A stretch of DNA of 39,067 nt from Deltaproteobacteria bacterium (lineage in GTDB: Bacteria; Desulfobacterota; Binatia; UTPRO1): positions 1 to 39,067 of the forward strand of contig JADLHM010000009.1 of NCBI GenBank assembly GCA_020848745.1, given 5' to 3'. This document shows positions 1-39,067 of this stretch, in pieces. The notes beneath the pieces were generated by a model that worked only from the letters and a program-made list of their open reading frames with translations, was not told where the DNA came from and made no database searches. The position numbers and the translations under genes are program-made. Each line of letters opens with the position of its first letter. The first letter of the stretch is position 1.

Positions 1-2
1 CC

Positions 3-824
3 GCCGTCCCGGGGCCCGCGGTCATGATCAAGAAGCTGCACCTGCGCGCCGAGGACGAGGCCAATCTCGAGAACCACGTGATGCTCGAGGCCGGGAACGC
101 GATTCCCGAGAGCCTCGACAACGTCACCATCGACTACCAGATCGCCAACTACGCCGAGAACGGCGAGATCGAGGTCGTCCTCGTCGCCGTCAAGAAGGAC
201 ATCCTCAACAGCTTCACCGCGGTGATCCGCGACGCCGGGCTGAATCCGCAGATCGTCGACGTCGACTACTTCGCCCTCGAGAACATGTTCGAGCTCAACT
301 ACTCGATCGACGAGGGCCAGGTCGTCGGGCTCGTGAACATCGGGGCGCGCTACTGCTCGATCAACATCCTGCGCGGCGGCCGGTCGTCCTTCACGGGCGA
401 CATCCCGGTCGGCGGCGCCGAGTTCACCGACGTGCTCATGCGCAACCTCGGCGTGTCGGTGGCCGAAGCCGAGCTGCTGAAGACCGGCGGCGCCGTGCGC
501 GACTTCCAGCCCGACCAGGTGGAGGCGGCGCTCGCTCCGGGCGTGCAGTTCCTGGTCGAGGAGATCCACCGGGCGCTCAGCTTCTACTGGCGCTCCGACG
601 CGGAGGACCCGCTGGCGGCCGTCTACCTCTCGGGCGGCACGGCGCGTACCGAGGGCCTGACGCGCGTGCTCGGCGAGCGTCTCGAGACGCCGGTCGAGCT
701 CGTGAAGCCGCTCGAGCGGGTCACGCTCGCGGGCGGCGTCGACGCCGATTTCGTCCGGGACAACGCTTCGTCGTTGGCCGTTACCGTCGGGCTCGCGTCC
801 CGGCGTCCGGGAGACAAGTCGTGA
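3..824 (+). CDS. pilM: Type IV pilus assembly protein PilM, 5'-truncated by the window edge
   Basis: PilM is a cytoplasmic actin/FtsA-like ATPase-fold protein that binds the N-terminal tail of PilN and couples the pilus motor to the inner-membrane alignment complex. The frame is open from base 3, before the ATG at 24, and the codons ahead of that ATG read like PilM interior (AVPGPAVMIKKL). The gene therefore starts upstream, and about the first quarter of a usual ~350-residue protein is missing. Visible actin-fold features are VGLVNIGARYCSINI (the phosphate-2-like strand) and VYLSGGTARTEGL (the adenosine-motif region). The stop codon overlaps the pilN GTG by 4 bp (GTGA, 821-824), so translation is probably coupled. 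Identity is secure from sequence and from the intact pilMNOPQ order. Confidence 0.93.
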   Translation, partial: AVPGPAVMIKKLHLRAEDEANLENHVMLEAGNAIPESLDNVTIDYQIANYAENGEIEVVLVAVKKDILNSFTAVIRDAGLNPQIVDVDYFALENMFELNYSIDEGQVVGLVNIGARYCSINILRGGRSSFTGDIPVGGAEFTDVLMRNLGVSVAEAELLKTGGAVRDFQPDQVEAALAPGVQFLVEEIHRALSFYWRSDAEDPLAAVYLSGGTARTEGLTRVLGERLETPVELVKPLERVTLAGGVDADFVRDNASSLAVTVGLASRRPGDKS

Positions 825-1465
825 TTCGCGTCAACCTGTTGCCGGTCCGCGAGGTCGAGCGGGAGGCCGGTCGTCGGCAGGAGACCCGGCTCGTCTACCT
901 GAGCGCGGTCCTCGTGCTGGTCGTGCTCGCGGGCATCGAGGTCGCGACCCGCATGCGCCTGGCGCCCCTCAAGAAGGAGTACGCGAGGCTCCAGGCGGAC
1001 ATCGTCGCTCTCGACAAGAAGTCGGCGGAGCTCGCCAAGCTCGAGACCGAGCGCAATGACCTCGAGGAGAAGCTCAAGACCATCGCGACCCTCGAGGCCA
1101 AGAAGATCGGGCCGGTGAACGTGCTCGCGGATCTCAGCGACGCGGCGCCCGAGCAGGTGTGGCTCCTCGAGTTCAAGGAGAGCGGCGGGCTCGCGACGAT
1201 CAGCGGGCTCGGGCTCGACGACCAGACCATCGCCAACTTCATGCGCAACCTCGCCGGATCGCCCTATTTCGACAACGTCGATCTCGTCGAGACGGCGCAA
1301 TCCGAGCTCGACGGCGTGCAGCTGAAGCGCTTCGTCGTGAACGCGCGCCTCTCCTACTCCGGCAAGGCGCTCGGCGCGGCGCCGCGCAACCTCAAGTTTC
1401 CGGAGCCGACGAACAAGGGCGGGACCAAGCGCAAGCCGGGTCAGCGCAAGGGGAGCCGCGCATGA
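821..1465 (+). CDS. pilN: Type IV pilus inner-membrane protein PilN
   Basis: PilN is a bitopic inner-membrane protein. Its cytoplasmic N-terminal motif docks into PilM and its periplasmic domain pairs with PilO. The protein (214 aa, GTG start) begins MIRVNLLPVRE, the conserved INLLP-type PilM-binding motif. One membrane helix follows at about residues 27-43, then a coiled coil (about 48-90, rich in Lys/Glu/Leu) and a ferredoxin-like periplasmic domain. The last ~20 residues form a very basic tail (NKGGTKRKPGQRKGSRA) that I do not associate with typical PilN. The start overlaps pilM and the end overlaps pilO by ATGA (1462-1465). Confidence 0.93.
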   Translation: MIRVNLLPVREVEREAGRRQETRLVYLSAVLVLVVLAGIEVATRMRLAPLKKEYARLQADIVALDKKSAELAKLETERNDLEEKLKTIATLEAKKIGPVNVLADLSDAAPEQVWLLEFKESGGLATISGLGLDDQTIANFMRNLAGSPYFDNVDLVETAQSELDGVQLKRFVVNARLSYSGKALGAAPRNLKFPEPTNKGGTKRKPGQRKGSRA

Positions 1466-2094
1466 ACGACCTTCTCGACCGTTTCTTCGAGCTCGAAAAC
1501 CGCCAGCGTGTCATGGCGGTGGCCGGCGTCCTCGCGGTCGTCTTCGGGACCTACTGGTACTTCGTCTATGCGGGGCGTCGCGCCGAGACGGTCTCGGTGA
1601 CCGCCAAGATCAACGATCTGCGCCAGCAGCGCGACGCGAAGGAGAAGCTCGTCGCCAACATGGGCGAGCTCCAGGAGACCGTGCGGGAGCTCGGCGCGCA
1701 GCTGAAGCAGGCCGAGGCGCAGCTTCCGGACTCGAAGGAGATCCCCGACCTCCTGAGCAGCGTCTCGTCGGCGGGACGCGACGCGGGGCTCGAGGTCATC
1801 TCGTTCCGTCAGCGGCAGGAGGAGCTCAAGGACTTCTACGCCGAGGTGCCGGTCGACGTGACGGTGCGCGGCAACTATCACGAGGTCGCGGCCTTCTTCG
1901 ACCGCGTCGGCAAGCTCGACCGCATCGTGAACGTCGGCGACATCCTGATGCAGACGCCGCGGCGCGAAGGCGACGAGATGATCGTCGACACCGCCTGCTC
2001 GGCCACCACCTTCCGCTTCCTCGACGAGCGGGAACGCGCCGAGATCGCCAAGGAAAAAGCGGCTAAGGCCAAGGAATCCAAGAAGAAAAAGTAA
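1462..2094 (+). CDS. pilO: Type IV pilus inner-membrane protein PilO
   Basis: PilO is the PilN partner of the alignment complex and contacts PilP in the periplasm. I place the start at the ATG at 1462, giving 210 aa, because it overlaps the pilN stop by ATGA and produces the correct N-terminus MNDLLDRFFELENRQR. A longer open frame upstream is only a shadow of pilN. One membrane helix lies near residues 18-36. A coiled coil follows (about 45-95, DLRQQRDAKEKL onward), then the ferredoxin-like periplasmic domain with GNYHEVAAFFDRVGKLDRIV, which is typical of PilO. The C-terminus is a lysine-rich tail (EKAAKAKESKKKK). The gene abuts pilP with no gap. Confidence 0.93.
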   Translation: MNDLLDRFFELENRQRVMAVAGVLAVVFGTYWYFVYAGRRAETVSVTAKINDLRQQRDAKEKLVANMGELQETVRELGAQLKQAEAQLPDSKEIPDLLSSVSSAGRDAGLEVISFRQRQEELKDFYAEVPVDVTVRGNYHEVAAFFDRVGKLDRIVNVGDILMQTPRREGDEMIVDTACSATTFRFLDERERAEIAKEKAAKAKESKKKK

Positions 2095-2766
2095 ATGAGG
2101 TCGCTCATGCGAGGGAAACGGAACATCACGGTTGCGGCAGTGCTCGCCTCGGGGGTCGTGCTCGCCGTGCGTGTGCTTCCCGCGACCGCGGCGTCCGACG
2201 GGGGCGCGCTCGGCGGTCCGATGGCGGCGATCGCGAAAGCGCGTGCCGCCGCCGACAAGGCGGAGCAGCGGGCCGATCGTCACGACGCGGAAGCCGCGAA
2301 GACGGTCGACGACGCACCGCGTGGAAGACAGGCGGGGCAGAAGGCGGCCACCGTCCCTAGCGGTCAGGACGCGCAAGCGCCCCAAGAACAGGCGGGGGCG
2401 GCGTCGAGCGACGGGGCGCCGGCGCTTCCCACCTACGATGCGCGCGCCCATCGCGATCCGTTCACGCCGCCTCGCCTCAATTCGACGGCCGATGCCCGGA
2501 CGCCGCTCGAGACCTACCAGATCGGACAGCTGAAGCTCGTCGGCGTCGTCGCGCAGCCCCCGCAGGGCTATCGCGCGATGGTGGAAGATTCCGCCGGACT
2601 AGGCTACATCATCACCACCGGGACGCCCATCGGGTCGAGCGGCGGGGTGGTGCGCAGCATCGAATCCAGACGCGTAGTCATCGAGGAGAGCACTCGCGAC
2701 TTCTACGGCGACGTGAAGCCGAAAGAGGTCGTGATGGAGCTGCCTCAGGAGGATCGATCGCCATGA
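2095..2766 (+). CDS. pilP: Type IV pilus assembly protein PilP
   Basis: PilP is the periplasmic connector between the PilNO dimer and the N0 domain of the PilQ secretin. The protein is 223 aa. It has an N-terminal hydrophobic segment (about residues 10-30, ending PATAAS), a long low-complexity Ala/Lys/Gln linker, the PilP hallmark RDPFTPPRL near residue 120, and a beta-rich C-terminal domain (IGQLKLVGVVAQPPQGYRAM, then an EDSAGLGYIITTGTPIG segment). Many PilPs are lipoproteins, but no cysteine occurs near this signal segment, so anchoring would be by an uncleaved helix or absent. The start at 2095 follows the pilO stop directly; an in-frame ATG at 2107 is possible. The end overlaps pilQ by ATGA. 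Confidence 0.9.
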   Translation: MRSLMRGKRNITVAAVLASGVVLAVRVLPATAASDGGALGGPMAAIAKARAAADKAEQRADRHDAEAAKTVDDAPRGRQAGQKAATVPSGQDAQAPQEQAGAASSDGAPALPTYDARAHRDPFTPPRLNSTADARTPLETYQIGQLKLVGVVAQPPQGYRAMVEDSAGLGYIITTGTPIGSSGGVVRSIESRRVVIEESTRDFYGDVKPKEVVMELPQEDRSP

Positions 2767-5105
2767 GGATGCAGGAGCAGGGTTTGGGAGCGGCGGTGGT
2801 GAAGGTGGTTGGTGTCCTGCTCCTCGGCTTTCTGGGATGTACGCGGACGCTCGAACGACCGGCGTCGCATGGGCACGCGAAGTCGCAGATGCAACCTGCG
2901 ACGAGCGCGCAAGCCGCGCCGGTAGCGGCTCCGGCGGCCGCGCCGCAGGAGGCCGTCGTCGCGGCGCCGAGCGTGCCGCCGGCGAGCGCGCCGATCGAGA
3001 CGCCCGTCGAGGCGGAGCTCCGCGTTCACGAGATCCGGCTCGCCGAGCGCGAGTCGCGCGCGGCGCTCGTCGTTCGCTTCTCGCGGCCCGTCGATGCCGT
3101 CTCCCATTTCGCTTTGAGCTCGCCGAACCGCGTCGTCATCGACGTCGCGGGGCCCGTGCCGGACGTGGTCACGAACCGCGGCTACGTGGTGAGCGGTCAC
3201 GGCGTGGCGCGCGTACGCGTCGGCGCGCACGAGGGCAAGCTCCGCCTCGTGACGGACGTCGAGGGCCGCATCCCCTCGTACGAGGTCGCGGCGGACGGAC
3301 GGCAGGTGACCGTCCTGCTCGGCGAGACGGCCGAGCCGGTCGACGAGATCGTGTATCTCGCCCCGGGCATCGCGCCAGCGGTCGAGGAGCCGACCACGGC
3401 CGTCGCGGCGGCGCCCGCGGCCGAGCCGGCTCCGGCGGAACCCGCGGCGGCGCCTCCGCCGGTCGCGGCCCCCGAGGTCGCGCTCCCCGAGGTCGCGCCC
3501 CCGACCCAGCTTTCCGCGGAGCCCGAGCTCGCCCCCGAGCCGGCGCTCGCGGCGGCCGACACGACCATCGGCGAGGACGAGTCCGCGGTGCTCGCGGCGA
3601 ACAGCTCGCGCGGCGGCCGTAGCGGCCGCGCGAAGTCCAAGGCCGCCGTCGCCTCCATCCCGGGGGGCACGATCGAGGCGGCGCCGAACTCGCCGCGCGA
3701 GTACACCGGCCAGCGCATCTCCCTCGACTTCAAGGACGCCGACATCCAGAACGTGCTGCGCATCCTCGCCGACGTGAGCGGCCTCAACATCATCACGACC
3801 GACGACGTGCAGGGGAAGATCACCATGCGCCTCGTCGAGGTGCCGTGGGACCAGGCCCTCGACTCGATCTTGAAGGCGCGCGGCCTCGACATGGTGCGCG
3901 ACGGCAACATCATCCGGGTCTCGACCGTCGAGAAGCTCAAAGACGAGCGCGAGGCGCTGCGCGCGGCCAACGAGGCGCAGGCGCAGGCCGAGCCGCTCAA
4001 GGTCCGCTACATCCGCGTCAATTACGCCAAGGCGGACGAGAAGTTCGTCAAGAAGGTCCAGGACATCCTGACCGATCGCGGGGTCGCGACGTGGGACGAG
4101 CGCACCAACACGATCGTCGTGCGCGACATCGACAAGGGCATCGCCGACGCCGAGGAGATGATCTCCCACTTCGACACCCAGACGCCGCAGATTCTGATCG
4201 AGGCGAGCATCGTCGAGGCCACCGAGAACTTCGCCCGCGATCTCGGCATCCAGTGGGGGTACACGTATCGGGCCGGCCCCGAGGTCGGGAACTCCACCGG
4301 CCAGAATTTCCCCGGCCGCGTCAGCGCCGGCGGCAGCGGCCTCGGCACCGGCTCCGGGTCGGTCGCGCCCGGCCAGATCCCGGCCGGCCGGGTGCCGTTC
4401 CTCGCGGACTTTCCCGCGTCGAGTGTCGCTCCGGGCCTCGGCTCGGCCTTCGACGTGCTCCTCGGATCGCTCGACGGCTCGAAGTCGCTCGCCGCGCGCC
4501 TCACCGCGCTCGAGCGCGAGGGCAAGGGCAAGATCATCTCGCGGCCGCGCGTCGTGACCCTGAACAATCAGGCGGCCAACATCGAGAGTCTCGAGATCCT
4601 GCGCGTCAAGCTGCCGAGCACCGGCACCGTCATCAGCACCGGGGCGGGCGGCGTGGCGGGTGGATCCCAGGCGGCGACGGAGCAGATCAAGACCGGCATC
4701 ACGCTCACCGTGACGCCGCAGCTCTCCTCGGACGGTTTCGTCTTCCTCGACGTGTTCGCGAAATCGAGCGCGCTCCAGCCGCCGTCACAGTCGCAGGCGC
4801 CCTCGCCGGACGGCATTCCGAACGAGATCAGCCGCCAGGCGGAGTCGCACGTGCTCATCAAGGACGGCGAGACCTTCGTGCTCGGCGGCGTCTTCCGCAA
4901 CGTGCTGAACGATCAGGACAACGGCGTGCCGTACCTGCGGTCGATCCCGGTCCTCGGCTGGGCGTTCAAGAACACCGTGACCGCCGACAACCGCCAGGAG
5001 CTCCTGGTCTTCATCACACCACGATCGGTGCGTGCGCGCGGGACGGAGGACCTCGCGAGCCTCCCGTCGGCCGAAGATCTGTGGCAGAATCGCAGCAATC
5101 CCTGA
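2763..5105 (+). CDS. pilQ: Type IV pilus secretin PilQ
   Basis: PilQ forms the outer-membrane secretin ring through which the pilus passes. The protein is 780 aa. A signal segment ends in LLLGFLGC (Cys 26), which fits a permissive lipobox. A Pro/Ala-rich spacer precedes one AMIN domain (about 84-195; LRVHEIRLAERESRAALVV) that would bind peptidoglycan. A second Pro/Ala/Glu spacer follows (about 200-290). Then come an STN/N0 domain (about 319-385; ISLDFKDADIQNVLRILADV), an N1 domain (about 409-470) and the secretin core from about 473 (ILIEASIVEATENFARDLGI) to VPYLRSIPVLGWAFKNTVT and ELLVFITPRSV. Length and order match PilQ. A perfect 9-bp hairpin follows the stop. Confidence 0.95.
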   Translation: MRMQEQGLGAAVVKVVGVLLLGFLGCTRTLERPASHGHAKSQMQPATSAQAAPVAAPAAAPQEAVVAAPSVPPASAPIETPVEAELRVHEIRLAERESRAALVVRFSRPVDAVSHFALSSPNRVVIDVAGPVPDVVTNRGYVVSGHGVARVRVGAHEGKLRLVTDVEGRIPSYEVAADGRQVTVLLGETAEPVDEIVYLAPGIAPAVEEPTTAVAAAPAAEPAPAEPAAAPPPVAAPEVALPEVAPPTQLSAEPELAPEPALAAADTTIGEDESAVLAANSSRGGRSGRAKSKAAVASIPGGTIEAAPNSPREYTGQRISLDFKDADIQNVLRILADVSGLNIITTDDVQGKITMRLVEVPWDQALDSILKARGLDMVRDGNIIRVSTVEKLKDEREALRAANEAQAQAEPLKVRYIRVNYAKADEKFVKKVQDILTDRGVATWDERTNTIVVRDIDKGIADAEEMISHFDTQTPQILIEASIVEATENFARDLGIQWGYTYRAGPEVGNSTGQNFPGRVSAGGSGLGTGSGSVAPGQIPAGRVPFLADFPASSVAPGLGSAFDVLLGSLDGSKSLAARLTALEREGKGKIISRPRVVTLNNQAANIESLEILRVKLPSTGTVISTGAGGVAGGSQAATEQIKTGITLTVTPQLSSDGFVFLDVFAKSSALQPPSQSQAPSPDGIPNEISRQAESHVLIKDGETFVLGGVFRNVLNDQDNGVPYLRSIPVLGWAFKNTVTADNRQELLVFITPRSVRARGTEDLASLPSAEDLWQNRSNP

Positions 5106-5140
5106 GACGCGCGGCGGCATGACCCCTCGCACCGCGCGTC
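5106..5140 (+). terminator. Hairpin directly after pilQ, possible weak terminator or processing site
   Basis: A perfect 9-bp inverted repeat (GACGCGCGG at 5106-5114 and CCGCGCGTC at 5132-5140) with a 17-nt loop starts at the base after the pilQ stop. No T-run follows, so it is not a classic intrinsic terminator. It could stabilise the pil mRNA 3' end or partly insulate aroC, which starts 41 bp further on. Confidence 0.35.
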
Positions 5141-5181
5141 GCGCCCCGCCCTTCGTCTTGGCGCTGCCGGAGTGACATCGA

Positions 5182-6345
5182 GTGCTACGCTTTCTCACCG
5201 CCGGTGAATCCCACGGACCGTGCCTCACGGCGATCGTCGAAGGCTGCCCGGCGGGTTTTCCGATCGACATCGACGCGGTGAACGCCGACATGCGCCGCCG
5301 CATGCTGGGCTACGGCCGCGGCGGTCGCATGAAGATCGAGCAGGACACGGCCGAGCTGCGCTCGGGCGTCCGGTTCGGCGAGACGCTCGGGTCGCCCATC
5401 ACGCTCGTCGTCGAGAACCGCGACTGGAAGAACTGGACCAAGAAGATGTCGTCGCGTCCCGAGGACCGGGATGCGCAGATTCCGGTCACGCGACCGCGGC
5501 CGGGTCACGCCGACCTCGCCGGCGTCCTCAAGTACGACCATGACGACGTGCGGAACGTCCTCGAGCGCGCGAGCGCCCGCGAGACCGCGGCGCGCGTCGC
5601 GGTCGGCGGCGTCGCCAAGTGCCTGTTGCGGCCCTTCGGCATCGTCGTGCGCGCCTGGGTCGCCGAGATCGGTGACGTCGTCGCGCGCCATGCGGGTCTC
5701 GATCCGGAGGCGATCTTCGCCGCGGCCGAGGCCTCGGAGGTGCGCGTCGCCGACCCGGAGGCCGAGCGCAAGATCATCGCGGCCATCGACGACTGCAAGA
5801 AACGCGGCGATACGCTCGGCGGCATCGTCGAGGTCGTGACCACCGGGCTTCCGCCGGGACTCGGCAGCCACGTGCACTGGGATCGCAAGCTCGACGGACG
5901 GCTCGCCCACGCGCTCATGAGCATCCAGGCGGTGAAGGGCGTCGAGATCGGGCTCGGCTTCGAGACCGCGCGCCGTCCCGGGTCCGCCGTCCACGACGAG
6001 ATCTACTTCGACGACGCCAAGAGCGCGTTCGTTCGCCGCACCAACATGGCGGGCGGGACCGAGGGCGGGATGACGTCCGGGGCGCCCCTCGTGGTGCGGG
6101 CCGCTTTCAAGCCGCTCGCGACCTTGATGAAGCCGCTGCACTCGGTCGACATCGGCACCAAAGCCGAGGCCAAGGGCGCCATCGAGCGGTCCGACGTCTG
6201 CGCGATTCCGGCGGCCGCCGTGATCGCCGAGGCGGTGGTCGCGTTCGTCGTCGCGGACGCCTTCCTCGAGAAGTTCGGCGGGGATTCCTTGAAGGAGATC
6301 CGCCGCAACCACGAAGGGTATTTGCAGCAGATGGCGCAGTTCTGA
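5182..6345 (+). CDS. aroC: Chorismate synthase
   Basis: AroC converts 5-enolpyruvylshikimate-3-phosphate to chorismate using reduced FMN, the last shikimate-pathway step, in the cytoplasm. The protein (387 aa) starts at a GTG with GGAG nine bases upstream. Signatures seen are GESHGP near the N-terminus, RRRMLGYGRGGRMKIEQD (the FMN and substrate loop), RPRPGHADLAG with its catalytic-region histidine, RASARETAARVAVG, and NMAGGTEGGMTSG near residue 290. Length is normal for the family. aroK follows with zero spacing, and with aroB the three form a tight unit behind pilQ. A pilMNOPQ-aro arrangement is common in proteobacteria. Confidence 0.96.
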   Translation: MLRFLTAGESHGPCLTAIVEGCPAGFPIDIDAVNADMRRRMLGYGRGGRMKIEQDTAELRSGVRFGETLGSPITLVVENRDWKNWTKKMSSRPEDRDAQIPVTRPRPGHADLAGVLKYDHDDVRNVLERASARETAARVAVGGVAKCLLRPFGIVVRAWVAEIGDVVARHAGLDPEAIFAAAEASEVRVADPEAERKIIAAIDDCKKRGDTLGGIVEVVTTGLPPGLGSHVHWDRKLDGRLAHALMSIQAVKGVEIGLGFETARRPGSAVHDEIYFDDAKSAFVRRTNMAGGTEGGMTSGAPLVVRAAFKPLATLMKPLHSVDIGTKAEAKGAIERSDVCAIPAAAVIAEAVVAFVVADAFLEKFGGDSLKEIRRNHEGYLQQMAQF

Positions 6346-6879
6346 ATGAAGGGGCGTGCGGTCGTGTTGATGGGGTTCATGGGGACGGGCAAGAGCGAGG
6401 TGGGCCGCCGATTGGCGCAGCGGCTCGGCCGTTCGTTCGTCGACACCGACCAATCGATCGAGGAGCGCGCGGGAAAGCGCATCGCGGCGATCTTCGCCGA
6501 CGAGGGCGAAGCCGCGTTCCGCCGCCTGGAGCGCGAGGCCGTGGCCGACGCGGTGGGGCGCGGCGGCGCCGTCATTGCGGTCGGTGGCGGAGCGGTGATC
6601 GACCCGGACAACGTGCGACGGCTCCGCGACGCCGGTGTGCTCGTCCATCTCACCGCGCGTCCCGAGATCATCCTGCGGCGGGTTGGCGCCGGGGTGAACC
6701 GGCCCCTCCTGCGGGGCGATCCGCGCACCGCGGTGACGCGCCTCCTCGCCGAGCGTGGTCCGGTCTACGCGGCGGCGGCGGACGTCACGATCGACACGTC
6801 GGAGCGAAGCGCGGAGCAGGTCGTCGAAGAGATCCAACAGGCGCTCGGGCGCTCAGAGCAATGGAAGTCGTCAACGTAG
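6346..6879 (+). CDS. aroK: Shikimate kinase
   Basis: AroK phosphorylates shikimate at O3 with ATP. The protein is 177 aa, the usual length for the family. The P-loop is GFMGTGKSEVG (about residues 9-19). The shikimate-binding Asp lies in DTDQSIEERAGK, and FRRLE supplies the substrate Arg. AVGGGAV is the glycine-rich substrate loop and NRPLLRGDPR is the LID with the ATP-contacting Arg. The ATG follows the aroC stop directly (TGAATG), and the 3' end overlaps aroB by 19 bp, so all three aro genes should be co-translated. Confidence 0.95.
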   Translation: MKGRAVVLMGFMGTGKSEVGRRLAQRLGRSFVDTDQSIEERAGKRIAAIFADEGEAAFRRLEREAVADAVGRGGAVIAVGGGAVIDPDNVRRLRDAGVLVHLTARPEIILRRVGAGVNRPLLRGDPRTAVTRLLAERGPVYAAAADVTIDTSERSAEQVVEEIQQALGRSEQWKSST

Positions 6880-7925
6880 AGCTTGGGGACCGCGCCTATC
6901 CGATCTATGTCGGTGCCGGTTGCCTTGGGGATTTGGGAACGCGTCTCGCGGAGACGGGGAAACGAGTGGCGGTGGTGACCAATTCGACGATCGCGAACCT
7001 CTATCTGGACGACGCAGTCGCGTCGCTGGTCCGCAGCGGCTTCGATCCCGCGGTCATCCAGATCCCGGACGGCGAGGAGCACAAGAACCTCGCCTGGCTC
7101 GCGTTCGTGTACGACCGGCTGATCGACGCGGGCGTCGACCGCGGCGGCGCGGCGATCGCGCTCGGAGGCGGGGTCGTCGGCGACCTCACGGGCTTCGCCG
7201 CGGCCACCTATCTGCGCGGCATCGATCTCGTGCAGGTGCCGACCACGCTGCTCGCCCAGATCGACTCCTCGATCGGCGGCAAGACCGGCATCAACCATCC
7301 GGCCGGCAAGAACCTGCTCGGCGCGTTCAAGCAGCCGCGATTCGTGCTCGCCGACGTCGAGTGCCTGCGGACGCTGCCGCGCCGCGAATACGTCGCCGGG
7401 CTCGCCGAGGCGATCAAGACCGGCGCGATCCTCGACGCCGAGCTCTTCGCGCTCCTGGAGGCGGAGCTTGCGGGCATCCTGCGGCAGGAGCGCGACCTGC
7501 TGGTGCGGGTGGTGCGACGCTGTTGCCAGTTGAAGGCGCTCGTCGTCGTGGCGGACGAGACCGAGAGCGGGTATCGGGCCATCCTCAACTTCGGCCACAC
7601 GATCGGCCACGCGATCGAGAGCCTCACCGACTACACGACGTATCTGCACGGGGAGGCCGTCGCGATCGGCATGGTCGCGGCCGCGCGCGTTTCGCAGCGG
7701 CTCGGACACTGCGGCGAGGCGACCGTGCGCCGGCTCACGACGCTCGTGGACCGCTGTGGGCTCCCGACCGAGGTGCCGAGCGACCTCGGCCGCGACGCGC
7801 TCGCCCTCGCCATGCGCACCGACAAGAAGGCGCTTGGAGGGACCATCAAGTTCGTCTGTCTCGAAGGAATCGGCACGACCAGATTCGAGCGGCTCGGCTG
7901 TGAAGACATCGTTCGTTACGTCTGA
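6861..7925 (+). CDS. aroB: 3-Dehydroquinate synthase
   Basis: AroB converts DAHP to 3-dehydroquinate, the second shikimate-pathway step, using NAD+ and a divalent metal. The protein is 354 aa, typical of the family. Diagnostic segments are PDGEEHKNL, GGGVVGDLTGFAAATYLRG (NAD-binding glycines), PTTLLAQIDSSIGGKTG, INHPAGKNLLGAF, NFGHTIGHAIE and HGEAVAIGM, the last two carrying metal-ligand histidines. No expected motif is missing. It begins inside the aroK 3' end and is the last gene of the aro cluster. Confidence 0.96.
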   Translation: MEVVNVELGDRAYPIYVGAGCLGDLGTRLAETGKRVAVVTNSTIANLYLDDAVASLVRSGFDPAVIQIPDGEEHKNLAWLAFVYDRLIDAGVDRGGAAIALGGGVVGDLTGFAAATYLRGIDLVQVPTTLLAQIDSSIGGKTGINHPAGKNLLGAFKQPRFVLADVECLRTLPRREYVAGLAEAIKTGAILDAELFALLEAELAGILRQERDLLVRVVRRCCQLKALVVVADETESGYRAILNFGHTIGHAIESLTDYTTYLHGEAVAIGMVAAARVSQRLGHCGEATVRRLTTLVDRCGLPTEVPSDLGRDALALAMRTDKKALGGTIKFVCLEGIGTTRFERLGCEDIVRYV

Positions 7926-7954
7926 AGAACTCACGTGAAGGGGAGGGTGCGGGT

Positions 7955-8581
7955 ATGAGAGGATCGCGGATGGTCATGGCGGCGGCGTGCTTCGCGTTGG
8001 CCGCGTGCGGCGGGGGCGGCGGCGGCGGATCGAACGACAACGGGGTCTCGCTGCGTTTCTCGGGCGTCTTTCAGGAGACGCGGGAGCAGGTCGCGCCGGC
8101 GGCCGATCAGTTTCCGACGCCGGACGAGGCGGTCGGCGACACGGGGTCGTTCGTCATTCTCGGCGAGGACCTGACGGTCCCGCGCGACTACAACAACGAC
8201 GGCGACCTCGACGGTGGCTTCCTCGGCGTGTCGAACAATATGGACCAGTCCGTGAACCTCACGAAGGTCACGGTCGAGATCTACATCGCGGGGGCCAAGC
8301 TCGCGAACCCGGTGGTGACCGACTCGGTTCCGCTGTCCACGTCGCTGCCGCCCGCGAGCATCGACGAGCAGGGCACGCGCACGCCGTCGCAGAGCTTCGC
8401 GCAGACGGTGTTCGTGCGTCCCGACGTGATGGCGTTCCTAGCGGCCAACCAGAACCTGCTGCCGACGCCGCCGTTCGACATGACCGTCGTGATGACGATC
8501 ACCGGGATCAGCGACACCGGCGACAGCTTCGACACCAACGAGGTCAGTTACGCGGTCGCCGTCCTGGCGCCGTCGCTGTGA
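7955..8581 (+). CDS. Predicted secreted lipoprotein of unknown function
   Basis: I do not recognise a family for this 208-aa protein. The N-terminus MRGSRMVMAAACFALAACG is a lipoprotein signal with lipobox LAAC (Cys 18), followed by a run of seven glycines as a flexible tether. The mature part is Thr/Val/Asp-rich, looks beta-sandwich-like, and contains DYNNDGDLDGG, a short Asp/Asn loop that could bind calcium. A strong purine-rich ribosome site (GAAGGGGAGGG, about 7937-7947) precedes the ATG. It lies 23 bp before a second lipoprotein gene on the same strand, so the pair is probably co-expressed and exported together. The conclusion 'envelope lipoprotein' is solid; function is unknown. Confidence 0.75.
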   Translation: MRGSRMVMAAACFALAACGGGGGGGSNDNGVSLRFSGVFQETREQVAPAADQFPTPDEAVGDTGSFVILGEDLTVPRDYNNDGDLDGGFLGVSNNMDQSVNLTKVTVEIYIAGAKLANPVVTDSVPLSTSLPPASIDEQGTRTPSQSFAQTVFVRPDVMAFLAANQNLLPTPPFDMTVVMTITGISDTGDSFDTNEVSYAVAVLAPSL

Positions 8582-8604
8582 CGGGGAGAGAGGGGAGGAT
8601 GACG

Positions 8605-10233
8605 ATGCGCGCACGCAAGTGGGTGATGGGAAGCGTCGCGGTGCTGGCGCTCGCGACCGTGGTCGTGAGTTGCGGCGGCACCGGCGGCGGTAGCGGCAGC
8701 AAGGGCGACACCGGAAACCAGTTCATCTTGAACAGCAACAACTCCGGACGCCTCAACCTGAACGTGAGCCCGGCCGAGGTCGACGCCAACAAGTCCGACC
8801 GCATCGGCTTGATCGCGACCCTGAGCGACAGCTTCGGCAGGGGCATCCAGGGCGTGGTGATCACGTTCGGCTCGGACATCGACGACATCACGTTCCTTCC
8901 CGCCGACGGTGTGGCGGTGACGGACGCGCTCGGTCGCGCCGACATCATCGCCGTGGCCGGGTCGACGCCGACCGGCACCGGCGCCATCGTCGGCACCGGC
9001 GCCATCTTCGCGCAGACGCCGAGCGGCTTCGGCCTGCGCGCGCAGGTGCCGATCACGCTCTACGACGTCGGGTTCATCGACGCGGAGGTTCTCGGTGTCA
9101 TCCCGTCGGCGCTGAGCGTCGTCGAGCCGGCGCCGGGGCAGGTGCTGTTCTTCAACATCGTCGGCGGCACGCCGCCGTACCAGCTGAAGAACGAGGTGAG
9201 CGGCATCGGCGCGGCCGTCATCTCGCAGCACTGCCTCCCGGGATGCACGGAGAACGGCGGGGTGCTCTGTGTCGGCAGCCCCTGTCAGTCGGATTCCGAC
9301 TGCAACGTCAACGCATCGCCCACACCTGCGGGAGTGTGCGCCGGTCCGATCAAACGCTGCCTCGCGAGCTGCGCCGGCACCAACTGCGCTGGGTCGCGTT
9401 GCGGCACCGACGCCGACTGCAACGACGGCTCCTCCACGCCGGCGAACGTCTGCAAGGACTCGGGCCAGTCCATCGCCTACATCATCGCGGCCGATCCTGC
9501 GGCCGGTACGCACGGCTTCGTCGTCGAGGACTCGGCGGCGGGCGCCGTGAACGTCGAGGTCACCGTGAGCTTCGTTTGCGGCAACGGCGTGGCGAGCGGC
9601 GACGAGCAATGCGACCTCGGCGATCTCCGCGAGCAGACGTGCGAGAGCCTCGGCCAGGGCACGGGCATTCTTTCGTGTGGTACCGACTGCACGTTCGACT
9701 TCACGAACTGCACCTTCGCGACGCCGACGCCGGGCGGCGGAGGTGGCGGCGCGACCGCGACCCCGGGTGGGCCGACCGCGACGTCGGCGACCGGCACGCC
9801 GACGCCGACCCCGACGGTCACGCCCGCCAACACACCGACGCCAGGCGTGGGCGTGCCGTCGAACCTGGCGCTCGCGCTCCTCACCAACGGCTCGGGGGAC
9901 AACGGCAACGGTACCCTCACGACGGTGATCGCGGCGACGGTGACCGACACGAACGGCAACCCGGTTCCCGACGGCTCGAACGTGTTCTTCAACATCTCGG
10001 GCGCGACGCAAGGAGCGATCGTCAACAGCCCGTCGGCGACGAACGCCAACCCGCCATGCGACGTCACGAACTTCGAGACCGATACGGGGGTCGCGGTTCT
10101 GAACCAGTCCGGCGTCGCGCACACCTGTGTCACCTACCCGTCGACGTCGGCGGGCACGCAGATCACCCTGAATGCGAACTCGGGCGCGGCGTCCGATTCG
10201 CAGACCTTCAACCTGCCGCCGCCGCCTCCGTAA
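8605..10233 (+). CDS. Lipoprotein with Ig-like domains and Cys-rich repeats
   Basis: The protein is about 542 aa from the ATG at 8605. I prefer this start because GGGAGG (8593-8598) then has 6-nt spacing; the ATG at 8599 would have none. The signal ends VVVSC, a lipobox-type Cys. A Big_1-like Ig domain follows (about 35-155; LIATLSDSFGRGIQGVVITF). Next are two short Cys-rich repeats sharing GSPCQSDSDCN / GSRCGTDADCN, and a CGNGVASGDEQCD segment resembling myxobacterial disulfide-rich repeats. A Thr-Pro/Gly linker (about 374-415) leads to a second Ig-like domain (IAATVTDTNGNPVPDGSNVF) ending in a poly-Pro tail. It is likely a surface or adhesive protein; the ligand is unknown. Confidence 0.8.
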   Translation: MRARKWVMGSVAVLALATVVVSCGGTGGGSGSKGDTGNQFILNSNNSGRLNLNVSPAEVDANKSDRIGLIATLSDSFGRGIQGVVITFGSDIDDITFLPADGVAVTDALGRADIIAVAGSTPTGTGAIVGTGAIFAQTPSGFGLRAQVPITLYDVGFIDAEVLGVIPSALSVVEPAPGQVLFFNIVGGTPPYQLKNEVSGIGAAVISQHCLPGCTENGGVLCVGSPCQSDSDCNVNASPTPAGVCAGPIKRCLASCAGTNCAGSRCGTDADCNDGSSTPANVCKDSGQSIAYIIAADPAAGTHGFVVEDSAAGAVNVEVTVSFVCGNGVASGDEQCDLGDLREQTCESLGQGTGILSCGTDCTFDFTNCTFATPTPGGGGGGATATPGGPTATSATGTPTPTPTVTPANTPTPGVGVPSNLALALLTNGSGDNGNGTLTTVIAATVTDTNGNPVPDGSNVFFNISGATQGAIVNSPSATNANPPCDVTNFETDTGVAVLNQSGVAHTCVTYPSTSAGTQITLNANSGAASDSQTFNLPPPPP

Positions 10234-10257
10234 GCGGCGGCAGTCGTTCGAGTCGAG

Positions 10258-10297
10258 CGGGGAGCGGCGCCACGGCGTCGCTCCCCGTTTCGTTTTC
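10258..10297 (+). terminator. Intrinsic terminator after the lipoprotein pair
   Basis: A perfect 9-bp stem (CGGGGAGCG at 10258-10266 with CGCTCCCCG at 10279-10287) can extend inward by a few pairs and is followed directly by TTTCGTTTTC. This is the best-looking rho-independent terminator in the window and closes the two-lipoprotein unit 24 bp after the stop. Confidence 0.8.
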
Positions 10298-10380
10298 AGG
10301 CGGTCGGGAGCCCCGGCAGGTGGTCGACGCAGAGCCGCACGAGCGCCTTCAAACGCCGCCGGCCGGGTGCCGTTCCCGAA
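10296..10380 (-). repeat. Copy A of a diverged direct repeat, a coding remnant on the minus strand
   Basis: This segment aligns by hand with 11348-11431 at roughly 80% identity with one single-base indel. Read on the minus strand, and allowing that indel, it encodes about 27 residues containing NGTRPAALKALVRLC and ends at a stop equivalent to the stop of copy B. It is therefore the frameshifted 3' end of a small gene whose body is absent. I do not recognise the family. The two copies bracket the decayed accessory genes. Confidence 0.6.
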
Positions 10381-10437
10381 AACGATCCCGTGGCTTCAGG
10401 GATGGTGGCGTCGAAGCGATCGGAGTCTGGTCGAGTG

Positions 10438-10620
10438 ATGCCGCGTCAGATCGAACCCATCGGCAACGTTGCTCCGAGCCTGGCTAGCGCGGACGAGTGG
10501 GACCGATCGCAGCTCCGAGAGCTCACGCTCGACGAACGACTGAGGATCGCAGAGACGCTGCGTGATCGAGCCTACGGGCCCAATCATCCCGACGTTCGTG
10601 ATTCCGAGCACCACGGATGA
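10438..10620 (+). CDS. Small hypothetical protein in the decayed accessory patch
   Basis: This 60-aa frame ends RELTLDERLRIAETLRDRAY followed by GPNHPDVRDSEH. The amphipathic LTLDERLRIAETLRD helix resembles the short partner proteins often encoded just ahead of nucleotidyltransferase-type toxin genes, but I cannot assign it to a family. The ATG at 10438 has a GGAG about 12 bases upstream; an in-frame GTG lies at 10435. Neighbours on the + strand are broken genes (10692-10810, 11020-11334), so this may be a surviving fragment rather than a working gene. Confidence 0.4.
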   Translation: MPRQIEPIGNVAPSLASADEWDRSQLRELTLDERLRIAETLRDRAYGPNHPDVRDSEHHG

Positions 10621-10691
10621 GAGCCGAGCACTTTTCGGCCGACGCTCGAGACCGCATGCGTCCCCTCGTCGGATCACGATAAAGAACGAGT

Positions 10692-10810
10692 GTGAAGGCG
10701 ACACAGTACTTCGAACATGTCCGCCAACGTCCCGAGTGATCTTGTTGCCCGACGGCGAGACGGTCCACAATGCGTTCTTCGACCGGTCGTTCAAGGAGCG
10801 CGACAGATGA
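10692..10810 (+). pseudogene. Remnant of a small accessory-gene protein with an internal deletion
   Basis: Two pieces of one recognisable small protein sit side by side in different frames. The GTG at 10692 opens VKATQYFEHVRQRPE and stops at 10739. The frame ending at 10810 continues with VILLPDGETVHNAFFDRSFK. In intact relatives as I recall them, these are the N- and C-termini of a roughly 80-90-residue protein usually annotated as hypothetical and often found directly upstream of DUF2283 genes. The middle (about 40 codons) is missing and the frame is shifted. The end overlaps the intact DUF2283 gene by ATGA (10807-10810), preserving the original operon junction. Confidence 0.6.
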
Positions 10811-11007
10811 GAGTAAAGTATTTTCTGGACACCGACACCGCCCTGCTCGAGTTTACGGACAACGCTGTGTCCGAAACTCGGGAGATATCCGAAAGCATCT
10901 ATGTCGATCTCGACGGCGAGGGGAACCTCGTGAGCATGACGATCGAGCACGCGCGCTCTAACGCCAGGCTGCACGAGTTCTCGTACTGCGAAGTGCTGGG
11001 ATCGTAG
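10807..11007 (+). CDS. DUF2283 family small protein
   Basis: The protein is 66 aa starting MRVKYFLDTDTALLEFTD, with ETREISESIYVDLDGEGNLVS and TIEHA in the order seen in DUF2283 proteins. These are small beta-rich proteins of unknown function that frequently sit in toxin-antitoxin-like two-gene cassettes. It is intact, starts within the 3' end of its broken partner (10692-10810) by an ATGA overlap, and is less GC-biased than its surroundings (AGAGTAAAGTATTTTCTGG near the start), which fits a horizontally acquired cassette. Without the partner its role here is unclear. Confidence 0.75.
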   Translation: MRVKYFLDTDTALLEFTDNAVSETREISESIYVDLDGEGNLVSMTIEHARSNARLHEFSYCEVLGS

Positions 11008-11019
11008 TCTGGCGAGAGG

Positions 11020-11334
11020 GTGATCAGCCGAGTACGCGCTCGGGGAGTGCCCGGCGTCGACACCTCCGAGGATTTCTTGCGGCCGGGGGTCGTCGTCCAG
11101 TTCGGTCGGCCTCCACATCGTATCGACCTGCTGAGCACGATCGACGGCGTTACGCTTGGCGATGCGTGGCAGCGTCGGAAGGTCGAGGCGCTCGTCGACG
11201 AGGATGGGGCCGTCACGTCGGTCGCGTTCATCGGCCTCGGGGACCTTCTTCGAAACAAACGAGTATCGGGCAGACACGAAGATCTCGACGACGCCGAGCA
11301 TCTTTCGACGATCCAGAGCTCGGAACGAGGATAG
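11020..11334 (+). pseudogene. C-terminal fragment of a nucleotidyltransferase-fold protein (MNT/DUF6036-like)
   Basis: The frame contains FLRPGVVVQFGRPPHRIDLL, then STIDGVTLGDAW and GLGDLLRNKRVSGRHEDLDD. This is the conserved C-terminal half of small minimal-nucleotidyltransferase-type proteins found in toxin-antitoxin and phage-defence contexts. The N-terminal half, where the GG(S/Y)-type loop and the catalytic Asp pair should lie, is absent; upstream codons read as unrelated sequence. No convincing start or ribosome site is present. I call it a truncated, probably dead gene. It follows the DUF2283 gene by 12 bp. Confidence 0.6.
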
Positions 11335-11347
11335 GAGTGAGGGCGCT

Positions 11348-11437
11348 CTACGCGGTCAACAACCGCGGCAGGTGCTCGGCGCAGAGTCGCGCGAGCGACT
11401 TCAACGCCGCCGGCTGCGTGCCGTTCTCGAGGGTCGC
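11348..11437 (-). repeat. Copy B of the diverged direct repeat, 3' coding remnant on the minus strand
   Basis: On the minus strand this reads ATLENGTQPAALKSLARLC then AEHLPRLLTA and a stop at 11348. It matches copy A (10296-10380) at both DNA and protein level. Upstream on the minus strand the sequence turns into a different, opposite-strand gene fragment (11443-11666), so only about 30 C-terminal codons survive. LENGT-PAALK-L-RLC resembles the end of a helix-turn-helix protein, but that is only a guess. Confidence 0.55.
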
Positions 11438-11442
11438 GAGAC

Positions 11443-11666
11443 GGCGACTACCTGAGGGATGCGGACCACCTGTCGTCCGAAGCGTCGCGGCTTGCCGCCG
11501 CCTATCCAGTCGATGCGCCGTGCGGCGGCTCTTCATCGACGAGATCACGGCGGTGGCGGACTGGGAGCGTGGCCTGAAACGAGTGATAGACCGAGGAGAG
11601 TTGCGAAGCGTTCTGGTGGTCACTACGGGCTCGCGCGCAACCGACCTCCGGCGCGGCAAGGCTTGA
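11443..11666 (+). pseudogene. Internal fragment of an AAA-type ATPase (DUF4143 family-like)
   Basis: The frame ending at 11666 encodes RRLFIDEITAVADWERGLKR, then VIDRGELRSVLVVTTGSRA and TDLRRG. These are the Walker B (LFIDEI) and sensor-1 (TGS) regions of the widespread AAA ATPases that carry a C-terminal DUF4143 domain. Just upstream, in another frame, GDYLRDADHLSSEASRLAAA looks like the preceding part of the same protein, implying a frameshift near 11520. The P-loop and the whole C-terminal domain are missing. It is a clear relic and the fourth degraded gene in this 1.4-kb patch. Confidence 0.6.
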
Positions 11667-11706
11667 AGCCCACGCCCGGTCGTTCCGGCCGAGGGGTGAG
11701 CGCCTT

Positions 11707-14184
11707 TCAGAGCACCGTCGAGGGCACGCACAACTCGCGCGGTCCGAACACCGTGAACGTGTCGGGACCGAACTGATTGAGCGAATACAGCGTGTCGTGC
11801 GTCGGCATGCCGGCGGCGCTGCGGATCTGGTAGCAGACGAGGTGGGTGTTCGGGTCGAGGATACCTTCGCCGTTCTTGTCGACCGGGGCGCAGTAGCGGA
11901 CCGGCCGCTTGATGGCGCCGTCGATCGAGCCGAACTGGTCGGTGACCGTGATCGAGTCGGCGCGGAAGTAGCCGCGCGCCTTGTAGCACTTGAAGTGGTC
12001 GATCGCCGGCGTGTAGCTGGCGATCGGGCCGCTGTGGCTCTTCGCGCTCGGGACGAGCAGCGCGTCCGGTCGCACCAGGTCGAGCGCGACCGCGCCGAAC
12101 TGATTGGTCACGATGAAGCCTCGGACGGGCGTGAAGCGCGGCGTCGTCTGCTTGATCGTGTAGGCCGCCAGGTGGTCGGGATCGAGCGGCGCCGTCGGAT
12201 CCTCGCCGTTCTTGTCGGCCGGCGCGCAGAAGCGCTTGCCGCGGAGCACGCGCACGGTGCTCGCGCCGAAATGGTCGACGAGCGAGACCCCGCTCAAGCG
12301 GAGCGGCGGCCGGTGCGTTTCGTAGCACTGGAAGTGGTCGAGGTCGCCCGGCGTCGGCGTCGGTCCCGGCACCGTGGCGGTCGGCGGGGGCGGCGTCTCG
12401 GTCGGGTCCGCAGTGCTCGTCGCGGTCGGCGTGGACATGCCGGTGGGTGTCGCCGTCGGGGTCGGCGTCGGTGTTCCGGTGGACGTCGTGGTCGCGGTCG
12501 GAGAGGCGCTCGCGGTCGGCGTCGGCGTCCCGGTGGATGTTGCGGTCGCGGTCGGAGAGGCGCTCGCGGTCGGCGTCGGCGTCCCGGTGGATGTTGCGGT
12601 CGCGGTCGGGGAGGCGCTCGCGGTCGGCGTCGGCGTTCCGGTGGACGTCGTGGTCGCGGTCGGAGAGGCGCTCGCGGTCGGCGTCGGCGTCCCGGTGGAT
12701 GTTGCGGTCGCGGTCGGAGAGGCGCTCGCGGTCGGCGTCGGTGTTCCGGTGGACGTCGCGGTCGCGGTCGGAGAGGCGCTCGCGGTCGGCGTCGGCGTCC
12801 CGGTGGACGTCGTGGTCGCGGTCGCCGTCGGGGTCACGACCGGCGATCCCGTCGTCGTCGGGGTTGCCGTCGGCGCGGCGAGCGGCTCGCACGGCGTGGT
12901 GTCCGAAGGCACGGTCAGGAAGGGGTCCGTGTCGACGTTGACCGACGCCGTGTCGCAGCCGGCGGTGTTGGCGCCGGTCGCGCATCCCCACCAGTTGTTC
13001 TCGGCGTCGATCGTCTCGCCCCCGGCGTAGGCGGCGCCGGCGAGGTTGCCGTAGAGGTTGTTGTCGCTGGCGACGTTCGTCGCGATCGTGCCGGCGGCCT
13101 GTCCGTCGCTGTAGAAGATGCCCGTTCCCGCGAGCGCCGCCGCGCACGTCCCACCGCCGAGGCAGTCGCCGTCGGTCGTGCACGGCTCGCCGTCGTTCGT
13201 GCCGCCGCCGCATGCGAGGCCGAGGCCGTTCGTCGAGAAGCAGTTGCTGGTGATCGCGACGTTCTGCGCGCCGACCGCCGGGTCGGCGTCGCCGAAGCTC
13301 GTGAGCAGGAGGCCGTAGCGGCCGTTCCCCGAGAAGGTGTTGCCGTCGACCGAGGAGTTCTGCATGCCGCCCTGGAGACCGTCGAGGAGGTTGTCCGCGA
13401 AGGTGTTGCGCGCGATCGCCATCTGGTCCGCCGCGGCCGCGCCGAAGCTCACGCCGACGCGGTTGCTCTCGAAGCGGTTGTCGGCCATCTCGGGCGTCCC
13501 CGCATCGACGTTGGGGCCGACGTTCTGCGTGCCTTCGGCCAAGAAGCCGTAGGTACGGACGCCGTTCCGAACGCAATTGTCCAGGAAGGCGAGACCGTCG
13601 AAGTCGTTGGCCCCGTCGAGGTGGAAGAGCGCGTTCGGGCCGGTCGCGCTCGCGCCGTCGATCTCGTTCTGCTCGAACCGCGTGCTGCTGGCGTCGGCGC
13701 CGAAGAACGCGCCGCTGTCCGTGAAGCCGACGATCCGGTTCGAGAAGAACTTGAGGCGGCTGAGGGGGCCGCCGACGACGTCGATGCCGCGCGTGCCGCC
13801 TTGAAATGTGAACCCGTCGACGGTCGCGCTCGACGCCCCCAGCGTCAGCGTCAACCCGACGCCGCCCGCGGGCGCGACGACGGTCTCCGTGTCGAGGCGG
13901 TCGCATGCCGGCACGCCGCTCTGGGCGCCGCGCAGGATCACGTTCTTCCCGAGCGTCAGGTTCTCGACGTACGTACCGGCGGCGACGACGATGACGTCGC
14001 TGCTCACGGCGACGCCGATCGCGAACTGGATCGTGCAGCACGGCGTTCCCGTACACGGCGCCGTATCACTGCACGCGACGCTGTTGTCGACGTTGCGCGT
14101 GACCGCGCCCGCCACGCTCGGCGCGAACGCTACACTCGCGATCCACGCCGCCGCCCAAAGCCTCCGCCCGATCGCTCCCGTCAT
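11707..14184 (-). CDS. Secreted beta-helix surface protein with Thr-Pro repeat stalk and C-terminal DQFG repeats
   Basis: The protein is 825 aa with a signal peptide (about 1-27, ending SVAGA). Residues ~30-415 form a right-handed parallel beta-helix of pectate-lyase/NosD type. Visible signs are AAGTYVENLTLGKNVILRG, then serial asparagine-turn units such as DNRFESNRVGVSF, IARNTFADNLLDG and SVDGNTFSGNGRYG. A Ser/Thr/Pro/Ala stalk (about 430-590) contains an 18-residue unit repeated seven times. The C-terminal ~200 residues carry four related units built around HFKCY / DQFG / LCxPxxKNG / HLxCY, resembling a domain found in surface proteins of deltaproteobacteria-like genomes. It is probably a cell-surface or glycan-associated protein; catalytic residues were not identified. 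It is transcribed alone. Confidence 0.85.
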   Translation of the reverse strand: MTGAIGRRLWAAAWIASVAFAPSVAGAVTRNVDNSVACSDTAPCTGTPCCTIQFAIGVAVSSDVIVVAAGTYVENLTLGKNVILRGAQSGVPACDRLDTETVVAPAGGVGLTLTLGASSATVDGFTFQGGTRGIDVVGGPLSRLKFFSNRIVGFTDSGAFFGADASSTRFEQNEIDGASATGPNALFHLDGANDFDGLAFLDNCVRNGVRTYGFLAEGTQNVGPNVDAGTPEMADNRFESNRVGVSFGAAAADQMAIARNTFADNLLDGLQGGMQNSSVDGNTFSGNGRYGLLLTSFGDADPAVGAQNVAITSNCFSTNGLGLACGGGTNDGEPCTTDGDCLGGGTCAAALAGTGIFYSDGQAAGTIATNVASDNNLYGNLAGAAYAGGETIDAENNWWGCATGANTAGCDTASVNVDTDPFLTVPSDTTPCEPLAAPTATPTTTGSPVVTPTATATTTSTGTPTPTASASPTATATSTGTPTPTASASPTATATSTGTPTPTASASPTATTTSTGTPTPTASASPTATATSTGTPTPTASASPTATATSTGTPTPTASASPTATTTSTGTPTPTPTATPTGMSTPTATSTADPTETPPPPTATVPGPTPTPGDLDHFQCYETHRPPLRLSGVSLVDHFGASTVRVLRGKRFCAPADKNGEDPTAPLDPDHLAAYTIKQTTPRFTPVRGFIVTNQFGAVALDLVRPDALLVPSAKSHSGPIASYTPAIDHFKCYKARGYFRADSITVTDQFGSIDGAIKRPVRYCAPVDKNGEGILDPNTHLVCYQIRSAAGMPTHDTLYSLNQFGPDTFTVFGPRELCVPSTVL
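12461..12838 (-). repeat. 54-bp tandem repeat, seven copies, coding for the Thr-Pro stalk
   Basis: Units begin at 12461, 12515, 12569, 12623, 12677, 12731 and 12785. The spacing is exactly 54 bp and differences between units are only a few bases (for example GGTGTTCCG versus GGCGTCCCG). Each unit encodes STGTPTPTASASPTATAT or a close variant. The last unit in reading order diverges into PTPTATPTG. Because the unit is a multiple of three, copy-number change would alter stalk length without breaking the frame. Confidence 0.9.
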
Positions 14185-14299
14185 CCTCCACCTCGCTCGC
14201 GCGGCCCGCCGCGCGCGTCCGCTGCTGCCCGAGAGCTAGGACGCCCGCGTTCCGTGGTCAACCGGAAGTCGCCATGCGAGGTCGCACGGCGCGCGGTGG

Positions 14300-15985
14300 T
14301 CACGACGCCGCGAAGCGACGACGTCGGAAGAGCGCGAGCCCGACCGCCAGGTACGCGAGGCCGTGCGCGATCAGCACGCCGGTCGGCAGGAGGGCGGCGT
14401 CGAGCGGCTGGCGGCGGATCATGAGATCGTTGTAGGCGGCCATCGCCCAGGTCGTCGGGAACGCCAGCGCCACGCGCTGCATCCACGGCGGCTCGAGATC
14501 GATCGGCCACCAGCAGCCCCCGACCGCCGCCATCGTCACGATGACGATCGAGCCGAGCGGCAGCACGGCTTCGCGTGAGCGGACGAGCCCCGCGACGACG
14601 AGTCCGAAGGCGGTGGCGGCGAAGACGATTCCGGCGGTCGGGAGCGCGAGCGCCCAGGGCTCGGGTCCGAGCGAGATGCCGAAGCAAAGCCGCCCGACGA
14701 TCAGCAGGAGCGTCATCTGGGCGCAGCCGACGGCGAAGCGTGTCACGAGCTTCGCGAGCAACGTGACGTCGAGCGCCACCGGCATCGTGCGCAGGCGCGC
14801 GAGCGTCCCCCAGTCGCGCTCGTCGAGAAGGCCGAGCGACACGCCGAGCAGCATGCCGAGGAGGAGGAACGTCACGCTGAATCCGGGGACGTTCTGGTCG
14901 AAGGTGTTCAGGCGCTCGGGCGCGCCGGTCACGCTCCGCTCGGCGATCTCGATGGCGCCGGGGAGCGCGATGGCCGGCGGCTCGGGCAAGCTCGGGACGC
15001 GGAACGCCGGCAGCGTGGGCAGGGCCGGGGGCATCACGGAGGGCACGCTGACGTCGGGAAGCGGCAGCGGGGTCCTGCCGACGAGGCGCTCGGCGAGCGC
15101 GTCGGGGTCCATGCGGACGAGTTCGCTCACCGCGAACGGGACGCGGGGGCGCGCCGGCGGAGGCGGCAACCGGTCGGCGTAGCGTCCGGCGTTGCGATGG
15201 ACGGTGCGCCACCAGCGCGTGAACGCGGCCTCCGCTGCCTCGAGCTCGGCGACGAACCGCCGGAGCGGTCCGAGCTCGGCGGCGAGGCGGGCGCTCGCGA
15301 GGCTCGCTTGCAGCTCGGTCGCCTCGGCGACCGCCGCCCGCAGCTCTCGCGCCGCATCCGCTTCGAGCGCGTGCGCCTGCGCCGTGGTCGCCGCGCGCGC
15401 CGCCGCGAGCCGTCCCGGCAGCGCCTCGAGTTCGCGCGCCAGCGACTCCGCCGAACGCGCGAAATCGACGCGGGTATGCTCCATGCGGGCGCGCAGGCGC
15501 GCCAGCCGGCGGCCGGCGCGGTCGCGCGCGCGCCGCTCGATGGCGTGGCGGATCTCCTGCACGAGCGCCCGCACGTTCGCGATCTCGAGGTACTTCACGG
15601 GATCGGTCAGCAGCTCGACGTCGACGGGACGCCCCGCCGCGAGAGCGCGCGAGGCGCCGCGCGGGATCACGAGCGCCACGCCTGCCCGCCGGCGTTCGAC
15701 GAGCGCGGCGGCGTCGACGCGGCTGCCGACCGCCTCGACCGCGACGGCTTCGTGGCGGCCGAGGGCGTCGCGGAAGGCACGGCCCACGCGCCCGCCGTCC
15801 TCGTCGGCGACCGGCAGCAGGTAGGCGGTCGTGCCGCGCGGGCCGGCGCCGTAGAGGCTCGCGAGCGAAAATCCGGCGACGGTGATGACGACGATCGGCG
15901 CGATCGTGAGGAACACGAGGCCCACGCGATCGCGCGCGAGCAAACGGAAGTCCTTGCCGATCGCGGCCGCGAGCGCGCGCATCAT
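14300..15985 (-). CDS. ABC-2 type exporter permease
   Basis: The protein is 561 aa and forms the membrane partner of the ATPase encoded just upstream. One N-terminal membrane helix (about 18-40; VFLTIAPIVVITVAGFSLA) is followed by a ~330-residue extracytoplasmic region. This region contains an Ala/Arg/Glu-rich coiled coil (about 140-245) and a Pro-rich stretch. A cluster of about five to six C-terminal helices follows (from about 368; SVTFLLLGMLLGVSLGLLDE, TLLLIVGRLCFGISLG, GIVFAATAFGLVVAGL and others). This is the ABC2_membrane_3/YhgE-like architecture of drug or lipid exporters. The start overlaps the ATPase stop by ATGA (15982-15985). Substrate is unknown. Confidence 0.85.
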   Translation of the reverse strand: MMRALAAAIGKDFRLLARDRVGLVFLTIAPIVVITVAGFSLASLYGAGPRGTTAYLLPVADEDGGRVGRAFRDALGRHEAVAVEAVGSRVDAAALVERRRAGVALVIPRGASRALAAGRPVDVELLTDPVKYLEIANVRALVQEIRHAIERRARDRAGRRLARLRARMEHTRVDFARSAESLARELEALPGRLAAARAATTAQAHALEADAARELRAAVAEATELQASLASARLAAELGPLRRFVAELEAAEAAFTRWWRTVHRNAGRYADRLPPPPARPRVPFAVSELVRMDPDALAERLVGRTPLPLPDVSVPSVMPPALPTLPAFRVPSLPEPPAIALPGAIEIAERSVTGAPERLNTFDQNVPGFSVTFLLLGMLLGVSLGLLDERDWGTLARLRTMPVALDVTLLAKLVTRFAVGCAQMTLLLIVGRLCFGISLGPEPWALALPTAGIVFAATAFGLVVAGLVRSREAVLPLGSIVIVTMAAVGGCWWPIDLEPPWMQRVALAFPTTWAMAAYNDLMIRRQPLDAALLPTGVLIAHGLAYLAVGLALFRRRRFAAS

Positions 15986-16935
15986 GGAACGCGCCCGTCG
16001 TCGTCGCCGTCACGCAGCGCGTGCCCGGTCAGCTTGAAGAAGGCGTCGGCGAGCGTCGGCCGGTCGAAGCGCAGCTCGACGACCTCGCCCCCGGCCCGTG
16101 CGGCGCGGGCGAGGAGCACGGGAAGCGCCGTGGGGTCGTCGAGCGCGAGCGTCGTCCGCGTGCCGTTCGCCGCGAGCACGCGGACGCTGCCGAGACCGTC
16201 CAGCCAATCCGGCGCCGGCGGCCGGAGCGTCCGGAGCGAAAGGCTCGCCGCGATGCCGCTCGCGCCGACCAGGTCGGCCGTCACGCCGCTCGCGACGATC
16301 CGGCCTTCGTCGAGCATCACCGTCCGCGTGCAGGCGCGCTCCGCTTCCTCCATGTCGTGGGTGCTCACGAGGACGGCGGTACCGTCCGCGGCGAGGGCGG
16401 CGATCGCCCCGTGCAGGCGCTCGCGCGAGCGCATGTCGATGCCCGCGGTCGGCTCGTCGAGGAGGAGCACGCGCGGTGCGTGCAGGATGCCGCACGCGAG
16501 GTTCAGGCGCCGTCGCAGGCCGCCCGAGTAGGTCGCCACCGCATCGTCGGCGCGCGCGGCGAGCCCGACGCTATCGAGGGTGCGGCCGATCGCGGCGGTG
16601 GCGGCGCGCGCGTCGAGCCCGAGCATACGGCCGAAGAAGCGCAGGTTCTCGCGTCCCGTGAGCGTCGGGTAGAGCGCCGGATCCTGCGGCACATAGCCGA
16701 GGACGCGGCGCGCCGCGCGCGCCGCGCGCGGCAGCGCGTGCCCGGCGACGACGACGGTGCCCTCGTCGGGGGCGAGCAGCGTCGCGAGGATCGCGAGCGC
16801 CGTCGACTTCCCGGCGCCGTTCGGTCCGAGCAATCCGACGACCTCGCCGGCCTGCACTTCGAGGTCGATGTCGGCGAGCACCGTGCGCTCGCCGTATCGC
16901 TTGCGCAGATCCGCGACGACGATCGCCGATTGCAT
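15982..16935 (-). CDS. ABC transporter ATP-binding protein of an ABC-2 exporter
   Basis: The ATPase is 317 aa from the ATG at 16935. Longer frames exist, with another ATG at 16944 giving three more residues, but family proteins begin near IVVADLRKRYGERTVL. Motifs are Walker A GLLGPNGAGKST, Q-loop YVPQDPALYPTLTGRENL, signature YSGGLRRRLNLACG, Walker B RVLLLDEPTAGID and switch STHDMEEAE. The ~90-residue C-terminal extension matches DrrA/CcmA-type exporters. It forms a two-gene unit with the downstream permease. The promoter must lie in the 117-bp gap shared with divergent aroQ. Confidence 0.93.
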   Translation of the reverse strand: MQSAIVVADLRKRYGERTVLADIDLEVQAGEVVGLLGPNGAGKSTALAILATLLAPDEGTVVVAGHALPRAARAARRVLGYVPQDPALYPTLTGRENLRFFGRMLGLDARAATAAIGRTLDSVGLAARADDAVATYSGGLRRRLNLACGILHAPRVLLLDEPTAGIDMRSRERLHGAIAALAADGTAVLVSTHDMEEAERACTRTVMLDEGRIVASGVTADLVGASGIAASLSLRTLRPPAPDWLDGLGSVRVLAANGTRTTLALDDPTALPVLLARAARAGGEVVELRFDRPTLADAFFKLTGHALRDGDDDGRVP

Positions 16936-16992
16936 GCGACCCATCTTTGCATATTGGCGTGCTATACGCGCGGCATAACTTGACCGGCTCAT

Positions 16993-17002
16993 GTCTATAG
17001 AC
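16993..17002. promoter_or_regulatory. Short palindrome in the divergent ABC transporter/aroQ gap
   Basis: GTCTATAGAC is a perfect 10-bp palindrome and is followed by a half-repeat TTAGAC. A possible aroQ-direction promoter has TTGACC (16980-16985) and TAGACT (17004-17009) with 18-bp spacing, which would place the palindrome between the two boxes. This is a plausible operator, but short and unproven. Confidence 0.3.
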
Positions 17003-17052
17003 TTAGACTTGCGCCCGCGTGAGGACGCGAGGGTGAACGCGAGGTCGCAGGC

Positions 17053-17580
17053 GTGAGCGCGAGGTCGCTGGAAGAGGGGCGTGCGCGCGGCAAGACCGTG
17101 CTCGTGCTGCACGGTCCGAACTTGAATCTCCTCGGCCGCCGTGAGCCCGACGTGTACGGAGCGCTCACGTTGCAGGAGGTTGACGACCGCCTGCGCGCGT
17201 TGGCGACCGAGCTCGGCGTGCGCGTCGAGATCGTGCAGTCCAACGCCGAGGGCGAGCTAGTCGACCGCATCCAGGCGGCCGCCGGCGGCGCGTCGGCGAT
17301 CGTCATCAACCCCGCCGCCTATACGCACACGAGCATCGCCATCCGCGACGCGATCCTCGCCGTCGGGTTGCCGGTCGTCGAGGTGCATCTCTCGAACATC
17401 CACGCCCGCGAGGAATTTCGGCATCGGTCGCTCGTCAGCGACGTCGCCGTCGGACAGATCTCGGGCTTCGGTGTCGACAGCTACCTTCTCGGGCTGCGCG
17501 CCGCCGTGCACGTCATAGCCGACGGGCGGCGCCGCTCGCTGAAGACGCGACGACCCCAGAAGGCGCGTCGGCCGGCGTGA
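17053..17580 (+). CDS. aroQ: 3-Dehydroquinate dehydratase, type II
   Basis: AroQ dehydrates 3-dehydroquinate to 3-dehydroshikimate, supplying the step between AroB and the later enzymes encoded at 5182-7925. The protein is 175 aa from a GTG. Core motifs are [19 protein letters not shown] (carrying the catalytic Tyr), [28 protein letters not shown], and [17 protein letters not shown] with its catalytic His and substrate-binding residues. The first ~14 residues and the basic C-tail ([16 protein letters not shown]) exceed the usual ~145-150 residues. The 3' end overlaps the accB-like gene by GTGA, the aroQ-accB-accC order common in bacteria. Confidence 0.94.
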
Positions 17581-18086
17581 GCCCGCGGCGCCGCGCGTCG
17601 GCCAGCGCCGACCGTACGCCGGCGGTGAACGGACCCGCGGGCAGCCGCGCGCTGTCCGACCCGCGCGAGCTCAAGAAGCTCGCTGCCCTCATGGAAGAGA
17701 GCGGGCTCGTCGAGCTCGAGATCGACGGCGGCGGCGAGCGGGTGCGGCTCGTGCGCGGCCGGGTCGGCGCGGGCGGCGCGCCGGAGGCCGAAGCCTCGAT
17801 CCCTGCCGCGCGGAGCGCGCGCCGCGACGCTGAGCCCGACGGCGGCGCGCGGTCGATCACCTCGCCGATGGTCGGCACTTTCCATCGCGCCGCGGCGCCC
17901 GAGGCGCCCGCCTACGTCGAGGTAGGCGACGTCGTCGAGCGCGGGCAGGTGCTCTGTCTCGTCGAGGCCATGGAGATGATGAACGAGATCGAGGCGGAGT
18001 CCCGCGGGCGGATCGTGCGGATCCTGATCGAGAACGGCCGCCCGGTGGAGTTCGGCGAGCCGCTCTTCCTCGTCGAGCCGGTGTAG
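17577..18086 (+). CDS. AccB-like biotin carboxyl carrier protein lacking the biotinylated lysine
   Basis: AccB normally carries biotin on a Lys in AMKM and shuttles CO2 between biotin carboxylase and carboxyltransferase. This 169-aa protein aligns over the full length. It has the N-terminal [18 protein letters not shown] helix, a variable Ala/Arg linker, and a biotinyl domain with [22 protein letters not shown] (including the thumb), [11 protein letters not shown] and [15 protein letters not shown]. The residue expected to be Lys is Glu 133 (codon GAG at 17973-17975), so biotin cannot be attached there. The rest of the fold looks intact and under constraint. The GTG start overlaps aroQ, and accC-like begins 9 bp after its stop. 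I leave the symbol blank because function is doubtful. Confidence 0.88.
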
Positions 18087-18095
18087 GATCGCGGC

Positions 18096-19418
18096 ATGTT
18101 CCGGAAGATCCTGATCGCGAATCGCGGCGAGGTGGCGCTGCGGGTGATGCGGGCATGCCGCGAGCTCGGCGTCGACACGGTCGCCGTCTGTTCGACCGCC
18201 GACCGCGACGCGCTGCACGCGCGGCTCGCCGACGAGCGCGTGTGCGTGGGTCCGGAGCGCTTCGAGGACAGCTATCTCAACGTGCCCGCGATCCTCTCCG
18301 CGGCGCTCTCGCGCGGCGCGGATGCCGTGCATCCCGGGTACGGACTCCTCGCCGGGAGCGGCGACTTCGCCGAAGCCTGCGAACGGTCGGGCCTGGTCTT
18401 CATCGGGCCGCGCGTCCGGCATCTCCGACTCATGGGGGACAAGCCGCGGGCGCGGCGCATCGTCGAGAAAGCCGGCGTGCGCGTGCTGCCGGGCAGCTCC
18501 GAACCCCTCGCCGATCTCGCCGACGCGCGCGCCGTCGCGGACGCGATCGGCTATCCGCTCCTCGTGAAGACGGCGGCCGGCGGCGGCCGCGGCCTCGGCG
18601 TCGCCCGCGGTCCCGAGGCGCTCGCGCCGGCCTTCGCGGTCGCGCGCGGCGAGGGCGAGCGCGCCTTCGGCAACAACCTCGTCTATGTCGAGCGCTACCT
18701 CGAGCACGCACGCCACGTCGAAATGCAGCTCGTCGCCGATCGCGACCGGCGCGTCGTGCTCCTCGGCGAGCGCGACTGCTCGGTACAACGCGAGCGGCGG
18801 AAGCTCGTCGCCGAGGGTCCGGCGATCGACCTTCCCCGCGGCCTCCGCGGCAAGCTCGCCGAGGCGGCGATCGCCGCGGCGACCGCCGTCGGGTACACCA
18901 ACGTCGGCAGCGTCGCGTTCCTCGTCGAGGGCGACGGCACCTTCCATTTCATCGAGATGAACACGCGCCTCCAGGTCGAGCACGCCGTGCCCGAGGTGCT
19001 GACGGGCGTCGATCTCGTCCGCGAGGGCATCCGCATCGCCGCGGGCGAGCCGCTCTCGGTCGGCGCCAAGGACGTGACCGTGCGCGGCCACGCGATCGAG
19101 TGCCGCGTCCACGCCGAATGGCCGGAGGGCGCCGCGGCCGTCCGCCATACGGTGCGGGCGTTCCATGCGCCGGGCGGCCTCGGCATCCGGGTCGAGTCGG
19201 CGCTCGAGGTCGGCGACGTGGTCGCCGCGGACGACGTGCTCGCCAAGGTGCTCGCGCACGGCGCGACGCGCGCCGAGGCGCTGGAGCGCCTGCGCGCGGC
19301 GCTCCCGGAGCTCGTCATCGACGGCGTGCCGACCGACCTCGATCTCCACCGCGGCATTCTTGCCGATCCCGCGTTCGCGCGCGGCCCCGTGCACACGACT
19401 TGGCTCGACGCCCGATGA
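18096..19418 (+). CDS. Divergent AccC-like ATP-grasp protein (biotin carboxylase homologue)
   Basis: Biotin carboxylase uses ATP and bicarbonate to carboxylate biotin on AccB. This 440-aa protein has the full three-part fold (IANRGEVALRVMRAC; LMGDKPRAR; FIEMNTRLQVEH; FHAPGGLGIRVES). Retained residues include the Lys of MGDK, the Lys before the glycine loop, and the Glu/Asn/Arg of FIEMNTR. Several motifs depart from the norm. The usual AAAGGGGRGMR loop is AAGGGRGLG, one Gly shorter. RRHQK is RERRK. HPGYGFLSENADFAE is HPGYGLLAGSGDFAE. The PSPG segment is gone. EHPVTE is EHAVPE and YDSxxxK is DDVLAK. It is paired with a carrier lacking the biotin Lys, so ordinary biotin carboxylation is doubtful. 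It overlaps the next gene by ATGA. Confidence 0.85.
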   Translation: MFRKILIANRGEVALRVMRACRELGVDTVAVCSTADRDALHARLADERVCVGPERFEDSYLNVPAILSAALSRGADAVHPGYGLLAGSGDFAEACERSGLVFIGPRVRHLRLMGDKPRARRIVEKAGVRVLPGSSEPLADLADARAVADAIGYPLLVKTAAGGGRGLGVARGPEALAPAFAVARGEGERAFGNNLVYVERYLEHARHVEMQLVADRDRRVVLLGERDCSVQRERRKLVAEGPAIDLPRGLRGKLAEAAIAAATAVGYTNVGSVAFLVEGDGTFHFIEMNTRLQVEHAVPEVLTGVDLVREGIRIAAGEPLSVGAKDVTVRGHAIECRVHAEWPEGAAAVRHTVRAFHAPGGLGIRVESALEVGDVVAADDVLAKVLAHGATRAEALERLRAALPELVIDGVPTDLDLHRGILADPAFARGPVHTTWLDAR

Positions 19419-20350
19419 CGTCGCCGGTGGCGGGGGCGGTGCGCGCGCTCGCGGCGGCGGTGGCGGCCGGCGCGATCGGGTGCGCGGGGGGCGAAGCGGC
19501 GCGTCTCGCGGTGACGCCGCTCCCGCCCGAGACGGTCGGCGACGTGGCGCGCGTATCCTTCGAGCTCCGGAACGAGGGCGGTCGACCTCTCGCTCTCGAT
19601 CGCGTCCTACCCGCCTGCGGGTGCGGCGGCCGGTTGCGCCTTCCGCCAGAGCTCGCGCCGGGTGCGACGACGCGCCTCGATGTCGAATGCCGCGGGCCGC
19701 GGATCGCCGGCGACGACGCGCGCGAGCTGCGTCTGCGCACGAGCGATCCCCGGAGCCCCGAGACGCTGCTGCGCGTGGAGCTCGGCCGCGCGCCCGCGGG
19801 TCTTCCGCCCGTGTATCTCGGGTACGTCGCCGTCGGCGCGACGCTCGTGCGCGACGTTTCCGTGCCGCTCGCGGCGGGCGACGTGGCGCCGCGCTCCGGG
19901 GGCGAGGTCGCGGTCGAGCCGCAGCCGCCCGCCGGCGACGGGACGCGTCTCGCGCGCCTGCGCTTCACGCCGCGCGCCGCCGGGGTCGTCCGCACGACGG
20001 TCGACCTCGGGTCGGCGGGACGCTTGCCGCTCACCGCGATCGCCTACGAACGCGTGATGGCGTTTCCGGCCGAGGTCCGCGTGCCGCGCCCGACCGGCGC
20101 GCCGGGAATGCCGAGCGTGACGCTCGTCGCCACCGGGGCGGCACCGCTCGCCATCGCGCGCGTCGAGTATCCGTCCGGCGTCGCGGGCGAGCTCCGCACG
20201 GTCGTGCCGGGGCGGCAGTATCGTCTCGTGCTGCAGGCCCGGGGCGCGCTCCCGACCCGCGATGCCGCGATCCGGGTCCTCGCCGAGGGAACGGCCGACC
20301 CCGTGCTGGTGATCCCGTTCGTCGACGCGGCGCCTGGAGATGACGCATGA
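19415..20350 (+). CDS. Predicted lipoprotein with DUF1573-like domain
   Basis: The protein is 311 aa from the ATG at 19415, which overlaps the accC-like stop. A longer open frame upstream is a shadow of accC. The signal segment ends AAGAIGC, a lipobox-type Cys near residue 23. The mature region opens with VARVSFELRNEGGRPLALDR and ACGCGG, the arrangement of DUF1573 and ASH-like Ig domains (strand, Gly turn, CGC). Further beta-rich Ig-like repeats fill the remainder. Such proteins are usually envelope-located and of unknown function. Its translational coupling to accC-like and to the SDR gene is unexpected for a housekeeping carboxylase operon. Confidence 0.75.
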   Translation: MTSPVAGAVRALAAAVAAGAIGCAGGEAARLAVTPLPPETVGDVARVSFELRNEGGRPLALDRVLPACGCGGRLRLPPELAPGATTRLDVECRGPRIAGDDARELRLRTSDPRSPETLLRVELGRAPAGLPPVYLGYVAVGATLVRDVSVPLAAGDVAPRSGGEVAVEPQPPAGDGTRLARLRFTPRAAGVVRTTVDLGSAGRLPLTAIAYERVMAFPAEVRVPRPTGAPGMPSVTLVATGAAPLAIARVEYPSGVAGELRTVVPGRQYRLVLQARGALPTRDAAIRVLAEGTADPVLVIPFVDAAPGDDA

Positions 20351-21165
20351 GTCGGGGGTTCGCCGATCAGGTCGCGATCGTCACCGGCGGTGCCTCCGGC
20401 ATCGGACGCTCGCTCGCGAGTGCGCTCGTGCGAGCGGGGGCGCGCGTCGTCGTCGCCGACACGGACGGCGAGCGCGCCGAGGCCGTTGCCCGCGAGCTCG
20501 GCGAGCGCGCCCGTTCCGAGATCGTGAACGTCACGGACTCGGTCGCGCTGCGACGCGCGATCGAGGGCACGGCCGCACGCGAAGGGCGTCTCGACCTCCT
20601 CTTCAACAACGCCGGCATCGCCGTGTTCGCCGACGCGCGCGACACCTCGCTCGACGACTGGAACCGGCAGATCGACGTCAATCTGCGCGGCGTCGTGCAC
20701 GGTATCGTCGCCGCGTACCCGCTCATGCTGCGCCAGGGCTCGGGCCACATCGTGAACACCGCGTCGGCGGCCGGGCTCATCCCGTCGCCGGCGACGATCG
20801 CGTATGCCGCGACGAAGCACGCGGTCGTCGGCCTTTCGCTCACGCTCCGCGCCGAGGCGCGTCCGCACGGCGTGCGCGTGAGCGTCGTCTGTCCCGGCGT
20901 CATCGAGACGCCGATGGTGCAGACGGCGAAGCTCGTCGGACCGACGCGCGAACGGGTGCTCGCCGCCTTGCCCCTCCGCCTCCATTCGCCGGATCGGCTC
21001 GCGGCCGCCGTGCTCCGTGGCGTCGCGCGCAACCGCGCCATCATACCCTTCACGCCCGAGCTGCGCTTCTTGTGGGCGCTCCACCGGCTGAGCCCGCGCC
21101 TCTCGCTCGCGATCATGGGCCGGTGGTACCGCACGACGCCGTTCTACCGCGGACGCGGCGACTGA
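20347..21165 (+). CDS. Short-chain dehydrogenase/reductase
   Basis: A classical SDR of 272 aa that should reduce or oxidise a carbonyl or alcohol with NAD(P). The cofactor loop is TGGASGIG (residues ~14-21), followed by VVVADTDG, whose acidic residue after the second strand favours NAD over NADP. LLFNNAGI is the structural motif; the catalytic Ser is in NTASAAG and the Tyr/Lys pair in YAATKHA. VCPGVIETPM is the usual post-catalytic segment. The ~50-residue C-terminal extension (LRFLWALHRLSPRLSLAIMG) may form a membrane-associating amphipathic helix. It overlaps the DUF1573-like gene by ATGA and ends the five-gene unit. Substrate is unknown. Confidence 0.92.
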   Translation: MSRGFADQVAIVTGGASGIGRSLASALVRAGARVVVADTDGERAEAVARELGERARSEIVNVTDSVALRRAIEGTAAREGRLDLLFNNAGIAVFADARDTSLDDWNRQIDVNLRGVVHGIVAAYPLMLRQGSGHIVNTASAAGLIPSPATIAYAATKHAVVGLSLTLRAEARPHGVRVSVVCPGVIETPMVQTAKLVGPTRERVLAALPLRLHSPDRLAAAVLRGVARNRAIIPFTPELRFLWALHRLSPRLSLAIMGRWYRTTPFYRGRGD

Positions 21166-21186
21166 GATGCGGCCGCCCGCGACCGC

Positions 21187-22116
21187 TCAGCGGAAGCGGG
21201 GCAGGACGCGCTCGGCGAAGAGGCGCGCCGGCTCGCGGACGTCGCGTCCGAAGAACTCCATGACCATCATGGTGCAGCCGAGCGCCACGTGCGCCTCGAT
21301 CCTCTCGATGCATTGCTCGGCCGTACCCGCGATGGCGAGCGGCCCGCCGGCGCCCATGTGGCCGCCGTAGATCGCCGCGGCCTTTGCGCTCTTGGCGCGC
21401 GCGTCGGCCTCGTCGTCGCCGATCACGACGAGGCACTGCTGCGAAACGCGGATCGCCGCCGGATCGCGACCGACCGCGGCGCAGTGCTCGCGGAGCTTCG
21501 CGACCTTGGCGCCGAGGTCGTTCTGGTGGACGGCGAGGTTGTTCCAGACGTCGGCGTGGCGGGCGGCGAGCCTGAGCAGGACCTTCTCGCCGCCGCCGCC
21601 GATCAGGATCGGCGGCCGGCGCACCGGCTTCGGCTCGCAGTACGTCGCGTCGAGCCGGTAGTGCTTGCCGGCGAACGACGGTTGCGCCTCGGTCCAGAGG
21701 AGCTTCAGGATCGTCGCCGTCTCGTCGAGCTGCTCGAGGCGGTCGCGGAGCGGAGGGAACGGCATGCCGTAGCCTTCGAACTCGGACTGGAACCAGCCGC
21801 TCCCGAGGCCGACGATCGCCCGGCCGTTCGTCACGACGTCGAGCGTCGCCGCCATCTTCGCGAGGAGCGCCGGGTTGCGGAATCCGACGGGGGTCACGAG
21901 CGTGCCGAGCTCGACCCGCGAGGTCAGCGCGCCGACCGCGGCGAGCGCGGTCCATGCCTCGAGGATCGGCAGGTTCGGCATCGGCACGCCGTAGAGGTGA
22001 TCGTTGAACCACACGGAGTCGAATCCGAGCTCGTCGAGCGCGCGCGCGGCGGCCGCCGTGTCCGCCCAGGGGCGCTTGATCTGCGGCAGCGTGACTCCGA
22101 AATGCACCTTGGCCAT
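21187..22116 (-). CDS. Luciferase-like (LLM class) F420- or flavin-dependent oxidoreductase
   Basis: The protein is 309 aa with a TIM-barrel fold of the bacterial luciferase superfamily. Start MAKVHFGVTLPQ is preceded by GAGGAGG. Typical segments are ELGFDSVWFNDHL, RVELGTLVTPVGFRNPALLA, GRAIVGLGSGW, LRDRLEQLDETATILKLLW, and PPILIGGGGEKVLLRLAARHADVWN. The GLGSGW and GGGGEK loops bind the cofactor phosphate. It is of the F420-dependent subtype common in actinobacteria and Binatota-like bacteria; the cofactor cannot be proved from sequence. It ends 21 bp from the convergent SDR gene and is followed upstream by a second redox gene. Confidence 0.88.
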   Translation of the reverse strand: MAKVHFGVTLPQIKRPWADTAAAARALDELGFDSVWFNDHLYGVPMPNLPILEAWTALAAVGALTSRVELGTLVTPVGFRNPALLAKMAATLDVVTNGRAIVGLGSGWFQSEFEGYGMPFPPLRDRLEQLDETATILKLLWTEAQPSFAGKHYRLDATYCEPKPVRRPPILIGGGGEKVLLRLAARHADVWNNLAVHQNDLGAKVAKLREHCAAVGRDPAAIRVSQQCLVVIGDDEADARAKSAKAAAIYGGHMGAGGPLAIAGTAEQCIERIEAHVALGCTMMVMEFFGRDVREPARLFAERVLPRFR

Positions 22117-22172
22117 GGCGTCGCCTCCTCGCCGGCGCGACTACCACGCCGGCTCCGCGCCCGCGAGCGACG

Positions 22173-22197
22173 GCGCCGCGGACCGCCGCCGCGGCGC
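22173..22197 (-). terminator. GC hairpin between the flavoprotein and luciferase-like genes
   Basis: A perfect 9-bp stem (GCGCCGCGG and CCGCGGCGC) with a 7-nt loop lies 17 bp beyond the stop of the flavoprotein gene in its direction of transcription. There is no T-run, so termination would be weak or depend on Rho. Confidence 0.3.
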
Positions 22198-22213
22198 AAG
22201 CGGGGTATCGCGG

Positions 22214-22750
22214 TCAGAGCCAGCTGCGCGGGATCGGCAGGGCGTCGCGGAGCCGCATGTACCAGCGGAGCGCGCTCCCGATCAGGCGGTGGTTGTCGAA
22301 GCCTCGCACGCGGACGGGCTCGAACGTGATCAGCGAGAGCCCCGTCTTGCGATTCTCCTCGGCCGTCATGCGCTCGTACTCGCGGCCTCCGAGACGGCCG
22401 AAGTAGTGCGTCGCGAGCCAGGAGCCGACGCCGCCTTCGAGCGGCGCGTCCGCGAGCGTCACCTCGCCGTCGATGATGACGGCCCGATAGGGAGGGATCT
22501 CGTCCTGGATGGTCAGGCAGGCGCGCTTCGCGCGGCCGAGGGCTTTGGCCTTCGGCGACGTGGTCGCGGTCACCATGAAGAAGCGGCCGTCGCGGTACTG
22601 GTACCAGATCGGGGCCTGCGCCGGCGTCCCGTCGCGCTTTACGTACGACAGGACGGCGATGCGCGGCGCCGCGACGAAACGCTCGAGGTCGCCCGGCGCG
22701 AAGGCGGGTTGCGGGCCCATGGCTTGGAACGTCAGGTCGGTGAGCTTCAT
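22214..22750 (-). CDS. Pyridoxamine 5'-phosphate oxidase-fold (PPOX class) flavin/F420 protein
   Basis: The protein is 178 aa with the split beta-barrel FMN-binding fold. RIAVLSYVKRDGTPAQAPIWY followed by RDGRFFMVTATTSPKAKAL is the conserved PPOX-class cofactor segment. RACLTIQDE and YRAVIIDGEVTLAD continue the barrel. The family includes F420-dependent reductases and FMN oxidases; the residues visible do not decide between them. The gene is divergent from the TetR gene, and a strong palindrome (22761-22792) lies 11 bp upstream of its ATG, so TetR control is likely. It probably works with the luciferase-like gene downstream on the same strand. Confidence 0.83.
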   Translation of the reverse strand: MKLTDLTFQAMGPQPAFAPGDLERFVAAPRIAVLSYVKRDGTPAQAPIWYQYRDGRFFMVTATTSPKAKALGRAKRACLTIQDEIPPYRAVIIDGEVTLADAPLEGGVGSWLATHYFGRLGGREYERMTAEENRKTGLSLITFEPVRVRGFDNHRLIGSALRWYMRLRDALPIPRSWL

Positions 22751-22760
22751 GCCGGTCGAA

Positions 22761-22792
22761 TAGGTCGTTGACCAAGTCTAGTCAACGGCCTA
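22761..22792. promoter_or_regulatory. TetR-type operator between the divergent flavoprotein and tetR genes
   Basis: TAGGTCGTTGAC (22761-22772) and GTCAACGGCCTA (22781-22792) form an inverted repeat with 11 of 12 positions matching, separated by 8 bp. Length and placement fit a TetR dimer site. It lies just upstream of the flavoprotein ATG on one side and 11 bp before the chosen tetR GTG on the other, so one bound dimer could repress both genes. Confidence 0.7.
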
Positions 22793-22803
22793 GGAATGCG
22801 GCC

Positions 22804-23397
22804 GTGCCGCCACGGGTGCCCCCGCGGAAAGGAGAGGCGCGCCGCGCCGAGATCCTCGGCGCCGCGCGCGCCGTGCTCGTCGACGAGGGCCTCGATCGTT
22901 TCGTGCTGCGCGAGATCGCCGCCCGGGTCGGGCTCGTGCTCGGGAATCTCCAGTACTACTACGCCACGCGCGACGATCTCCTCGAGGCGGTCGTGCGCGC
23001 CGAGTTCGCGCGCAACCAGGCGGAGGTGGCGGCGATCGCCGCCGGGCGCGGCGCGGCCACGGGGCGTCTCGCGGCCATCACGCGCCACCTGATCGACGTG
23101 TGGGCGCGCTCGGGTGGCCGCGTCTACGCCGCCATGTCGCTCCTGGCGCTGCACCAGCCGCGCTTCCGGGCGCTCCATCGCGAGATCTACCTCGCGTTCT
23201 ACGAGAGCCTGTTGCCGGTATTGCGCGAGATCCGCCCGGACGCCCGGCGCCCCGAGCTCCTCGGCGTGGCGCGGCTCGTGGCGACGCTCATCGACGGCGC
23301 GCTCGTGCAGGTGCCCGGCCGCGGGTTCGCGGCCGACGCCGTCGCGGCCGCCGTTCGCCTCGCCGCACCGCCGGACGACCCGCCGCCGCGCGGCTAG
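22804..23397 (+). CDS. TetR/AcrR family transcriptional regulator
   Basis: The protein is 197 aa from the GTG at 22804. I prefer it because AGGA lies 8 bp upstream and the palindromic operator then falls outside the gene; the frame is open further back to a TTG at 22768. The N-terminal DNA-binding domain reads RRAEILGAARAVLVDEGLDR, then FVLREIAARVGLVLGNLQYY and YATRDDLLEAVV, the standard TetR helix-turn-helix with the tyrosine-rich recognition end. The ligand domain (about 60-197) is helical and unassigned. It most likely represses itself and the divergent PPOX-class gene. It ends 64 bp from the convergent SPFH gene. Confidence 0.9.
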   Translation: MPPRVPPRKGEARRAEILGAARAVLVDEGLDRFVLREIAARVGLVLGNLQYYYATRDDLLEAVVRAEFARNQAEVAAIAAGRGAATGRLAAITRHLIDVWARSGGRVYAAMSLLALHQPRFRALHREIYLAFYESLLPVLREIRPDARRPELLGVARLVATLIDGALVQVPGRGFAADAVAAAVRLAAPPDDPPPRG

Positions 23398-23461
23398 GGG
23401 CCTACGATCTCGGCGACCCGCGCGGCGACTCGCTCCGTCGCGTCGTGGCCGGCGGTCCCGC

Positions 23462-24406
23462 TCACCGCTGCTCGATCGGCGGCGGCGTTCCTCCCTGCCG
23501 CTTCACGACGTTCATCGCGAGTGCCAGCATCGAGGACACGTCGCTCAACGTCGACGGCACGACGAGCGTGTTGCCCTCCTTCGCGAGCTTGCCGAACTCG
23601 TGCACGTACTGTTCGGCGACGCGCAGCTGCACCGCCTCGAAACCACCCGGCACTTGGATCGCGGCCGCCACCTGGCGGATGCCGTCGGCGGTCGCCTGCG
23701 CGACGGAGCGGATCGCGTCGGCCTCGCCTTCGGCCTCGTTGATCTGCTGCTGCTTCTTCGCCTCGGACTGCTTGATCTCCTGCTGCTTGTGACCTTCGGC
23801 GGTGTTGATGAGGGCGTCGCGTTCGCCCTCGGACTTCAGGATCGAGGCGCGCTTTTCGCGCTCGGCGCGCATCTGCTTCTCCATCGCTTCGAGCACGCCC
23901 TGCGGCGGCTTGATGTTCTTGATCTCGTAGCGCAGGACCTTCACGCCCCACGCCTCGGACGCTTTGTCGATCTCGGTGACGACGGCCTGGTTGATGTGGG
24001 TGCGCTCCTCGAAGGTGCGGTCGAGGTCGAGCTTGCCGATCTCGCTCCGGAGCGTGGTCTGCGCGAGCTGGATCAGCGCGAACGGCAGGTTGGCGATGCC
24101 GTACGACGCGCGCTCGGCGTCGACGATCTTCATGTAGAGCACGCCGTCGACCCCGACCATCACGTTGTCGCGCGTGATGCACTCTTGCTCCGGAATGTCG
24201 ATCGCGTCCTCCTTCAGGTTGTGGCGGTAGCGGATGACGTAGATGAACGGGATCAGGATGTGGAAGCCGGCGCCGAGCGTGCTGTTGTACTGCCCGAGCC
24301 GTTCGACCACGTACGCCGACTGCTGCGGCACGACGATCGCGACGCGCGAGATCACGTAGAAGACGGCCGCCGCCAACAGCAACACCACCAACAATGCACC
24401 CGACAT
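23462..24406 (-). CDS. SPFH/stomatin-like membrane protein (paraslipin, QmcA type)
   Basis: The protein is 314 aa. One N-terminal membrane helix (about 4-20) precedes an SPFH/band-7 domain (about 24-190; AIVVPQQSAYVVERLGQY, ECITRDNVMVGVDGVLYMKI, LRSEIGKLDLDRTFEER). A long charged coiled coil (about 185-245; EKQMRAEREKRASILKSEGE) is followed by a conserved C-terminal helix region. Such proteins oligomerise into membrane microdomain scaffolds and modulate membrane proteases. GAGGAGG lies directly upstream of the ATG. It pairs with an NfeD gene 12 bp upstream, the usual SPFH-NfeD partnership. Confidence 0.93.
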   Translation of the reverse strand: MSGALLVVLLLAAAVFYVISRVAIVVPQQSAYVVERLGQYNSTLGAGFHILIPFIYVIRYRHNLKEDAIDIPEQECITRDNVMVGVDGVLYMKIVDAERASYGIANLPFALIQLAQTTLRSEIGKLDLDRTFEERTHINQAVVTEIDKASEAWGVKVLRYEIKNIKPPQGVLEAMEKQMRAEREKRASILKSEGERDALINTAEGHKQQEIKQSEAKKQQQINEAEGEADAIRSVAQATADGIRQVAAAIQVPGGFEAVQLRVAEQYVHEFGKLAKEGNTLVVPSTLSDVSSMLALAMNVVKRQGGTPPPIEQR

Positions 24407-24418
24407 GTTCGTCCTCCT

Positions 24419-24847
24419 CTATTCCGGCTGAAGCCAGAGCGTGAGCCCGTCGATGCGATGGACGCGGCAACGCGTCCCGCGTGCGATCGCCGCGCCGTCG
24501 ACGCCGCGGGCGCTCCACGTCGTGCCGCGGAGCTCTGCCCGTCCGACGCCGTTCGCCGGCACGTCCTCGATGACGGTCGCGGTCTCGCGCCGCAGATCGT
24601 CGACCGCGGGAGCCGGCCCGCCGCCGCCGGCTCGGCTGAGCGTGCGCTGGAACAGAACGAGCGCCGCCACCGACACGAGCGAGAACGCGAGCCACTCGAG
24701 CCACGGCGCCGCGATCAAGCCGAAGCCGGTGAGCGCCCCGACGACGAGCCCGCCGACGCCGAACGCGAGCAGGAAGAAGTTCGTCGGGATCTGCGCTTCG
24801 GCGATCGCGAGGGCGAGGCCGAGGACCATCCACATCCACCACGCCAT
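24419..24847 (-). CDS. NfeD family membrane protein
   Basis: The protein is 142 aa. Membrane helices lie at about residues 4-20, 24-44 and 48-68, and a C-terminal OB-fold domain at about 85-142 (DLRRETATVIEDVPANGVGRAELRGTTWSARG). This is the short NfeD form without the ClpP-like protease domain. NfeD proteins associate with the SPFH protein encoded next to them and anchor it in the membrane. It is the first gene of the two-gene unit. Confidence 0.9.
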   Translation of the reverse strand: MAWWMWMVLGLALAIAEAQIPTNFFLLAFGVGGLVVGALTGFGLIAAPWLEWLAFSLVSVAALVLFQRTLSRAGGGGPAPAVDDLRRETATVIEDVPANGVGRAELRGTTWSARGVDGAAIARGTRCRVHRIDGLTLWLQPE

Positions 24848-24909
24848 GCCGGCGGTTCTGTCACGGAAGGTCGGGCGAAGTCCACAAGAGACGCGCTCGA
24901 AGGAAGCAG

Positions 24910-24945
24910 TTGCGATGAACCAAAAATCTGGTCTAAATAGACCAT
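24910..24945 (+). promoter_or_regulatory. Promoter and palindromic operator of the vapBC-type operon, possibly leaderless
   Basis: TGGTCTAAATAGACCA (24929-24944) is a 7+2+7 perfect palindrome ending one base before the antitoxin ATG. A candidate promoter has TTGCGA (24910-24915), an 18-bp spacer and TAAATA (24934-24939), which overlaps the palindrome. The predicted transcript would begin at or next to the ATG, and no ribosome site is visible. The natural reading is self-repression by the antitoxin-toxin complex. Confidence 0.55.
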
Positions 24946-25197
24946 ATGCCGAAGCCTGCTACGGTCAGTCTTTACGAGGCGAAGACCCAGCTGTCCCGTC
25001 TCGTCGAGCGGGCATCCCGTGGCGACGAAGTGGTGATCACTCGGCATGGACGTCCCGTGGCCCGCTTGGTCGCAGCCAGGCCCATGCGAAAGCCGCGAAA
25101 GCTCGGCACCCTCCGGGGAAAGATTCGCGTCGCCAAGGACTTCGATGCTCCCCTCCCCGACGAGATCCAGGCTCTCTTCGAAGGCCGCGGCTCGTGA
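24946..25197 (+). CDS. Phd/YefM-type antitoxin (VapB-like)
   Basis: The antitoxin is 83 aa. VSLYEAKTQLSRLVERASRG followed by DEVVITRHGRPVARLV is the Phd/YefM DNA-binding fold. The C-terminal part (LRGKIRVAKDFDAPLPDEIQ) is the toxin-neutralising segment typical of PIN-toxin partners. It starts one base after a palindromic operator with no evident ribosome site, and its stop overlaps the toxin GTG by GTGA. The pair should be autoregulated and act as a type II toxin-antitoxin module. Confidence 0.9.
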   Translation: MPKPATVSLYEAKTQLSRLVERASRGDEVVITRHGRPVARLVAARPMRKPRKLGTLRGKIRVAKDFDAPLPDEIQALFEGRGS

Positions 25198-25583
25198 GCG
25201 TCGGCCTCCTGCTCGATACCCATGCGCTGATCTGGGCGCTGAGTGCGCCGCGCCGATTGCCGACACGGCTGGCGAAGCTTCTCGTCGATCCCGAGACCGA
25301 CGTGCACCTGAGCGCGGTGTCGACCTGGGAGATCGCCATCAAAGCGGCGCTCGGCAAGATCGACGCGGAGCTGCCCGCGATCGTCCAGGCCGCGCGCGGG
25401 GCGCAATTCGAAGAGCTGCCGATCGCCGTCTCCGACACGGTTCGCGTCCTGTCCCTGCCGAGCATCCATCGCGACCCGTTCGATCGGCTCTTGGTCGCCC
25501 AGGCGCTCGAGAACGACCTGATCCTGGCGACACACGACCCCATCGTGGCGCGCTACCCTGTCCCCGTGCTATGGGACACCTGA
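25194..25583 (+). CDS. PIN-domain ribonuclease toxin (VapC-like)
   Basis: The toxin is 129 aa from the GTG at 25194 that overlaps the antitoxin stop. Acidic metal-binding residues are in place: LLLDTHALIWAL (first Asp), STWEIAIK (Glu), DPFDRLLVAQA (Asp) and ILATHDP (last Asp). Architecture and length match VapC toxins of the Phd-linked group, which cleave RNA such as tRNA when released. It appears intact and complete. The next gene lies 76 bp downstream. Confidence 0.92.
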   Translation: MSVGLLLDTHALIWALSAPRRLPTRLAKLLVDPETDVHLSAVSTWEIAIKAALGKIDAELPAIVQAARGAQFEELPIAVSDTVRVLSLPSIHRDPFDRLLVAQALENDLILATHDPIVARYPVPVLWDT

Positions 25584-25659
25584 CCGTACGCGGACGGTGA
25601 ATCGCACGATGGTCCCACCCGGCTTGACCCGCCGGCCCTGATTGCCGATGGTCCGCGCC

Positions 25660-26268
25660 ATGGCGCGCGTCGAGTTCTTCTACGACTACTCGAGTCCGTG
25701 GACGTATCTCGCGTTCACGCGGATCGAGGCGCTCTGCCGCCGTGCCGGCGCGGAGCTGGTGTGGCGGCCGATGCTCGTCGGCGGCATCTTCAATACCGTG
25801 AATCCGTCGGTGTACGAGCAGCGCGCGCACCCGGTGCCGGCGAAGGCGCGCTACATGGCGAAGGACCTGCTCGACTGGGCGCGTCTCTACGATCTCGACC
25901 TCACGTTCCCGCCGACGGTGTTTCCGGTGAACTCGGTGAAGGCGCTCCGCGGCGCGCTGGTGGCGCTGGAACATGATCGCATCGGTCCCTACAGCGCGCG
26001 TGTCTTCCAGGCCTACTTCGGGGAGGACCGTGACATCAGCCAGGAGGCGGTGCTGCGCCCGATCGTCACCGCGGTCGGTCTCGATGCCGACGCCTTCTTC
26101 GCTGCGATCGCGACGCCGGCGTACAAGGACCGCATCCGCGCCAATACTGACGAGTGCGTGCAGCGTGGCGGCTTCGGCTCGCCGACGATGTTCGTGGGCG
26201 ACGACATGTACTTCGGCAACGACCGGCTCGGCCTTCTCGAGGCGGCGCTCGCCCGCGCGACGCGCTGA
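25660..26268 (+). CDS. DsbA-family 2-hydroxychromene-2-carboxylate isomerase-like protein
   Basis: The protein is 202 aa from the ATG at 25660; in-frame ATG 25648 and TTG 25642 are alternatives, none with a good ribosome site. VEFFYDYSSPWTYLAFTRIE is the thioredoxin-fold N-terminus with Ser where DsbA has its first active Cys, as in the HCCA isomerase / kappa-GST group. A helical insertion follows (about 40-140), and GGFGSPTMFVGDDMYFGNDRLG carries the conserved cis-Pro loop. The family uses glutathione in aromatic or naphthalene degradation and related isomerisations. No catabolic genes are nearby, so substrate is open. Confidence 0.85.
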   Translation: MARVEFFYDYSSPWTYLAFTRIEALCRRAGAELVWRPMLVGGIFNTVNPSVYEQRAHPVPAKARYMAKDLLDWARLYDLDLTFPPTVFPVNSVKALRGALVALEHDRIGPYSARVFQAYFGEDRDISQEAVLRPIVTAVGLDADAFFAAIATPAYKDRIRANTDECVQRGGFGSPTMFVGDDMYFGNDRLGLLEAALARATR

Positions 26269-26373
26269 CGCCGAACGGCCGCTGGATGCCTCGGCCGCGT
26301 TGCGGGACCATCGGGCCGTTGGTAGCGTCGCCGCTCACCCTACGGGTCGCGCGGCCCGCGTGGGCGTTCGTGT

Positions 26374-29300
26374 ATGCAGCCGCTCCCCCACGAAGAAGGA
26401 TCATCGCTCCGCGACGCCGTCCGGCGCGCCTCGACGACGCGCGCGGGCGAACGGCTGCGCGTCGAAGGGCTCCGCGGCGGTGCGCGCGCGTTCCTGATCG
26501 CGGAGGCCCATCGCGCCGCGCCGTCCCCGTACGTCGTGCTGGCGGCGGGCGCCGCCGAGGCGGAGGCGCTCGCGAGCGACCTCGCGCTCTTCCTCGGCGA
26601 GGATCACGCGGTCGGCGGGCTCGAGCGGCGGGTGCACGCCTTCCCGGCGTGGGACGTGCCGGCGTTCGAGCCGGTGTCGCCGCCGGCGGCGGTCGTGCAC
26701 GACCGCATGCGGACGCTCTTCCACCTGATCCACGGCCGCGATCCGATCGTCGTGACGACGCCCGAGGCGGTGATGCAGCGCCTGCTGCCGCGCGCGGTCG
26801 TGAAGCAGGCGATGCGCTACCTGGTCGAAGGCGACGAGGTCGACGTCGCCGAGCTGACGCAGCACCTGATCGACTGGGGCTATCTGCGGGTGCCGGTCGT
26901 CGAGGACATCGGCGAGTTCAGCGTCCGCGGCGGCCTCGTCGACGTGTTCACTCCGCTCGACGCCGAGCCGTTCCGCCTCGAGCTCGACGGCGACCGCATC
27001 GAGAGCCTCCGCACGTTCGACCCCGACACCCAGCGCTCGTCGGGGCAGCGCGAGGAGGTCGTGCTCGTGCCGGTGCGCGAGGCGTCGCTCGCCGATCTCC
27101 GCGCTCCCGAGGCGCGCCGCGCCGTCGAGAACCGCGCCATCGAGATCGAGATGCCGCGCCTCGACCGCAACGCCATGAGCGACGCGCTCGAGAACGGGCT
27201 CTTCTTCCCCGGCGTCGAGTTTGTCGCGTCCTACGTCTACCCGGAGGGGCTGGCGACGCTCTTCGACTACCTGCCCGCCGACGTGCGCCTCTGGATCGAC
27301 GACCCGGCCGGCGTCGAGAGCGCGTGGGACGCGGCGTGGGAGCTCGTGCAGGAGCGCGCGCGCGAGGCCGAGTCGGCGCGGCGGTTCTTCGCTCTCGCCG
27401 AGCGCTTCGCGATGTCGGCGCACGCGGTGCGCGAGGCGCTGCGGCCGCTGCCGACGGTCGAGCTCGATCCGTTGGTCGGGCTCGCCGGCACGGCCGGACA
27501 TCTGCGCGTATCCTGCTACACGCTCGCCGACCTCGCCGCGGCGCGCGCGCAGGCCGCGGCGGGAAGCCGGGACGCGGAAGGCCAGCGCTCGGCCGCCCCC
27601 AGCATGCGCCCTGTCGCCGACCGCATCCGCGAGTGGAGCGCCGAAGGCCGGCGCGTCTTCGTGGTCGTGCACGGAGCGGGGCAGCGCACGCGCCTCCACG
27701 GGCTCCTGGCCGCCAACGGCGTCGACGTCGCGTCGACCGGCGAGCCGCTCCCGAAGCTCCTCGCGGAGCGCGGCGGTCCGCCCCTCATGCTCGAAGGCTC
27801 GCTCACGCAGGGGTTCCGACTGCCGACGGAGCCCTGGGTCTTCGTCGGCGAGGAGGAGATCTTCGGCGAGCGCCGCCAGCAGCGCCGCATCCGCAAGGTG
27901 AGCGCGGCCGACGTGCTCTCGAGCCTCGCCGAGCTCAAGGCGGGCGACTTCGTCGTGCATGTCGACCACGGCATCGGACTCTACCGGGGCCTCAAGCACA
28001 TGAGCGTCGCCGACATCGAGGGCGACTTCCTCCACCTCGAGTACCAGGGCGGCGACCGCATGTACGTGCCGGTCGACCGCATCAACCTCGTCGGCAAGTA
28101 CATCGGCGGCGGCGACGGCGCGGAGCCGGCGCTCGACAAGCTCGGCGGCACCGCGTGGGAGCGCGTCAAGGCGAAGACGAAGGAAGCGCTCCTCTCGATG
28201 GCGCGCGAGCTCGTCGAGATCGGCGCCAAGCGCCAGGTGCTCGCCGGGCAGAGTTTCGAGAGCGGCGACCCGCTCTTCCAGGAGTTCGAGGCGCGCTTCC
28301 CGTTCGACGAGACGCCCGACCAGCAGAAGGCGATCGGCGACGTGCTCGCCGACCTCGGGAGCGACAAGCCGATGGACCGGCTGGTGTGCGGCGACGTCGG
28401 CTTCGGCAAGACCGAGGTCGCGATGCGCGCCGCCTTCGCGGTTGTCATGGCGGGCAGGCAGGTCGCCGTGCTCGTGCCGACGACCGTGCTCGCGCAGCAG
28501 CACTACGACACGATGTGCAAGCGCTTCGACGGCTACCCGGTGAAGGTCGAGATGCTCTCGCGCTTCCGCTCCAACACCGACAACAAGGCGATCATCAAGG
28601 GGCTCGCCGACGGCACCGTCGACGTGGTGGTCGGCACCCACCGCCTCTTGCAGAAGGACGTGTCGGTGGCGCGGCTCGGGCTCCTCGTCATCGACGAGGA
28701 GCACCGCTTCGGTGTGAAGGACAAGGAGCGCATCAAGGCCCTTCGGGCGACCGTCGACGTGCTGACGCTCACCGCGACGCCGATCCCGCGCACGCTGCAG
28801 ATGGCGCTCACCGGCATCCGCGACCTCTCGGTCATCGAGAGCCCGCCCGTCGACCGCCTCGCGATCCGCACCTACGTCACCAAGGCCGACGACCACGTGA
28901 TCCGCGAGGCGATCCTCCGCGAGCTCCGGCGCGGCGGCCAGGTATTCTTCGTCCACAACCGGGTGGACTCGATCGAGCGCCAGGCGGCGCACGTGAAGGA
29001 GCTCGTGCCGGAGGCGACCGTCATCGTCGGCCACGGCCAGATGGGCGAGCGCCAGCTCGAGCAGGTGATGGACGACTTCATCCACCAGCGCGCCAACGTG
29101 CTGGTGTGCTCGACCATCATCGAGTCCGGCCTCGACATCCCACGCGCCAACACGATCCTCATCAATCGGGCGGATACTCTCGGCTTGGCGCAGCTGTACC
29201 AGCTACGCGGGCGGGTCGGACGCTCGAACGTCCGCGCCTACGCCTATCTCTTGATACCCGGCGAGCACATGATCGGCACCGACGCCCACAAGCGCCTCGA

Positions 29301-29925
29301 GGCGCTGCAGGAGCTCGACGAGCTGGGCGGCGGGTTCAGGTTGGCGGCGCACGACCTCGAGATCCGCGGTGCCGGCAACATGCTCGGGAAGCAGCAGAGC
29401 GGCAACATCACCGCCGTCGGCTTCGAGCTCTATACCCAGATGATGGAGGAGGCCGTCCGCGAAGTGCAGGGCGAGACCATCACGAAGGACGTCGAGCCGG
29501 AGATCCAGCTCGGCTTCCCGGCGTACATTCCCGATTCGTACGTGCAGGACGTGAACCAGCGGCTCGTCCTCTACAAGCGCCTCGCCGGCTTCAAGACGGC
29601 CGACGAGCTCGCCGCGCTCGTCGACGAGATGGTCGACCGTTTCGGCGAGCTGCCGCCGCTGGTCGACAGCCTGATCCGGGTGATGGAGCTGCGGCGCTGC
29701 TTCAAGGACCTGCTGATCACCGCGGCGCGCGTCCGCGGCGAGCAGATCGTCCTCGAGTTCCATCCCGAGACCCCCGTCCACATCGACTACATCCTGGCGC
29801 TGCAGAAGAAGATGAAGGACCGGGTGAAGGTCTTCCCCGACGCGCGCGTCGGCTATCGCCCGCTCGCCAGGGACGCAGACGGGCTCGTGGCGGAGCTCCA
29901 GGACCTTTGCGCTCGGCTGCGCTAG
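26374..29925 (+). CDS. mfd: Transcription-repair coupling factor Mfd
   Basis: Mfd displaces RNA polymerase stalled at DNA lesions and recruits UvrA. The protein is 1183 aa, close to the family norm. In order: a UvrB-like N-terminal module (from about residue 20; VHAFPAWDVPAFEPVSPPAA, SVRGGLVDVFTPLD), the CarD-like polymerase-interacting domain (about 525-595; LKAGDFVVHVDHGIGLYRGL), and a RecG-like translocase. The translocase carries CGDVGFGKTEVAMRAAF, DEEHRFGVKDKERIK, TATPIPRTLQMALTGIRDL, CSTIIESGLDIPRANT, QLYQLRGRVGRS and FRLAAHDLEIRGAGNMLG. The C-terminal TRCF domain starts around 1030. The stop codon lies inside a 12-bp inverted-repeat arm. It appears monocistronic. Confidence 0.97.
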   Translation: MQPLPHEEGSSLRDAVRRASTTRAGERLRVEGLRGGARAFLIAEAHRAAPSPYVVLAAGAAEAEALASDLALFLGEDHAVGGLERRVHAFPAWDVPAFEPVSPPAAVVHDRMRTLFHLIHGRDPIVVTTPEAVMQRLLPRAVVKQAMRYLVEGDEVDVAELTQHLIDWGYLRVPVVEDIGEFSVRGGLVDVFTPLDAEPFRLELDGDRIESLRTFDPDTQRSSGQREEVVLVPVREASLADLRAPEARRAVENRAIEIEMPRLDRNAMSDALENGLFFPGVEFVASYVYPEGLATLFDYLPADVRLWIDDPAGVESAWDAAWELVQERAREAESARRFFALAERFAMSAHAVREALRPLPTVELDPLVGLAGTAGHLRVSCYTLADLAAARAQAAAGSRDAEGQRSAAPSMRPVADRIREWSAEGRRVFVVVHGAGQRTRLHGLLAANGVDVASTGEPLPKLLAERGGPPLMLEGSLTQGFRLPTEPWVFVGEEEIFGERRQQRRIRKVSAADVLSSLAELKAGDFVVHVDHGIGLYRGLKHMSVADIEGDFLHLEYQGGDRMYVPVDRINLVGKYIGGGDGAEPALDKLGGTAWERVKAKTKEALLSMARELVEIGAKRQVLAGQSFESGDPLFQEFEARFPFDETPDQQKAIGDVLADLGSDKPMDRLVCGDVGFGKTEVAMRAAFAVVMAGRQVAVLVPTTVLAQQHYDTMCKRFDGYPVKVEMLSRFRSNTDNKAIIKGLADGTVDVVVGTHRLLQKDVSVARLGLLVIDEEHRFGVKDKERIKALRATVDVLTLTATPIPRTLQMALTGIRDLSVIESPPVDRLAIRTYVTKADDHVIREAILRELRRGGQVFFVHNRVDSIERQAAHVKELVPEATVIVGHGQMGERQLEQVMDDFIHQRANVLVCSTIIESGLDIPRANTILINRADTLGLAQLYQLRGRVGRSNVRAYAYLLIPGEHMIGTDAHKRLEALQELDELGGGFRLAAHDLEIRGAGNMLGKQQSGNITAVGFELYTQMMEEAVREVQGETITKDVEPEIQLGFPAYIPDSYVQDVNQRLVLYKRLAGFKTADELAALVDEMVDRFGELPPLVDSLIRVMELRRCFKDLLITAARVRGEQIVLEFHPETPVHIDYILALQKKMKDRVKVFPDARVGYRPLARDADGLVAELQDLCARLR

Positions 29926-30001
29926 CCCCCGCATTCGGTCCAGTCGAGGCTCGATCTGCCGGCAGTGAAGGTTCACGACGAACGAAAGCGCGGGGGCTAG
30001 C
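29921..30001. repeat. Inverted repeat overlapping the mfd stop codon
   Basis: GCTAGCCCCCGC (29921-29932) recurs exactly inverted as GCGGGGGCTAGC (29990-30001), with 57 bp between. Inside lie a palindrome CTGCCGGCAG and a small hairpin GTGAAGGTTCAC. No T-run follows. It could be a terminator-like 3' structure or a small repeat element; nothing in the gap looks coding. Confidence 0.5.
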
Positions 30002-30027
30002 GGAGCGGACCCCGGTCGGTCGTCGGA

Positions 30028-30078
30028 ACACCCGGGCGGCGGGCGAATTTCCATCTGTTCGCCGCGCCCGGCGGGTGT
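30028..30078 (+). other. Imperfect long hairpin upstream of the CBS-domain gene
   Basis: Outer arms ACACCC (30028-30033) and GGGTGT (30073-30078) and inner arms GGCGAA (30042-30047) and TTCGCC (30058-30063) nest around the loop TTTCCATCTG. The GC-rich stretch between them pairs imperfectly. It could be a 5' leader structure of the CBS gene (ATG 22 bp later) or an mfd 3' structure. Confidence 0.35.
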
Positions 30079-30100
30079 CAAAACGGTCTGGAGGCCAGCG

Positions 30101-30790
30101 ATGACCGTCGACATGTGGATGACGCGCGATCCCGTGACGATCGCTCCGACCATGGCGATCTCCGCGGCGGCGCGGCTGATGGCACGGCACAGGATCCGCC
30201 GGCTGGTGGTGGTGGACGCGGAGCATAGGGTCGTCGGGGTGGTCTCCGCAGGCGACGTCGCGCGCGCGTTTCCCGCCGACTTGAACCCGGCGTCCGCGGT
30301 GGTGACCGATCGGTCCGTGCCGGAGCCGGTGTCGAGCATCATGGCGCGGGCGGTCCGCACCGTGGCGTCCGGCGCCGCGATGGAAGACGCGGCGCGGCTG
30401 CTGCGCACCTATAAGATCGGCGCGGTGCCGGTCGTGCAGGGCGCGCGCCTCGCCGGCATCATCACCGAGTCCGATCTCTTCCGCGCGCTCGTCGAGATGA
30501 GCGACCCGACCGAGCCGAGCGTCCGCATCACCTTCGAGCTCGACGAGGCCGAGGACGTCGTCGGCACGATGCTGCAGGTGTGCGGCGGTCGCGACGCCCG
30601 CATCGCGAGCCTCTTCTCGTTCCACCACCGCGACGCGCGGACGGGCGATCGGCGGCGCCTCGGCGTGATGCGCATCGCGGGCGACGTGCCGGAGGCCGTC
30701 GTCGAAGCGATCTGGAAATCGCGCCACCGCGTGCTCTCGGTCGTGCGCCGTGCGGCGAGCGACGACGACGGGGACGCTACGGGGCGGTGA
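30101..30790 (+). CDS. CBS-domain pair protein with C-terminal ACT-like domain (AcuB-like)
   Basis: The protein is 229 aa. The first CBS motif is MWMTRDPVTIAP to VVGVVSAGDVARAF (about 5-58) and the second is VSSIMARAVRTVASGAAM to LAGIITESDLFRAL (about 78-132). The two together form a Bateman module that typically binds adenine nucleotides. Residues ~145-225 (ITFELDEAEDVVGTMLQVC, then ARIASLFSF) look like an ACT-type regulatory fold. The arrangement resembles AcuB. A GGAGG-like site lies 7-11 bp upstream of the ATG. It ends convergently with the crotonase gene; target and ligand are unknown. Confidence 0.85.
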   Translation: MTVDMWMTRDPVTIAPTMAISAAARLMARHRIRRLVVVDAEHRVVGVVSAGDVARAFPADLNPASAVVTDRSVPEPVSSIMARAVRTVASGAAMEDAARLLRTYKIGAVPVVQGARLAGIITESDLFRALVEMSDPTEPSVRITFELDEAEDVVGTMLQVCGGRDARIASLFSFHHRDARTGDRRRLGVMRIAGDVPEAVVEAIWKSRHRVLSVVRRAASDDDGDATGR

Positions 30791-30855
30791 CAGTCATCGG
30801 CGCGGCGCCGCCGGTCGCGGTCGACCGCGTCCATGCGCCGCTCATCGCGCCGTCC

Positions 30856-31692
30856 TCAGCCCTTGCCGGGGCCGAGGCCCTCTTCGAGGACACGGCGGAA
30901 GCGCGGCGGCCGCTTCTCGAGGAACGCCGTGACCGCCTCCTTGTGCTCGGGGCTCTTCCAGCACTCGCGCAGCAGCACGCTCTCGCGCTCCTGCACGGAG
31001 GACAGGTCGGTCGCGCTGCCGTTCTCGGTGAGGAGCCGCTTGATCATGCGGAGCTGCGGATCGGGGTTGGCGGCGAAGCCCTCGGCGATCGCGCAGGCCT
31101 TCGGCAGGAGATCGTCCGCGCTCGTGAGCACGTCGACCAGCCCCGCCTGGTGCGCTTCGACCGCGGAGTAGATGCGGCCCGAGAGGCACATCTCGCTCGC
31201 GCGTCCGAACCCCATGCGCTGCACGAGGAAATGCGTGCTCGCGAGCTCCGGCACGAGCCCGACCTTGATGAAGAGCATGCCGAGCTTCGCCTGGTCGGAG
31301 GCGACGATCACGTCGAAGGGTAGGATCATGGTCATGCCGATCCCGACGGCGGCGCCGTTCACGGCGGCGACGAGGGGCTTGGCGGCGCGCGCCATCGCGA
31401 CCCAGTCGAGTCCGGCGGGCATGCCGCCCTGGCCTTCGGCCGTGTCGCCGCCGGGGTCGGTGCCCTCGATGCGGGTCTTGAACGTCGCTTCCATGTCGGC
31501 GCCGGCGCAAAAGCCGCGTCCGGCGCCCGTCATGACGATCGCGCCGATCGCCGGGTCGGCGTTGGCGCGCGCGATCGCGTCGGCCTGCTCCGCGCCCATG
31601 CGGGGGGTCCAGGCGTTCAGCTTCTCGGGTCGCGCCAGGGTGACGAGCGCCACCGCGCCGCGGGTTTCGTACGTGATCTGTTCGTAGGTCAT
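30856..31692 (-). CDS. Enoyl-CoA hydratase/isomerase (crotonase) family protein
   Basis: The protein is 278 aa from the ATG at 31692, which overlaps the DUF420 stop by ATGA; longer open frames upstream belong to DUF420. VALVTLARPEKLNAWTPRM, then IVMTGAGRGFCAGADMEATF gives the first oxyanion-hole segment. KPLVAAVNGAAVGIGMTMIL supplies the second oxyanion-hole glycine. The catalytic-position loop reads FIKVGLVPELASTHFLVQRM, with Glu at the hydratase position (PELASTHF). Likely an enoyl-CoA hydratase acting in fatty-acid or aromatic acyl-CoA breakdown. Confidence 0.9.
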   Translation of the reverse strand: MTYEQITYETRGAVALVTLARPEKLNAWTPRMGAEQADAIARANADPAIGAIVMTGAGRGFCAGADMEATFKTRIEGTDPGGDTAEGQGGMPAGLDWVAMARAAKPLVAAVNGAAVGIGMTMILPFDVIVASDQAKLGMLFIKVGLVPELASTHFLVQRMGFGRASEMCLSGRIYSAVEAHQAGLVDVLTSADDLLPKACAIAEGFAANPDPQLRMIKRLLTENGSATDLSSVQERESVLLRECWKSPEHKEAVTAFLEKRPPRFRRVLEEGLGPGKG

Positions 31693-32237
31693 GGCGGGCC
31701 TCCTCCCACGTAGGCGCGCAACAGCGCGAAGACGACGACGCCCGTCACCGAGACGTACAACCAGACGGGAAAGGTGAGGCGCGCGACGCCGCGATGGCGG
31801 TCGAAGCGCCCGGTCGCCGCCCAGAAGAGCGTCGAGAGGATCATCGGGAGCGCGACGACCGAGAGTCCGATGTGGCTCACGAGCACGAAGAAGTAGACCG
31901 GACGGATCCAGCCCTGGCCGGGAAAGCGCGTGTCGCCGTGGAATGCGTGGTAGACGACGTAGCTCGCGAGGAAGAGCGTCGAGAACGCGACCGCCGCGAG
32001 CATGGCGCGCTTGTGAGCCGCGCGCCGTCCGCGCCTGATGCTCCGCCAGCCGGTGAAGAGCGCGAGGGCGCTGCAGCTGTTGAAGAAGGCGTTCGCCGCG
32101 GGCAGCAGGTCGATCCATGGCGGCGCCGGTGCGCGCGTCGTCTTCAGGTAGATCAGCCAGACGAGAAAGCCCGTGATCGTCGCCGAGAGCGGCAGGATCA
32201 AGACCAGCGGACGGCGTTCGACGAGGGCCGTGTTCAT
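31689..32237 (-). CDS. DUF420 family membrane protein
   Basis: The protein is 182 aa from the ATG at 32237 with five predicted membrane helices: about 12-28 (VLILPLSATITGFLVWLIY), 42-60, 78-97, 112-135 and 155-175. DUF420 members include CtaM, required for maturation of haem-copper oxidases. His residues in YHAFHGDTRFPG and FVLVSHIGLS match the family's conserved positions. It sits between the luciferase-like gene (11 bp upstream) and the crotonase gene (overlap), with no oxidase genes in the window, so its role in this operon is not obvious. Confidence 0.88.
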   Translation of the reverse strand: MNTALVERRPLVLILPLSATITGFLVWLIYLKTTRAPAPPWIDLLPAANAFFNSCSALALFTGWRSIRRGRRAAHKRAMLAAVAFSTLFLASYVVYHAFHGDTRFPGQGWIRPVYFFVLVSHIGLSVVALPMILSTLFWAATGRFDRHRGVARLTFPVWLYVSVTGVVVFALLRAYVGGGPP

Positions 32238-32248
32238 GGCGCCCGCGT

Positions 32249-33229
32249 TCAGACGTGCTTCAGGACTTCCTCGGCGAGCCGCTGCTGGGTGCGCGAATCG
32301 ATGCTGCCGCCGAAGAGCACCTGCGACACGTCCCAGTCGCGGACGCGGCGTTTGAGCTCGGCGACGCACTCCTCCGGGGTGCCGACCAGCGCCATCGGCG
32401 AGCGCATCATGCCTTCGGGCGTCAAGTTGAACATTGGCGCCATCCCCTCGACCGTGGCGCGCGTCGCGGCGGGCGAGTCGGTGAGGATCGTCGTGAAGAT
32501 CATGTTGCTGATGCGGATCTTCTTGCCGTCGCGGCCGTGGCGCGCGGCCTCGTCGCGCAGGAACTTCACCTTGGAGGTGAAGGCGTCGTCGGTGAGCTTG
32601 GCGACGTTCTCGAGCTTGATGTACCCGGGCTTCCCGGCGTCGGCGATGATGTTCACGACGTCGGCGTGCTTGGCGGCGACCCGCAGCAGGCCCCTGCCGC
32701 CGCCCCCGAGGAGGATCGGCGGCGTCGGCTGCTGCACGGTCTTCGGGAACAGGATGCAGCCGTCGAGCCGGTAGAACTCCCCGGCGAAGTCCGTTTCCTC
32801 CTTCGACCAGAGCGAGCGCATGCAGGTGAGCGCCTCGTCGAGCATGCGGATGCGGGTCGTGATGTCCGGATACGGCATGCCCGTCATCCTGAACTCGCGC
32901 TCGGTCCAGCCGGTGCCGAGCCCCGCGACGATGCGCCCTCCGCTCAACTGGTCGAGCGAGGCGAGGCTCTGCGCCGTGATGGCGGGGTGGCGGAAGAGGT
33001 TGCAGAGCACGAGGTGGCCGACCCGCGCCTTCTTCGTCGCCTCGGCGATGACGGCGATCATGATCATCGGGTCGTAGGAAAGGTTCTTCGGGTCGAAGCT
33101 CTTCTCGGGCCCCTCCATCACGATGTGGTCGGGCACCGTGACCACGGTATAGCCCTGCCCCTCCGCCGCTTGCGCGCGGTCGCGGAGTTGGGAGAAGTCG
33201 AGGTTCGCGAGCTGGACGCCGTATTCCAT
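32249..33229 (-). CDS. Luciferase-like (LLM class) F420-dependent oxidoreductase, second copy
   Basis: The protein is 326 aa. I choose the ATG at 33229 (MEYGVQLANLDFSQL) because AAGGAG lies 5 bp upstream; the frame is open further but the extra residues are Arg-rich and unlike the family. Segments are GYTVVTVPDHI, KARVGHLVLCNLFRHPAITA, GGRIVAGLGTGWTEREF, TRIRMLDEALTCMRSLW and PPILLGGGGRGLLRVAAKHAD. It is only distantly similar to the copy at 21187-22116, so these are not recent duplicates. It leads a three-gene unit with DUF420 and crotonase, consistent with a redox/acyl-CoA pathway. Substrate is unknown. Confidence 0.88.
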   Translation of the reverse strand: MEYGVQLANLDFSQLRDRAQAAEGQGYTVVTVPDHIVMEGPEKSFDPKNLSYDPMIMIAVIAEATKKARVGHLVLCNLFRHPAITAQSLASLDQLSGGRIVAGLGTGWTEREFRMTGMPYPDITTRIRMLDEALTCMRSLWSKEETDFAGEFYRLDGCILFPKTVQQPTPPILLGGGGRGLLRVAAKHADVVNIIADAGKPGYIKLENVAKLTDDAFTSKVKFLRDEAARHGRDGKKIRISNMIFTTILTDSPAATRATVEGMAPMFNLTPEGMMRSPMALVGTPEECVAELKRRVRDWDVSQVLFGGSIDSRTQQRLAEEVLKHV

Positions 33230-33345
33230 GGGATCTCCTTCGAGGCTCGATCGTGGACGGGTTATGGCACGGCGGGTCGTTGAGGCAAGGCGGCGTCGGC
33301 GGCTATCTTCGGCGCGTCCGATTCCGGTCACGAAAGGAGATCCCC

Positions 33346-33750
33346 ATGACCGTTGACCGTTCCGCTTTCCGCCGCGCCATCGAGCGCCACAGCCTCGAGG
33401 ACCTGATCGCGCTTTTCCGCGAGGACGCCGTTCTCCACAGCCCGATCACCTTCCAGCCGTTCGAAGGCAAGGCCGCCGCTCGGCGCCTCCTCGGCATCAT
33501 CTTCGAGGTGTTCGAGGATTTCCGGTATACCGACGAGCTCGATGCCGCCGACGGGAAGACGAAGGTGCTCGTCTTCCGGACGCGCGTGAAGGGCCGCGAC
33601 GTCGAGGGCATCGACCTCGTCCGCTTCGACGAGGCCGGCATGGTGCGCGATCTGACCGTCATGGTGCGGCCGCGCTCGGGCATGGAGCGGCTTCTCGCCG
33701 AGGTGCAGCCCCGGCTCATGGCCGCCCTCGCGGCGGACGCGGCGGGCTGA
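33346..33750 (+). CDS. NTF2-like (SnoaL-type) small protein
   Basis: The protein is 134 aa with an excellent ribosome site AAAGGAGA 6 bp before the ATG. FRRAIERHSLEDLIALFRED, then AVLHSPITFQPFEGKAAA, FEVFEDFRYTDEL and the beta strands TKVLVFRTRVKGRDVEGIDLV make a cone-shaped NTF2/SnoaL fold. Such proteins are isomerases, hydrolases or ligand binders and often accompany degradation genes. It is divergent from the luciferase-like gene across a 116-bp gap, so the two may share regulation. Confidence 0.8.
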   Translation: MTVDRSAFRRAIERHSLEDLIALFREDAVLHSPITFQPFEGKAAARRLLGIIFEVFEDFRYTDELDAADGKTKVLVFRTRVKGRDVEGIDLVRFDEAGMVRDLTVMVRPRSGMERLLAEVQPRLMAALAADAAG

Positions 33751-33759
33751 CCGCTGCGG

Positions 33760-33780
33760 GCGCGAGGGGGCCGCGCTTTT
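33760..33780 (+). terminator. Possible short terminator after the NTF2-like gene
   Basis: GCGCG (33760-33764) and CGCGC (33772-33776) form a 5-bp stem with a 7-nt loop, followed by TTTT. An alternative pairing of GGGGG with CCCCC is also possible. The stem is short, so confidence is low. Confidence 0.3.
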
Positions 33781-33811
33781 CCCCCTGCCCGACCTCCGCT
33801 AAGGTCCGCCG

Positions 33812-34765
33812 ATGCTCATGAGGTCCACATCGTTCGCGGGCGTCGTCGCGCTCGCGCTCGCCGCCGTCACGGCGGCCGGGGCGCGCGCCGAGACGCTCAA
33901 CCGCATCGTCGCTACGATCGACGGCGAGCCCATCACCCAGGTCGAGCTCGAGCGCTACGCGGAGGTCGTCAAGAAGCGGCCGGGCGGCGATCAGGTCACC
34001 GACCAGAAGGTGATCCTCGACGAGCTGATCCTCGACAAGATCATCCAGAAGCAGGTCGAGATCCTCGGCCTCAAGGCGAGCGACCAGCAGATCGACAACT
34101 ACATCGAGTCCATCCGGGCCCGGAACAACCTGACCGAGGAGCAGCTGCTCGAGGCGCTCAAGCAGCAGGGCATGACCTGGGACCAGTACCGCGCGCAGGT
34201 GCGCTCCGACATCGAGCGCGCGAACCTCATCAATCGCGAGATCCGCACCAAGGTGAACGTATCGCCCGAGGAGGTCGAGCGCTACTACAAGGCGCACCTC
34301 GACGAGTACGGCGCGTCGCAGAACGTGACCGCGCGGCTGATCTCCTTCACGGTTCCGCGCGACGCGAGCGACGAGGACAAGGCGGCGATCCGCGCCAAGG
34401 CCGAGGAGGTGCAGAAGCGCGCGGCGGACGGCGGCAATTTCGCGAAGCTCGCCAAGGAGTATTCGCAGGGGCCGGCGGCGGAGGAGGGCGGCGACATCGG
34501 CGAGGTCGTGCCCGACGAGATGCAGCCGGAGTTCGCCAAGGCGGCGAAGAAGCTCGCGCCGGGTGAGGTGAGCCCGCTCATCGTCACACCCGATGGCTTC
34601 CACATCCTCAAGATCGAGAAGGCGTCCGGCGAGATGCATCGCCCGCTCTCCGAGGTCGGCGATGAGATCAAGGAGAAGCTCTACAAGGAGGCGATGGAGT
34701 CGCGGTACGACCGCTGGCTGAACCAGGACCTCCGGTCGCGTCATCACGTCGAGACGTTTCTTTGA
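33812..34765 (+). CDS. Periplasmic parvulin-type peptidyl-prolyl isomerase, SurA-like
   Basis: The protein is 317 aa. A signal peptide (about 1-26, ending GARAE) directs it to the periplasm. SurA-N chaperone helices follow (about 27-165; RIVATIDGEPITQVELERYA, LDELILDKIIQKQVEILGL). A parvulin domain lies at about 170-275 (GGNFAKLAKEYSQGPAAEEG, GDIGEVVPDEMQPEF, VTPDGFHILKIE). It should assist outer-membrane protein folding. It has one PPIase domain where E. coli SurA has two. The stop overlaps pdxA by TTGA, matching the surA-pdxA order of many bacteria. ATG 33818 is an alternative start. Confidence 0.92.
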   Translation: MLMRSTSFAGVVALALAAVTAAGARAETLNRIVATIDGEPITQVELERYAEVVKKRPGGDQVTDQKVILDELILDKIIQKQVEILGLKASDQQIDNYIESIRARNNLTEEQLLEALKQQGMTWDQYRAQVRSDIERANLINREIRTKVNVSPEEVERYYKAHLDEYGASQNVTARLISFTVPRDASDEDKAAIRAKAEEVQKRAADGGNFAKLAKEYSQGPAAEEGGDIGEVVPDEMQPEFAKAAKKLAPGEVSPLIVTPDGFHILKIEKASGEMHRPLSEVGDEIKEKLYKEAMESRYDRWLNQDLRSRHHVETFL

Positions 34766-35790
34766 CGCGACCCCTCGGGATCACGCTCGGTGATCCGGCC
34801 GGCATCGGTCCCGAGGTGACCGTGAAGGCGCTCGCCGAGCCCCGGCTCGGTCGCGTGCCGGCCGTGGTGCTCGGCGACGTCGAGCTGCTCCGCGAGACGG
34901 CGCGCCGCCTGCGCGCGCGGGTCGCGGTGACGCCCCTCGCGGAGGAGGCCCTCGTCGCCGGCGCGCTGCCGCCGCGCCTGCGCGCGGGCCGGCGCGTCGT
35001 GCCGGTCGTGCCGATCGCCGCGCTCGGCGCGGCGGCGCGACGCCCCGGCAAGCCATCCGTCGCGGGCGGCCGCGCCGCGTATCGCTGCATCGAGGCGGCG
35101 GCGCGCCTGGCGGGGTCGGGGGCGATCGCCGGGATCGTGACGGCGCCCATCAACAAGGAGTGGGTGAACCGGGCGGGATTGCCGATCAGCGGCCACACCG
35201 AGCTCCTGAAGGAGCTCACGGGCGCGGCCGCCGTCCGCATGATGCTCGCCGGGCGCCGACTCCGTGTCATTTTGGTGACCATGCACGTGGCGCTCGGACG
35301 CGTGCCCCGCGCGCTCTCGATCGACGCCGTCGCGCGCACGATCACGATAGGCGCCGCCCACCTGCGCCGGTATCATCGCCTCGCGCGGCCGCGCCTCGCG
35401 GTCGCGGGCCTGAACCCCCACGCCGGGGAGGGCGGGCTCTTCGGAAACGAGGAGGATCGCATCATCGCGCCGGCGATCGCGCAGGCGCGGCGGAGCGGTA
35501 TCGACGCGAGCGGTCCGTACCCGGCCGACTCGCTGTTCTTCCAGGCGGTGGACGGCAAGAGATTCGACGCGGTGATCGCGATGTACCACGACCAGGGCTT
35601 GATCCCTCTGAAGCTCCTCCACTTCCACGACGGGGTGAACGTCACCCTCGGGTTGCCGGTCATCCGCACCTCGCCCGACCACGGCACCGCCTACGACATC
35701 GCGGGCGCCGGCACGGCCGACGCCGGCAGCATGCTCGCGGCGATCGCGCTCGCGCACGCCATGAGCCGCGCGGGCGCGCCGCGGCTGTGA
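34762..35790 (+). CDS. pdxA: 4-Hydroxythreonine-4-phosphate dehydrogenase PdxA
   Basis: PdxA oxidises 4-phosphohydroxy-threonine in de novo pyridoxal phosphate synthesis (the DXP-dependent route). The protein is 342 aa from a TTG at 34762 that overlaps the upstream stop. The start is supported because LGITLGDPAGIGPEV follows after only four residues. Metal- and substrate-binding segments are all present: PISGHTELLKELTG, GLNPHAGEGGLFGNEE, YPADSLFF, AMYHDQGLIPLKLLHFHDGV and TSPDHGTAYDIAG. Length is normal. The next gene starts 18 bp later on the same strand. Confidence 0.95.
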   Translation: MTRPLGITLGDPAGIGPEVTVKALAEPRLGRVPAVVLGDVELLRETARRLRARVAVTPLAEEALVAGALPPRLRAGRRVVPVVPIAALGAAARRPGKPSVAGGRAAYRCIEAAARLAGSGAIAGIVTAPINKEWVNRAGLPISGHTELLKELTGAAAVRMMLAGRRLRVILVTMHVALGRVPRALSIDAVARTITIGAAHLRRYHRLARPRLAVAGLNPHAGEGGLFGNEEDRIIAPAIAQARRSGIDASGPYPADSLFFQAVDGKRFDAVIAMYHDQGLIPLKLLHFHDGVNVTLGLPVIRTSPDHGTAYDIAGAGTADAGSMLAAIALAHAMSRAGAPRL

Positions 35791-35808
35791 CGAAGGAGAC
35801 CGCGAACG

Positions 35809-37191
35809 GTGAAGCCGAGCCATAATTCCGCCATCTTCCGCGAGTACGACATCCGCGGCATCGCCGACGTCGACTACGATGCAGCGTTCGCGCGCCTACT
35901 CGGCCGCGCCTACGCGACGTACGTCGCCGACCAGGGCGTGCGCCGGGTGAGCGTCGGCCGCGACGCGCGGCTCACGTCGAACGAGTACGCCGACGCGCTG
36001 AAGGACGGGCTCCGCGCGGGCGGGATCGACGTCGTCGACCTCGGGATGACGCCGACACCGCTCGTCTACTACTCGCTCCACCACTGCGACGTCGACGGCG
36101 GCATCCAGGTGACCGGCAGCCACAACCCCTCCGATCACAACGGCTTCAAGATCTGCGTCGGCAAGGTGTCGATCTACGGCGAGGCGATCCAGGAGCTCCG
36201 CCGTATCATCGAGTCGGGAACCTTCCGCGACGCGCCGCGCGGCGGAGAAGAGCGCTACGCGATCATCCCGCCGTACCAGGAGGAGCTGATCGCGCAGTTC
36301 GGGACGTTGCCGCGCCGGCTCAAGGTGGTCGTCGACTCGGGCAACGGCGCCGCCGGCCCGGTCGCGCCGCGCATCGTGTCGGCGATCGGCTGCGACGTGC
36401 GCGACCTCTTCTCCGAGCCCGACGGCCGCTTCCCGAACCACCATCCGGATCCGACGGTCGAAGAGAACATGGAGATCCTGATCGACACCGTGAAGAAGGA
36501 CGGCGCCGACCTCGGGATCGCCTTCGACGGCGACGCCGACCGGGTCGGCCTCGTCGACCAGCACGGCCGCATCCTCTGGGGCGACGAGATGCTGGTGCTC
36601 TTCGCGCGCGACATCCTGGCCGCGCGCCCGGGCGCGGCGATCGTCTCCGAGGTGAAGTGCTCGCAGCGCCTCTACGACGACATCGCGAAGCACGGCGGCA
36701 AGGGCATCATGTGGAAGGCCGGCCACTCGCTCCTGAAGGCCAAGATGCGCGAGACCAAGGCCGCCCTCGGCGGCGAGATGAGCGGGCACATCTTCTTCGC
36801 CGACCGGTACTACGGCTACGACGACGCGATCTACGCCGCGTGCCGCATGCTGGAGGTGGTCGCGAAGGCGGGGAAGCCGCTCGCCGAGCTGCTCGCCGAC
36901 CTGCCGCCCGCCGTCAGCACGCCGGAGATCCGCGTCGACTGCCCGGACGCGCTCAAGTTCGACATCGCCGCGCGCGCCAAGGATCGCTTCCGCGCCGCCG
37001 GCTACGACTTGATCGACATCGACGGCGTGCGCGTGAAGTTCGCCGACGGTTGGGGTCTGATCCGGGCCTCGAACACCCAACCGATCCTGGTCATGCGCTT
37101 CGAGGCGACGGACGCGGCGAAGCTCGTCGAGTACCGCGGGATCGTCGAGAAGGTCGTCGACGAGGTGAAGCGCGAGGTCGGCGCCGCCTGA
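35809..37191 (+). CDS. Phosphomannomutase/phosphoglucomutase
   Basis: An alpha-D-phosphohexomutase of 460 aa that interconverts hexose 1- and 6-phosphates (AlgC/ManB-like) to feed surface polysaccharide or LPS sugar-nucleotide synthesis. FREYDIRGIADVD starts domain 1. The phosphoserine loop is GIQVTGSHNPSDHNG (Ser ~105). The metal loop is AFDGDADRVGLVD and the sugar-recognition loop is GGEMSGHIFFADRYYG. The phosphate-binding loop near the end reads IRASNTQPILVMRFEA. A GTG start with GAAGGAGA about 10 bp upstream supports the call. Whether mannose or glucose phosphate is preferred cannot be read from sequence. Confidence 0.94.
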   Translation: MKPSHNSAIFREYDIRGIADVDYDAAFARLLGRAYATYVADQGVRRVSVGRDARLTSNEYADALKDGLRAGGIDVVDLGMTPTPLVYYSLHHCDVDGGIQVTGSHNPSDHNGFKICVGKVSIYGEAIQELRRIIESGTFRDAPRGGEERYAIIPPYQEELIAQFGTLPRRLKVVVDSGNGAAGPVAPRIVSAIGCDVRDLFSEPDGRFPNHHPDPTVEENMEILIDTVKKDGADLGIAFDGDADRVGLVDQHGRILWGDEMLVLFARDILAARPGAAIVSEVKCSQRLYDDIAKHGGKGIMWKAGHSLLKAKMRETKAALGGEMSGHIFFADRYYGYDDAIYAACRMLEVVAKAGKPLAELLADLPPAVSTPEIRVDCPDALKFDIAARAKDRFRAAGYDLIDIDGVRVKFADGWGLIRASNTQPILVMRFEATDAAKLVEYRGIVEKVVDEVKREVGAA

Positions 37192-37197
37192 GCGGGG

Positions 37198-37330
37198 TCA
37201 GGGCGGCAGCAGGTCGGCTGCCGAGAGTCGGATGCCGTTCGGCAGCAGGACTTCGTCGCCGGTCTTCAGGGTCCGCTCGCGGCAGTAACCGGCAGTCGTC
37301 GGATCCGGGTCTGTGAGCACATGCAGCACC
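37198..37330 (-). pseudogene. C-terminal remnant of an Uma2-like restriction-endonuclease-fold protein
   Basis: The last ~40 codons of a minus-strand frame read VLTDPDPTTAGYCRERTLK, then TGDEVLLPNGIRLSAADLLPP. This resembles the C-terminus of Uma2-family proteins (PD-(D/E)XK-like, widespread in mobile contexts). Upstream the frame becomes Arg-rich and unlike any protein, and bolA occupies 37377 onward, so only the tail remains. No start or ribosome site is visible. I rate this as a probable relic. Confidence 0.4.
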
Positions 37331-37376
37331 CCGCGCTCTCGCCCACGAGCGCGAGCCTTGCGACGCGAACCTCCGC

Positions 37377-37655
37377 TCAGCAGCTCCGCCGCCGCCATTC
37401 CTCCGGGGTGAAGGTCTGGAGGGAGAGCGCGTGCACGCGGCGCTCGCGGAGGTCGCCGAGGGCCGCGTACACGGCGCGATGGCGCTCCACGGTCCCGAGC
37501 CCCGCGAAGCGCGGGCTCACGACGATCGCGTCGTAGTGGCCGCCTTCGAGCGCCCCCGCGTGCCCGCGGTGGCGGGCGCTCTGGTCCTGCACCTCGACGT
37601 GCTCCGCCGCGAGCGCGATACGGAGATCCTCGGCCAAGCGTTCACTCGTCTTCAT
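37377..37655 (-). CDS. BolA family protein
   Basis: The protein is 92 aa. It has the BolA class II KH-like fold with GHYDAIVVSPRFAGLGTVER, HRAVYAALGDL and VHALSLQTFTPEEW. The conserved C-terminal His (VHAL) is the residue that coordinates Fe-S clusters with monothiol glutaredoxins. BolA proteins modulate iron-sulfur trafficking and stress morphology. Its ATG overlaps the methyltransferase stop by ATGA. Longer open frames upstream are shadows of the methyltransferase. Confidence 0.92.
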   Translation of the reverse strand: MKTSERLAEDLRIALAAEHVEVQDQSARHRGHAGALEGGHYDAIVVSPRFAGLGTVERHRAVYAALGDLRERRVHALSLQTFTPEEWRRRSC

Positions 37656-38416
37656 GGCGTCACTTCGTCGCGCCGGGCGGCGAAACGCAAGCGCACGTAG
37701 TCGGCGGTCCACGCGCCGGCGGCGTCGGCGAGCGTCGGGCGCAGCGCGTCCCGTACTGCGGCGAGGAACGCGGGCCGGTCGGCCGCGGGCACCGCGACGA
37801 GGAAGCTCTCGGCGAAGGTCTCGAGCCACCCGACGACGTCGCCCGGCAGCGGGGTCGGGCGCGGGAAGAGGGCGATCGACTCGACGCGGAAGCCGTGACG
37901 GGCGAGCCGTGCCGCGTAGTCGTCGGCGGTCGGGAAGAACCAGGGATCGTAGGCGGCCGCGTCGAGTCCCCGCGCGGCGAGCGCCCGCGCGAGCGCCGAC
38001 CGGATCATCGCGACGCACCCGTGTCCGCCCATCTCCGCGACGAAGCGCCCGCCCGGCTTGAGGGCGCGGCGCACGCCGGCGATCACGGCATCCGGCCGAC
38101 GCATCCAGTGCAGCGCCGCGTTGGAGAAGACCGCGTCGAACTCGCCCGCGAAGCGCAGGCGCTCGCCGTCCGCGACCTCGCACGCGAGGCCGCGCGCGCG
38201 GGCGCCCGCGACCTGCGCGGGGCTCGCGTCGACGCCGACGACGTCGCAGCCCAGGGCGGCGAGCTTCTCGGTAAGTACGCCGTCGCCGCACCCGAGGTCG
38301 AGGATGCGCTCGCCCGGCCGTGGCGCCAGCAGGTCGACGACCGGCATGCCGAGGTCGCTCACGAAGCGCGCGTGCTTCTCGTATCGCTCCGGGCTCCAGG
38401 TCTGCGGGGCGATCAT
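37652..38416 (-). CDS. Class I SAM-dependent methyltransferase (trans-aconitate methyltransferase-like)
   Basis: The protein is 254 aa. TWSPERYEKHARFVSDLG precedes the SAM-binding motif ILDLGCGDGVLTEKLA (about 38-53), then VVGVDASPAQVAGARARG (acidic ribose-binding residue) and FDAVFSNAALHWM, which is characteristic of the Tam/UbiE-like group. RRALKPGGRFVAEMGG is motif IV/V. Substrate may be trans-aconitate or another small carboxylate. It overlaps leuA upstream and bolA downstream by ATGA, so it belongs to a leuA-MTase-bolA unit. Confidence 0.88.
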   Translation of the reverse strand: MIAPQTWSPERYEKHARFVSDLGMPVVDLLAPRPGERILDLGCGDGVLTEKLAALGCDVVGVDASPAQVAGARARGLACEVADGERLRFAGEFDAVFSNAALHWMRRPDAVIAGVRRALKPGGRFVAEMGGHGCVAMIRSALARALAARGLDAAAYDPWFFPTADDYAARLARHGFRVESIALFPRPTPLPGDVVGWLETFAESFLVAVPAADRPAFLAAVRDALRPTLADAAGAWTADYVRLRFAARRDEVTP

Positions 38417-39067
38417 ACGGCCTCCCGCGCGGCGTCGTCCGTCGCGGTGGCCGCGCCGGCGAGCTTGGTGAGGCGCGCGCTCGACGCCGCGACGATGCGG
38501 CCAGCGCGGCGGCTCCGTCGGTAGGCGGCGAGCACCGCGCGCAGCGAGGCCGTGATGAGGTTGGGGTCGCGTCCGACGCCGAACGCCGTCGCGGTGTTCC
38601 CGACGGCGACTTCGACGTACGCGACCGCGGTGGCCGCGGCGCCGGCACCGAGGGCGTGCTCGTGGTAGTCGACCACGCGGACGTCGGCGCCGGTCGCGTC
38701 GCGGAGCGCGCGGGTGAACGCGTCGATCGGCCCGTTGCCGTGGGCCGCGATCCGGCGTCGCACCCCGTCGACGGTGACCACCGCCTCGATGCCGCAGTCC
38801 CCCGAGGGCCGAGCCGCCAGGCCGTGCTCGGCGACGGCGTCTGCGGCGTCGTCCAGGTACTCGGCTTCGAAGGCGCGGAAGATCGCCTCGGGCGCGAGCT
38901 CGGTGCCGCTCTCTTCCGTCAGGCGCTGGATGATCGCGCTGAACTCGACCTGCAGCGCCCGCGGCAGCGCGAGCCCGTAGTCGCGCTCCAGGAGATACGC
39001 GACCCCGCCCTTCCCGGACTGGCTGTTGACGCGGATCACGGCTTCGTAGCTGCGGCCGACGTCGGCG
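38413..39067 (-). CDS. leuA: 2-Isopropylmalate synthase, C-terminal part (5' end outside the window)
   Basis: LeuA condenses acetyl-CoA with 2-oxoisovalerate, the first leucine-specific step. The frame is open through the right edge; codons before the apparent GTG at 39039 read ADVGRSYEAVIRVNSQSGKG, so the gene begins beyond the window. Visible are the end of the catalytic linker (VNSQSGKGGVAYLLERDYGL), a helical subdomain, and the leucine-binding regulatory domain (GNGPIDAFTRALRDATG, VVDYHEHALGAGA, AYVEVAVGNTATAFGVGRD). This matches the long LeuA type found in actinobacteria and fungi. It leads the unit with the methyltransferase and bolA. Confidence 0.92.
   Translation of the reverse strand, partial: ADVGRSYEAVIRVNSQSGKGGVAYLLERDYGLALPRALQVEFSAIIQRLTEESGTELAPEAIFRAFEAEYLDDAADAVAEHGLAARPSGDCGIEAVVTVDGVRRRIAAHGNGPIDAFTRALRDATGADVRVVDYHEHALGAGAAATAVAYVEVAVGNTATAFGVGRDPNLITASLRAVLAAYRRSRRAGRIVAASSARLTKLAGAATATDDAAREAV

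Follow-up and report, generated by a model that had tools for sequence, protein, structure and literature searches.

The protein encoded on the minus strand at 11707-14184 of the window (the whole stretch of 39,067 nucleotides analysed here) is a new member of a catalogued, uncharacterised family, on whose architecture the analysis yields new evidence. Its C-terminal repeats belong to Pfam DUF7450 (PF24247), annotated as a 'repeat of unknown function'. Directly readable from sequence are the anatomy of the protein, the covariation of two cysteines within the repeat unit, the prevalence of even unit numbers, the wide range of fusion partners and the fact that the array is not tied to one position. 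We propose, at about even chances, that DUF7450 would be an exported, disulfide-stapled retention or binding module that attaches to the envelope of its own producer. No mention of DUF7450 or PF24247 was found in the open-licence literature searched, and the original prediction, that the repeat has no described function, still holds: the family is catalogued yet functionally undescribed, and is neither a characterised enzyme nor a characterised anchoring domain.

The gene and its surroundings

The open reading frame (ORF) of 825 aa starts with ATG, and its coordinates are exact. It is overlapped by an antisense ORF at 11797-14424 on the plus strand (875 aa, GTG start); the minus frame was taken as coding because it carries Pfam domains and because the frame is kept by a syntenic ortholog in isolate SJ588. 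The SJ588 locus shows a DNA identity to the window of 86% over 11707-17283 and of 89% over 6348-10320. The features of the gene are as follows.

11707..14184, minus strand: whole gene, 825 aa, ATG start; Pfam domains; syntenic ortholog in SJ588
14107..14184, minus strand: putative signal-like start, roughly aa 1-26, with Arg-Arg, a hydrophobic stretch and Ala-Gly-Ala; seen by eye and flagged by a crude heuristic
12889..14106, minus strand: beta-helix head, aa 27-432; best stretch of Pfam Beta_helix 199-397, outer borders by eye
12346..12888, minus strand: Thr/Pro/Ser/Ala-rich stalk, aa 433-613, from the sequence, borders by eye
12456..12824, minus strand: 54-bp (18-aa) tandem array within the stalk, 6.8 copies, 92% matches
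12208..12342, minus strand: DUF7450 unit 1, type A, aa 615-659, Cys620/Cys653, by unit profile
12037..12180, minus strand: DUF7450 unit 2, type B, aa 669-716, no Cys pair (Ala674/Leu710 by our own count), by unit profile
11872..12003, minus strand: DUF7450 unit 3, type A', aa 728-771, Cys733/Cys765, by unit profile
11716..11847, minus strand: DUF7450 unit 4, type B', aa 780-823, Cys784/Cys819, by unit profile

Export of the protein is plausible from its signal-like N-terminus. The beta-helix that had been predicted for the head was borne out by Pfam Beta_helix (PF13229; E 7.5e-10, 39.1 bits against a cut-off of 25.9), and NosD (PF05048) was passed narrowly (25.6 bits, cut-off 23.6), which likens the stretch 199-397 to the right-handed beta-helix proteins, including NosD-like ones. 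The NosD family proper differs: as a NosD copper-site maturation protein (NCBIfam TIGR04247) the window protein reached only 20.2 bits against a cut-off of 300, and as a LIC10774/LIC10365 surface protein (NCBIfam NF047854) it reached 13.2 bits against 380; both assignments were rejected. A comparison of the beta-helix region with PDB sequences yielded no relatives at E<=0.01.

The stalk had been called expandable, which is in keeping with the 54-bp tandem array that codes for part of it. It is the least conserved part of the mature protein in the comparison with SJ588 (114 of 180 aligned residues identical, 29 gap columns), whereas 358 of 406 residues of the beta-helix and 183 of 212 of the repeat domain are identical; the stalk thus changes faster, in sequence and in length, than the parts that it joins. 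The stretch G000:C10:7498-8400, which matches the stalk and the first part of the repeat domain and has three TGA stops inside, may be the remnant of a disrupted copy or reflect an error in the frame.

Elsewhere in the window, type IV pilus assembly genes lie in a row at 24-5105 on the plus strand, namely PilM (24-821), PilO (1159-2091) and PilP (2095-2763), followed by a secretin with an AMIN domain (2763-5102, plus strand). A further neighbour, at about 8600-10230 on the plus strand, encodes a protein with a lipobox-like start (VVVSCGG), Cys-rich stretches, a Thr/Pro stretch of its own, a weak match to Big_1 (29.8 bits, below the cut-off of 34.9) and a Cys/Asp motif that, by eye, resembles one in the beta-helix protein.

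Repeat units, cysteine pair and predicted fold

DUF7450 matches the window protein in two stretches with 87.2 bits, against a gathering cut-off of 27; the best stretch is 671-821 (E 1.2e-24). The Pfam model has 151 positions, or about three units, in contrast to the repeat of about 47 residues, mostly in even numbers, that was found here with a single-unit profile. This profile was seeded with the four units of the window protein and iterated on relatives; it has 47 columns and, having been trained mostly on Cys-bearing units, may favour columns that hold Cys. It places the four units at 632-676, 686-733, 745-788 and 797-840 of the 842-residue stop-to-stop frame (17 is subtracted to obtain the numbering of the 825-aa protein). 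Four Cys-containing repeats with HFKCY and DQFG motifs had been predicted. The number is correct, but unit 2 has no cysteine, so that three of the four carry Cys, and both motifs occur as written in unit 3; the units start with HFQCY, HLAAY, HFKCY and HLVCY, and the second motifs are DHFG, NQFG, DQFG and NQFG (units 1 to 4).

For a wider view, 92 ORFs with 347 units were sampled from matches in the window's own genome, from chosen regions of relatives and from best-match loci; they represent part of the matches of the class and include related copies. Arrays of four units were the most frequent (72), followed by two (13), three (5), eight (2) and one (2). Six ORFs with odd-numbered arrays were read by eye. 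In most of these, the profile seems to have missed a unit that is diverged or interrupted, and the start of one, at L093 14939, may be truncated. At L102, a stretch of about 250 aa (ORF residues about 300-548) seems to split unit 4, in which HLTCY starts at 297 and the last motif at 571; by eye, this insert seems beta-propeller-like and lies between strand 1 and strand 2. When the units of the 72 four-unit arrays were compared without the Cys columns, mean identity was highest between units 1 and 3 (0.383) and between units 2 and 4 (0.354), compared with 0.255-0.320 for the other pairs, which points to a duplicated pair, A-B-A'-B'. The Cys pair was present in unit 1 of 60, unit 2 of 8, unit 3 of 72 and unit 4 of 70 of these arrays; it was absent from unit 2 in 63 of the 72, the window's included, and from unit 1 in nine.

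The two cysteines, Cys6 (in HxxCY) and Cys41 (in LCxP), occurred together in 257 of the 347 units and were both missing from 78; a single one was found in 1 unit, and 11 were gapped. After thinning at 60% identity (228 representatives), 169 had both, 50 neither and 1 a single cysteine, the rest being gapped. With a phi of 0.99, this was the highest value among the column pairs compared, the next being 0.71. A tree of the 334 distinct units was calculated with both Cys columns masked; it is a weak tree, based on 47 columns, on which the two Cys columns changed 21 and 20 times and their joint state 21 times, against 65-78 times with shuffled labels, so that the changes appear repeated and nearly always simultaneous. 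The commonest replacements combine a small and a large residue (Gly/Leu 15, Ala/Leu 10 and Ser/Met 8 of 78).

Because the pair is kept or lost together, a disulfide is predicted within the unit rather than between chains, and the sequences speak strongly for one such bond in every unit that bears the cysteines. Only 20 cysteines lie outside complete unit pairs in 70 four-unit ORFs, and the number of cysteines was even in 64 of the 70 four-unit spans; the remaining six, with odd numbers, speak against this part of the proposal. The suggestion that the repeats are disulfide-linked is supported by the covariation for bonds within each unit, and not for bonds between chains. Bonds from unit to unit are disfavoured, as a bond from Cys41 to the next Cys6 would leave unpaired cysteines in the common C-CC pattern (53 arrays). 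A His-Cys-Cys metal site was rejected because the His of HxxCY stays where both cysteines are gone (75 of the 76 Cys-less units with a residue at that position). The window's genome encodes one member of the disulfide-forming VKOR family and two GspD secretins over the cut-off, which make disulfide formation and type II secretion plausible routes; neither is tied to the window protein. A DNA scan of the same genome for a Gly-Glu-Pro-Cys motif gave 48 matches, fewer than the control (67).

Structure prediction of the repeats, proposed as a check along with the original prediction, gave a confident all-beta model without a convincing match in the PDB. AlphaFold2 modelled aa 614-825 from a 4-row alignment with a pLDDT of 87.0 and a pTM of 0.86 (12 strands, three residues helical); two of the five models were confident (87.0 and 86.3) and the other three were not (29.5-30.5). 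A separate two-unit model reached a pLDDT of 85.2 and a pTM of 0.73, again with two of five models confident. In this prediction each unit would consist of three strands, with HxxCY in strand 1, [D/N]QFG at the tight turn that links strand 2 to strand 3, and LCxP later in strand 3. The best hits of the four-unit model had an E of 0.11 in a Foldseek search of the PDB (none at E<=0.001), a Z of 3.8 over 104 aligned residues (rmsd 4.7) with VIA, and an E of 0.058 in a viral structure library; those of the two-unit model had an E of 0.38 (Foldseek) and a Z of 2.3 (VIA). A 22-row DUF7450 profile found no PDB sequence at E<=1. Judged from the models, the fold may be new, and a missing match proves nothing in this respect.

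Partners, position and distribution

A survey of the proteins that carry the repeats, another of the checks proposed, was run on the sampled ORFs and revealed many different partners and a variable position. Pfam was scanned with 69 of 71 eligible ORFs. DUF7450 was found at E<=0.001 in 66 of these, the window's included, and 45 families were found over the 69 ORFs, none of which except DUF7450 occurred in more than five. Among the families listed are SdrD_B, DUF11, NHL, PPC, EGF-like, Big_2, Exo_endo_phos and a subtilase. Nine members from the window's own genome, scanned singly, agree with this; their partners include SdrD_B, DUF11, PPC and Big_2. Beta_helix matched only two of the 69 ORFs, one of them the window's; the second we take to be the SJ588 ortholog. 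Among the ORFs sampled, the combination of a beta-helix with DUF7450 was therefore seen only in the window protein and a close relative. Only 30 of the 92 ORFs have a PT-rich stretch at a distance of up to 60 aa from the array, so the stalk is not a general partner of DUF7450. A signal-like start was present in 76 of the 92 by a crude heuristic, the ORF starts being heuristic too.

The position of the array was determined in 71 uncut ORFs of at least 200 aa, after setting aside 15 ORFs cut by the end of the locus and 6 shorter ones. It was C-terminal in 36, ending no more than 20 residues from the C-terminus; another 18 ORFs have it close to the N-terminus and 17 in an internal position. Four stand-alone frames of two units (149-160 aa) were also found. 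The original prediction had offered the repeats as a possible C-terminal anchor; relatives in which the domain sits near the N-terminus, in the interior or on its own do not accord with a strict C-terminal signal. No widely shared neighbour gene was found: the largest cluster covered 7 of 60 loci, and genomic context thus names no partner. At least two DUF7450 ORFs lie within one locus at L090, L125, L114, L121, L123 and L043.

In the window's own genome, DUF7450 was matched 23 times at E<=0.01, and the unit profile finds units in 17 ORFs, some weakly. The class is represented by 148 genomes. DUF7450 was detected at E<=0.001 in 45 of them, the window's own among these; a matching genome gave from 1 to 25 matches, and one protein may account for several. 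The curated cut-off was passed in 42 of the 148. Of 297 genomes drawn from the phylum, 6 match; these include the window's own and one genome that does not belong to the class. A record titled Candidatus Troglogloeales encodes a relative with 35% identity. None of 14 control genomes matches, and tblastn at E<=0.001 gave no match in plasmids and phages. In viral contigs, 36 stretches matched a pattern, none of which is a relative.

Possible roles of the module

According to the reading that we prefer, the gene would give rise to an exported extracellular protein with a parallel beta-helix head on a length-variable Thr/Pro-rich stalk, ending in a compact all-beta DUF7450 module of four units of about 47 residues, A-B-A'-B'. 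In units 1, 3 and 4, strands 1 and 3 would be joined by a disulfide, in place of which unit 2 has the small-plus-large pair Ala/Leu. Many different heads are fused to the module in the lineage, and it would provide them with a common means of extracellular retention or binding; its partner would probably be one common ligand, e.g., a cell-surface glycan or other envelope component. The many different partners, together with the 17 ORFs of the own genome, suggest one shared job outside the cell. Several observations weigh against this reading: the stand-alone copies have no head to hold, which binding fits better than retention; a signal-like start and, even more so, a PT-rich stretch near the array are not found in all ORFs; and the confident AlphaFold2 models are two of five, from an alignment of four rows. 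In its widest form, in which an undescribed all-beta fold from duplicated A-B pairs, with a disulfide in most units, would be a general-purpose extracellular module that holds many proteins per genome on one ligand in this class, the proposal is tentative.

An outward-facing adhesion or glycan-binding (lectin-like) module, which would tether exported proteins to external substrates and not to the producer's own envelope, is a possible alternative, although we consider it doubtful. It would account for the fusions with a subtilase, Exo_endo_phos and the adhesin-like SdrD_B and Big_2, and for stand-alone two-unit copies with signal-like starts. However, no obvious glycosidase is among the 25 partner families listed, of 45, the window protein has no lectin or carbohydrate-binding module (CBM) family of Pfam at E<=1, the DUF7450 profile has no PDB sequence match, and the Foldseek rows for two CBM families are not significant (best E 0.38 and 1.4). 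A role that needs no ligand, as a passive structural spacer or a protease-resistant cap whose disulfides would only stabilise it outside the cell, is unlikely. The most conserved positions of the unit do look structural (Y7, 95%; P43, 93%; F27, 86%; also L40 and the Cys pair) and the fusion partners are mutually unrelated, but the loss of the Cys pair at one fixed place, unit 2, is more specific than a spacer seems to need, and KNGEG, a loop between units, is well conserved in the 22-row alignment.

A solved structure might reveal a new fold, and the covariation of the Cys pair already gives DUF7450 a testable biochemical design. The ligand of the putative retention or binding module, once found, would give many unannotated proteins of an uncultured lineage a common role.

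Among known systems, the sorting domains of the T9SS-CTD and MYXO-CTERM types are known only from the extreme C-terminus of their proteins. A tag of this kind for a secretion or anchoring machinery, which the C-terminal array of the window protein and of 36 of the 71 uncut ORFs might recall, is very improbable for DUF7450, as the domain is found at either end, inside and alone, and as the window protein has, by eye, no C-terminal transmembrane-plus-basic tail. SLH, LysM and carbohydrate-binding modules are shared non-catalytic modules of exported proteins. DUF7450 differs from them in that the window protein has no such Pfam family and no significant fold match; it resembles them in being one module with many extracellular partners, to which modules of these kinds are sometimes joined via Thr/Pro linkers.
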